DNA from: Oscillospiraceae bacterium
Lineage (GTDB): Bacteria > Bacillota > Clostridia > Oscillospirales > Oscillospiraceae
Direction of reading: 5' to 3'
Assembly: GCA_017436785.1 (NCBI GenBank)
Contig: JAFSCK010000010.1
Span: forward strand, 1-41,044
DNA: 41,044 bases
The notes beneath the pieces were generated by a model. That model was not told the DNA's origin. It worked only from the letters and a program-made list of their open reading frames with translations, and did not search any database. This document shows, in pieces, positions 1 to 41,044 of this stretch. Made by a program: the position numbers and the translations under genes. Within the stretch, counting starts at the first letter, position 1. Every line of letters begins with the position of its first letter.

Positions 1-867
1 ATGGTTCAGGCTATGATCCGTAACAAGAATAAGCGGAATCAGGAAAAGATCGAAGAGCTGCAGCTGTTTATTCAGCGGTTCTCCGCCAATAAATCCAAGG
101 CCAAGCAGGCTACCGCCCGCCGCAAGCTGCTGGACAAGCTGACTGTGGAAGAAATGCCCTGCTCCACCCGCCGGTATCCCTTCGTGGGCTTCATGCCTGA
201 GCGTGACCTGGGCAAGGACATCCTGACCGTCAAGGACGTTTCCGTCACCGTGGACGGCGAAAAGCTGCTGGACAAGGTCTATTTCTCCGTGGGCAAGAAC
301 GACAAGATCGCCTTTGTGGGTGAAAACGAGAAGGCTCAGACCGCTCTGTTCCAGATCCTGATGGGCGAGCTGGAGCCCGATGAAGGCTCCATCAAGTGGG
401 GCGTTTCCACCATCCGCTCCTACCTGCCCAAGGATAATACCGAGTATTTCGAGGGCAACAAGATGGAGCTGGTGGACTGGCTGCGCCAGTACTCCGCCAA
501 GAAGGACGATGTGTACCTCCGGGGCTTCCTTGGCCGTATGCTGTTCTCCAATGAAGACGTTTTCAAGCCTGTCAATGTCCTGTCCGGCGGCGAAAAGGTC
601 CGCTGCATGCTCTCTAAGATGATGCTCTCCGGCGCCAATGTGGTGCTGCTGGATCAGCCCACCAACCATCTGGACATGGAATCCATTCAGGCTGTCAACA
701 AGGGTCTGGAAGCCTTCCCCGGCGTTGTGCTGCTGGCTTCCCATGACCACGAAATGCTGACCTCCACCTGTAACCGCGTCATCGCCTTCCAGCCCGACGG
801 TACCATCATCGATAAGTATGGCACCTACGACGACTATCTGGAATGGATGGCACAGAATAAGAAGTAA
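1..867 (+). CDS. ABC-F family ATPase, C-terminal part (5' end outside window)
   Basis: This is the last ~288 residues of an ABC-F (YbiT-like) protein, a soluble ATPase family that acts on ribosomes. The fragment opens with the charged inter-domain linker (residues ~1-70), followed by the second nucleotide-binding domain. The signature LSGGEKVR and the Walker B/D-loop stretch DQPTNHLDMES are intact in position. The Walker A region reads GENEKAQTALF, so the lysine position is Gln113. The catalytic glutamate after the Walker B aspartate is Gln219 (codon CAG at 655-657). The domain therefore looks able to pair with its partner domain but unlikely to hydrolyse ATP normally. The first ATG is probably internal, because the family is over 500 residues long. 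Family assignment is secure; the function is inferred. Confidence 0.9.
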   Translation: MVQAMIRNKNKRNQEKIEELQLFIQRFSANKSKAKQATARRKLLDKLTVEEMPCSTRRYPFVGFMPERDLGKDILTVKDVSVTVDGEKLLDKVYFSVGKNDKIAFVGENEKAQTALFQILMGELEPDEGSIKWGVSTIRSYLPKDNTEYFEGNKMELVDWLRQYSAKKDDVYLRGFLGRMLFSNEDVFKPVNVLSGGEKVRCMLSKMMLSGANVVLLDQPTNHLDMESIQAVNKGLEAFPGVVLLASHDHEMLTSTCNRVIAFQPDGTIIDKYGTYDDYLEWMAQNKK

Positions 868-882
868 TTTGTCAATTATGCT

Positions 883-991
883 GTCATTCCGAGCCAGTGC
901 GCACACTGGCGTGGGAATCTCCCTGTTCGATGGACATTCCCTGTAATTTCAGGAGATTGCCACACCAGTCTGCGGACTGGTTCGCAATGAC
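883..991. repeat. Palindromic intergenic repeat, GTCATT family (copy 1)
   Basis: A 109-bp element that starts GTCATTCCGAGC and ends TTCGCAATGAC, so the ends are inverted repeats. It has an internal copy pair around GGGAATCTCC and GGAGATTGCC. Related copies lie at 7101-7191, 18408-18530, 25568-25690 and, in reduced form, 19546-19581. It fills nearly all the space between the ABC-F gene and argS, ending 25 bases before the argS start. No protein-coding capacity is seen. Confidence 0.8.
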
Positions 992-1016
992 ATGTATTTT
1001 AGGAGAATTAAGAATT

Positions 1017-2768
1017 ATGGAAAAAATCTTAGATATCATCACTGCCAAGATGCAGCAGGCCTTTGCAGAGGCCGGCTACGACGCATCCTTTGGCCGGGTC
1101 ACGGTTTCCAACCGGCCTGACCTGTGTGAATACCAGTGCAACGGCGCACTGGCAGCCGCCAAGCAGTATAAGTGCGCGCCTATCCAGATCGCCAAGGCTG
1201 TTGCCGAGAAGCTGGATGCTGCCGACTTCTCCATGGTGGATGCCGTCATGCCCGGCTTTATCAACCTGAAGCTTTCTGATGCCTTCCTGCGTAACTATCT
1301 GGAAGAAATGCGCACCACCGACAACTTCGGTGTCAACAAGCTGGGTGCCGGAAAGACCATCGTAGTGGACTACGGCGGACCCAACGTGGCAAAGCCCCTG
1401 CACATCGGTCACCTCCGCTCTGCCATTATCGGTGAAAGCCTGAAGCGGCTGTACAAGTTCTTTGGCTACAACACCATCGGCGATATCCACTTAGGCGACT
1501 GGGGATTGCAGATGGGCCTGATCATAACCGAGCTGCAGGAGCGCCAGCCTGACCTGTGCTACTTCGACCCCGACTACACCGGTGAATACCCCGCTGAGCC
1601 TCCCTTCACCATTTCCGAGCTGGAGGAGATCTATCCCGCCGCTTCTGCCAAGAAGAAGGCAGACGAAGCCTTTGCAGAAAAGGCCCATACTGCCACCTTC
1701 GAGCTGCAGAATGGCCGCCGGGGCTACCGGGCCATCTGGCAGCACATCATGAAGCTGTCCGTTGCGGACATGACCCGGATCTACAACAATCTGGATGTCC
1801 ACTTTGAGTCCTGGCTGGGCGAAAGCGATGCTGATCCCTTCATCCCCGCCATGATTGAGGATTTCAAGTCCAAGGGTCTGGCTGTGGAATCCGAGGGTGC
1901 TCTGGTAATCCCCGTTGCCGAGGAGAGCGACAAGAAGGAAGTACCTCCCTGCATTCTGGTGAAATCCGACGGCTCTGCCATCTATGCCACCACGGACCTT
2001 GCTACCATGGTCCAGCGCATGCAGGACTTTAAGCCCGATGAAATGCTGTATATCACCGACAAGCGGCAGGCCCTCCACTTTGAGCAGGTTTTCCGGGCTG
2101 CCAAGAAGGGCGGCATCCTGCCTCAGGAGTTCCCCGTGTCCCATCTGGGCTTCGGCACCATGAACGGAAAGGACGGCAAACCCTTCAAGACCCGTGACGG
2201 CGGTGTCATGCGCTTGGAGCAGCTGATCGCTGACATGACGGAGTTTGTCCGGGCAAAGGTGGTGGAGAACAAGATCGTGGAGGATTCCGAGGTGGAAGCC
2301 ACCACTGCCAAGATCGCACTGGCCGCTCTGAAATACGGCGACCTGAGCAACCAGCCCACCAAGGATTATGTCTTCGATATGGACCGCTTCGCCGCCTTTG
2401 AGGGCAACACCGGCCCCTATATCCTGTATACCATCGTCCGTGTCAAGTCCATTTTGGCCAAGTACGGTGCGTGGGAGCATCTGCCCATCCAGACCGCTGC
2501 CAATCCCTATGCCAAGGACCTGATGCTGGCCATCACCAAGTTCGGTCCCGCTCTGGAATCCGCGCTGAATGCCTCCGCCCCCAATCTGGTCTGCGCTTAT
2601 ATCTACGAGCTGGCCGGCTGCGTCAACAAGTTCTATCACGAGACGCGCATCCTCACCGAGGAAAACGAAGAACTGAAGGCCGGCTATATCGCCCTGATTG
2701 GCCTTGCCAAGAACATTTTGGAAACCTGCATCGGTATTCTGGGCTTCTCCGCACCGGAGAAAATGTAA
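1017..2768 (+). CDS. argS: Arginyl-tRNA synthetase
   Basis: Class I aminoacyl-tRNA synthetase of 583 residues that charges tRNA-Arg with arginine in the cytoplasm. Visible features in order are the N-terminal arginyl-specific domain (~1-110), the HIGH motif in KPLHIGHLRSAIIGE (~residue 125), the Rossmann core, and GKDGKPFKTRDGG in place of a classical KMSKS loop, as in the E. coli-type enzyme. The C-terminal DALR anticodon-binding domain contains the NTGPYILYTIVR segment and ends SAPEKM. The start at 1017 is chosen because AGGAG lies 11 bases upstream and the usual MEKI-type N-terminus follows. An earlier in-frame start at 897 would place the repeat element in the protein and is rejected. It is followed directly by a strong terminator. 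Confidence 0.97.
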   Translation: MEKILDIITAKMQQAFAEAGYDASFGRVTVSNRPDLCEYQCNGALAAAKQYKCAPIQIAKAVAEKLDAADFSMVDAVMPGFINLKLSDAFLRNYLEEMRTTDNFGVNKLGAGKTIVVDYGGPNVAKPLHIGHLRSAIIGESLKRLYKFFGYNTIGDIHLGDWGLQMGLIITELQERQPDLCYFDPDYTGEYPAEPPFTISELEEIYPAASAKKKADEAFAEKAHTATFELQNGRRGYRAIWQHIMKLSVADMTRIYNNLDVHFESWLGESDADPFIPAMIEDFKSKGLAVESEGALVIPVAEESDKKEVPPCILVKSDGSAIYATTDLATMVQRMQDFKPDEMLYITDKRQALHFEQVFRAAKKGGILPQEFPVSHLGFGTMNGKDGKPFKTRDGGVMRLEQLIADMTEFVRAKVVENKIVEDSEVEATTAKIALAALKYGDLSNQPTKDYVFDMDRFAAFEGNTGPYILYTIVRVKSILAKYGAWEHLPIQTAANPYAKDLMLAITKFGPALESALNASAPNLVCAYIYELAGCVNKFYHETRILTEENEELKAGYIALIGLAKNILETCIGILGFSAPEKM

Positions 2769-2774
2769 AAAATC

Positions 2775-2800
2775 AACGCCGTCCCAATTGGGACGGCGTT
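2775..2800. terminator. Bidirectional intrinsic terminator after argS
   Basis: A perfect 11-bp stem AACGCCGTCCC / GGGACGGCGTT with an AATT loop, followed by ATTTTT on the plus strand. It sits seven bases after the argS stop and overlaps the end of the convergent HTH gene, so it probably serves both. Confidence 0.9.
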
Positions 2801-2993
2801 ATTTTTGAAATCTGACAACCTCATTGGGCGTGCAGTCCAAGGCAAAGCACAGTTTTTCCAACGTAAGGAGTGTAATATTATTCCCCTTCTTAATGCTATC
2901 CAGTGTTTTGTTATCAATTCCCAATTTCAGCAGACGGTACTGGCTGATCCCTTTGCGCTGCATCGTTTCCCACAAGGGAGAATAATCGATCAT
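2799..2993 (-). CDS. Small Cro/C1-type HTH transcriptional regulator
   Basis: A 64-residue protein that is essentially one helix-turn-helix domain of the XRE/YozG-like type: ISQYRLLKLGIDNKTLDSIKK forms the HTH, followed by ITLLTLEKLCFALDCTPNEV. It probably binds DNA as a dimer. The start at 2993 is preferred because GGAAGGTGG lies just upstream in mRNA sense; a GTG at 3011 would put that ribosome site inside the coding region. It is divergent from the small gene at 3102. A 13-bp palindrome between them is a candidate operator. The target is unknown. Confidence 0.8.
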   Translation of the reverse strand: MIDYSPLWETMQRKGISQYRLLKLGIDNKTLDSIKKGNNITLLTLEKLCFALDCTPNEVVRFQK

Positions 2994-3053
2994 GAACCGC
3001 CCACCTTCCACAGAATTTGGCTTTATTATATGGAAGTTTTTCTTCTTTTGATA

Positions 3054-3082
3054 TTGTGGAGATAATCACAATGTGATATAGT
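3054..3082 (+). promoter_or_regulatory. Candidate promoter with embedded 13-bp palindrome
   Basis: TTGTGG (3054-3059) and TATAGT (3077-3082) with a 17-bp spacer point towards the small gene at 3102. Inside the spacer is the perfect palindrome ATCACAATGTGAT (3065-3077), touching the -10 box, where a repressor would block RNA polymerase. The divergent HTH protein is the natural candidate ligand. The predicted leader would be very short, so the exact start is uncertain. Confidence 0.45.
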
Positions 3083-3101
3083 ATAGGTGGGAGGGATTTC
3101 A

Positions 3102-3317
3102 ATGACGATAGACAAAATTATTCAACAAGTAGCAAAAAAACACCACACCACCCCAGAAATCGTTCGTAAAGAGATGGAACTAGCAATGGCGCAGGCACAA
3201 AAAAGCACCAACCCAAAAGTTCAGGCACTATGGGCCGCCATCCCTCACAAGGGTGAACAGATCACACTGGAAGAATTTATCGAGTATGCCGCAATGATTG
3301 TTAGTGCTATTTCCTGA
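3102..3317 (+). CDS. Small helical protein resembling the Spo0A C-terminal domain
   Basis: A 71-residue protein, MTIDKIIQQVAKKHHTTPEI at the start, then VRKEMELAMAQAQKSTNPKV and an acidic end. The VAKKHHTTPEIVRKEMELAM stretch resembles the recognition-helix part of the Spo0A effector domain (IAKKFNTTASRVERAIRHAI in Spo0A, from memory). Small proteins of this kind occur in Clostridia, usually without known function. The ATG at 3102 follows GGTGGGAGG at good spacing; a GTG at 3087 would lie inside that ribosome site. It lacks a receiver domain, so it is not Spo0A itself. The family call is tentative. Confidence 0.6.
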   Translation: MTIDKIIQQVAKKHHTTPEIVRKEMELAMAQAQKSTNPKVQALWAAIPHKGEQITLEEFIEYAAMIVSAIS

Positions 3318-3340
3318 CACATTTCTTCTAATCGCAAAAT

Positions 3341-3478
3341 GTAGGGCGGGGTCATGACCCCGCCGGGCACTATCGATGCCCACACAGTGTCGTTTTGGTG
3401 CATAATGTGACGTTTAGCACCTATTTTACAATGTTAAAAATTACCACCGGGTCGGCGGGGTCAGTGTCCCCGCCCTAC
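3341..3478. repeat. Inverted-repeat element, GTAGGG family (copy 1)
   Basis: A 138-bp element beginning GTAGGGCGGGGTCATGACCC and ending with GTCAGTGTCCCCGCCCTAC. Each end is itself near-palindromic and the two ends are inverted copies. The interior (~85 bp) is AT-rich without an ORF. A copy of nearly equal length (139 bp) with the same ends but a different interior lies at 14765-14903. It fills most of the 3318-3605 gap. Confidence 0.75.
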
Positions 3479-3538
3479 AGTAGCCGGTACGACAGATTAC
3501 GATTTCCACATTTTTGGTTCCTTTTACCACATTTGCTC

Positions 3539-3567
3539 TTGTGTTCTCTGTATTCTTACGCTATAAT
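3539..3567 (+). promoter_or_regulatory. Sigma-A-type promoter for the TIM-barrel isomerase gene
   Basis: TTGTGT (3539-3544), a 17-bp spacer and a perfect TATAAT (3562-3567), about 40 bases before the start codon at 3606. Confidence 0.65.
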
Positions 3568-3605
3568 AAACAAGGAATAATAAAAAAAGTAAGGAGAGAT
3601 GCCCC

Positions 3606-4502
3606 ATGAAGTTATCTGTTTATACCGTCAGCCTGCCTGAATACGATCTGGCCGAGTCCGTTGCCGTCCTGAAGGAAATGGGCTACGAAGGTGTTGAGTG
3701 GCGCGTTGACAAAACCGAAGGCGAGTCCCCTCTGAAGGCCATGTTTGCCAATCTGCCCAAGGAGCAGCAGTTCGCCTTCCGTTACTGGACCGACAACCAC
3801 TCCACTCTGAACGTGGACGACATCATGAACGAATGCCAGAAGGTCAAGGCCCTGTGCGACGAGGCTGGCCTCACCATCTGCAACCTGGCCACCACTCTGA
3901 AGGGCAAGCCCGAGGAGATGGAGAATACCATCGCCGCCGCTGCTGCCATCGGCTGCAAGACCGTCCGCGGCCCCATGGCTACCTACGATCCCAACCGTCC
4001 CTACTGGGAGCAGTTCAATGAGTACCGGGCTTATCTGAAGGAGTGCGAGCCCCTGCTGAAGAAGTACGGTGTCAAGTTCCTGATCGAGACCCACCATGGC
4101 ATGATGATCTCCTCCGCTTCCTCCGCAATGCGCGTTCTGGACGGCTTCGATCCCGAATACTTCGGCCTGATCTATGACCCCGGCAACATGGTCTACGAAG
4201 GCTATGAAGCATATCAGCTGGGCTTCGAGATGCTGGGCAAGTACCTGGCTCACGTCCATGTGAAGAACGCTGTTCTGTCCCCCGCCGGTGAGGATGAGTT
4301 CGGTGCTACCAAGTATGCTCAGACCTGGGCTCCCATGAAGAAGGGCTCCGCTAACCTGGCCGCTCTGATCAAGGCTCTGAAGAAGGTCGGCTACGACGGC
4401 TGGCTGTCCGTGGAAGACTTCTCCAACGAGAAGCCCACCCGGGAAAAGCTGGAAGAGAACATTGCTTACCTGAAGCAGCTCATTGAAGCAGCAAAGGCCT
4501 AA
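3606..4502 (+). CDS. Sugar phosphate isomerase/epimerase-like TIM-barrel protein
   Basis: A 298-residue AP-endonuclease-2/xylose-isomerase-type TIM barrel. The probable metal ligands are visible in order: Glu in FLIETHHGM (~residue 160), Asp in LIYDPGNM (~193), His in AHVHVKNA (~219) and Glu in WLSVEDFSNE (~267). Members interconvert keto- and aldo-sugars or their phosphates; the substrate here cannot be read from sequence. The start has AAGGAGAG 9 bases upstream. It is a single gene, closed off by a terminator, with its own promoter. It is not a DNA-repair endonuclease IV, which has more His ligands and different context. Confidence 0.85.
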   Translation: MKLSVYTVSLPEYDLAESVAVLKEMGYEGVEWRVDKTEGESPLKAMFANLPKEQQFAFRYWTDNHSTLNVDDIMNECQKVKALCDEAGLTICNLATTLKGKPEEMENTIAAAAAIGCKTVRGPMATYDPNRPYWEQFNEYRAYLKECEPLLKKYGVKFLIETHHGMMISSASSAMRVLDGFDPEYFGLIYDPGNMVYEGYEAYQLGFEMLGKYLAHVHVKNAVLSPAGEDEFGATKYAQTWAPMKKGSANLAALIKALKKVGYDGWLSVEDFSNEKPTREKLEENIAYLKQLIEAAKA

Positions 4503-4515
4503 TTCCTACATATGC

Positions 4516-4550
4516 AAAAACGAGACCGTCAAAAGCGGTCTCGTTTTTTT
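4516..4550. terminator. Bidirectional intrinsic terminator
   Basis: The stem CGAGACCG (4521-4528) / CGGTCTCG (4536-4543) is flanked by AAAAA on one side and TTTTTTT on the other. It separates the plus-strand isomerase gene from the convergent ABC exporter. Confidence 0.9.
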
Positions 4551-4552
4551 CA

Positions 4553-4569
4553 TAGGGCGGCTTGCCCTA
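4553..4569. repeat. Minimal GTAGGG-family hairpin
   Basis: TAGGGC (4553-4558) and GCCCTA (4564-4569) enclose GGCTT. The ends match the GTAGGG...CCCTAC termini of the longer elements, so it may be a stripped-down copy. It sits between the terminator and the end of the ABC exporter gene. Confidence 0.5.
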
Positions 4570-4580
4570 CAGCATACGTT

Positions 4581-6344
4581 TTACTTCATCGCTTCCAGTG
4601 CCAGCGCATTCTGGGTGGTGTACAGCTGGGAATAGATGCCGCCGGTATGGAGAAGCTCCTCGTGGGTGCCGCATTCGGTGATGATGCCATCGGCAATGGA
4701 CACGATGCGGCTGGCATTGCGAATGGTACTCAGGCGGTGGGCAATGATCAGGGTGGTGCGGCCCACGGCCAGATTGTCGAAGGCCCGCTGGATCTTGGCT
4801 TCTGTGACGGAATCCAGTGCGGAGGTTGCTTCGTCCAAGATCAGGATGGGCGGATTCTTCAGGAAGATCCGGGCAATGGCCACACGCTGCTTCTGTCCGC
4901 CGGAGAGCAGAGTGCCCCGCTCGCCTACATAGGTGTTGAAGCCCTCGGGCATGGCCAGAATGTCCTCATAAATCTCTGCCTTCTTTGCTGCCTCAATCAC
5001 TTCCTCCATGGTAGCATCTGGCTTACCGTAGCGGATGTTTTCAAAAATGGTATCAGCAAACAGGAAGACCTCCTGCTGGACGATGCCAATGTTCTCGTGA
5101 ATGCTTCTCTGGGTCACATCCCGGATATCCAGTCCGTCGATGGCAATGGAGCCGGTGGACACATCATAGAATCGGGGGATCAGCTGGCAAAGGGTGGTCT
5201 TACCGCCGCCGGAGGGGCCCACGATGGCGATGGTCTCGCCGGGCTTCACGGTAACGGACACATCGTGGAGTACATCCAGATCCCCGTCATAGGCAAAGGA
5301 CACCTTGTCCACGGTGATTTCGCCCTTTACATTCTGCAAAGTCTTTGCATCCTTCTTATCCTGAATCGTCGGCTCCATGCGCATCACATCCACGAAACGG
5401 CTCAAGCCGGCAAAGCCGTTGGCAAACATCTCGGAGAAGCTGGAAAGCTTTCGCATAGGGCTGACAAAGGAGGCAATATACAGGTTAAAGGTGATGAGAT
5501 CCCGGTAATCCATTTCGCCCTGCATGACGTAGTAGCCGCCAAAGCCGATGACGATGACATTCAAGCTGCACAAAAAGAACTCGATGGAGCTGTGGAACAT
5601 GCCCATTGCCTTGTGAAACTCCCGCTTGGAAGTCTTGAACTGCTCATTGGCAGCATTGAAGCGGCTGCTTTCCGTTTCTTCGTTGGCAAAGGCCTTTGCC
5701 GTGCGGACACCGCTGAGGCTGCTTTCGATTTCCTGATTGATGTGTCCCAGCTTTTCCTTTGCAGCAGCGGAGGCCCGGCTCATGCGCTTGCGCATGGTCA
5801 TGACCACAATGAGGAAAATGGGAATGGTCAGAGCCACCACCACTGCCAGCTGCCAGCGGATGGAGGCCATCACCGTCAGAGCGCCGCAGATGGTGAGCAC
5901 GCTGGTCAGCAGGTCCTCCGGACCGTGGTGGGCCAATTCCGTCAGTTCAAACAGGTCAGAGGTCAATCTCGCCATCAGCTTGCCGGTACGGTTACGGTCG
6001 TAAAAGTCGAAGCTCAGCTCCTGCATATGGGCAAACAGGTCCTTTCGGATGTCTGCTTCCACCCGGATGCCGAAGGTGTGGCCGTAATAGGCCACAATAT
6101 AGTTGAGAAAGGACCGCAGCACATAGCAGCACACCACCGCAATCATGATGGTGAAGAAGGTGCGGTACATCTGATTGGGCAGCATTTCATACAGGGCATT
6201 TCTCGTCACCAGAGGGAACATCAGGTCGATGGCTGCGATGCCCACGGCGCAGGCAACGTCGATGGCGAAAAGCTTTTTGTGGTTTTTAAAATAGCCTAAA
6301 AAAATCGCTAAAGGGGATTTGGTTTGAAAATCCAGTTTGGTCAT
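4581..6344 (-). CDS. ABC exporter, fused permease and ATPase
   Basis: A 587-residue type I ABC half-exporter that works as a dimer in the cytoplasmic membrane. The N-terminal half carries the six-helix transmembrane domain (first helix after FKNHKKLFAI). The C-terminal domain has Walker A GPSGGGKTTL, Q-loop region IVQQEVFLF, signature LSGGQKQR, Walker B ILILDEATSALD with the catalytic Glu present, and the switch His in IIAHRLST. The start at 6344 has GGAGG 8 bases upstream; the in-frame start at 6389 lies in the promoter. The substrate is unknown: lipid, peptide and drug exporters all share this layout. It is a single-gene unit. Confidence 0.93.
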   Translation of the reverse strand: MTKLDFQTKSPLAIFLGYFKNHKKLFAIDVACAVGIAAIDLMFPLVTRNALYEMLPNQMYRTFFTIMIAVVCCYVLRSFLNYIVAYYGHTFGIRVEADIRKDLFAHMQELSFDFYDRNRTGKLMARLTSDLFELTELAHHGPEDLLTSVLTICGALTVMASIRWQLAVVVALTIPIFLIVVMTMRKRMSRASAAAKEKLGHINQEIESSLSGVRTAKAFANEETESSRFNAANEQFKTSKREFHKAMGMFHSSIEFFLCSLNVIVIGFGGYYVMQGEMDYRDLITFNLYIASFVSPMRKLSSFSEMFANGFAGLSRFVDVMRMEPTIQDKKDAKTLQNVKGEITVDKVSFAYDGDLDVLHDVSVTVKPGETIAIVGPSGGGKTTLCQLIPRFYDVSTGSIAIDGLDIRDVTQRSIHENIGIVQQEVFLFADTIFENIRYGKPDATMEEVIEAAKKAEIYEDILAMPEGFNTYVGERGTLLSGGQKQRVAIARIFLKNPPILILDEATSALDSVTEAKIQRAFDNLAVGRTTLIIAHRLSTIRNASRIVSIADGIITECGTHEELLHTGGIYSQLYTTQNALALEAMK

Positions 6345-6369
6345 AGCACAGCCTCCATTTCTTAAGAAT

Positions 6370-6397
6370 ATTATACTATATTTTGTCAAGGATACAA
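6370..6397 (-). promoter_or_regulatory. Promoter of the ABC exporter
   Basis: On the minus strand TTGTAT (6397-6392), a 16-bp spacer and TATAAT (6375-6370). A consensus TTGACA at 6389-6384 lies within the same stretch but is too close to this -10 box to pair with it. Confidence 0.5.
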
Positions 6398-6443
6398 TTC
6401 CCAGTCTTCCGAAACTGCGTAGTTTATGATAGAATGAGAATTA

Positions 6444-6470
6444 TAGGGCAGAGTCATGACCCCGCCCTAC
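6444..6470. repeat. Short GTAGGG-family hairpin element
   Basis: TAGGGCAGAGTCATGACCCC continues to GCCCTAC at 6470. It is a single imperfect palindrome matching one arm of the longer elements (ends TAGGG/CCCTAC, core GTCATGAC). It lies in the leader of the pseudouridine synthase gene, 21 bases before its start. Confidence 0.65.
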
Positions 6471-6491
6471 GATTTTCCTTAGGAGTTTATT

Positions 6492-7079
6492 ATGGAAATT
6501 CTCTATTCTGACAAACAAATTGCCGTCTGCGTCAAGCCTGTGGGTTTGGATTCTGAAATGGAGGTCCCTGCCGCACTGAAAGAGCAGCTGGGAGGGGAAA
6601 TTTTCCCCATCCACCGGCTGGATAAGAACGTGGGAGGCGTTATGGTCTTCGCCCGTACCAAACAGGCGGCCGCTTCATTGTCCAAGGCCGTGCAGGAGGG
6701 TGCCATGGTCAAGGAGTATGTGGCCATGGTCCACGGAACGCCCCCGGAAAGCGGTGACTGGGAGGATCTTCTGTGGAAGGACAGCAAAAAGAATAAGGTT
6801 TTTGTGGTCAAACGCCAGCGTGCGGGGGTGAAAAAAGCCAGGCTGGAATTTACCCGGCTGTCCGCCGGAGAAACCAGCCTTGTCCATGTACGGCTCCACA
6901 CCGGGCGCAGCCACCAGATCCGGGTCCAGTTCTCCAGCCGGGGGTTTCCGCTGGTGGGAGACCACAAATACGGTTCCCGGGATGAACGGAAAGAGCCTAT
7001 GCTGTTTTCCTGCCGTATCACCTTCCCCTATCAGGGCGAAACGAAAGTTTTTGAGAAATTCCCGGAGTGGGCAAAATAA
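6492..7079 (+). CDS. RluA-family pseudouridine synthase
   Basis: A 195-residue enzyme that isomerises uridine to pseudouridine in rRNA or tRNA. The catalytic motif HRLDKNVGGVMVF contains the essential Asp (~residue 43). The RluA-type segments VHVRLHTGRSHQIRVQ and PLVGDHKYG follow. It is shorter than RluA/RluD (over 220 residues) and lacks an S4 domain, like many small clostridial members, so the target site cannot be assigned. TTAGGAG lies 8 bases before the ATG. A weak promoter (TTCCGA at 6407, TAGAAT at 6430) is possible upstream. Confidence 0.92.
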   Translation: MEILYSDKQIAVCVKPVGLDSEMEVPAALKEQLGGEIFPIHRLDKNVGGVMVFARTKQAAASLSKAVQEGAMVKEYVAMVHGTPPESGDWEDLLWKDSKKNKVFVVKRQRAGVKKARLEFTRLSAGETSLVHVRLHTGRSHQIRVQFSSRGFPLVGDHKYGSRDERKEPMLFSCRITFPYQGETKVFEKFPEWAK

Positions 7080-7082
7080 AAT

Positions 7083-7212
7083 GCGGAGTGTCGCAATACT
7101 GTCATTCCGAGCCAGTGCGCTTAAGTGGCGTGGGAATCCCCTTCGATTGGAGGAGATTGTCACACCAGTCTGAGGACTGATTCGCAATGACACGTTTTTT
7201 GTCACACTCCGC
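7083..7212. terminator. Terminator-like stem with a repeat element in its loop
   Basis: GCGGAGTGT (7083-7091) pairs with ACACTCCGC (7204-7212), followed by GTTTTATTT. AAAATGC and GCGTTTT flanks extend the symmetry. The 91-bp GTCATT-family repeat occupies the loop. This looks like an ordinary bidirectional terminator between two convergent genes that was opened by insertion. Confidence 0.55.
7101..7191. repeat. Palindromic intergenic repeat, GTCATT family (copy 2)
   Basis: A 91-bp element starting GTCATTCCGAGCCAGTGCGC and ending GATTCGCAATGAC. It shares AGGAGATTGTCACACCAGTC with copy 1 apart from single-base changes. It lies between the convergent rluA-like and MATE genes, inside the terminator stem. 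Confidence 0.8.
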
Positions 7213-7220
7213 GTTTTATT

Positions 7221-8570
7221 TCATTCGTCAGGCTGATATTTGGTTTTCCAAGTGCCCCGCACGGTTCTGGGGACGAAGAAGGCGGTCCGGCAGACCCAGT
7301 CGGTGATCATGGCGATCCACACGCCCAGCGCACCCATTCCAAAATGGACACACAGCAGCCAAGAGCCGAAGATGCGGCAGGCCAGCATGGACCCGATGCC
7401 CACCCACATGGTAAATTTCACATCATTGGCCGCCCGCAGGGCATTGGGCAGCACAAAGGACACCGGCCAGAACACGATGCCCATGGAGGCATGGAGCATA
7501 GACAGCTGCATGGCAAGCTGCCGGGTCTCCTCCGACAGGGCCCCGTACAGTCCCACCAGCGGAGAAATAAAGATCAGGATCAGCACATTGGAGGCGCCTT
7601 GGATCAGATAGGTCCAGCGCAGCAGCTTCTTTATATAGTACACCGCCTGATCCGTGTCCCGTGCACCAACACACTGGCCCACCACCGTCACCATAGCAAG
7701 GCCCATCGCCTGACCCATGATGATACCTAGGCGGTCAATGTTGCCCGCCACTGCATTGGCGGAGACCTGATAGGTACCGAACAGGGTGATCATACTGGCA
7801 ACGACCAGCCGCCCCAGAGAGAAGAAGCAGTTTTCACAGGCGGAGGGGATGCCGATGCGCAGGATATTCCCCATCATCCTTTGGTCAATGGTCGTCAGGC
7901 CCTCCTTCGTCAAGCTCAGCTCCTGACCGGGCTTTGCTGTGCGCACCAGCATGTAAATGCCGGCTGCGGCCCGGGACACCAGCGTGGGCACCGCCACACC
8001 ATAAACGCCCCATTTTAGCACAAAGATGCAGAAGGCATTGCCTACCACATTGATAACGTTCATCAGCATACTGACCTGCATGGACACTTTGCTGTTGCCC
8101 ACGCTGCGGTAAATGGCAGCACCGGCATTATACAGGGCAATGAAAGGAAAAGACAGGGCCGTGATCTGCAGATATTTCAGTCCCGCCGCCTTTACATCGG
8201 CTTCAATGGCACCGAAGCACAGCATCAGCAGCTCTTCGTCAAAAATCAGGCAGGGCACCATGGTGATGATACCCAGTGCTACCGCCATCAGCACCAGCTG
8301 ACCGGCGCTTTTCCGGGCCTTTTCCATATTCCGTGCACCTAAGAACTGACTGGTGACTACTGCGCCGCCGGTCGCCAGCGCCGCGAACAGCACCAGAATG
8401 ACGGCGTTGATCATGTCCACCAGCGAAACGCCGGAAATGGCCGCCTCGCCTACGGAGGATACCATGACACCGTCTGCCATGCCCACCAGAATGGTCAAGC
8501 CCTGCTCGATCATCAGAGGGATAATGAGTTTCCATAGCTTTTGATTGGAAAATAACCGCTGGTTTTCCAT
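7221..8570 (-). CDS. MATE family multidrug/toxic compound efflux transporter
   Basis: A 449-residue integral membrane protein with about 12 hydrophobic helices in two related halves, typical of MATE antiporters that expel organic cations or drugs using Na+ or H+. The N-terminal IPLMIEQGLTILVGMADGVM and GAVVTSQFLGARN stretches match the family; the second half repeats the pattern (LVVASMITLFGTYQVSANAV). An AGAGG site lies about 10 bases before the ATG. It is a single gene, divergent from the sigma factor operon. The substrate is unknown. Confidence 0.92.
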   Translation of the reverse strand: MENQRLFSNQKLWKLIIPLMIEQGLTILVGMADGVMVSSVGEAAISGVSLVDMINAVILVLFAALATGGAVVTSQFLGARNMEKARKSAGQLVLMAVALGIITMVPCLIFDEELLMLCFGAIEADVKAAGLKYLQITALSFPFIALYNAGAAIYRSVGNSKVSMQVSMLMNVINVVGNAFCIFVLKWGVYGVAVPTLVSRAAAGIYMLVRTAKPGQELSLTKEGLTTIDQRMMGNILRIGIPSACENCFFSLGRLVVASMITLFGTYQVSANAVAGNIDRLGIIMGQAMGLAMVTVVGQCVGARDTDQAVYYIKKLLRWTYLIQGASNVLILIFISPLVGLYGALSEETRQLAMQLSMLHASMGIVFWPVSFVLPNALRAANDVKFTMWVGIGSMLACRIFGSWLLCVHFGMGALGVWIAMITDWVCRTAFFVPRTVRGTWKTKYQPDE

Positions 8571-8592
8571 ATTCCCACACCTCTAAGCACAT

Positions 8593-8630
8593 GCAGGGGC
8601 AGCCAAGGCGCCCCTGCCTTTTCTTTTTTC
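8593..8630 (+). terminator. Terminator-like hairpin in a divergent gene gap
   Basis: GCAGGGGC (8593-8600) pairs with GCCCCTGC (8610-8617), with an inner GCC/GGC pair in the loop, followed by CTTTTCTTTTTT. The orientation suits plus-strand transcripts, yet no plus-strand gene lies directly upstream. It may stop antisense transcription across the MATE gene. Confidence 0.55.
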
Positions 8631-8639
8631 AGTATAGCA

Positions 8640-8668
8640 TTGATGGAAAAAACTTTCAATGCTAAAAT
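8640..8668 (+). promoter_or_regulatory. Promoter of the sigma/anti-sigma operon
   Basis: TTGATG (8640-8645), a 17-bp spacer and TAAAAT (8663-8668), 52 bases before the sigma factor start at 8721. Confidence 0.5.
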
Positions 8669-8720
8669 ATGTCACAAATCCCCAGCAGAAACGTTTATGG
8701 GGTGAAAGGAGGTGGCGCCC

Positions 8721-9221
8721 ATGGATGCGGATCTGTTGGAGCAATTGTACCGCAAGTATTACAGCGCGGCCGTTCTATACTGCACCGCCCTCAGTGCAGA
8801 TCCCCATTTGGCGCAGGATATCGCGTCGGATGCCTTTGTCAAGGCCTACCTGAGCCTGCCAAACGATGTGCCCTCCTTCCGCTACTGGCTGCTGCGGGTC
8901 TGCAGGAATCTGTGGATCGACCACCTGCGCAAGCGAAAACGGGAAGCTTCCGGCGAGCCGATCTCCCACATGACCGACGGCATCACCCCGGAAACCAAAT
9001 ACTTACAGGACGAACAGCGCCGCTGCCTGTGGAAGTGCATCGCAGAACTGCCGGCGACGGATAGGGAGTTGGTGGTGCTCCACTACTTCTCCGGACTGCG
9101 CTTGCAGGAGGCGGCTGCACTGTTGGGAAAGTCTTACGCTGCCACCCGCCAGCAGATGGTACGGCTGCGGCATACATTAAAATTAAGGATGGAGGAATTG
9201 GGATATGGAGAACTGGAATGA
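8721..9221 (+). CDS. RNA polymerase sigma factor, sigma-70/ECF type
   Basis: A 166-residue alternative sigma factor. Region 2 (~residues 5-70) includes LAQDIASDAFVKAYL and SFRYWLLRVCRNLWIDHLR; region 4 (~residues 105-160) includes ELPATDRELVVLHYFSGL and the HTH LQEAAALLGKSYAATRQQM. There is no region 1 or 3, as usual for ECF factors. The ATG at 8721 is chosen because AAAGGAGGT ends 8 bases upstream; a GTG at 8712 lies inside that site. It overlaps the next gene by 17 bases, so the two are translationally coupled. The neighbour is the likely membrane anti-sigma partner. Confidence 0.92.
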   Translation: MDADLLEQLYRKYYSAAVLYCTALSADPHLAQDIASDAFVKAYLSLPNDVPSFRYWLLRVCRNLWIDHLRKRKREASGEPISHMTDGITPETKYLQDEQRRCLWKCIAELPATDRELVVLHYFSGLRLQEAAALLGKSYAATRQQMVRLRHTLKLRMEELGYGELE

Positions 9222-10239
9222 AACTGTGCCTCTGCCGGAAGAGGATGCAGAGCTGCTGAAGATCCGAAAGGATCTAAAAAAGAGAAATTGGAAAACGATA
9301 CTGACCAGCCTGCTGCTGGCGGCCATCATGCTATTCGTGTCGGTCTACGGCATCGTGCCCGCAGTGGAAAGCCTGTATTGGGGACCTTATGACAGCGGCT
9401 ACTCCGCATCGCAGGATACCAGCGATCTGAAACTCGTGCTGCAAGCCCACTCCGAGCTGTTTCAGCCCGGATATGGGGTTGGATTTATCGCTCACCGCAC
9501 AGGATTTGCCAGCTATGAATTGAATATCACTCGAACCGATGTTGCCACCGGTGAGAAGGAATACATGGAAGGCACACTGAAGCGAGGAAAACTGTCCTTG
9601 GACTATAGTTTCTGGAATCTGCAAACCTCCATGCTGAGCCAGCGGTATTTCTACCGGGGACGCTACAGCACACCCATCCGGCCTGTCATTGCCAGCGATT
9701 TGGAAAGGACACAGAAACTGCTCACGGAACTTCCAAGCTATGTAAGTCTGAAAGCAGCTGTGTCTTTTCCAGAAGATTTGACTATGAAGCAGCTGATGCA
9801 GTCATATCTGGATTACAACTACAATTCTGAGGATGGCATTACTCTCCACTGGGTCGGTGTCCGAAATAACAATGATGACTCAGACCGTTCCATCCCTATG
9901 TGTGGCTTTTCTTTGAACTACGGAGGCAATGGCTACGGGATCAACGAGGTATACCCGGAACTAAACTTGGAATCCTTTAGCGTTGACGGCACCCACTGGG
10001 AGCAGCACTTCAAAAGTCTGTTGGAATTTTCCCGGGATCAAGCACAAAAAGAAAAAGGCATCTCTTATTTCATTGGAAATGAAAACTTCTATCAGTATGT
10101 GCTGGACTATATTGCAGAAAACGGTATTATGACCTACGGTGTTATGGTCACCGGAACCCCCGAAGGATTGCTGGGAATGCTGGACAGCGGACTTGCCAGT
10201 GAAATCGTTCTGCTGGATGGCTGGATCGATGTTGGCTGA
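9205..10239 (+). CDS. Membrane anti-sigma regulator, Sigma_reg-type
   Basis: A 344-residue single-pass membrane protein. There is a short charged cytoplasmic part (~1-28), one hydrophobic helix (~29-50, ILTSLLLAAIMLFVSVYGIV), then a ~290-residue outside domain rich in Tyr, Ser and Asp. Layout and gene order match the sigma-factor-regulator family found next to ECF genes in Firmicutes, in which the cytoplasmic tail holds the sigma factor until the outer domain senses a signal. No catalytic motif is seen. The start is inside the sigma gene with GGAGG 9 bases upstream. The signal sensed is unknown. Confidence 0.75.
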   Translation: MENWNETVPLPEEDAELLKIRKDLKKRNWKTILTSLLLAAIMLFVSVYGIVPAVESLYWGPYDSGYSASQDTSDLKLVLQAHSELFQPGYGVGFIAHRTGFASYELNITRTDVATGEKEYMEGTLKRGKLSLDYSFWNLQTSMLSQRYFYRGRYSTPIRPVIASDLERTQKLLTELPSYVSLKAAVSFPEDLTMKQLMQSYLDYNYNSEDGITLHWVGVRNNNDDSDRSIPMCGFSLNYGGNGYGINEVYPELNLESFSVDGTHWEQHFKSLLEFSRDQAQKEKGISYFIGNENFYQYVLDYIAENGIMTYGVMVTGTPEGLLGMLDSGLASEIVLLDGWIDVG

Positions 10240-10343
10240 CCGAAATAAAGCTCCACGCTTCGCGCTCCCCAAGCTGCCGTCATTCCGTACAAAATGCAGG
10301 TTTCTTTTTCTATCTTCTTAATACACTTTTAATAAATTCCCCC

Positions 10344-10371
10344 TTATTTTTTAACACCCCTAGGGTATAAT
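10344..10371 (+). promoter_or_regulatory. Possible promoter in the gap after the anti-sigma gene
   Basis: A perfect TATAAT (10366-10371) preceded at 16 bp by a weak TTATTT (10344-10349). No ORF follows before the hairpin at 10426-10470, so any transcript would be a short RNA of about 100 bases. Confidence 0.35.
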
Positions 10372-10377
10372 AAAGGC

Positions 10378-10476
10378 AAATAAAGGATTTCATTCTTTTT
10401 CATTTTCTTACCTCTCTTTTTCTCTGAAAGAATCCCGGATTGGTCTGGTCAACCAAGCCGGGATTCTTTCATTTTT
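10378..10476 (+). ncRNA. Candidate small RNA ending in a strong terminator
   Basis: Between a TATAAT box (10366) and a 13-bp terminator stem (10426-10470) lies a pyrimidine-rich stretch without an ORF. The predicted transcript is ~99 bases: an unstructured C/U-rich 5' part and a 3' hairpin with an inner TTGGT/ACCAA stem. This resembles the layout of a trans-acting sRNA. It could equally be just the far terminator of the anti-sigma operon. Confidence 0.25.
10426..10476 (+). terminator. Long terminator hairpin
   Basis: GAAAGAATCCCGG (10426-10438) pairs perfectly with CCGGGATTCTTTC (10458-10470). The loop contains a second stem TTGGT/ACCAA. ATTTTT follows. It ends the anti-sigma operon or a separate small transcript. 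Confidence 0.8.
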
Positions 10477-10510
10477 CTCTTAAAATTTTACCACTTCTGA
10501 CTATTTCCAC

Positions 10511-10532
10511 CACACGGACAGTTGTCCGTGTG
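10511..10532. other. Perfect 9-bp stem hairpin upstream of the opp promoter
   Basis: CACACGGAC (10511-10519), AGTT, GTCCGTGTG (10524-10532). There is no T-tract, so it is not a terminator. It lies about 55 bases upstream of the -35 box of the peptide transporter operon and could be a regulator-binding dyad or part of a repeat. Nothing else is seen in the remainder of 10240-10586. Confidence 0.5.
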
Positions 10533-10586
10533 CAAAAGCCACAAATTCCTTGTGTATTTTACCGAAATTTTCAGCTAAATGCGTCG

Positions 10587-10615
10587 TTGAAAAATCATTT
10601 TATCTATAATATAAT
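10587..10615 (+). promoter_or_regulatory. Promoter of the peptide ABC transporter operon
   Basis: TTGAAA (10587-10592), a 17-bp spacer and TATAAT (10610-10615); a second TATAAT at 10605-10610 overlaps it. Transcription should begin near 10622, giving a ~133-base leader before the first permease gene. Confidence 0.75.
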
Positions 10616-10671
10616 TTGACGTATATTCGTCTGTGACGGTTTATTGCCGGGAAAACAGAACAAATCGGAAT

Positions 10672-10716
10672 AAAAAGGGATGTACATCCCTTTTTTGGTT
10701 ATTTTGCAAAATAACC
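10672..10716 (+). promoter_or_regulatory. Tandem perfect palindromes in the opp leader (candidate attenuator/operator)
   Basis: Two adjoining perfect palindromes lie inside the 5' leader. The first (10672-10695, 24 bp) is centred on GGGATGTACATCCC with A- and T-tracts, so as RNA it looks like an intrinsic terminator. The second is GGTTATTTTGCAAAATAACC (10697-10716, 20 bp). A small GCCG-TTT-CGGC hairpin (10720-10730) follows before the AAAGG ribosome site. Together they suggest control at the leader, either by early termination or by a repressor binding the second palindrome. Confidence 0.6.
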
Positions 10717-10754
10717 ACCGCCGTTTCGGCACAATACAGAAAGGAATCGATCCT

Positions 10755-11684
10755 ATGAACTCCAAAACCTTACTATACATCCTCAAGCGCATTGCGCTGG
10801 CGGTTTTGACGATCTGGGTTGTCATCACAGTCACCTTCTTCGTTACCCGTGCCGTTCCCGGCGGTCCCTTCATGGGTGAGAAGGCCGTCACCGAAGCCGC
10901 TCTGGAGGCTCTGGAAGCCAAGTACGGTCTGGACAAGCCCGTTATGGAGCAGTATTTCACCTATTTAAAGGATATCGTCACCAAGCTGGACTTCGGTCCT
11001 TCCCTGAAGCTGAGAGGCCGCATGGTCATTGATGTCATTGCAGACGGCATGAAGACCTCCGTGAAGCTGGGCGTTGTGGCTGCTTTTCTGGCACTGGGCT
11101 GCGGCATCGTGCTGGGCTCCGTAGCAGCCCTGCGGCGCAACACCATTCTGGATAAGATCATCATGGTCATTGTCACCGCCTTCGTTTCCATGCCTTCCTT
11201 TATCATGGGTACGCTGCTATTGCTGACATTCGCGGTGATCTTCCCCATCTTCCCCGCCAACGGCTCCACAGCTGAGGGTCTGGTGCTTCCCATCATCACC
11301 CTGTCCCTGTATCCCATGGCCTACATCACCCGTCTGACCCGCTCCTCCATGCTGGACGTTCTGGGTCAGGACTATATCCGCACTGCCCGGGCAAAGGGCG
11401 TTTCTCCCGCAAAGATCGTCTTCGGACATGCCCTGAAGAACTCCCTGATCCCCGTTATCACCTATTTTGGCCCCATGCTGGCCTACATCGTCACCGGCTC
11501 TCTGGTGGTGGAGCAAATCTTCGCCGTGCCCGGCATTGGCCGCGCCTTCGTCAGCTCCATTACCAACCGTGACTATCCCCTGATCATGGGCACCACCATC
11601 GTGCTGGCCTGCCTGATCGTTATCATGAATCTGGTCAGTGACATTCTGTATAAGGTCGTTGACCCCAGAATCACCCTCGAGTAA
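10755..11684 (+). CDS. Peptide ABC transporter permease, OppB/DppB type
   Basis: A 309-residue inner-membrane permease, the first gene of a five-gene peptide importer operon. The N-terminus (MNSKTLLYILKRIALAVLTI) carries the first helix typical of DppB/OppB, followed by the VTRAVPGGPF motif. The cytoplasmic EAA loop that docks on the ATPase is YIRTARAKGVSPAKIVFGHA (~residues 215-235). About six helices are visible. The start at 10755 is preferred for the family N-terminus and the AAAGG site ~10 bases upstream; an earlier start at 10680 would fall in the palindromic leader. Whether the cargo is di- or oligopeptides is not decided by sequence. Confidence 0.94.
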   Translation: MNSKTLLYILKRIALAVLTIWVVITVTFFVTRAVPGGPFMGEKAVTEAALEALEAKYGLDKPVMEQYFTYLKDIVTKLDFGPSLKLRGRMVIDVIADGMKTSVKLGVVAAFLALGCGIVLGSVAALRRNTILDKIIMVIVTAFVSMPSFIMGTLLLLTFAVIFPIFPANGSTAEGLVLPIITLSLYPMAYITRLTRSSMLDVLGQDYIRTARAKGVSPAKIVFGHALKNSLIPVITYFGPMLAYIVTGSLVVEQIFAVPGIGRAFVSSITNRDYPLIMGTTIVLACLIVIMNLVSDILYKVVDPRITLE

Positions 11685-11695
11685 GGAGCTGCCCC

Positions 11696-12754
11696 ATGAA
11701 CAAAAAGATTTTCTCCATGCATGTGAATGTGGATGATTTCATTCCCGCATCCGAAGAAGAAAAGGCCTATATGGTAAAGATGCGCCCCTCTACCACCTTC
11801 TTTAAGGACGGTATGAAGCGCCTGATGAAGAACAAGATCGCAGCCATCTCCATGTTCCTCATTATCATCATTGCACTGGGCTCCATCATCATCCCCTTCT
11901 TCTGGCCCTACAAGTATGACAAGATGCTGGGCAACACCCCCGGTAAGCCCATGGACCCCTCTTACAACAATCTGGCTCCCTTTGAGTACGGCACCACCGA
12001 GCAGAAGCGCATCGCCGAGGGCGAGGATGTGTTCCCTCATATCTTCGGCACCGACGCACAGGGCCGTGACTACTTCATCCGCATCGTCTACGGCACCCGT
12101 ATTTCTCTGGCCGTCGGCTTCTTCGCATCCATCATCGTTCTGATCATCGGTCTGACCATCGGCTCCATCGCCGGCTATATCGGTGGCAAGGTGGATATCA
12201 TCATCATGCGTATCGTGGATATCATCTACTCCCTGCCTGATACCCTGATGGTCATTCTGCTGGGCTCCGTCATGAAGGTCAGCCTTGGTCCCCTGCTGGA
12301 GGGCACCATCCTCGAAAAGCTGGGCACCAATATGGTCTCCCTGTTCCTGATCTTCGCCCTGCTGTACTGGTGCTCCATGGCCCGTCTGATCCGCGGCCAG
12401 ATCCTTAGCCTTCGTGAGCAGGAGTACGTTCTGGCTGCACAGGCCACCGGCGCAAAGGCCGGCTGGATCATCCGCAAGCACCTGCTGCCCAACTGCATCA
12501 GCGTGGTCATCATCTCCACCTGCCTGCAGATCCCCAGCGCCATCTTCACCGAAAGCTACCTGTCCTTCCTCGGTCTGGGTGTCAACGCCCCCATGCCCTC
12601 TCTGGGCAGCCTAGCTTCCGATGCGCTGAACGGCTATGCCACCTATCCCTACCGTCTGATCATCCCCGCCGTGGTCATTTCCCTGATCGTTCTGTCCCTG
12701 AACCTGTTCGGCGACGGCCTGCGGGATGCCTTTGACCCCAAGCTGAAGCACTAA
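11696..12754 (+). CDS. Peptide ABC transporter permease, OppC/DppC type
   Basis: A 352-residue membrane permease that pairs with the preceding one. The cytoplasmic N-terminus (~1-55) is longer than usual, followed by the first helix (AAISMFLIIIIALGSIIIPF). A large outside loop contains the family motif HIFGTDAQGRDYFIRIVYGT. The EAA loop is YVLAAQATGAKAGWIIRKHL, and ESYLSFLGLGVNAPMPSLG near the end is typical of DppC/OppC. It is separated from the previous gene by 11 bases with AAGGAG in the gap, and is part of the same transcript. Confidence 0.94.
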   Translation: MNKKIFSMHVNVDDFIPASEEEKAYMVKMRPSTTFFKDGMKRLMKNKIAAISMFLIIIIALGSIIIPFFWPYKYDKMLGNTPGKPMDPSYNNLAPFEYGTTEQKRIAEGEDVFPHIFGTDAQGRDYFIRIVYGTRISLAVGFFASIIVLIIGLTIGSIAGYIGGKVDIIIMRIVDIIYSLPDTLMVILLGSVMKVSLGPLLEGTILEKLGTNMVSLFLIFALLYWCSMARLIRGQILSLREQEYVLAAQATGAKAGWIIRKHLLPNCISVVIISTCLQIPSAIFTESYLSFLGLGVNAPMPSLGSLASDALNGYATYPYRLIIPAVVISLIVLSLNLFGDGLRDAFDPKLKH

Positions 12755-12767
12755 GGAGGAAAAAGCA

Positions 12768-13772
12768 ATGGCAATGTTAGAAGTAAAAGACCTGCGCACC
12801 TCCTTCTTTACCCCCGCAGGCGAAGTGAAGGCCGTCAACGGCGTTTCCTTCAACCTAGACCACGGCAAAGTCCTTGGCATCGTAGGCGAATCCGGCTCCG
12901 GTAAGTCCGTCACCGCCTACTCTATCATGCAGATCCTCGAAAAAACCGGTAAGATCGTGGGCGGCTCCATCAAGTTCAACGGACAGGAGCTGGTGGGCAT
13001 CGGCGAAAAGGGCATGAAGTCCATTCGCGGCAACAAGATCTCCATCATCTTCCAGGATCCCATGACCTCCCTGAACCCCACCTACACCATTGGTCATCAG
13101 CTGATGGAAGCCATTATGCTCCATACCCCCCGCAATAAAAAGCAGGCCCATGAGCGGGCCATCGAAATGCTGAAGCTGGTCAACGTCAACGAACCTGAAA
13201 AGCGTATGAACCAGTACCCCTTCGAATTCTCCGGCGGTATGCGCCAGAGAGTTATGATCGCCATGGCACTGGCCTGCGAGCCCGACATTCTCATCGCTGA
13301 TGAGCCCACCACCGCACTGGACGTGACCATTCAGGCCCAGATTCTGGAGCTGATGCAGTCCCTGCAGAAAGAGCTGGGCATGGCCATCATTATGATTACC
13401 CACGATCTGGGCGTTGTGGCCCAGATGTGCGACGAAGTCATCGTCATGTACGCCGGCTCCATCTGTGAGCAGGGCAGTGCCGACGAGATCTTCTACAACC
13501 CCAAGCACGAATATACCAAGGGTCTGATGCGTTCCATCCCCACCGTAGACTCCGACGGCAGCCGTCTGCAGCCCATCTCCGGTACTCCCATCGACCTGCT
13601 GAACATGCCCAAGGGCTGCCCCTTCGCCCCCCGCTGCGACGCTGCTATGAAGATCTGCATGCGGGAACGCTGCCAGCGCATCCAGATCAATGACTGGCAT
13701 CAGGCCGCCTGCTGGGTGAACGTGAAGGAAGCCTTTGAAAAGGGCGAACTGGAGGAGGTCACCGAAGCATGA
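12768..13772 (+). CDS. Peptide ABC transporter ATPase, OppD/DppD type
   Basis: A 334-residue cytoplasmic ATPase. Walker A is [11 protein letters not shown]-loop [13 protein letters not shown], signature FSGGMRQR, Walker [13 protein letters not shown], and switch His MITHDLGVV. The C-terminal oligopeptide-transporter extension carries the four-cysteine iron-sulfur-type motif (GCPFAPRC...CMRERC). AAGGAGG precedes the ATG by ~8 bases. The stop overlaps the start of the next ATPase gene in ATGA, so the two subunits are made in equal amounts. Confidence 0.95.
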
Positions 13773-14749
13773 GCGAGATCAAGAACTTAGTTGAGGTCAA
13801 ACACCTCAAGGAATACTTCCCCATCAATACCGGTCTGTTCAAGACCAAGCCTTTGAAGGCTGTTGATGACGTTTCCTTCGCCATCCGCAAGGGCGAGACC
13901 CTTGGCTTAGTCGGTGAATCCGGCTGCGGTAAAACCACCGTCGGCCGCACCCTGCTGCACCTGTATAAGCCCACTGCCGGCGAGATCTGGTTCGATGGCA
14001 AGCAGATCGTTTCTAAAGCTGACATTCTGGAATACCGGAAGAAGTCTGCCATGGTTTTTCAGGATCCCTATTCTTCCCTAAACCCCAGAATGACCGTTTC
14101 AGATATTATTGCGGAGCCTTTGGATGTGCACAAGCTGTATACCAGCCATAAGGAGCGGCAGGAAAAGGTTCTGGAGCTGATGAACCGTGTGGGTCTGAAC
14201 TCCGAGCACGCCAACCGCTACGCCCACGAGTTCTCCGGCGGCCAGCGTCAGAGAATCGGCATTGCCCGCAGCCTCGCCATGGGCCCTGAGTTCGTGGTCT
14301 GCGACGAGCCGGTTTCCGCACTGGACGTTTCCATTCAGGCACAGGTCATCAACATGTTTGACGAGCTGCAGGAGGAAATGGGCCTGACTTACCTGTTCAT
14401 CGCCCACGACCTGCTGGTGGTCCGCCATATTTCCGACCGCATTGCCGTTATGTATCTGGGCAAGATGGTGGAAATGGCCGATGCCAATGAGATCTACAGC
14501 CACCCCCTGCATCCTTACACCAAGTGCCTGATGTCCGCAGTTCCCCTGCCGGACCCCATCAAGGCAAGAGAAAACAAGCGTATCGTCCTTTCCGGCGATA
14601 TCCCCTCTCCCCTGAACGCCCCCTTCGGATGCCCCTTCCGCACCCGCTGCCCCTACGCAACGGATGCCTGTGCAGAAAGCATGCCCGAATTTAAGGAGGT
14701 CTCCTCCGGACACTTCGTGGCCTGCCACAATCTGGAGAAGTTCGGATAA
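13769..14749 (+). CDS. Peptide ABC transporter ATPase, OppF/DppF type
   Basis: A 326-residue partner ATPase. Walker A is [11 protein letters not shown]-loop [13 protein letters not shown], signature FSGGQRQR, Walker [13 protein letters not shown], and switch His FIAHDLLVV. The C-terminal extension has [15 protein letters not shown], again the cysteine-rich motif of this subfamily. The four-base ATGA overlap with the previous gene means translational coupling. It is followed by a 240-bp gap, mostly one repeat element, before the binding-protein gene. Confidence 0.95.
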
Positions 14750-14764
14750 TAAACGAAGTCCACT

Positions 14765-14903
14765 GTAGGGCGGGGTCATGACCCCGCCGACCATGTGGCA
14801 AATTTCATCTGGTTTTGTACATACGTCGGCATTACGTCTCAGGAACCAACAAACCTTCCTGCAAGGATGTTACTGCTTCGGCGGGGTCATGACCCCGCCC
14901 TAC
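14765..14903. repeat. Inverted-repeat element, GTAGGG family (copy 2)
   Basis: A 139-bp element beginning GTAGGGCGGGGTCATGACCC and ending GGTCATGACCCCGCCCTAC, so the terminal 24 bases are perfect inverted copies, each palindromic. The interior differs from the equally long copy at 3341-3478. It lies between oppF and the binding-protein gene inside one operon, where its folded RNA could affect decay or read-through. Confidence 0.8.
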
Positions 14904-14995
14904 AATTCCATTCCAATCTGTTTCATCATCCCGCCCCATCAGCCCAAGGGGATGGGATCGTGAATAAATATTTTACCTGAGAAAGGAAAATGAAA

Positions 14996-16792
14996 ATGAA
15001 GAAACTGATTGCTCTGCTTCTGGCACTGACCATGGTTCTCTCTCTGGCCGCCTGCGGCGCCAAGGAAGAGGCTCCCGCTGCCACCGAAGCCGCACCCGCT
15101 GCTCCCGCTGAGACCGAGGCTGCTGTCGAGATCGATCCCGTCGCAGCTGAGGCTGAGATCCGTTACGCTCTGGGCCTGCTGCTGGACCGTAACTACATCG
15201 TTGAGGAAATCACTCAGGCCGGCCAGGTCCCCGCTTCCTCCTTCGTTGCTATGGGTATGATGAACCCCGATGGCACCCAGTTCTACCAGACTGCCGGTAA
15301 CAGCGACGAGTTCGACGGCTACTACAACGTCGCCAAGGAAGCCTTCGAGGCCAACTACGCCGAGGCTTACGCTATCCTGAGCAAGTACTACGAAGTTGAC
15401 GAGAACGGCATGTTCACCAACTTCCCCTCCCTGACCTACCTGTACAACACCTCCGATTCCCACAAGGCCATCGGTGAGTACATGCAGTCCGCTCTGGCCG
15501 CTGTTGGCATCAACATGCAGCTGGAGAACCAGGAGTGGAACACCTTCCTGAACACCCGTAAGAACGGCGACTTCTCCATCGCACGTAACGGCTGGGTCGC
15601 TGACTACACCGATCCCATCTGCTTCCTGGATATGTGGACCTCCGGCTCCGGCAACAACGACGTTCAGTACGGCAAGGGCGCTCACGCTGATGTCGCTGCT
15701 TACTCTCTGGACCTGACCGCTCAGGGCTACGACATCGTTGTTGAGAACGGCACCTGGGCTGAGACCTATGACGTTCTGATCTCCACCATCAAGTCCTGCA
15801 CCGACAACGAGATGCGTTACGAGCTGATGCACATCGCTGAGGACATGCTGATGGATACCGGCTGTATCGTTCCCCTGTACTTCTACACCGACCTGTACAT
15901 GATCGATGACTCTGTCGAAGGCTTCTTCGGCAACCCCCTGGGCTACAAGTACTTCTCCACCACCACCGTTAACGGTGAGGGCAACTCCATCTCCGTGTGC
16001 CTGGCTTCCGAGCCCGACACTCTGGACCCCGCTCTGAACTCCGCTGTTGACGGCGCTACCATGACCGCCAACATGTTCGCTGGTCTGGCCAAGTGGGCTC
16101 TGGACGAGAACGGCAATCTGGCTATCGTTGCTGACTGCGCAGCTGAGCTGCCCGAGGGCGTCGTCAACGAGGACGGCACCGTCACCTACACCTACACCCT
16201 GAAGGAAGGCCTGAAGTGGTCCAACGGCGACGCTCTGACCGCTGCTGACTTCGCTAACTCCTGGAAGCGCGCTGCTTCCTCCGCTCTGGCTGCTGACTAC
16301 GGCTACATGTTCGAGCAGGTCAAGGGCTATCCCGATGAGCTGGCTGTTGAGGCTACCGACGATCTGACTCTGGTCGTTACCCTGAACAACGCTGTTTCCT
16401 ACTGGAACGAGCTGCTGGCCTTCCCCACCTACTTCCCCGTCCACTCCTCCTGCTTCGAGAACGAGGCTTGGGCTACCGATCCCTCCACCTACATCTCCAA
16501 CGGTGCTTACAAGATGACCGGTTGGGAGCACAACTCCGTCATCACTCTGACCAAGAACGAGAACTATCACGATGCTGACGCTGTCACCATGAACGAGGTC
16601 AAGTGCTTCCTGTCCGACGACAGCAACAACATGCTGACCAACTTCAAGAACGGCACCTGGCAGCTGATCGACGACGTTCCCACCAACGAGATCGCAACCC
16701 TGAAGGTTGACTATCCCACCGAGTTCGTCATCGCCGGCCAGATCGGCACCTACTACGTCTGCTGGAACATCAATGAGCCCCTGCTGCCCTGA
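14996..16792 (+). CDS. Peptide-binding lipoprotein (SBP family 5) with circularly permuted halves
   Basis: A 598-residue lipoprotein of the OppA/DppA class. The signal peptide ends in lipobox LAAC (Cys20), then an Ala/Glu/Pro linker to ~residue 50. In OppA proteins the N-terminal half (SEPDTLDPAL, KWSNGDALTAADFANSWKRA, YISNGAYKMTGW, ending in a W-x-x-N-x-x-x-P-L segment) comes first and the second half (IRYALGLLLDR, then WNTFLNTRKNGDFS, GWVADYTDP, PLYFYTDLYM) follows. Here the second half comes first (~54-320) and the first half comes last (~330-598), stopping right after NINEPLLP, just where IRYAL would normally continue. The ATG at 14996 has AAAGG 9 bases upstream; 14990 is only 3 bases from it. 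Its operon supplies permeases and ATPases. Confidence 0.9.
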   Translation: MKKLIALLLALTMVLSLAACGAKEEAPAATEAAPAAPAETEAAVEIDPVAAEAEIRYALGLLLDRNYIVEEITQAGQVPASSFVAMGMMNPDGTQFYQTAGNSDEFDGYYNVAKEAFEANYAEAYAILSKYYEVDENGMFTNFPSLTYLYNTSDSHKAIGEYMQSALAAVGINMQLENQEWNTFLNTRKNGDFSIARNGWVADYTDPICFLDMWTSGSGNNDVQYGKGAHADVAAYSLDLTAQGYDIVVENGTWAETYDVLISTIKSCTDNEMRYELMHIAEDMLMDTGCIVPLYFYTDLYMIDDSVEGFFGNPLGYKYFSTTTVNGEGNSISVCLASEPDTLDPALNSAVDGATMTANMFAGLAKWALDENGNLAIVADCAAELPEGVVNEDGTVTYTYTLKEGLKWSNGDALTAADFANSWKRAASSALAADYGYMFEQVKGYPDELAVEATDDLTLVVTLNNAVSYWNELLAFPTYFPVHSSCFENEAWATDPSTYISNGAYKMTGWEHNSVITLTKNENYHDADAVTMNEVKCFLSDDSNNMLTNFKNGTWQLIDDVPTNEIATLKVDYPTEFVIAGQIGTYYVCWNINEPLLP

Positions 16793-16823
16793 TTTCCTTT
16801 GACGTAAGTCCCTAACAAACGAG

Positions 16824-16855
16824 AACGCCTCCGCACATGCGGAGGCGTTTTTTTG
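16824..16855 (+). terminator. Intrinsic terminator of the peptide transporter operon
   Basis: AACGCCTCCGC (16824-16834), ACAT, GCGGAGGCGTT (16839-16849), then TTTTTT. It ends the operon 32 bases after the binding-protein stop. Confidence 0.9.
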
Positions 16856-16856
16856 C

Positions 16857-17396
16857 TTACTTTTCTGCTTTTTGAATGTGGTCCGCCGCCCATTGGCCGT
16901 AATTATCCCGGTAAAAGGCGTGGTACTGCTCATAGGTCAGCTTGGCGCCGAAGCTCATCAGCTCCATTTTTACGCCAAAGAGCCAGACGAATACCTCCAT
17001 GCTCTGCATACCTGCCTTTTCATAGAAATGTTTCCGGCGGATGCGGTCTGCCTTGTTGTCGCATTCCTCGTAGACACTTTCGATTTCCAGAAAAACACCT
17101 TTTCCGGCATACTGCTTTTGCATCAGCCCCAGAATTTCCGAGCCGATACCGGTACCACGCTGGTCTTCTGCCACCGCCAGATAGTCGATGAGGATATGGC
17201 TTTCCCCATTGATGGTGATGACCATACCGGCAAAGCTTCCGTTTCGGGTAAAGCGCCAGATATCCGTCTTTCCCTGCCGGTATTTCCTGCAGATGATGGA
17301 AAAGGGCTTCTTCTCCGATGCGGGGAAGGCCTTCTGATATAAACGGTAAATTTCTGCCCACTGTTTCAGTCCTCTGGGCGCGGCATATTGCAGCAT
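16857..17396 (-). CDS. GNAT family N-acetyltransferase
   Basis: A 179-residue acetyl-CoA-dependent transferase. The GNAT core is visible: ILIDYLAVAEDQRGTGIGSE gives strand 4 and the Q/R-x-x-G-x-G/A acetyl-CoA loop (~residues 70-90), and FYEKAGM is the usual motif B end (~125). The C-terminal ~45 residues (MELMSFGAKLTYEQYHAFYR) are an extension. AAGGAG lies 8 bases before the ATG at 17396; a TTG one codon earlier is less likely. The substrate is unknown. It is convergent with the peptide transporter operon. Confidence 0.85.
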   Translation of the reverse strand: MLQYAAPRGLKQWAEIYRLYQKAFPASEKKPFSIICRKYRQGKTDIWRFTRNGSFAGMVITINGESHILIDYLAVAEDQRGTGIGSEILGLMQKQYAGKGVFLEIESVYEECDNKADRIRRKHFYEKAGMQSMEVFVWLFGVKMELMSFGAKLTYEQYHAFYRDNYGQWAADHIQKAEK

Positions 17397-17461
17397 CAAA
17401 TCAACTCCTTGGAGGATATTCTACCAGCAGGCCCAGAAAATGTCAATCCGCGCAGAAAGTT

Positions 17462-17490
17462 TTGACTTTTCTCCCGTTGTTTGCTACTAT
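17462..17490 (+). promoter_or_regulatory. Promoter of the RNA methyltransferase gene
   Basis: TTGACT (17462-17467), a 17-bp spacer and TACTAT (17485-17490). The ~85-base leader that follows contains the repeat at 17507-17563. Confidence 0.6.
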
Positions 17491-17506
17491 ATAGCAAAAT
17501 CACCCC

Positions 17507-17563
17507 GTAGGGTCCGATGCCACATCGGCCCTGCAAGCGGTGCGATGTGGGCATCGCACCCTA
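17507..17563. repeat. GTAGGG-family element with two hairpins
   Basis: Ends GTAGGGT / ACCCTA enclose two stems: CCGATG-CCA-CATCGG and GCGATG-TGGG-CATCGC. At 57 bp it is a shorter variant of the family. It lies in the 5' leader of the methyltransferase gene, and the ribosome site GGAGGAAGG begins right after it. Confidence 0.65.
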
Positions 17564-17582
17564 TGGAGGAAGGAAAATTCCT

Positions 17583-18398
17583 ATGCCAAACGTTATTGAG
17601 ATCACCGACTTTTCTGCCCCGGAGCTGGATGTGTATGCCCGGCTGACGGAGGCCCAGCTTCTCAACCGCTTTGAGCCCGCCAAGGGCATGTTCATCGCCG
17701 AAAGCCCCAAAGTCATCCACCGGGCGCTGGATGGGGGCTGCGAGCCTGTGTCCATGCTGATGGAGCGCAAGGACATTGATGGCTCCGCCGCGGAGATTCT
17801 TGCCCGGTGCCCGGAGATCCCGGTTTATACCGCCGACGAGGACCTGCTGTGTAAGCTGACGGGCTATCATCTGACCCGGGGCGTGCTGTGCGCCATGCGA
17901 CGGCCCAAGCTGCCCACCGTGGAGGAAATCTGCGTCAAAGCAAACCGTATCGTGATTCTGGAAAACGTCCAGAATCCCACCAATGTGGGGGCCATTTTCC
18001 GCTCTGCCGCAGCGCTGGGCATGGATGCGGTGCTGCTGACCCCCGGCTGCTCCAATCCCCTGTACCGCCGCAGTGCCCGGGTCAGCATGGGCACTGTCTT
18101 CCAGATTCCATGGACCTTTACAGGGCAGTGGCCGGAGGAGGGAATGCAGCAGTTTCGCAGCCTTGGCTTCAAAACTGCCGCCATGGCCCTCAGCGATAAC
18201 TCCGTGTCCATTGACGATCCTGCTCTCATGGCAGAGGAAAAGCTGGCGATCCTCATGGGCAGCGAAGGAGACGGCCTGACCGATTCCACCATCGCCGCCT
18301 GTGACTATACCGTGAAGATCCCCATGTATCACGGTGTGGATTCCCTGAACGTGGCCGCCGCCAGCGCCGTGGCTTTCTGGCAGCTTCGGAAAAAATAA
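17583..18398 (+). CDS. TrmH/SpoU-family RNA 2'-O-methyltransferase
   Basis: A 271-residue SAM-dependent enzyme that methylates ribose 2'-OH in rRNA or tRNA. The N-terminal substrate-binding region (~1-100) precedes the knotted SpoU domain: motif 1 ENVQNPTNVGAIFRSAAALG (~123-142), motif 2 ILMGSEGDGL (~222) and motif 3 IPMYHGVDSLNVAAASAVAF (~245-264). The start at 17583 follows GGAGGAAGG; an upstream in-frame start would include repeat sequence. The exact target nucleotide is not predictable. It may be co-transcribed with the following deacylase through the repeat at 18408-18530. Confidence 0.92.
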   Translation: MPNVIEITDFSAPELDVYARLTEAQLLNRFEPAKGMFIAESPKVIHRALDGGCEPVSMLMERKDIDGSAAEILARCPEIPVYTADEDLLCKLTGYHLTRGVLCAMRRPKLPTVEEICVKANRIVILENVQNPTNVGAIFRSAAALGMDAVLLTPGCSNPLYRRSARVSMGTVFQIPWTFTGQWPEEGMQQFRSLGFKTAAMALSDNSVSIDDPALMAEEKLAILMGSEGDGLTDSTIAACDYTVKIPMYHGVDSLNVAAASAVAFWQLRKK

Positions 18399-18407
18399 AA
18401 AAACGCT

Positions 18408-18530
18408 GTCATTGCGAGGAGCGAAGCGACGTGGCAATCTCCCTCAAAAGTCCGCGCAGAGTCGCACAACAATACCGTTGGGAACCTTGCAGGAGATTGC
18501 CACGTCGGACTTTGTCCTCCTCGCAATGAC
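18408..18530. repeat. Palindromic intergenic repeat, GTCATT family (copy 3)
   Basis: A 123-bp element with ends GTCATTGCGAGGAG / CTCCTCGCAATGAC. An inner inverted pair GACGTGGCAATCTCC / GGAGATTGCCACGTC makes a long two-part hairpin. It has the same length as the copy at 25568-25690, with a different centre. Confidence 0.85.
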
Positions 18531-18556
18531 ATGCTAACGTTAAGGAGAGAATATCT

Positions 18557-19099
18557 ATGGAACTGCTCAACGGCCGTCCTGCCACCAATGCCGGGCGGCT
18601 TGACAAAGAGATCCGCTGCTATGACCTGCTGGACAAGCTGGGCATCGCGTATCAGCGCATCGACCACGAGGAGGCCAACACCATGGAGGCCTGCGTGGAG
18701 ATCGATAAGGCACTGGATGCCACCATTTGCAAGAATCTGCTGCTGTGCAACCGCCAATGCACCCAGTTTTACCTTTTGATGCTGCCGGGTGAGAAGCATT
18801 TCAAGACCAGCGTCTTCTCCAAGCAGATCGGCTCCTCCCGGCTTTCCTTTGCCGCGCCGGAATATATGGAGGAATACTTAGACATCACCCCCGGCAGCTT
18901 AAGCGTGCTGGGCCTGATGAATGACCACGACAACCATGTGGAGCTGATCATTGACGAGGATATCCTCAAAGGCGAGTATTTCGGCTGCCACCCCTGCATC
19001 AACACCTCCTCTCTGCGGCTGAAAACCGCCGACCTGATGGAGAAGATCATCCCAGCTATGGGCCATACCCCTCGGATTCTGCCAATTTCGGAGGGATAA
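18557..19099 (+). CDS. YbaK/ProX-type aminoacyl-tRNA deacylase
   Basis: A 180-residue protein of the YbaK/EbsC/ProX editing-domain family. These enzymes hydrolyse mischarged aminoacyl-tRNAs such as Ala-tRNA-Pro in trans. Typical segments are IDHEEANTMEACVEI, ICKNLLLCNRQ with the conserved Lys (~residue 59), the YLDITPGSLSVLGLMND box (~109-124) and FGCHPCINTSSLRL near the end, close to clostridial ProX. TAAGGAGAG precedes the ATG by 8 bases. The next gene starts 4 bases after its stop, so they are coupled. The precise tRNA specificity is inferred only. Confidence 0.88.
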   Translation: MELLNGRPATNAGRLDKEIRCYDLLDKLGIAYQRIDHEEANTMEACVEIDKALDATICKNLLLCNRQCTQFYLLMLPGEKHFKTSVFSKQIGSSRLSFAAPEYMEEYLDITPGSLSVLGLMNDHDNHVELIIDEDILKGEYFGCHPCINTSSLRLKTADLMEKIIPAMGHTPRILPISEG

Positions 19100-19103
19100 T
19101 AGT

Positions 19104-19580
19104 ATGATTCATCTAGCAAAGCAGGAAGATTTGCCCGCCATCACAGCCCTTGCATCCCAACTGTGGCCTGATGCCGCTGCTGAGGAACTGGAAGAAGGTT
19201 TTTCCACCCTTCTTTCTAACCCGGAAGCCGCTGTTTTCCTTGCCTTTTCCAATGACCATCCCGTGGGTTTTGCCCAGTGCCAATTGCGGCATGACTATGT
19301 AGAGGGCACAGACAGTTCCCCTGTTGGATATTTGGAAGGGATCTATGTGGAAGAAGCCCACCGCAGGAAAGGCTTTGCCCGTCTACTCCTTGCTGCCTGT
19401 GAGGTTTGGGCCAGAGAACAGGGGTGCACTGAATTTGCCAGCGATTGTGAGCTGATCAATACAGAAAGTCTTCACTTCCACCTGAGACTTGGATTTCAGG
19501 AGGCAAACCGCATTATTTGCTTTACCAAGAAGCTTTCATATTCCTGTCATTCTGATCAGGTGACGTACGACGCAGAATGA
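19104..19580 (+). CDS. AAC(6')-like aminoglycoside N-acetyltransferase (GNAT)
   Basis: A 158-residue GNAT enzyme whose pattern matches the AAC(6')-I group rather than general acetyltransferases: QLWPDAAAEELEE near the start, the hallmark RHDYVEGTDSSPVGYLEGIY (~residues 62-81), acetyl-CoA loop EEAHRRKGFARLLL, and FASDCELINTESLHFHLRLG before GF. This group acetylates the 6'-amine of kanamycin/amikacin-type drugs. The ribosome site GGAGGG is in the tail of the preceding gene, 4 bases upstream. The last ~12 residues (YSCHSDQVTYDAE) are encoded by a small GTCATT-family repeat, which also supplies the stop codon. Drug activity is inferred. Confidence 0.85.
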   Translation: MIHLAKQEDLPAITALASQLWPDAAAEELEEGFSTLLSNPEAAVFLAFSNDHPVGFAQCQLRHDYVEGTDSSPVGYLEGIYVEEAHRRKGFARLLLAACEVWAREQGCTEFASDCELINTESLHFHLRLGFQEANRIICFTKKLSYSCHSDQVTYDAE

Positions 19581-19581
19581 C
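19546..19581. repeat. Mini GTCATT-family hairpin overlapping a CDS end
   Basis: GTCATTCTG (19546-19554) and CAGAATGAC (19573-19581) are perfect inverted repeats around an 18-base centre. It overlaps the last 35 bases of the AAC(6')-like gene; its right arm supplies the TGA stop. Confidence 0.7.
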
Positions 19582-19609
19582 AAGGCTTCCCATATTATAA
19601 GGACAATCT

Positions 19610-20398
19610 ATGAAACGAACCCTTATCAAACCCAATCTGGCAGACTTCCCTGAAGAATTGCACCCCCTTTTGCGGCAATATCCCATTTACGACAGCAGCT
19701 GCTCCCAAGCTGCCCGGGTGTATTTTCTGGATGGAGCGGGCGGGCTGTATTTGAAGACCAGCGCCGCAGGCACGTTGAAAACCGAAGCTGCCATGACCCG
19801 GTATTTTTACGGCAAAGGTCTGGGGGCAGAGGTTCTGGACTACCGTACGGAACAGCGGGACTGGCTGCTGACCCGGGCTGTTCCGGGAGAGGACTGCACA
19901 TTTCCTGCTTATCTGGAGAATCCCGAACGGTTGTGTGACACGCTGGCTCTACTTCTGCGGCAGCTTCATGAAACATCTTTTGATGGCTGTCCTGTGCAAA
20001 ACCGGTGCGAAGCTTATCGGGAAACTGCCCGAAAAGCCCATGACCGGGGCTTCTGCGACCTGTCCCTGTTCCCGGAAAAAGGCTGGGGCTTCTCCACCGT
20101 GGAAGAGGCATGGAAGATCGTGGAAGAAAACGGAAGATGCCTGCAAAACGACACCCTCCTCCATGGTGACTACTGCTTGCCCAACATTCTGCTGGACAAC
20201 TGGGCTTTTTCCGCATTTATTGATGTGGGAAAGGGCGGCGTGGGAGATCGGCACATTGACCTTTTCTGGGGTGTGTGGACTCTGTTTTTCAACCTGAAAA
20301 CCAACCGCTATTATGACCGCTTTCTGGATGCCTACGGCCGGGACCGGGTAGAACCGGAGCTGCTGCGGACTGTTGCGGCTTTTGAAGTGTTTGGATAG
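19610..20398 (+). CDS. APH(3')-like aminoglycoside phosphotransferase
   Basis: A 262-residue kinase-fold enzyme. The N-lobe has VYFLDGAGGLYLKTSAAGTL with the probable ATP-binding Lys. The C-lobe catalytic motif is LLHGDYCLPNILLD (~residue 184) and the metal-binding/activation motif FIDVGKGGVGDRHIDL (~203-218). Both match the APH(3') subfamily (HGD-x-x-x-PN and D-x-G-R/K-x-G-x-x-D-R), which phosphorylates the 3'-OH of kanamycin/neomycin. The length is normal for APH(3'). It follows the AAC(6')-like gene by 29 bases with AAGGA before the ATG, so the two are likely co-transcribed. Resistance is inferred; a physiological substrate is possible. Confidence 0.88.
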   Translation: MKRTLIKPNLADFPEELHPLLRQYPIYDSSCSQAARVYFLDGAGGLYLKTSAAGTLKTEAAMTRYFYGKGLGAEVLDYRTEQRDWLLTRAVPGEDCTFPAYLENPERLCDTLALLLRQLHETSFDGCPVQNRCEAYRETARKAHDRGFCDLSLFPEKGWGFSTVEEAWKIVEENGRCLQNDTLLHGDYCLPNILLDNWAFSAFIDVGKGGVGDRHIDLFWGVWTLFFNLKTNRYYDRFLDAYGRDRVEPELLRTVAAFEVFG

Positions 20399-20400
20399 CA

Positions 20401-20427
20401 AAAACGCCTGCTTGCGCAGGCGTTTTT
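20401..20427. terminator. Bidirectional intrinsic terminator
   Basis: CGCCTGC (20405-20411), TTGC, GCAGGCG (20416-20422), flanked by AAAA on the left and TTTTT on the right. It serves both the kinase gene and the convergent oxidoreductase. Confidence 0.9.
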
Positions 20428-20430
20428 CTC

Positions 20431-21405
20431 TTATTCCCGTTCTTGCGGATACACAATGCCCCAATCCCGACGGAGACTGTCCATTACTTCCATAGTTCGC
20501 ACCGATTCTTCCAAGGAAATGGAATCTGGCTGGAATTTTCCCTCCTGAATACAGCGGACGGCTTCCGCAAATTCATATTCATAGCCATTGACCTGCTGGG
20601 GGACCTCGTAAAATTCCAGCAGCTCGTCCCTGTCGTTATAGACGCTGACGGACTGGGGATTGTTGATGTTTTCCACCACGATGTAGCCCTTTTCGCCGTA
20701 GAAGATGCCCTTCCGGTCAGAACGGGCGTAGATACCGTGGGTCAGCACCGCCATGCGTCCATCCCGGTAGAAGATGGTAATGGTCTCCATGCCGTCCACG
20801 CCGCTTTCCGTCAGCTGGACACTGGAGCCAATGCGGTCGATATCCCAGCCAAAATGGGTCAGGGCAAAGCTCAAGCCGTAAATACCCACATCCAGCAGGG
20901 CGCCGCCTGCCAGCGCCGGGTCCTGAATCCGGCGGACGTGGTCGATATCATAGGACAGATTGGCTGTCAAGGTATGGATCTTTCCCACAATGCCGCTTTG
21001 CAGCACCTTCTGGATGATGGCCCGGGATGGCATATACCGGGGCCAGATGGCTTCGCCTGCGAAAACGCCGTGGGTCTGCGCATAAGCCTGAATTTTTTTG
21101 GCCTGCGCTGCATTCATGGTGAAGGCCTTTTCACAAAGCACCGGCTTTCCGTGGTTCAGGCACAGCATCATGTGTTCAAAGTGATGGGAATGGGGCGTGG
21201 CCACATACACCAGCTCCACCTCCGGGTCTGCTGCCAGGGCCTCATAGCTGTCGTAGGTTTTGGCAAAGCCGTATTCCTTGGCAAAGGCTTCTGCCTTTCC
21301 CGGGGTCTGAGAGGCGACGGCATAGCATTCGATCTCCGGCAACGCCAGCCATGCAGGCGCTACGCTGCGGGAAATGTTTCCAGCGCCGAGAACACCAAGC
21401 TTCAT
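20431..21405 (-). CDS. Gfo/Idh/MocA family NAD(P)-dependent oxidoreductase
   Basis: A 324-residue dehydrogenase. The Rossmann fold begins at once with LGVLGAGNISRSVAPAW (GxGxxx). The strand-6 motif is VYVATPHSHHFEH (~residue 72), and the catalytic-type lysine motif VLCEKAFTMN (~95) stands in place of EKP. The second domain carries GGALLDVGIYGLSFALTHFG with conserved Asp and His (~168-184). Closest in style to dihydrodiol-dehydrogenase-like sugar oxidoreductases; the substrate is unknown. AAAGGATGG precedes the ATG. It is divergent from the GH3 glycosidase, which suggests a sugar-related role. Confidence 0.92.
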   Translation of the reverse strand: MKLGVLGAGNISRSVAPAWLALPEIECYAVASQTPGKAEAFAKEYGFAKTYDSYEALAADPEVELVYVATPHSHHFEHMMLCLNHGKPVLCEKAFTMNAAQAKKIQAYAQTHGVFAGEAIWPRYMPSRAIIQKVLQSGIVGKIHTLTANLSYDIDHVRRIQDPALAGGALLDVGIYGLSFALTHFGWDIDRIGSSVQLTESGVDGMETITIFYRDGRMAVLTHGIYARSDRKGIFYGEKGYIVVENINNPQSVSVYNDRDELLEFYEVPQQVNGYEYEFAEAVRCIQEGKFQPDSISLEESVRTMEVMDSLRRDWGIVYPQERE

Positions 21406-21432
21406 AAAAATCCATCCTTTCGTTTTTCTTTC

Positions 21433-21460
21433 ATTGTACCATAACTACGGCCCATGTCAA
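21433..21460 (-). promoter_or_regulatory. Promoter of the Gfo/Idh/MocA gene
   Basis: On the minus strand a consensus TTGACA (21460-21455), a 16-bp spacer and TACAAT (21438-21433), 28 bases before the start codon. Confidence 0.75.
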
Positions 21461-21491
21461 TTTTTTCATTCGGAAATGCCTGCGGCTTTCA

Positions 21492-21520
21492 TTGACTTCC
21501 CTTCTGGCAGATGCTACAAT
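21492..21520 (+). promoter_or_regulatory. Promoter of the GH3/GPH operon
   Basis: TTGACT (21492-21497), a 17-bp spacer and TACAAT (21515-21520), 35 bases before the GH3 start. It is back to back with the minus-strand promoter at 21433-21460; about 30 bases separate their -35 boxes. Confidence 0.75.
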
Positions 21521-21554
21521 ATTGGTAAAATTGTAAGAAAATGGAGGTTTTTTC

Positions 21555-23942
21555 ATGAGCCTTAAGGAAAAAGTGCTTCTTGCCGGAGCACGGGCAGCAG
21601 GATTTCTGGCACAGGAGCAGGAGCATCACAACCCCGTAAAGCAGATCACCCCCGGAATGCCGCAGCTTCTGCGCACCGCAGCGGCAGAGGGTGCCGTGCT
21701 GCTGGAAAACCGGGTGCTGCCCCTTGCCGACGGCACAAAAATTTCCCTTTTCGGCCGCATCCAAAAGGATTATTTTTATACCGGCTACGGTTCCGGCGGC
21801 GATGTGAATTGCCCCTACAGCGTCAGCCTTCTGGAGGGTCTGCGCAATTGTGAAGCCCTTTCCCTCAACGAGCCCCTGGCCGGTGCTTATGAAACATGGA
21901 TCGCCGCAAATCCTCCGGATCACGGTGCTTGGGGCATGTGGCCCCGTTCCCACCCGGAAATGCCTGTCACCCGGGAGCTGATAACGCTGGCTCGTGAAAA
22001 TTCCGATCAGGCCGTCATCGTCATCGGCCGCTCCTCCGGCGAGGACCGGGAGAATCTGCTGGAAGAGGGCAGCTACTACCTGACGGAGGAAGAAAATACC
22101 CTTTTACAGCTGGTCACGGAGCAATTTCCCGATGCAGTGCTGGTGCTGAACATCGGCTGCGTCATGGACCTGTCCTTCCTGAAGGAGTATTCCCTTGGTG
22201 CGGTGCTGCTGGCATGGCAGGGCGGCATGGAAAGCGGCAATGCCATCGCAGACATCCTCTGCGGCAAGGTCAATCCCAGCGGACGGCTGCCGGATACCAT
22301 TGCCGCTGCTTATCCGGATTACCCTTCCGCTGACCATTTCGGCAAGCGGGAGAAAAATGCCTATTTTGAAGATATTTATGTAGGCTACCGCTTCTTTGAG
22401 ACTTTCGGAAAAGAGAAGGTCCTCTATCCCTTCGGACATGGCCTCAGTTATACCACCTTTGCGCTTCAGACGGAGCAAATCGGAGAATTGACCTTCCGGG
22501 CCTCCGTTACCAACACCGGAAGCCGGCCCGGCAAGGAAACTGTAATGCTGTTCGTGGAAAAGCCTCAGGGCCGTCTGGGCAATCCCGCCCGGGAGCTGGT
22601 GGCCTTTGGAAAAACCAAGCTTCTCTCCCCCGGCGAAACGCAGGAACTGACTCTCACCGCCACCCGTTACCAGCTGTCCTCCTACGATGATACCGGTGCC
22701 GCCGGAGCCAAAAGCTGCTATGTGCTGCAGCAGGGAGAATACCGCTTCTACTGCGGAACCGATGTACGCAGCGCACAGCCGGCAGGCACCTACACCTCGG
22801 AAAAGCACCTTCTTCTGCGGCGGTGCAGCGAGGCCTGCGCGCCTGCCGAGGGCTTCTCCTATCTTGCCAACCGGGAGGGCCAGCCGGTCACGCGGAAGGC
22901 AGCCCTCAGAACCACCGATTTAAAGGGCCGCATTCTGGCAGCTTTGCCCCGGTCCCTGCCTTTGACCGGCGATCAGGGGTACTCTCTGAGAGATGTGAAG
23001 CAGGGCAGGATTGATCTGGACACCTTCGTGGCCCAGCTGGACGTGGATGAGCTGGAGGCCATTTCCCGGGGTGCTTACATCATGAGCCACCCTCTGGGTG
23101 CTAAGGGCAACGCCGGTATCTTTGGCGGCGTTACGGAATCCCTGCGGAAAAAGGGTGTGCCTCCGGTAGTCACCTCCGACGGACCCTCCGGCATCCGTTT
23201 GTACGATTCCTGCTCCCTGATCCCCATCGGCACCTTACTTGCCTGTACTTTTGATATTGCGCTGGTAGAACAGCTCTACGCCGCTGTGGGCGCGGAAATG
23301 AAGGACCGGGGCAGCGATGTGCTGCTGGCTCCCGGCATGAACATCCACCGCAATCCCCTGTGCGGACGGAACTTTGAATACTTCTCCGAGGACCCCTACC
23401 TCACCGGCCGGATGGCTGCCGCCGTGGTAAAGGGTGTCCAGTCGCAGGGCGTTGCCGCCTGCCCCAAGCATTTTGCCTGCAACAATCAGGAGACCAACCG
23501 TAACCACACCGATTCTGTCCTGACCGAGCGGGCCCTGCGGGAAATCTACCTGAAGGGTTTTGAAGTTTGCGTCAAGCTGGCAAAGCCCAAGACCATCATG
23601 ACCAGCTACAACAAGATCAACGGTGTCTGGGGCCATTACCACTACGATCTGGTGACCACCATCCTCCGGGGTGAATGGGGCTATCAGGGCCTCGTCATGA
23701 CAGACTGGTGGATGCAGTATGCCCCCTCTCCAGAGTTCCCCACGCTCACCGGCAATGCCTACCGGGTCCGGGCCGGTGTGGATGTGCTGATGCCCGGCTC
23801 CCGAAGCTTTGCCGACAAACGGAAAAAGCCCGACGGCACCCTGCTGAAAACCTACGGTAAGCCCGGCGGTATCACCTTGGGAGAAATGCAGGAAACCGCC
23901 AAGCACGTCCTAATGTGTGTTATGGCGTTGAAGGAATTGTAA
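21555..23942 (+). CDS. GH3 beta-glycosidase with permuted domain order
   Basis: A 795-residue glycoside hydrolase family 3 enzyme. The usual order (TIM barrel, alpha/beta sandwich, fibronectin-III) is rearranged. The sandwich domain comes first (~20-260; AVIVIGRSSGEDRENL, AWQGGMESGNAIADILCGKV), then the FnIII-like domain (~295-400; YPFGHGLSYTTF opens it), and the catalytic barrel is last (~480-795; DGPSGIRLYDS, GMNIHRNPLCGRNFEYFSED, CPKHFACNNQE). The predicted nucleophile is Asp717 in LVMTDWW. This order is known from rumen beta-glucosidases such as R. albus enzymes. There is no signal peptide, so it acts inside the cell on imported glycosides. GGAGG precedes the ATG by 9 bases. Confidence 0.93.
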   Translation: MSLKEKVLLAGARAAGFLAQEQEHHNPVKQITPGMPQLLRTAAAEGAVLLENRVLPLADGTKISLFGRIQKDYFYTGYGSGGDVNCPYSVSLLEGLRNCEALSLNEPLAGAYETWIAANPPDHGAWGMWPRSHPEMPVTRELITLARENSDQAVIVIGRSSGEDRENLLEEGSYYLTEEENTLLQLVTEQFPDAVLVLNIGCVMDLSFLKEYSLGAVLLAWQGGMESGNAIADILCGKVNPSGRLPDTIAAAYPDYPSADHFGKREKNAYFEDIYVGYRFFETFGKEKVLYPFGHGLSYTTFALQTEQIGELTFRASVTNTGSRPGKETVMLFVEKPQGRLGNPARELVAFGKTKLLSPGETQELTLTATRYQLSSYDDTGAAGAKSCYVLQQGEYRFYCGTDVRSAQPAGTYTSEKHLLLRRCSEACAPAEGFSYLANREGQPVTRKAALRTTDLKGRILAALPRSLPLTGDQGYSLRDVKQGRIDLDTFVAQLDVDELEAISRGAYIMSHPLGAKGNAGIFGGVTESLRKKGVPPVVTSDGPSGIRLYDSCSLIPIGTLLACTFDIALVEQLYAAVGAEMKDRGSDVLLAPGMNIHRNPLCGRNFEYFSEDPYLTGRMAAAVVKGVQSQGVAACPKHFACNNQETNRNHTDSVLTERALREIYLKGFEVCVKLAKPKTIMTSYNKINGVWGHYHYDLVTTILRGEWGYQGLVMTDWWMQYAPSPEFPTLTGNAYRVRAGVDVLMPGSRSFADKRKKPDGTLLKTYGKPGGITLGEMQETAKHVLMCVMALKEL

Positions 23943-23969
23943 TTTTTCACCATTCCCACCTGCCAAAAT

Positions 23970-24079
23970 GTAGGGGACGGCGTCCTCGACGTCCCGGCGG
24001 TATTAGATCGTATTTGAGATCCTATTGAGGCGAATCCGTAATCGTCACATTGCGGGGCATCCGGGAGGCCGCCCCTTAC
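23970..24079. repeat. Inverted-repeat element, GTAGGG family (GGACGGCGTCC subtype, copy 1)
   Basis: A 110-bp element beginning GTAGGGGACGGCGTCCTCGA and ending GGAGGCCGCCCCTTAC. The left arm is itself palindromic around GACGGCGTCC. It lies between the GH3 and symporter genes. Its left arm matches the inverted right arm of the element at 28297-28397. Confidence 0.7.
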
Positions 24080-24104
24080 ATTCCATTTCAAAAGGAGAGA
24101 AACC

Positions 24105-25523
24105 ATGTCCAACAAGCATCCGGAATATATGACCACGAGGAAGGAGCGCATCAGCTACTGGACCTACTTTGTGGGACAAAACATCTACTACAATATCACC
24201 GCCGCTTTCATCTCCACCTATCTTGCCATGCAGGGCATCAATCTGGCCAAGGTGGCTGTGGTTCTGCTGATCGTGAAGGTTTGGGATGCCATTAACGATC
24301 CCATTTTCGGCTTTATCTTTGATAAAGTCAAATTTAAAAACGGGCAAAAAAGCCTGCCTTGGCTGCGGATCGCCACAGCCTTGATCCCGGTTGTCACCAT
24401 CATTCTGTTCTCCATCCCCTCTGCCTTGTCCGAAACCGGCAAGCTCATTTGGTTCGGCGCTGCCTATGTGCTGTGGGATACGGTCTACACCCTGACGGAC
24501 GTTCCTGCCTATGCCATGCTGAACACCATGACTGACAACCTGCAGGAACGTAACACCCTGCTTTCCATCAACCGGGTCTTCTCCGGCGGCGGCGTGCTGA
24601 TCTACGGCGTGGTGCTGCCCCTGCTGATCAGTGAGCAGGTGGGCATGAGCGCCACCATGGCGGTGGCCATCCTCTCCATTTTCAGCGCCCTAACTATGGT
24701 GCCCCTGAACATCCACTGCAAGGAACGCAACTATAAACCGGAGCAGGAGGATGAAAATTTCTCTCCGCGGCAGATGTTTGCCTACTTAAAGAGCAACAAG
24801 TACCTGCTGATCTACTACGGCGGCTATATGGCCACCGATGCCCTGAAGACTTTCAATGCGGTGCTGCTGTTTGCCTCCTTCTACCTTTTCGGTAATTCCC
24901 TGTTCTCCATCGTGCTGAATATTCTGAACATGGTGCCCGGTGTTTTTGCCGCCATGCTGATGCCCACCATTTTAAAGCGGTTTGACAAGTTTAAAACATT
25001 GTTCTGGTGCAACATCGTCTGCGTAGTCATGGGTCTTGTCATCTACTTCCTCGGCTATGATAATCAGGGCCTCTTCCTGACCCTCACCGTTATCCGCACC
25101 ATCCCCATGAGTGTCGTGGGCATTCTGGCCTTCATGTTCACCCCTGACTGTGCCGAGTACGGCCAGTACAAGTCCGGTATCAGCGCCAAGGGCATCACCT
25201 TCGCCATCCAGACCTTCTCCGTGAAGATCACCGGCGCGGTGTCCTCCTCTCTGGCATTGTTCCTGCTGGGCCTGTTTGGCTGGATCAGCGTGGAAGCCGA
25301 AAGCTTCGAGCAGCTGGCTGCCATGAACATTCAGCAGTCCCCTGCCGCCCTTAATGGCCTGTGGATCGTTTACGCACTGGTTCCCGTCATCGGTATGATT
25401 ATCTCCACCTTCTTCTATCTGGGCTATAAGCTCAACGATAAGGATGTGCAGATTATGGCAAAATGCAATTCCGGCGAGATCACAAAGGCAGAGGCAGAAA
25501 AGCTGCTTTCCAGAAAATATTGA
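24105..25523 (+). CDS. GPH-family sugar:cation symporter
   Basis: A 472-residue membrane protein with about 12 helices, of the glycoside-pentoside-hexuronide (MelB/XynP/YihO) family. The hallmark VKVWDAINDPIFGFIFDKVK (~46-65) holds the cation-site Asp residues (WDAxNDP). DVPAYAMLNTMTDN and the second-half motif TPDCAEYGQYKSGISAKG are also typical. The central cytoplasmic loop is CKERNYKPEQEDENF. It probably brings in a glycoside or oligosaccharide for the intracellular GH3 enzyme encoded just upstream on the same strand. AAAGGAGAG precedes the ATG. Confidence 0.92.
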   Translation: MSNKHPEYMTTRKERISYWTYFVGQNIYYNITAAFISTYLAMQGINLAKVAVVLLIVKVWDAINDPIFGFIFDKVKFKNGQKSLPWLRIATALIPVVTIILFSIPSALSETGKLIWFGAAYVLWDTVYTLTDVPAYAMLNTMTDNLQERNTLLSINRVFSGGGVLIYGVVLPLLISEQVGMSATMAVAILSIFSALTMVPLNIHCKERNYKPEQEDENFSPRQMFAYLKSNKYLLIYYGGYMATDALKTFNAVLLFASFYLFGNSLFSIVLNILNMVPGVFAAMLMPTILKRFDKFKTLFWCNIVCVVMGLVIYFLGYDNQGLFLTLTVIRTIPMSVVGILAFMFTPDCAEYGQYKSGISAKGITFAIQTFSVKITGAVSSSLALFLLGLFGWISVEAESFEQLAAMNIQQSPAALNGLWIVYALVPVIGMIISTFFYLGYKLNDKDVQIMAKCNSGEITKAEAEKLLSRKY

Positions 25524-25530
25524 TAGCCCC

Positions 25531-25560
25531 TCGGCCCGGACCAAACAAGGTCCGGGCCGA
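25531..25560 (+). terminator. Strong hairpin after the symporter gene
   Basis: TCGGCCCGGACC (25531-25542), AAACAA, GGTCCGGGCCGA (25549-25560): a perfect 12-bp GC-rich stem 7 bases after the stop. There is no T-tract, so termination may be weak or the stem may protect the mRNA end. Confidence 0.6.
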
Positions 25561-25567
25561 AACCTAT

Positions 25568-25690
25568 GTCATTGCGAGGAGCGCGGCGACGTGGCAATCC
25601 CCCCTAACTTTCCGGCTGCTATCGCCGGATCCTTTTGCGCAGACCTTTAAAGGAGATTGCCTCGTCGGCCTGTGGCCTCCTCGCAATGAC
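25568..25690. repeat. Palindromic intergenic repeat, GTCATT family (copy 4)
   Basis: A 123-bp element with ends GTCATTGCGAGGAG / CTCCTCGCAATGAC and inner GGCAATCCCCC / GGAGATTGCC arms. It is the same length as copy 3. The remainder of the gap to 25843 shows nothing clear. Confidence 0.85.
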
Positions 25691-25843
25691 ACATATTTTT
25701 GCAGCCGCACAAAAATATTCCAATTTCCGGGAAAAGTCCGCTTTATTGCCCACAATGTATGGTATCCTCCACTTAGCCACCCGGGGTGCTGTGAAAATGC
25801 GACAAATCGCCCCAACCAAATGGTTTTGTTACCAGATTGTATC

Positions 25844-25872
25844 TTGACAAACAGCACCTGTTGTGGCAATAT
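25844..25872 (+). promoter_or_regulatory. Promoter of the nrd locus
   Basis: A consensus TTGACA (25844-25849), a 17-bp spacer and CAATAT (25867-25872). The -10 box is inside the first NrdR box, so bound repressor would exclude RNA polymerase. Confidence 0.7.
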
Positions 25873-25911
25873 ATTGTGGAGGTTTCGAGAACATGGCACA
25901 ACATATAGTGT
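25864..25911 (+). promoter_or_regulatory. Tandem NrdR boxes
   Basis: Box 1 TGGCAATATATTGTGG (25864-25879) and box 2 GCACAACATATAGTGT (25896-25911) fit the known 16-bp NrdR consensus (ACACWATATATWGTGT type). The gap between them is 16 bp, the usual three-turn arrangement for this ATP/dATP-sensing repressor of ribonucleotide reductase genes. Confidence 0.75.
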
Positions 25912-25970
25912 CCCACGCCGGTATCCGGCTCCCTCTCCCTCAATTTCAGAAGAAAGTCGAGACAACATCT

Positions 25971-28253
25971 ATGATCCAAAGTATCATTAAGCGCGATGGC
26001 CGCGTTGTTTTATACGATCAGAACAAGATCGCTGCTGCGATCCTCCGCTCTCTGGAGGCCTCCGGTGACGGCAACGCCGCCGATGCCGCCCGGGTCGCCA
26101 ACGATGTCCAGCGGGAGCTGGAAAACCGCTTCTCTACCCAGTCTCCCAACATCGAAGCCATTCAGGATACCGTAGAGCGTCAGCTGATGAACCACGGCTT
26201 CAGCGCCGCCGCCAAGGCCTACATCCTCTACCGGGCCAACCGTACCCGGGCCAGAGAGGCCAACACCAGCCTGATGAAGACCATCGACGAGATCACCAAC
26301 ATTGATGCCCGCATCAGCGATATGAAGCGGGACAACGCCAACATCGACGGCAACACTGCCATGGGCTCCATGCTCCAGATCGGCTCCGCCGGTGCCAAGG
26401 CTTACAACGAGATCTACCTGCTCCGTCCCGAGCATGCTAAGGCTTACCGCAACGGCGATATCCACATTCATGACTTCGACTTCTACAGCCTGACCACCAC
26501 CTGCTGCCAGATCGATATTCTGAAGCTGTTCCATGGCGGCTTCTCCACCGGACACGGCTACCTGCGGGAACCCAACTCCATCCAGAGCTATGCCGCGCTG
26601 GCAGCCATCGCCATCCAGTCCAACCAGAACGACCAGCATGGCGGCCAGTCCATCCCCAACTTTGACTACGGCATGGCCGAGGGTGTTGCCAAGACCTACC
26701 GCAAGGCTTTTACCCGCCGCCTGAAGGATGCCGTGGAGGACTATCTGGACCTGAGTGATGAAACCGCTGCAGTCAGCGCCATCATCGAATCTGCGGAAAA
26801 GGCCACCGGCGAGACCGCCAAGCTGGAAAGCAGCGAAGCCTATATCGCTGCTATTTCCGAAGGACTGGCAAAGCAGTATGGCATCTCTCCCGAAATGGCC
26901 CATAAGCTCATCACCCGCGCCTCCATCCGGGCCTACAAGAAGACCAACCGGGATACCCAGCAGGCTATGGAAGGCTTCGTCCACAATCTGAACACCATGC
27001 ACTCCCGTGCCGGTGCCCAGACCCCCTTCTCCTCCATCAACTATGGCACCGACGTAAGCCCTGAGGGCCGTATGGTCATCCGTAATATCCTGCTGGCACT
27101 GGATGCTGGTCTGGGCCATGGCGAGACCTGTATCTTCCCCATCCACATCTTCAAGGTCAAGGAAGGTGTCAACTACAACGAAGAGGACCCCAACTACGAC
27201 CTGTTCCGCCTGAGCTGCAAGGTCAGCGCCAAGCGCCTGTTCCCCAACTACACCTTCTTGGACTCCCCCTTCAACCTGCAGTACTACGTCCCCGGGCGTC
27301 CCGAAACAGAGGTCGCTACCATGGGCTGCCGTACCCGCGTCATGGGCAACGTCTACGATCCCAGCCGGGAGATCTCCTATTCCCGGGGCAATCTGAGCTT
27401 CACTTCCATCAACCTGCCCCGTCTGGCAATTGAAAGCGACGGCGACGAGGAGCTCTTCTACGAAAAGCTCCATGGTATGCTGGAGCTGGTCGCTCAGCAG
27501 CTGTTGGACCGCTTTGAAATTCAGGCCAGCAAGCACATCTACAATTATCCCTTCCTGATGGGACAGGGCATCTGGCTGGATTCCGACCATCTGACGCTGC
27601 AGGATGACCTGCGGGAGGTCCTGAAGCACGGCACCCTGTCCATTGGCTTCATCGGTCTGGCTGAGACCCTGACCAGCCTCTATGGCCAGCACCACGGTCA
27701 GAGCGAGGACATCCAGAAGAAGGGTCTGGAGATCATCGGCTTCATGCGCAAATTCTGCGATGCAAAATCTCAGGAGCTGAAGATGAACTTCTCTCTGCTG
27801 GCAACCCCCGCAGAGGGCCTGTCCGGCCGCTTCATCCGTATGGACCAGAAGCGTTTCGGCAAGATCAAGGGCATCACCGACCGGGAGTACTACACCAATT
27901 CCTTCCATATCCCCGTCTGGCACCCCATCTCCGTCTACGACAAGATCCGTCTGGAAGCCCCCTACCACGCCCTGTGCAATGCCGGTCACATCAGCTATGT
28001 AGAACTGGACGGCGATACCGCCCGGAACGTGGAGGCCTTTGAATCCGTGGTCCGCTGCATGCACGACTTCGGCATCGGCTACGGCTCCATCAACCACCCT
28101 GTTGACCGCGATCCCATCTGCGGCTATGTGGGCATCATCGGCGATGTCTGCCCCCGCTGCGGCCGTCGGGAGGGCGAGGAGATCGCCCCCGAGCGTGTGG
28201 AAGAGCTGAAGCGCCTGTATCCCCAGATGCCCGCTTTCCAAGGCATTGAGTGA
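25971..28253 (+). CDS. nrdD: Anaerobic ribonucleoside-triphosphate reductase NrdD, main body without the glycyl-radical segment
   Basis: A 760-residue class III ribonucleotide reductase body that makes dNTPs under anaerobiosis. It has an N-terminal ATP-cone (~1-95, IIKRDGRVVLYDQNKIAAAI), then family motifs NDQHGGQSIPNFDYGMAEG, GETCIFPIHIFKVKEG, ATMGCRTRVMGN and RGNLSFTSINLPRL. Near the end NHPVDRDPICGYVG and GDVCPRCGRREGEE form the metal-site region. It then ends in a non-family tail (EELKRLYPQMPAFQGIE) instead of the glycyl-radical R-x-x-G-Y motif, which is in the separate gene at 28428. The start is chosen by the ATP-cone N-terminus; an ATG at 25893 has a better ribosome site but overlaps an NrdR box. 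Confidence 0.93.
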   Translation: MIQSIIKRDGRVVLYDQNKIAAAILRSLEASGDGNAADAARVANDVQRELENRFSTQSPNIEAIQDTVERQLMNHGFSAAAKAYILYRANRTRAREANTSLMKTIDEITNIDARISDMKRDNANIDGNTAMGSMLQIGSAGAKAYNEIYLLRPEHAKAYRNGDIHIHDFDFYSLTTTCCQIDILKLFHGGFSTGHGYLREPNSIQSYAALAAIAIQSNQNDQHGGQSIPNFDYGMAEGVAKTYRKAFTRRLKDAVEDYLDLSDETAAVSAIIESAEKATGETAKLESSEAYIAAISEGLAKQYGISPEMAHKLITRASIRAYKKTNRDTQQAMEGFVHNLNTMHSRAGAQTPFSSINYGTDVSPEGRMVIRNILLALDAGLGHGETCIFPIHIFKVKEGVNYNEEDPNYDLFRLSCKVSAKRLFPNYTFLDSPFNLQYYVPGRPETEVATMGCRTRVMGNVYDPSREISYSRGNLSFTSINLPRLAIESDGDEELFYEKLHGMLELVAQQLLDRFEIQASKHIYNYPFLMGQGIWLDSDHLTLQDDLREVLKHGTLSIGFIGLAETLTSLYGQHHGQSEDIQKKGLEIIGFMRKFCDAKSQELKMNFSLLATPAEGLSGRFIRMDQKRFGKIKGITDREYYTNSFHIPVWHPISVYDKIRLEAPYHALCNAGHISYVELDGDTARNVEAFESVVRCMHDFGIGYGSINHPVDRDPICGYVGIIGDVCPRCGRREGEEIAPERVEELKRLYPQMPAFQGIE

Positions 28254-28296
28254 TTTCGTCACAGTGATTTTTGCGGGAATTTGTAATAATTAGAAT

Positions 28297-28397
28297 GTAG
28301 GGGGCGGCGTCCTCGACGCCCCCTATGTATCCAATATGCATTCACCATACCGTTTCTTTCCTATTCCCACCGGGACGTCGAGGACGCCGTCCCCTAC
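28297..28397. repeat. Inverted-repeat element, GTAGGG family (GGCGTCCTCGACG subtype, copy 2)
   Basis: A 101-bp element beginning GTAGGGGGCGGCGTCCTCGA and ending GACGCCGTCCCCTAC, with arms that are inverted copies. It lies in the 174-base gap between the NrdD body and the glycyl-radical gene. Confidence 0.8.
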
Positions 28398-28427
28398 ATC
28401 CCCTATTGGTACTAAGGAGGTACTTTT

Positions 28428-28589
28428 ATGACTATCAAATCTAAGAACGAAAAGCTGGGTCAGGGTGTTGGCTTTGAGCGCATCCGCCGCATCACCGGCT
28501 ACTTGGTCGGCACCATGGACAAGTGGAACGACGCAAAGCGTGCAGAGGAGCGTGACCGTGTTAAGCACGGTCTGAACGGAAATGCTTGA
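28428..28589 (+). CDS. Stand-alone glycyl-radical segment of NrdD (53 residues)
   Basis: A 53-residue protein: MTIKSKNEKLGQGVG, then FERIRRITGYLVGTMDKW and NDAKRAEERDRVKH. The RRITGYLVG stretch is the NrdD glycyl-radical loop, with Gly24 the predicted radical site activated by NrdG, and the rest matches the usual C-terminal end of NrdD (AE-x-x-DRVKH). TAAGGAGG sits 7 bases before the ATG, so it is made as a separate polypeptide. Two in-frame stops separate it from the NrdD body, so stop readthrough is unlikely. Its last 8 bases overlap the nrdG start. By analogy to the PFL spare part GrcA/YfiD, it probably docks into the NrdD barrel to complete the active site. Confidence 0.88.
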   Translation: MTIKSKNEKLGQGVGFERIRRITGYLVGTMDKWNDAKRAEERDRVKHGLNGNA

Positions 28590-29094
28590 GCTTAGCGGCA
28601 TCGTTTCCGACAGCATTGTAGATGGCCCCGGCATCCGCACCGCCATTTTCTCACAGGGCTGCCCCCATCACTGTCCCGGCTGCCATAACCCGGAAACTTG
28701 GGAGTTCGGCTGCGGCACCCAGATTCCCGTGGAGGCGGTGGTGGAGATTGTGGAAAGCAATCCCCTGTGCCGGGGTGTTACCTTCTCCGGCGGCGAGCCC
28801 TTCGCACAGGCAGCAGCCTTTGCGCGGCTTGCCAAGGCGCTGAAAGAAAAAGGCTACGAAGTTGCCTCCTATTCCGGTTTTACCTTTGAGGAGCTGCTGA
28901 GGGGCTCAGATGCCCAGAAGGAGCTGCTGGCCTCCATCGACATTCTCATCGACGGGCGTTTCCTACAAGCCCAGAAGAGCCTCGAGATTGCCTTCCGGGG
29001 CAGCCGCAACCAGCGGATCCTAGACGTAAAAGACAGCCTCGCCGAAGGCAAGGCCATAGAAACCACCAGCAAACGCTGGCTGGGAGAATATTGA
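28582..29094 (+). CDS. nrdG: Anaerobic ribonucleotide reductase activating protein NrdG
   Basis: A 170-residue radical-SAM activase that abstracts hydrogen from the NrdD glycine. The cluster motif is C27-x3-C31-x2-C34 in QGCPHHCPGCHN; the GG-E motif is VTFSGGEPFAQA (~72), and the N-terminal SDSIVDGPGIRTAIFSQGC is typical of NrdG. The ATG overlaps the end of the glycyl-radical gene (ATGCTTGA), coupling translation of activase and radical peptide. It is the last gene of the operon before the terminator at 29191. The 29100-29190 stretch shows nothing recognisable. Confidence 0.95.
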   Translation: MLELSGIVSDSIVDGPGIRTAIFSQGCPHHCPGCHNPETWEFGCGTQIPVEAVVEIVESNPLCRGVTFSGGEPFAQAAAFARLAKALKEKGYEVASYSGFTFEELLRGSDAQKELLASIDILIDGRFLQAQKSLEIAFRGSRNQRILDVKDSLAEGKAIETTSKRWLGEY

Positions 29095-29190
29095 ACGCAT
29101 AGGTCCTGTGTCAAGCGTTGGCGCAGGAACAAATAAAAGGACATCCGATTCGGGGCGGTCCAATAAAACAGTTTTACAATTGTTTTCGGG

Positions 29191-29220
29191 AAACGGCATG
29201 ATTTCAGTCATGCCGTTTTT
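29191..29220. terminator. Bidirectional intrinsic terminator after nrdG
   Basis: AAACGGCATGA (29191-29201), TTTCAG, TCATGCCGTTT (29208-29218), then TT. It ends the nrd operon and overlaps the end of the convergent recombinase fragment. Confidence 0.85.
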
Positions 29221-30050
29221 CCGTTTTTCAAATCATAGAGTAATGTTGCAGGAAGAATCCCAATGTAGTTGTAGCTGATTTCCACATCCTGCACCCGGCG
29301 TCCACTGGAATTGTCCGGAGCATGGACATAGACTGCTTTAACTAGATCGTTCAGCACTGCGGGAGTCAATTTCTCCAGATGCAGATACTTCTTGGCTTGA
29401 CGGATAAATTTGTCCACATTCTCCGTCTGATCTTCCTGCCGTTGAATTTCATCTTCCAGAATGTCAATCTTTTCTCTCAGTTCAGCCTGTTCCTTTTCGT
29501 AGTCGTCTGCGAGCATCTGAAACCGTGCTTCACTGAGTTTTCCACCCACCATATCCTCATAAATACGCTTGAATAACCGATCCAGTTCGGCTAATCGGTT
29601 ATCGGATTTCTGGAGCATCCGCCGCTTTGCAGCAAGCTCTTTTCTGACTTCGGCATTTCGCTTGGCACCTAGTGCCTTTCGGAACGCATCCTCATGGCTG
29701 GCGATGCAGGAGATCACCAACTGCATATGCCGCAAAGTACCTTCCTCCAGAACCACAGCCCGGATGAAATGGGATGTACAGGTTTCCGAACCCCGTCTGC
29801 GGGTAGTGGAGCAAATGAAGTGATCCTGCCGGGTTTCGAAGTTCTTACTGGTACAGTAGTACAGCTTTTCACCGCAGTCAGCGCATCGAACCACGCCGGA
29901 GAACATATTGCTCTTTCCGGTTCGGGTAGGACGGCGCTTGTTCTTTCGAAGCTCCTGTACCCGGTAGAAGGTTTCTTCATCCACAATCGCATCATGGGTA
30001 TTCTCGAAAATCTTCCATTCGGACTGGGGATTTTCGATTTTCTTTTTGCT
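29208..30050 (-). pseudogene. Serine recombinase, C-terminal remnant (zinc ribbon and DUF4368-type tail)
   Basis: The C-terminal ~280 residues of a large serine recombinase of mobile elements. Visible are KIFENTHDAIVDEETFYRVQ (recombinase-domain end), the zinc ribbon CADC...C...C in SGVVRCADCGEKLYYCTS, a long coiled coil (KRRMLQKSDNRLAELDRLF onwards, ~120-200) and the tail YNYIGILPATLLYDLK. The N-terminal catalytic serine domain is absent. Upstream the frame runs straight into relaxase sequence near 30043-30053, so a deletion has fused the two genes out of frame. It could be expressed from a GTG at 29984 but cannot recombine DNA on its own. Confidence 0.8.
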
Positions 30051-31044
30051 CTTGCAGGAAAGTGATGATCTCGCTGAGTTCCTTCAGATTGTTAGCTTTT
30101 GCCTTCTGGGTATATGCACCGGCATTGCGCTGATTGAAGTAAATCTGTAGCAGCGAAATCAGATCCGGAGTCTGAGGCTTGCTCAGTTCTTCCTTTGCTT
30201 CCTTCAGCCAGTCCAGCAGAGCGGCGATCTTTTTTCTCACACTCTGAATTAAAGAATTGGTAGCCTTGATCCAGCGGTTGAATTCACCCTTGTCGGTACG
30301 AATACCTTTAGCTTCCATCTGCCGGACGGCAGGTCCTTCATGGATGGTAGGGAGAACATCCACACCCTGTCTTTCATAGCTGCGATGGTCAATTCGTTCC
30401 GGCAGCCCCTTTTCCTCAAACTTGGCATTGCACATCGCCGCCCATTGTTTCCGCCAGTATTCCAGCGTTTCCGGACTGCCCCAGTCGGAGGTAGGGACTG
30501 CATTGAAAATGTAATTTCCATCTGCATCCAAGAGCCTGCTTCCTTCCTCATCCTGTTCATAGACTCGGCGCTGCTTCATGCCCCATTTGCCGTTTTCTTC
30601 AATAGGACGGATGGGAGCCATTACATGAAAATGTGGATTGGAAATACCTCCAAGTTCGGTATCCGGAACATGGATGGCAAAATCCACCACCATCCCCCGG
30701 CTCACAAAATGCTCCAATAAAAACTGCCTTGCAAGTGCGACGTTCTCATCCAGGGAGAACTCATTTTGCAAGGCAATGTCGAAACTGTATGCAAGTTGTG
30801 CGTTCTTTACACGCTCAGCTTTTTCTACTGCATTCCAGAGGGTTTGCCGGTCGGCATATTCTCTGGGTGCGTGGTCGGGGAGAAGAATTTCAGAGCAGAT
30901 CACGCCGCCCTTGTTGGTGTAGTCGGAGGTTTCACCGTAATATTCGCTGTACAGCTTCTCTCCGGCACGATAGGCCGCGGCAGCAATGGCGGACTGTCCT
31001 TTGCTGCGCTTAATCTGTGTTACATTCAGGTGAAACAGGGCCAA
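29992..31044 (-). CDS. MobA/MobL-family relaxase, 3'-truncated
   Basis: A ~350-residue mobilisation relaxase that would nick DNA at an origin of transfer. The N-terminus ALFHLNVTQIKRSKGQSAIA and AAAYRAGEKLYSEYYGE are typical. The HUH metal motif is NPHFHVMAPIRPI (~residue 125). The last ~14 residues (NRKSPVRMEDFREYP) are recombinase DNA read out of frame, so the native C-terminus is missing. The start at TTG 31044 is inferred from the family N-terminus and an AGAGG site; an ATG at 31053 has no spacing to that site. It overlaps the upstream DUF3847-type gene by 35 bases. Probably inactive for transfer. Confidence 0.82.
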   Translation of the reverse strand: MALFHLNVTQIKRSKGQSAIAAAAYRAGEKLYSEYYGETSDYTNKGGVICSEILLPDHAPREYADRQTLWNAVEKAERVKNAQLAYSFDIALQNEFSLDENVALARQFLLEHFVSRGMVVDFAIHVPDTELGGISNPHFHVMAPIRPIEENGKWGMKQRRVYEQDEEGSRLLDADGNYIFNAVPTSDWGSPETLEYWRKQWAAMCNAKFEEKGLPERIDHRSYERQGVDVLPTIHEGPAVRQMEAKGIRTDKGEFNRWIKATNSLIQSVRKKIAALLDWLKEAKEELSKPQTPDLISLLQIYFNQRNAGAYTQKAKANNLKELSEIITFLQEQKENRKSPVRMEDFREYP

Positions 31045-31357
31045 TAGGCACATCCTCTTTTTCCCGGTGTAGCAGTACCGCATTGTGAATCACTCTCTGC
31101 ACATCGGGCATTTCCAGAATGCCTTCCATCAATTCATTAACCTCCGGTAAAGTCAATTCCTTGATCTCCGGCGCGATACTCTCCATGGTACCGGCAATGG
31201 TGCAAAGACGGTGGGTGCGTTTCTTCCGATCTGCTTTTTCGTAATAGGACTTCCGGTTTTCCAACCGCTGCTGGTTGTGCTGAAGCTGTTCCAGTTTTTG
31301 CTCCACGCTGGCCTGTTCCTGCTGGAGTTTCACAAGCTCCGGGTTGGATTGATACAT
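31010..31357 (-). CDS. DUF3847-type mobile-element protein
   Basis: A 115-residue protein: an N-terminal coiled coil (KLQQEQASVEQKLEQLQHNQ) followed by KSYYEKADRKKRTHRLCTIA and an acidic helical end. The YYEKADRKKR-x-HRL pattern is characteristic of the DUF3847 family that sits before MobA/MobL relaxase genes in clostridial mobilisable elements, probably as a relaxosome accessory. AAAGGAGG precedes the ATG. Translation is coupled to the relaxase by overlap. Confidence 0.8.
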   Translation of the reverse strand: MYQSNPELVKLQQEQASVEQKLEQLQHNQQRLENRKSYYEKADRKKRTHRLCTIAGTMESIAPEIKELTLPEVNELMEGILEMPDVQRVIHNAVLLHREKEDVPIGPVSPECNTD

Positions 31358-31391
31358 AATAATCCTCCTTTGATTGTCGTATTGAATAAAG

Positions 31392-31439
31392 AAATAGGGA
31401 ACAAATATGGTTCGTAAGAACCCTGTTTGTTCCCTATTT
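31392..31439. repeat. Perfect 14-bp inverted repeat at the edge of the mobile remnant
   Basis: AAATAGGGAACAAA (31392-31405) and TTTGTTCCCTATTT (31426-31439), with a second stem GGTTC-GTAA-GAACC in the loop. It overlaps the stop of the cardiolipin synthase fragment. It could be the terminus of the inserted element or a terminator/attenuator leading into the DUF3847 gene. Confidence 0.7.
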
Positions 31440-32147
31440 GAGCAGGGATAGATCGATAATCAGGTAAGGGGACATGATGTATACATACCGGTCTGCCTGA
31501 TTCAGCATATTCTGGATAACGCTCTTACCAACCCGGCGGTTGTAGATCGGTGCAGGACCGTCACCGAAGGGCACCAAATAACCTGCTTCCGGGACGGAAT
31601 ATTCCGGGAAATAATCGTGCTTCTGCTCCGGCTTTTTGCGGACGTTGATGCCGTAATCGATCAGGAACAGATTGGTCAGCTCTTTGACGGCATCTCCCTC
31701 CAGACGGAGGCCAACGTCCTTCCAATGACCGAACCTGACCACCTCGTTAATGTACTCGTCCGCGATATTCGCGCCGCCGGTATAACCGATCTTACCGTCA
31801 ATAACGGTAATCTTCCGGTGGGAGCGGTTGTTGAATTCAGAATCCGCATTTCCCTTCAGCGCAGAGAAGGGTGTGGCATCGATGCCGAAGCCGCGCAGCG
31901 TTTTGAAATAGTCACCGGGCAGCGTCATCATACAGCCGATATCGTCATAGACCACTTTGACCTCTACTCCGGCAGCGGCTTTTTCCTTCAGAATTTCCAG
32001 AATGGAATTCCAGAAGTGGCCTTCTTCAATGATGAAATACTCCATAAAAATGAAGTGCTCGGCGCTGCGCAGATCCTCCAGCAAGCGGGCAAACATGGAT
32101 TCGCCCAAAGGGAAGTATTCCTGCTTTGTATCGGAGTAGGCAAATAT
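31434..32147 (-). pseudogene. Cardiolipin synthase, internal fragment
   Basis: About 237 residues from the middle of a phospholipase-D-type cardiolipin synthase. It begins near YSDTKQEYFPLGESMFARLL, includes FIFMEYFIIEEGHFW and the first HKD motif HRKITVIDGKIGYTGG, and stops at MSPYLIIDLSLLK. Full-length enzymes are ~480-520 residues with two N-terminal membrane helices and a second HKD motif; both are missing. An in-frame TAA sits just upstream (32148-32150). The break at the 3' end coincides with the inverted repeat at 31392-31439. Unlikely to be active. Confidence 0.85.
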
Positions 32148-32198
32148 TTACAATCATTATAGTATAATAAGGACCCATTTGTAGATGTGACCAACGCA

Positions 32199-32230
32199 AA
32201 AAGAGGTCACCCTCAAAGGCAACCTCTTTT
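32199..32230 (-). terminator. Terminator of the maltodextrin operon
   Basis: AAAAGAGGT (32199-32207) pairs with ACCTCTTTT (32222-32230). On the minus strand the stem is followed by a T-run, six bases after the malQ stop. Nothing else is visible in 32148-32198 except AT-rich TATAGTATAATAAGG. Confidence 0.75.
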
Positions 32231-32235
32231 GCTCC

Positions 32236-33708
32236 TTACAATCTGCCATAACGCCGTGTTGTTTCATAAATTCGCTTTGTCAGGGATTCCGATATAAAAT
32301 CCTTTCTGGCGCGCCAAGTCCAGTTGTTGGACGACAGCGTTCCCGGGAAATTCATTCGCGCGGTACCGCCCAGTTCCAGATAGTCCTGCATCTGAATGAT
32401 GCAAAGACGGCTAACAGAACTCATGCCGCCGCGAATCATGCCCCAAACCAGGCCTTCTTCATCGTTAAGACCCAGATATGCCTTAGCAAGAGCAGTATCT
32501 TCTGGGGCAGCTTCCTGCAACCATTGTGCCAGAGTCAAATTATCGTGGGTTCCGGTATAGCACACGGAATTCACCGGATAGGTATGAGGGAGATAGTCTG
32601 CCGTTTCACGGGAGTCAAAGGCAAACTGCAAAACCTTCATTCCGGGATATCCGGACTCCTCTTGCAACCGGCGCACTTCGGGTGTGACATAGCCCAGATC
32701 CTCGGCAATAAATTCCAGATCCGGCAATGCTTCCTGAATGGCCCGAATAAAATCCAAGCCAGGTCCCTGCTGCCACGTACCGCCTGCCGCAATCTTATCG
32801 CCAGCCGGAACAGCCCAGTAACTTTCAAACCCTCTGAAGTGATCCAGACGTACCACATCGTACATTTTAGCAGCAGCAGACAACCGACGGATCCACCAGG
32901 CAAATCCGGTTTCCTTCATTTTGTCCCAATTGTACAGGGGGTTACCCCATAGCTGACCATCAGATGTGAAGGAATCCGGCGGACATCCCGCAACCGCTGT
33001 GGGACGACAATTGGCATCAAGCTGGAATAACTCGGGTGCGGACCATACGTCCACAGAATCCAGAGGAACGTAAATCGGCACGTCTCCGATGATTTTGACT
33101 CCTCTTTGGTTTGCATAGCTGCGCAATGCCCTCCATTGCCGGAAAAACTGATACTGGAGGAAGTAATGGAACTGAACAGTATCTTGTAATTCCTGAGAGA
33201 CACTGCGGATGATTTCCGAGATGCGCATCATCAGGCTCATAGACCACTCATACCAGGGGCGACTGTGGAATTTCTCCTTCAGAGACATGAACAGCGCATA
33301 ATCTTCCAGCCAATCCGCGTTTTCGGCTACGAACTTATGAAATGCTTCGTCGGGCGAGAACCGTTCATATGCCAGATACAGCAATTTGCCTCGATTCTCA
33401 AACATACAACCGAAGTCGACACGGCTTTCGTCAGAACCCCAGTGTACGCTGTCCACCTCTTCCTGCGTTAGCAGGTGCTCATCGATCAGCATATCCAAAT
33501 CAATCAGATAATGATTACCAGCGAACGAAGAAAAGGACTGATAAGGAGAGTCGCCGTAGCCTGTGGGATTCAATGGAAGAACCTGCCAGTAGATTTGTCC
33601 CGTTTCGCATAGGAAGTCCACAAATTCATAGGCGCACTTACCCATACTGCCAATGCCGTATGGGCTGGGTAATGATGTCACATGCATCAAAATTCCACTT
33701 TTTCTCAT
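32236..33708 (-). CDS. malQ: 4-alpha-glucanotransferase (amylomaltase, GH77)
   Basis: A 490-residue cytoplasmic enzyme that transfers alpha-1,4-glucan segments between maltodextrins. It starts RKSGILMHVTSLPSPYGIGS as usual. The substrate loop is LNPTGYGDSPYQSFSSFAGN. The catalytic nucleophile Asp is in VVRLDHFRGFESYW, the acid/base Glu in FIAEDLGYVTPEV and the third Asp in GTHDNLTL. The start at 33708 has AAGGAG 6 bases upstream. It is the last gene of the operon, 10 bases after lacI, and would process the sugars imported by the upstream ABC transporter. Confidence 0.96.
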   Translation of the reverse strand: MRKSGILMHVTSLPSPYGIGSMGKCAYEFVDFLCETGQIYWQVLPLNPTGYGDSPYQSFSSFAGNHYLIDLDMLIDEHLLTQEEVDSVHWGSDESRVDFGCMFENRGKLLYLAYERFSPDEAFHKFVAENADWLEDYALFMSLKEKFHSRPWYEWSMSLMMRISEIIRSVSQELQDTVQFHYFLQYQFFRQWRALRSYANQRGVKIIGDVPIYVPLDSVDVWSAPELFQLDANCRPTAVAGCPPDSFTSDGQLWGNPLYNWDKMKETGFAWWIRRLSAAAKMYDVVRLDHFRGFESYWAVPAGDKIAAGGTWQQGPGLDFIRAIQEALPDLEFIAEDLGYVTPEVRRLQEESGYPGMKVLQFAFDSRETADYLPHTYPVNSVCYTGTHDNLTLAQWLQEAAPEDTALAKAYLGLNDEEGLVWGMIRGGMSSVSRLCIIQMQDYLELGGTARMNFPGTLSSNNWTWRARKDFISESLTKRIYETTRRYGRL

Positions 33709-33718
33709 AATTATCTCC

Positions 33719-34729
33719 TTAGTCATCATCAATACGTCTTGTACTTTCCCGTTGATGCAGAGCATAAGGAACAGCCTCATGGCAAGCATGTCCACCATGT
33801 TCGATACGATTGATCAAGATTTCCACGCTTCTCTGAGCCATAATCTTCGCTGACTGTATCACGGTTGATAGCTGTGGAACCAAAAAAGAGCCTAACATCA
33901 AACCGTCAAAACCCATAACGGATACGTCCTTAGGAACCCGGAGACCATTATTGTGTAAGGCACGGATGGCTCCGATAGCCATAACGTCCGAAATGGCAAA
34001 CAGCGCTGTGAACTTACGATCATTGGCGATTAGCCGCTGAGTCGCATTATATCCATCCTGATAAGAAAAGCGCACCCCCTGATAGTCTAATTCTTCATCG
34101 TATTCAATCCCATGGTTCCGAAACGATTGCAGACAACCCTCATAGCGAAGACGGCTGGTATCGGATACTTCCCGGTCACCGCCCACAATAACAAATTTCC
34201 TATGGCCAAGGGCAATCAAGGAATCCATTGCACAGCGCGCAGCCTGACGGTCGTCGGTGGATACGCTGGATAGGTTATCAAAGGGAAGTCCCGATGCGTC
34301 ATTGGATACAAGAACACAGGGGATTTCGATTTTTCTGAAATCTCTCTGAAAATTTTGACTGTTGCCGCCGAGAAAAAGAATACCCAGTGGTTTTTTTTCT
34401 CGACATAACTGGATTGCACGAAGCACTTCGTTGCAATCCTCGTCCATATAGTCGACATGGAGAGGATAGTCTGTTTTGTCGATCTGCGTCTGGATGGTCT
34501 CTATCATTTCAGCGAACATTTCGTTAGAGGTTCCTTTGACTACGACCACAATAGAATTTGCGTGCTGCTTCAGCTGCTGTGCATTGGTGTTGATTTGGAA
34601 ACCGCATTTGTCAACCAGCTTGTTGATTTCTTCCCGGGCTTTATCGCTGACATTGGGATGATTGTTCAACACTCTGGACACGGTCGCAACGCTGTATCCA
34701 GACTTCTCAGCCAGGTCTTTTATCGTCAT
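33719..34729 (-). CDS. LacI-family transcriptional regulator
   Basis: A 336-residue repressor-type regulator. The N-terminal HTH with hinge is MTIKDLAEKSGYSVATVSRV and LNNHPNVSDKAREEI; the C-terminal periplasmic-binding-like sugar sensor (~60-330) includes GHRKFVIVGGDREVSDTSRL and VSVMGFDG. It is encoded inside the operon it probably controls. The two TGTAAACG-type operators at 37998 and 38139 are the likely binding sites, with a maltodextrin or maltose as inducer (inferred). GAGGGGG precedes the ATG. Confidence 0.95.
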   Translation of the reverse strand: MTIKDLAEKSGYSVATVSRVLNNHPNVSDKAREEINKLVDKCGFQINTNAQQLKQHANSIVVVVKGTSNEMFAEMIETIQTQIDKTDYPLHVDYMDEDCNEVLRAIQLCREKKPLGILFLGGNSQNFQRDFRKIEIPCVLVSNDASGLPFDNLSSVSTDDRQAARCAMDSLIALGHRKFVIVGGDREVSDTSRLRYEGCLQSFRNHGIEYDEELDYQGVRFSYQDGYNATQRLIANDRKFTALFAISDVMAIGAIRALHNNGLRVPKDVSVMGFDGLMLGSFLVPQLSTVIQSAKIMAQRSVEILINRIEHGGHACHEAVPYALHQRESTRRIDDD

Positions 34730-34759
34730 AGACTGCCCCCCTCTTCATAGTATAGGGTA

Positions 34760-35602
34760 TCAGCCCTTCACAGCACCAGCAACAACGCCCTTAATAATAT
34801 GTTTCTGGCAGATCAGATAAACGACAATGATGGGCAGAACGGTCAGCATGATGCAGGCCATCATAGGACCCATTTCCACACGGCCGAAGCTGCCCTTGAA
34901 ATACTGGATCAGAATCGGCACAGTGGTATATTTCTTGCGGTCCAGCACCAGATAGGGCAGCAGATAGTCGTTCCAAACCCACATAGTCTCCAGAATGCCC
35001 ACAGAAATCATGGTAGGCTTCAACACAGGAAGGACAATCATGAAGAAGGTCTGTACAGGATTACAGCCATCGATCATAGCCGCTTCCTCAATTTCCAGAG
35101 GAATTGACTTCATGAAACCGGCAAACATGAACACGGCAAGACCTGCACCAAATCCCAGATAAATCACCCAGATATTCCAGGGGGTATTTAGCTTCAGTTG
35201 ATCGGAGGTTGCTGCCAGTGTAAACATCAGCATCTGGAAAGGCACCACCATGGAGAATACAAACAGGAAGTATACCAACTTGGTAAAGATATTCTCCACC
35301 CGGGTGATATACCAGGCACACATGGAACAGAACAGCAGAATGGCTGCCACAGAAGTTAACGTGATCAGCATACTTGTGAAGAAAGCGGTTACAAAGCCTT
35401 TGGAACCAATGGCATTGGCATAGTTCTGAAGACCTGCGAAGGTTTCAACAGTAGGAAGTTGGAAAGCGGTATTGGTGGAAATGGCATTTTCCAGCTTCAG
35501 AGAGTTAAACAGGATCATGATAACGGGATAAACCCAGACGACACTGAGGACCGTCAGAAAAACAGTCAGCACGGTGTTAGACAGACTTTGCTTTTTCTTC
35601 AT
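34760..35602 (-). CDS. Carbohydrate ABC transporter permease, MalG type
   Basis: A 280-residue inner-membrane permease with six helices. The N-terminal helix is VLTVFLTVLSVVWVYPVIMI. The EAA loop is EIEEAAMIDGCNPVQTFFMI (~residues 185-205), which docks on the shared ATPase. The end (KHIIKGVVAGAVKG) is the usual MalG-type C-terminus. Its start codon shares a base with the stop of the preceding permease gene (TAATG), so translation is coupled. Confidence 0.94.
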   Translation of the reverse strand: MKKKQSLSNTVLTVFLTVLSVVWVYPVIMILFNSLKLENAISTNTAFQLPTVETFAGLQNYANAIGSKGFVTAFFTSMLITLTSVAAILLFCSMCAWYITRVENIFTKLVYFLFVFSMVVPFQMLMFTLAATSDQLKLNTPWNIWVIYLGFGAGLAVFMFAGFMKSIPLEIEEAAMIDGCNPVQTFFMIVLPVLKPTMISVGILETMWVWNDYLLPYLVLDRKKYTTVPILIQYFKGSFGRVEMGPMMACIMLTVLPIIVVYLICQKHIIKGVVAGAVKG

Positions 35603-36453
35603 TACTGCTGCACCTCCTTGGAACGGGTAAGCTTGAGCTGGATCAAAGAAATGGAAATGACCATAATGCAGAATACCACAGCCTTAGCCTGGCCGATGCC
35701 CTTCCAGGCTGCACCTGAGCGGGCATAGAAATTATTATAGATATTCAGAGCCAGCATTTCGGTGGCATGGTTGGGATCACCGCCGGTCAACGCCAGGTTC
35801 TGGTCAAAGAGCTTGAATGAATTGGTCAGAGTCAGGAAGAGACAAATGGTGATGGAGGGCATCACGTTGGGGATCTTCACCTGGAACAGGGTCTGGGTGG
35901 GGGTAGCGCCATCGATTCGGGCCGCCTCAATCAGTTCGTTGGGAATGGACTGAAGGCCAGCAATGTAAATGATCATCATATATCCGATCTGCTGCCAGCA
36001 CATCAGAATGATCATGCCCCAATAGCCGGCTGAGGTGTTCAGTGCAAGCAGAGGAGCACCCACTAGGCTCAGAACACAGTTAATCAAAATATTCCAGATA
36101 TAGCCAAGCACAATACCGCCGATCAGATTGGGCATAAAATAGACAGTGCGGAACACATTGGTTCCCACGATTCCCTTTGTCAGGGCGAGGGCGATCGCAA
36201 AGGCCAGCACGTTGATCAGGACGGTGGATACCACTGTGAAGCTTGCAGTAAAGGTCAAAGAATCCCAGAACTGAGCATCCTGAAATACCTTGATATAGTT
36301 GCCGATGCCCACCCAGGTAGCTTTATTGATGGTAGTAAACTTACAGAATGACAGATACAGGCCTTCGGCAAACGGGACTACAAAACCGATTATGAAGGCA
36401 CAAAATGTAGGCAGTACAAAAAGCGGCCACCATTTCTTTGTTGCTTTAATCAA
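35602..36453 (-). CDS. Carbohydrate ABC transporter permease, MalF type
   Basis: A 283-residue partner permease. The first helix follows a short basic N-terminus (MIKATKKWWPLFVLPTFCAF); the EAA loop is ELIEAARIDGATPTQTLFQV (~175-195). It is the MsmF/UgpA-size form without the large extra MalF domain. It lies 120 bases after the binding-protein gene, beyond two stem structures, and directly before its partner. AGGAGG precedes the ATG. Confidence 0.94.
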   Translation of the reverse strand: MIKATKKWWPLFVLPTFCAFIIGFVVPFAEGLYLSFCKFTTINKATWVGIGNYIKVFQDAQFWDSLTFTASFTVVSTVLINVLAFAIALALTKGIVGTNVFRTVYFMPNLIGGIVLGYIWNILINCVLSLVGAPLLALNTSAGYWGMIILMCWQQIGYMMIIYIAGLQSIPNELIEAARIDGATPTQTLFQVKIPNVMPSITICLFLTLTNSFKLFDQNLALTGGDPNHATEMLALNIYNNFYARSGAAWKGIGQAKAVVFCIMVISISLIQLKLTRSKEVQQ

Positions 36454-36475
36454 AAGTATCTCCTCCTAATATTTT

Positions 36476-36530
36476 TTTAATAACAAAACTCAAATGCCAT
36501 ACCATATGGCATCTCACTTCTGTTATTAAA
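36476..36530. repeat. Nested inverted repeats between binding-protein and permease genes
   Basis: Outer arms TTTAATAACA (36476-36485) and TGTTATTAAA (36521-36530) enclose an inner stem ATGCCATA-CCA-TATGGCAT (36494-36512). They lie just before the permease ribosome site on the minus strand. Confidence 0.65.
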
Positions 36531-36534
36531 GGAA

Positions 36535-36558
36535 GAGGGTGGGCAGTGGCCCACCCTC
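36535..36558 (-). terminator. Intra-operon hairpin after the binding-protein gene
   Basis: GAGGGTGGGC (36535-36544), AGTG, GCCCACCCTC (36549-36558), 15 bases after the binding-protein stop and without a proper T-tract. Such stems commonly let binding protein be made in excess over membrane parts, by partial termination or by protecting the upstream mRNA. Confidence 0.65.
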
Positions 36559-36573
36559 ATTTAGAATTGAAAA

Positions 36574-37896
36574 TTAGCCCAGCATTGCGTACTCGGAAGC
36601 CCAGCCGTCAACGAAAGCGGTGACGACAGCAGCCCAGTTAGCATCGGTCTGGTCAGCAGCGTAAGCGGTCAGAGCGGAACCAACCATGTTCTTCCACTCC
36701 TCGGAGGGCATGGTGGGGAAGTTCCAGGACACGGGGTTCTTTCCGGCTGCGGTATAAGCCACATCCTGCTTAACGAACAGGTTGGGGGACTCAACAGCGG
36801 TGTCGAAGGGGATGACGAAGCCCATGTCGTTAGCCATAGCGGCAGCGCCAGTCTCGGAAGAGACACACCAGTTGATGAATGCCAGAGTTGCAGCGATGTC
36901 TTCCTCGGAAGCATCCTTGTTGACACACCAGTAGTTCTCGGTGCCGGTGCACAGACCCTGGTTAGCCTCGTCGCCAGCGCCGACGTAGATGGGGATCATA
37001 GCCAGATCTTCGTCAGCGTAGACAGCGGACAGGGAGCCGTACTCCCAGGAACCGTTCTGGAAGAAGACAGCCTCGCCGTTCAGGAACTCGTTACGGCTGT
37101 CGTCGCCGGTCTTAGCGGACAGGTCAGCGGGAGCGCAGGTGGAGTTGTTGATGTACAGGTCCCAAATCTGGCGGTAGTTGTCCAGATAGTCGCCCTTGAT
37201 TTCGGTGGTAGTGCCGATGCCGTCTGCCTGATACTCGAAGTAGATGGGCAGGTTGGCCAGGTGGGTCTTGAATCTCCAGTCGGAGGAGGAGTCCATACCG
37301 GCGGAGGAGAAAGCAGCGAAGCCCAGCTCAGCGGAACGAGCGGTGATATCCTCAGCGACCTTCTTCAGGGTCTCGAAGGAGTTGATGTCCTCAACGCTGT
37401 AGCCAGCCTTAGCCAGCAGAGCCTTGTTGGTGATGATGCCGTAGGACTCGATAACGTAAGCAATACCCAGAACAGCGTCGCCTTCCTTCAGTGCGAAGCC
37501 GTCGGAGGTCAGGTGGCTGTAGATGTCGGAGCCTGCCAGATCGTAGCAGTAATCCTTCCAGTTAGCCAGACCCACGGGGCCGTTGACCTGGAACAGGGTG
37601 GGCGCCTCGGACTTGGCCATTTCAGCCATCAGAGTCTCTTCGTAAGTGCCGGAAGCAGCGGTCAGAACGGTGACGGGAACGCCAGTCTCTGCAGTGTATG
37701 CAGCAGCCAGCTTCTGCCAAGCTTCGTCCTGTTCGGGCTTGAAGTTCAGGTAGTAAACGGAACCAGCAGCAGCGGGAGCTTCAGTTGCGGGAGCTTCAAC
37801 AGCGGGAGCTTCGGTTTCGGGTGCGGTGTTGCCGCCGCAGGCGACTAGGCCCAGAACCATGACCATAGCCAGCAGCATTGCAATCAGCTTTTTCAT
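36574..37896 (-). CDS. Sugar ABC transporter substrate-binding lipoprotein
   Basis: A 440-residue extracellular binding protein (SBP family 1, MalE/MsmE type). The signal peptide ends in lipobox LVAC with Cys20 as the lipid-attached residue, then a Glu/Ala/Pro linker to ~residue 45. Family segments are FKPEQDEAWQKLAAAYTAET, TLFQVNGPVGLANW, SYGIITNKALLAKAGYS, AVFFQNGSWEYG and ENYWCVNKDASEEDIAATLA. GGAGG precedes the ATG. First gene of the operon with two permeases, LacI and MalQ, so a maltodextrin-type ligand is likely (inferred from malQ). No ATPase gene is present; a shared MsmX/MsmK-type ATPase would be encoded elsewhere. Confidence 0.94.
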   Translation of the reverse strand: MKKLIAMLLAMVMVLGLVACGGNTAPETEAPAVEAPATEAPAAAGSVYYLNFKPEQDEAWQKLAAAYTAETGVPVTVLTAASGTYEETLMAEMAKSEAPTLFQVNGPVGLANWKDYCYDLAGSDIYSHLTSDGFALKEGDAVLGIAYVIESYGIITNKALLAKAGYSVEDINSFETLKKVAEDITARSAELGFAAFSSAGMDSSSDWRFKTHLANLPIYFEYQADGIGTTTEIKGDYLDNYRQIWDLYINNSTCAPADLSAKTGDDSRNEFLNGEAVFFQNGSWEYGSLSAVYADEDLAMIPIYVGAGDEANQGLCTGTENYWCVNKDASEEDIAATLAFINWCVSSETGAAAMANDMGFVIPFDTAVESPNLFVKQDVAYTAAGKNPVSWNFPTMPSEEWKNMVGSALTAYAADQTDANWAAVVTAFVDGWASEYAMLG

Positions 37897-37997
37897 TGTT
37901 TTTCCTCCTAGTTTTGTAGTTAGTTATTTGCTTAATCGGCAGAAGCCGCGAAAGCCAAGAAACAGGGTATTTTTCACAAATACCGCATTGGGAAAAA

Positions 37998-38011
37998 TGT
38001 AAACGATTTCA
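37998..38011. promoter_or_regulatory. LacI/CcpA-type operator 1
   Basis: TGTAAACGATTTCA fits the TGWAANCGNTNWCA pattern shared by cre sites and LacI-family operators. It lies just downstream of the predicted transcription start (~38019 on the minus strand), where bound protein would block elongation. Confidence 0.7.
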
Positions 38012-38025
38012 TATCTTTTGAGTTA

Positions 38026-38054
38026 AATATAACGCGGTTTTTTTGTGAATGCAA
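38026..38054 (-). promoter_or_regulatory. Promoter of the maltodextrin operon
   Basis: On the minus strand TTGCAT (38054-38049), a 17-bp spacer and TATATT (38031-38026). The leader to the binding-protein start is about 120 bases. Confidence 0.6.
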
Positions 38055-38138
38055 CTAAAAATTTCGTTTCCTCAAAGCAATCTGCAATTTAGCTAATTCC
38101 ATTCCCGGATTTTTGTGCATAATATATGTTCATCGATT

Positions 38139-38152
38139 TGTAAACGGTTACA
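38139..38152. promoter_or_regulatory. LacI/CcpA-type operator 2
   Basis: TGTAAACGGTTACA, a nearly perfect palindrome of the same type as operator 1, 141 bp away from it and upstream of the promoter. The pair would allow DNA looping by a tetrameric LacI-type regulator or separate LacI and CcpA control. Confidence 0.7.
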
Positions 38153-38161
38153 CATATGTTT

Positions 38162-38548
38162 TTATATACAGCAGCAATCGCGTCTCTGGCGTTGTCCGGC
38201 GCTGTGCGACCCATTTATGTACAGGCAAAATTCATACGGAAAATAAAAATACCTGCTTATCCATTTGCCCGGAAATCGCAGAACTTCGGCTTTGCGGAGC
38301 ATTTCCGTGAAAACGGTTCCAATTTCCTCAAGCCATTGTCGACCATCATGTCGAAGCCACGCTTGGGTTGCAACAATCACATCTGCCTTGCGGACAACAT
38401 AGCTCCCGTTAAGGCCATGGAACACTGCAGCTTCATCAGGAAACACGAAGGCATAGGGTTCCGTCAGGGTGATGAGCGGAATATCTGTAAATGCTTCTTG
38501 ATATAAAGTTTGCAACAAAAAATGCGTGATACCCGGCTCATGAAGCAA
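38162..38548 (-). pseudogene. Unrecognised open frame, possibly a gene remnant
   Basis: A 128-codon open frame with protein-like composition in its first ~95 residues (DIPLITLTEPYAFVFPDEAA, then KADVIVATQAWLRHDGRQWL), but low-quality sequence after FPGKW. It starts at TTG inside a terminator-like stem, has no ribosome site and an in-frame stop just upstream. I do not recognise the family. It may be the middle of a decayed gene, or chance. Confidence 0.25.
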
Positions 38549-38560
38549 GTATCACGCATT
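38521..38560 (-). terminator. 12-bp stem hairpin in the gap before eno
   Basis: AATGCGTGATAC (38521-38532) pairs perfectly with GTATCACGCATT (38549-38560). On the minus strand it is followed by TTTTTTG, so it would stop leftward transcription, yet no minus-strand gene lies to its right within the gap. Confidence 0.6.
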
Positions 38561-38580
38561 CATTTTGTCGCACCCTGTTT

Positions 38581-38630
38581 GGCAGCTACCCTATGTCAGT
38601 AATTTTCATACTGTCTTATCGGAAGCTACC
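38581..38630. other. Two near-palindromic decamers exactly 40 bp apart
   Basis: GGCAGCTACC (38581-38590) and GGAAGCTACC (38621-38630) differ by one base and each is nearly its own reverse complement. A CAGTA/TACTG stem (38597-38613) lies between them. This could be a paired regulator site or part of a structured RNA; the rest of 38631-38922 shows only AT-rich sequence and a TATAAT at 38880 that may be the enolase -10 box. Confidence 0.4.
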
Positions 38631-38898
38631 CGATTGGATGTCCTTTTTGTTTTGTGATTCGTGTACACTTTAGATATCACTTTTCGGACACAAAAAAGCT
38701 GCCATGCTTCCAAACTTTTATTTTTTTCGTTTGCAGGATTCGACATTCGTGATTATTATGCTATAGCAGCAGGCACTGCCTGAATGATATGCCTCTTTGC
38801 ATTTCCAGTTTTCTGGACTATAATCAAAGTATCGTATCCGCTCTGTAACAATATCACGGATTGCTTCCAATTATACCGATATAATATGCTTAAGATAA

Positions 38899-40215
<1,317 letters not shown>

Positions 40216-40255
40216 AGAGCGTATCAAAAAAGGATAATGGAGAGGAGACAACCGT

Positions 40256-40669
40256 ATGTGGTTCGTACTTGCCCTGGGATCATCCCTTTTCGCAGCAGCT
40301 ACTTCTATCCTCGCAAAAGTCGGCGTTTCCAATGTAAACTCCAACCTGGCTACCGCCATCCGCACCACCGTTGTTCTTGTCATGGCTTGGGGCATGGTCT
40401 TTTTGACCAATGCCCAGCATGGCATCGACCAGATCAGCAGGCGAAGCTGGCTGTTTCTGATCCTTTCCGGTCTGGCTACAGGCGCCTCTTGGCTGTGCTA
40501 TTTTAAGGCGCTGCAAATCGGAGATGTGTCAAAGGTCGTTCCGATCGATAAACTCAGCGTCGTAATCACCATCCTCCTGGCAACCGTACTGCTTCATGAG
40601 CAGCTCACCCTCCGCTCTATACTGGGATGCATTCTCATTGCCGGAGGAACACTGCTTATGGTTTTGTAA
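40256..40669 (+). CDS. EamA/DMT-family transporter, single-domain (half-size)
   Basis: A 137-residue membrane protein with about four to five helices: one EamA repeat. FALAA-type N-terminus (WFVLALGSSLFAAATSILAK), SGLATGASWLCYFKALQIGD, and the hallmark end VVPIDKLSVVITILLATVLL with HEQLT and GCILIAGGTLLMVL. Full DMT exporters carry two such repeats; half-size ones work as dimers. GGAGAGGAG precedes the ATG. It is 40 bases after eno and may be read through from it. The substrate is unknown. Confidence 0.88.
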   Translation: MWFVLALGSSLFAAATSILAKVGVSNVNSNLATAIRTTVVLVMAWGMVFLTNAQHGIDQISRRSWLFLILSGLATGASWLCYFKALQIGDVSKVVPIDKLSVVITILLATVLLHEQLTLRSILGCILIAGGTLLMVL

Positions 40670-40675
40670 AACATA

Positions 40676-40704
40676 TTGAATCTTCCAATAGAATCCTATA
40701 TAAT
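40676..40704 (+). promoter_or_regulatory. Promoter of the rubredoxin gene
   Basis: TTGAAT (40676-40681), a 17-bp spacer and TATAAT (40699-40704), 36 bases before the start codon. Confidence 0.75.
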
Positions 40705-40739
40705 GGAACTGCCAATAAATAAAAATTGGAGGGTTATTT

Positions 40740-40895
40740 ATGAAATATGTTTGTGACCTCTGCGGTTGGGAATACGACGAGGAGCTTGGGTATCCCGAAG
40801 GTGGTATCGAACCTGACACTGCATGGGAGGATGTGCCCGAAGATTTCGAGTGTCCCATGTGTCTGGTTGGTAAGGATCAGTTCTCCGAAGTATAA
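40740..40895 (+). CDS. Rubredoxin
   Basis: A 51-residue electron carrier with one iron held by four cysteines: C5-x2-C8 in KYVCDLCGWEYDEE and C38-x2-C41 in FECPMCLVGKDQF. The aromatic and acidic spacing is typical, though the second knuckle reads CPMCLVG where most have CPVCGVG or CPVCGAG. It probably feeds electrons to peroxide- or superoxide-reducing enzymes in this anaerobe. TTGGAGGG precedes the ATG by ~7 bases; it has its own promoter and terminator. Confidence 0.95.
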   Translation: MKYVCDLCGWEYDEELGYPEGGIEPDTAWEDVPEDFECPMCLVGKDQFSEV

Positions 40896-40901
40896 ATAGC
40901 A

Positions 40902-40931
40902 AGGCATCGGATCATGCGTCCGATGCCTTTT
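40902..40931 (+). terminator. Intrinsic terminator after rubredoxin
   Basis: AGGCATCGGA (40902-40911), TCATGCG, TCCGATGCCT (40919-40928), then TTTTCT. It separates rubredoxin from the convergent msrB end. Confidence 0.9.
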
Positions 40932-40943
40932 TCTATCTAGCAA

Positions 40944-41044
40944 TCATTCAAACAAATCCATCAGGTATCCATAGCCTTCGGCTTCCATTTCGTCGTAGGG
41001 AATGAACCGAAGGGATGCGCTGTTAATGCAGTACCGGACACCGT
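40944..41044 (-). CDS. msrB: Peptide-methionine (R)-S-oxide reductase, C-terminal end (gene runs off window)
   Basis: The last 33 residues of an MsrB domain: [20 protein letters not shown] then [12 protein letters not shown]. The [13 protein letters not shown] block contains the catalytic cysteine of MsrB, which reduces methionine-R-sulfoxide in oxidised proteins. Many Clostridia carry it as an MsrA-MsrB fusion, which cannot be judged here because the start lies beyond the right edge. Placement beside rubredoxin fits an oxidative-stress theme. Confidence 0.9.

Follow-up and report, generated by a model that had tools for sequence, protein, structure and literature searches.

A class III ribonucleotide reductase whose predicted glycyl-radical loop is encoded as a separate small protein in Oscillospiraceae

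Introduction

Oxygen cleaves class III ribonucleotide reductases at their glycyl radical, according to the accessible part of the work on this reaction (PMC3019208). The accessible parts of recent surveys place the radical domain of these enzymes at the C-terminus (PMC9531940, PMC9669993), one of the two surveys having dropped sequences under 400 residues. In the NrdD of Prevotella copri, as far as the accessible text goes, the radical is carried by Gly711, within a C-terminal domain that also bears a zinc site (PMC11226230). Small proteins acting as spare parts for glycyl radical enzymes are also known: in the excerpts available of a 2021 account, only YfiD and Y06I are given as validated, and others are considered possible (PMC8683613). 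No description of a separate radical subunit of NrdD was found in the accessible parts of the open-licence literature that we searched. The present analysis concerns an nrdD operon in which the radical loop is carried by a gene of its own.

Results

The window, i.e. the whole stretch of DNA that was analyzed, comprises 41,044 nucleotides from a gut bacterium of the Oscillospiraceae (assembly GCA_017436785.1, contig JAFSCK010000010.1). On its plus strand, nrdD (25971-28253), a gene encoding a 53-residue peptide (28428-28589) and nrdG (28582-29094) form one operon. The NrdD body (760 residues) carries an ATP-cone, the NRDD barrel and a zinc knuckle, covers positions 1-531 of the 562 of the Pfam NRDD model and ends with YPQMPAFQGIE. 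The radical loop (RITGYL) is absent from its C-terminus and lies on the peptide, which is assigned as a putative glycyl-radical subunit from its Pfam match (NRDD positions 533-562, E = 1.4e-8) and its occurrence as a standalone gene across the genus (30 of 101 genomes). The partition of the model between the two products therefore indicates a single cut, between the zinc knuckle and the radical loop. The first-pass annotation of this DNA had described a body devoid of glycyl-radical motif and a separate loop gene with its own ribosome site and an 8-base overlap with nrdG, and all of this is borne out: the ribosome-binding site TAAGGAGG lies at 28413-28420 (plus strand), and the start of nrdG, which encodes a radical-SAM activase (TIGR02491, 140.4 bits for a cut-off of 126.1), overlaps the 3′ end of the peptide gene by 8 bases. 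The codon of the predicted radical glycine, Gly24 (GGC), occupies positions 28497-28499 of the plus strand. Homology to the C-terminus of pyruvate formate-lyase, whose Pfam family we take to be Gly_radical, was not detected: with E up to 1, the peptide matches no Pfam family other than NRDD, and the free loop proteins described below, searched to an E of 10, match NRDD together with two families at chance level. The peptide gene is the sole loop gene of its type found in the assembly.

Body and peptide share one reading frame in the window and are separated by a spacer of 174 nt. Four in-frame stops were counted between them (28251, 28284, 28287 and 28413), not two as initially stated. The spacer holds a palindromic repeat (28300-28398, with arms at 28305-28318 and 28376-28389) of which a related copy lies at 23969-23993, and long nrdD-peptide spacers also occur in other species of the genus. 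On the minus strand, two ORFs (29208-31083) resemble by eye a recombinase and a plasmid-mobilisation protein.

The best families for the body are those of class III NrdD, and models of vitamin B12-dependent enzymes match its ATP-cone region only, far below their cut-offs. Its nearest solved structure, the P. copri NrdD (PDB 8p23), is covered by the body and the peptide in turn: the body aligns to chain residues 5-706 (in two stretches) and the peptide to residues 707-738, radical glycine included, Gly711 corresponding to peptide Gly24. This alignment also locates in the MGCRTRV motif of the body a cysteine that we take to act as the finger-loop cysteine. Compared with one-piece class III enzymes such as that of P. 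copri, the ATP-cone, the barrel, the zinc knuckle, the loop sequence and the NrdG partner are alike, but the radical loop is on a second polypeptide, the body has an extra tail, and the zinc knuckle has three aligned cysteines (ICGY, CPRC) instead of four, its fourth position not being a cysteine in fused relatives either. The fold comparison covers the body only. When body, spacer and peptide were modelled by AlphaFold2 as one chain, the peptide was left undocked (pLDDT 33-44, from a shallow alignment with six fused rows).

The same genome also encodes a full-length NrdD (contig C23) of another type, with a four-cysteine zinc site and an RRTCGYIG loop. Therefore, the split enzyme may not be essential. 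The earlier objection that a full-length nrdD could exist elsewhere while the split locus decays holds for its first half only, since the C23 copy exists but the locus does not show decay (pN/pS of 0.003 in the loop core). Given the other loop type of the C23 enzyme, the peptide is unlikely to be a spare for it.

A peptide search of 101 genomes of the genus gave matches in 31: 30 free peptides (window included) and, in G026, a free loop protein that is longer and differs in its N-terminal domain. The order nrdD-peptide-nrdG, which the first-pass annotation had suggested looking for in relatives, is found in these 30 genomes (window included). In all 30 loci, the peptide is preceded by the end of a loopless NrdD body, and the 30 nrdD matches ending at NRDD positions 531-538 fall in the same genomes; two other early-ending matches devoid of peptide (G015 and G018) are both cut by contig ends and were not retained as exceptions. 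The body tail, initially called unrelated, is indeed unrelated to the loop but is not random, since it ends with YPxMPAFQGIx in 30/30 loci. Spacer length varies between 12 and 174 nt, each of the three frames is represented (20, 6 and 4 loci), a GGAGG motif lies ahead of the peptide start in 28/30 loci, and an ATG overlaps the end of the peptide gene in 27/30. Since the same split recurs in 30/101 genomes with these spacer lengths and frames, a sequencing error at 28251-28253, a worry expressed earlier, is excluded. The loop core of the peptide is under purifying selection (pN/pS of 0.003 compared to 0.224 for the ten preceding codons, all pairs of the 30 loci). No split peptide was found in the 71 other genomes of the genus, for which many assemblies are incomplete.

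Four further genera of the family share the order nrdD-peptide-nrdG (G220; G223, G284 and G133; G285; G161). One of these split-operon genomes (G220) has a second, free loop gene of 62 residues, on a 4.7-kb contig (L114) where neither nrdD nor nrdG was found beside it. A scan of named genomes gave at least 584 relatives, of which 80 were kept; automated calls on 81 loops among them gave 62 split, 8 fused and 11 orphan loops, counts that are not frequencies because mainly split and free forms went into the query. On inspection, four of the orphan calls (L213, L215, L249 and L275) proved to be contig-edge or script artefacts, and the seven others bear the N-terminal domain of the free form. Among the matches listed, split forms occur in the cultured Massiliimalia timonensis (L218), Gemmiger sp. 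An87, Scatolibacter rhodanostii and Anaerovibrio, as well as in bins labelled Mogibacterium, Fibrobacter, Desulfovibrio, Anaerobiospirillum and Bacilli; the nearest named relatives of the window among these matches are unclassified Oscillospiraceae or Eubacteriales bins. The operon loop protein of Anaerovibrio has the N-terminal domain of the free form and thus joins the split and free forms. In one locus (L214, about 2940-3560), a loopless nrdD and nrdG flank a tandem pair of loop genes.

The draw of 200 genomes of the family contains 73 bodies of this type (recognized with a profile of the NrdD C-terminus and counted by hand from the list). Ten of them are devoid of a working loop: nine matches stop short of the loop, and the one in G260 has lost the glycine. 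A separate loop gene is present in 10/10 genomes with a lost or dead loop compared to 16/63 with a loop (Fisher p = 9e-6, a value that overstates independence, since the genomes are related and 8/10 come from five split-operon genera). In G282, NrdD stops at FERIRRIRI, the rest being missing, and a free loop protein is present. Its genus has 15 nrdD bodies of this type, 14 of which continue through the loop; in one of these 14 (G304, where a free loop protein also occurs) the loop is altered. G192, from the genus of G260, has an altered loop that keeps its glycine, and both genomes carry an intact free copy. At the level of the class (147 genomes), three loopless bodies (G000, G421 and G462; window included) were found besides 37 intact matches, all three with a loop gene directly downstream; in G386 and G444, the loop gene lies elsewhere. 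G400 (L364) has an intact NrdD, a loop protein with the N-terminal domain and NrdG encoded in one row, which is likely an intermediate arrangement. G339 (L366) was rejected as a split, since its NrdD reads as a single chain in which a long insert separates the zinc knuckle from the loop. In a quickly built tree of 84 bodies, the loop state changes eight times, at least five of them on well-supported branches, which indicates repeated change and not its frequency, since the loop guided the choice of many rows and the tree contains some long branches. Butyricicoccus-like loopless bodies (L363 from G421, L241, L260, L267 and L268) keep a tail, TIGYHGD..EE.DR, that resembles a loop relic.

The search of the 200 family genomes gave a match in 77, including free loop proteins of about 86-100 residues. 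We fetched 19 free-loop loci, with up to about 3 kb on each side where the contig allowed, and neither nrdD nor nrdG was found within them. In 15 of these 19 genomes, NrdD of this type is also present as a fused chain, whose loop is altered in one case, and in one genome it is truncated; in the three others (G148, G184 and G296, 59-86% complete), no body of this type was found. An N-terminal domain of about 50 residues is common to 15 of the 18 free proteins aligned; the three others have a different one. For one free loop protein, AlphaFold2 predicts a beta-alpha-beta-beta N-terminal domain (pLDDT of about 80, and 67 for the whole model), for which Foldseek, run with this model, found no match at E of 0.001 or better. 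ORFs near some free loop genes (L103, L098 and L108) resemble by eye CRP-type regulators, thioredoxin or rubrerythrin.

Upstream of nrdD, the window carries a pair of NrdR-type boxes (25864-25879 and 25896-25911, plus strand) whose starts are 32 bp apart. With the consensus that we take to be that of the NrdR box, this pair scores 38 of 44, the 99.9% level of the null being 31. The nrdD of C23 likewise has such a pair, and weak pairs precede one split nrdD (L222) and two of the five fused nrdD tried (L246 and L270). Box pairs exceed the 99% level of a first-order null in 31 of 39 unique upstream regions of free loop genes, compared to 2 of 135 upstream regions of other long ORFs from the same loci; the eight other free loop genes have no significant pair. 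Upstream of free loop genes, the two best boxes are mostly about 32 bp from each other, in line with the spacer of 15-16 bp given for most bacteria in the accessible part of a published study (PMC12051234). Overall, the split enzyme is probably under NrdR control.

A scan of viral contigs gave 369 relatives, of which 80 were kept; 77 loops were recognized and three loci had none. Most of these loops (n = 62) are free and their locus contains no body; one lies at a contig edge, six are free but share the locus with a body and eight are fused. Among the 69 free-loop loci, 48 whole phage records were searched: a NrdD body was not detected in 44 and is present in four. None of the 48 is rated 90% complete, and the body may therefore lie on the missing part of these fragments. 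An endolysin, tail or integrase family was matched by a neighbour at five of the seven phage loci sampled, and 14 of 50,697 named phage records match. NrdR-type box pairs precede only 1 of 63 phage loop genes. In the Eggerthella phage EL753P1 (L361, OP172808.1, 2706-6137), NrdD ends without a loop, and a downstream annotated ORF of 42 residues starts like a loop protein and is interrupted right before the radical glycine.

Discussion

Sequence comparison makes it very likely that this locus encodes a two-part class III ribonucleotide reductase with its glycyl radical on a trans-acting subunit. The body would supply the ATP-cone, the barrel, the finger-loop cysteine and the zinc knuckle, and the peptide would supply the glycyl radical in trans. 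NrdG would act on Gly24, removing a hydrogen; the peptide, once activated, would then put its loop into the barrel, at the site of the C-terminal loop of a one-piece NrdD; and cleavage by oxygen at the glycine would cost only the small peptide, which a fresh one would replace. Damage would be confined to a replaceable peptide, with a parallel in YfiD for pyruvate formate-lyase, as described in the accessible part of that account (PMC8683613). The central reading of the first-pass annotation, a radical glycine on a small exchangeable subunit, draws its support from comparison, i.e. from split operons, free loops and phage loops. As the small piece also occurs alone in related bacteria and in phages, a replaceable part is probable, and we slightly favour an exchange of the radical peptide that rescues the enzyme after oxygen. 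A broader proposal seems to us evenly balanced: NrdD loops would circulate as a shared interchangeable subunit, serving as a part of split operons, as an NrdR-controlled spare and as phage copies that plug into the host body to secure or seize dNTP synthesis, the built-in loops being repeatedly lost once a trans copy exists.

The split could instead have been fixed without benefit, giving an obligate two-chain enzyme in which the peptide binds once and stays, without meaningful exchange. The window suits this explanation, as its peptide is the only matching loop gene found in the assembly and lies in one operon with body and activase. We nevertheless find it rather doubtful, since genomes with a fused NrdD encode free loop proteins at loci far from nrdD, phage loops have no detectable body and the loop state changed repeatedly on the tree (at least five times on well-supported branches), which together suggest a part acting on bodies made elsewhere. 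It is considerably less probable that the free and phage proteins are decoys or regulators that inhibit the enzyme by occupying NrdG or the NrdD barrel: this would agree with phage loops that lack a detectable body and mostly NrdR-type boxes, but would account neither for the split operons, whose body has no loop other than the peptide, nor for the presence of a separate loop gene in 10/10 genomes with a dead loop. The phage copies, taken alone, may still be decoys.

Two further explanations have almost no likelihood. Decay of the split nrdD into a pseudogene, the full-length C23 NrdD doing the work, could be invoked because the latter is present in the same genome; it is at odds with the pN/pS of 0.003 in the loop core, the intact order in 30 loci, the occurrence of the split in distant genera, the box pairs before both nrdD genes and the differences of the C23 enzyme in loop and zinc site. 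Similarly, the frame shared by body and peptide in the window could allow both parts to end up in a single chain, through read-through of the stops, a frameshift, bypass or splicing, but four in-frame stops would have to be passed there, the spacers of 12-174 nt occupy all three frames (20, 6 and 4 of the 30 loci), GGAGG precedes the peptide start in 28/30 of them and a spacer of 12 nt leaves no room for an intein.

If the proposed two-part enzyme with an exchangeable loop is true, it would answer whether spare parts exist beyond pyruvate formate-lyase, which is left open in the accessible part of the 2021 account (PMC8683613), and would place such a spare part in an enzyme making DNA precursors in anaerobes. 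It would also give a function to many genes of about 50 residues in gut phage contigs and offer a minimal two-part system for studying radical installation. Living lineages moreover display the fused, fused plus spare, decayed and split stages of a putative radical site moving from one chain to a separate subunit.

Among known systems, split class II reductases (NrdJa/NrdJb) are alike in being ribonucleotide reductases in two chains (PMC9669993, PMC4520616, from their accessible parts), but NrdJ is a class II enzyme without glycyl radical and NrdJb holds other C-terminal domains (PMC9669993, same limit). Phage nrdD genes are also found in pieces, but the accessible part of the report on them ascribes the breaks to introns, inteins and unexplained fragmentation and not to a radical subunit (PMC3653736). 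GrcA/YfiD and Y06I of phage T4 are closer: as far as the accessible text tells, they are small separate glycyl-radical proteins acting on a larger enzyme, phages carry one too, and their proposed use is repair after oxygen (PMC8683613). Unlike GrcA/YfiD, the loop of the window is that of NrdD and not of pyruvate formate-lyase, and it is encoded with nrdD and nrdG. The enzyme served by GrcA/YfiD retains its own loop, as do 15 of the 19 free-loop relatives (one with an altered loop), whereas the body of the split operon has none, its separate loop being the putative normal radical subunit. Overall, the comparison suggests a class III ribonucleotide reductase that would work like GrcA/YfiD without being a member of that group.
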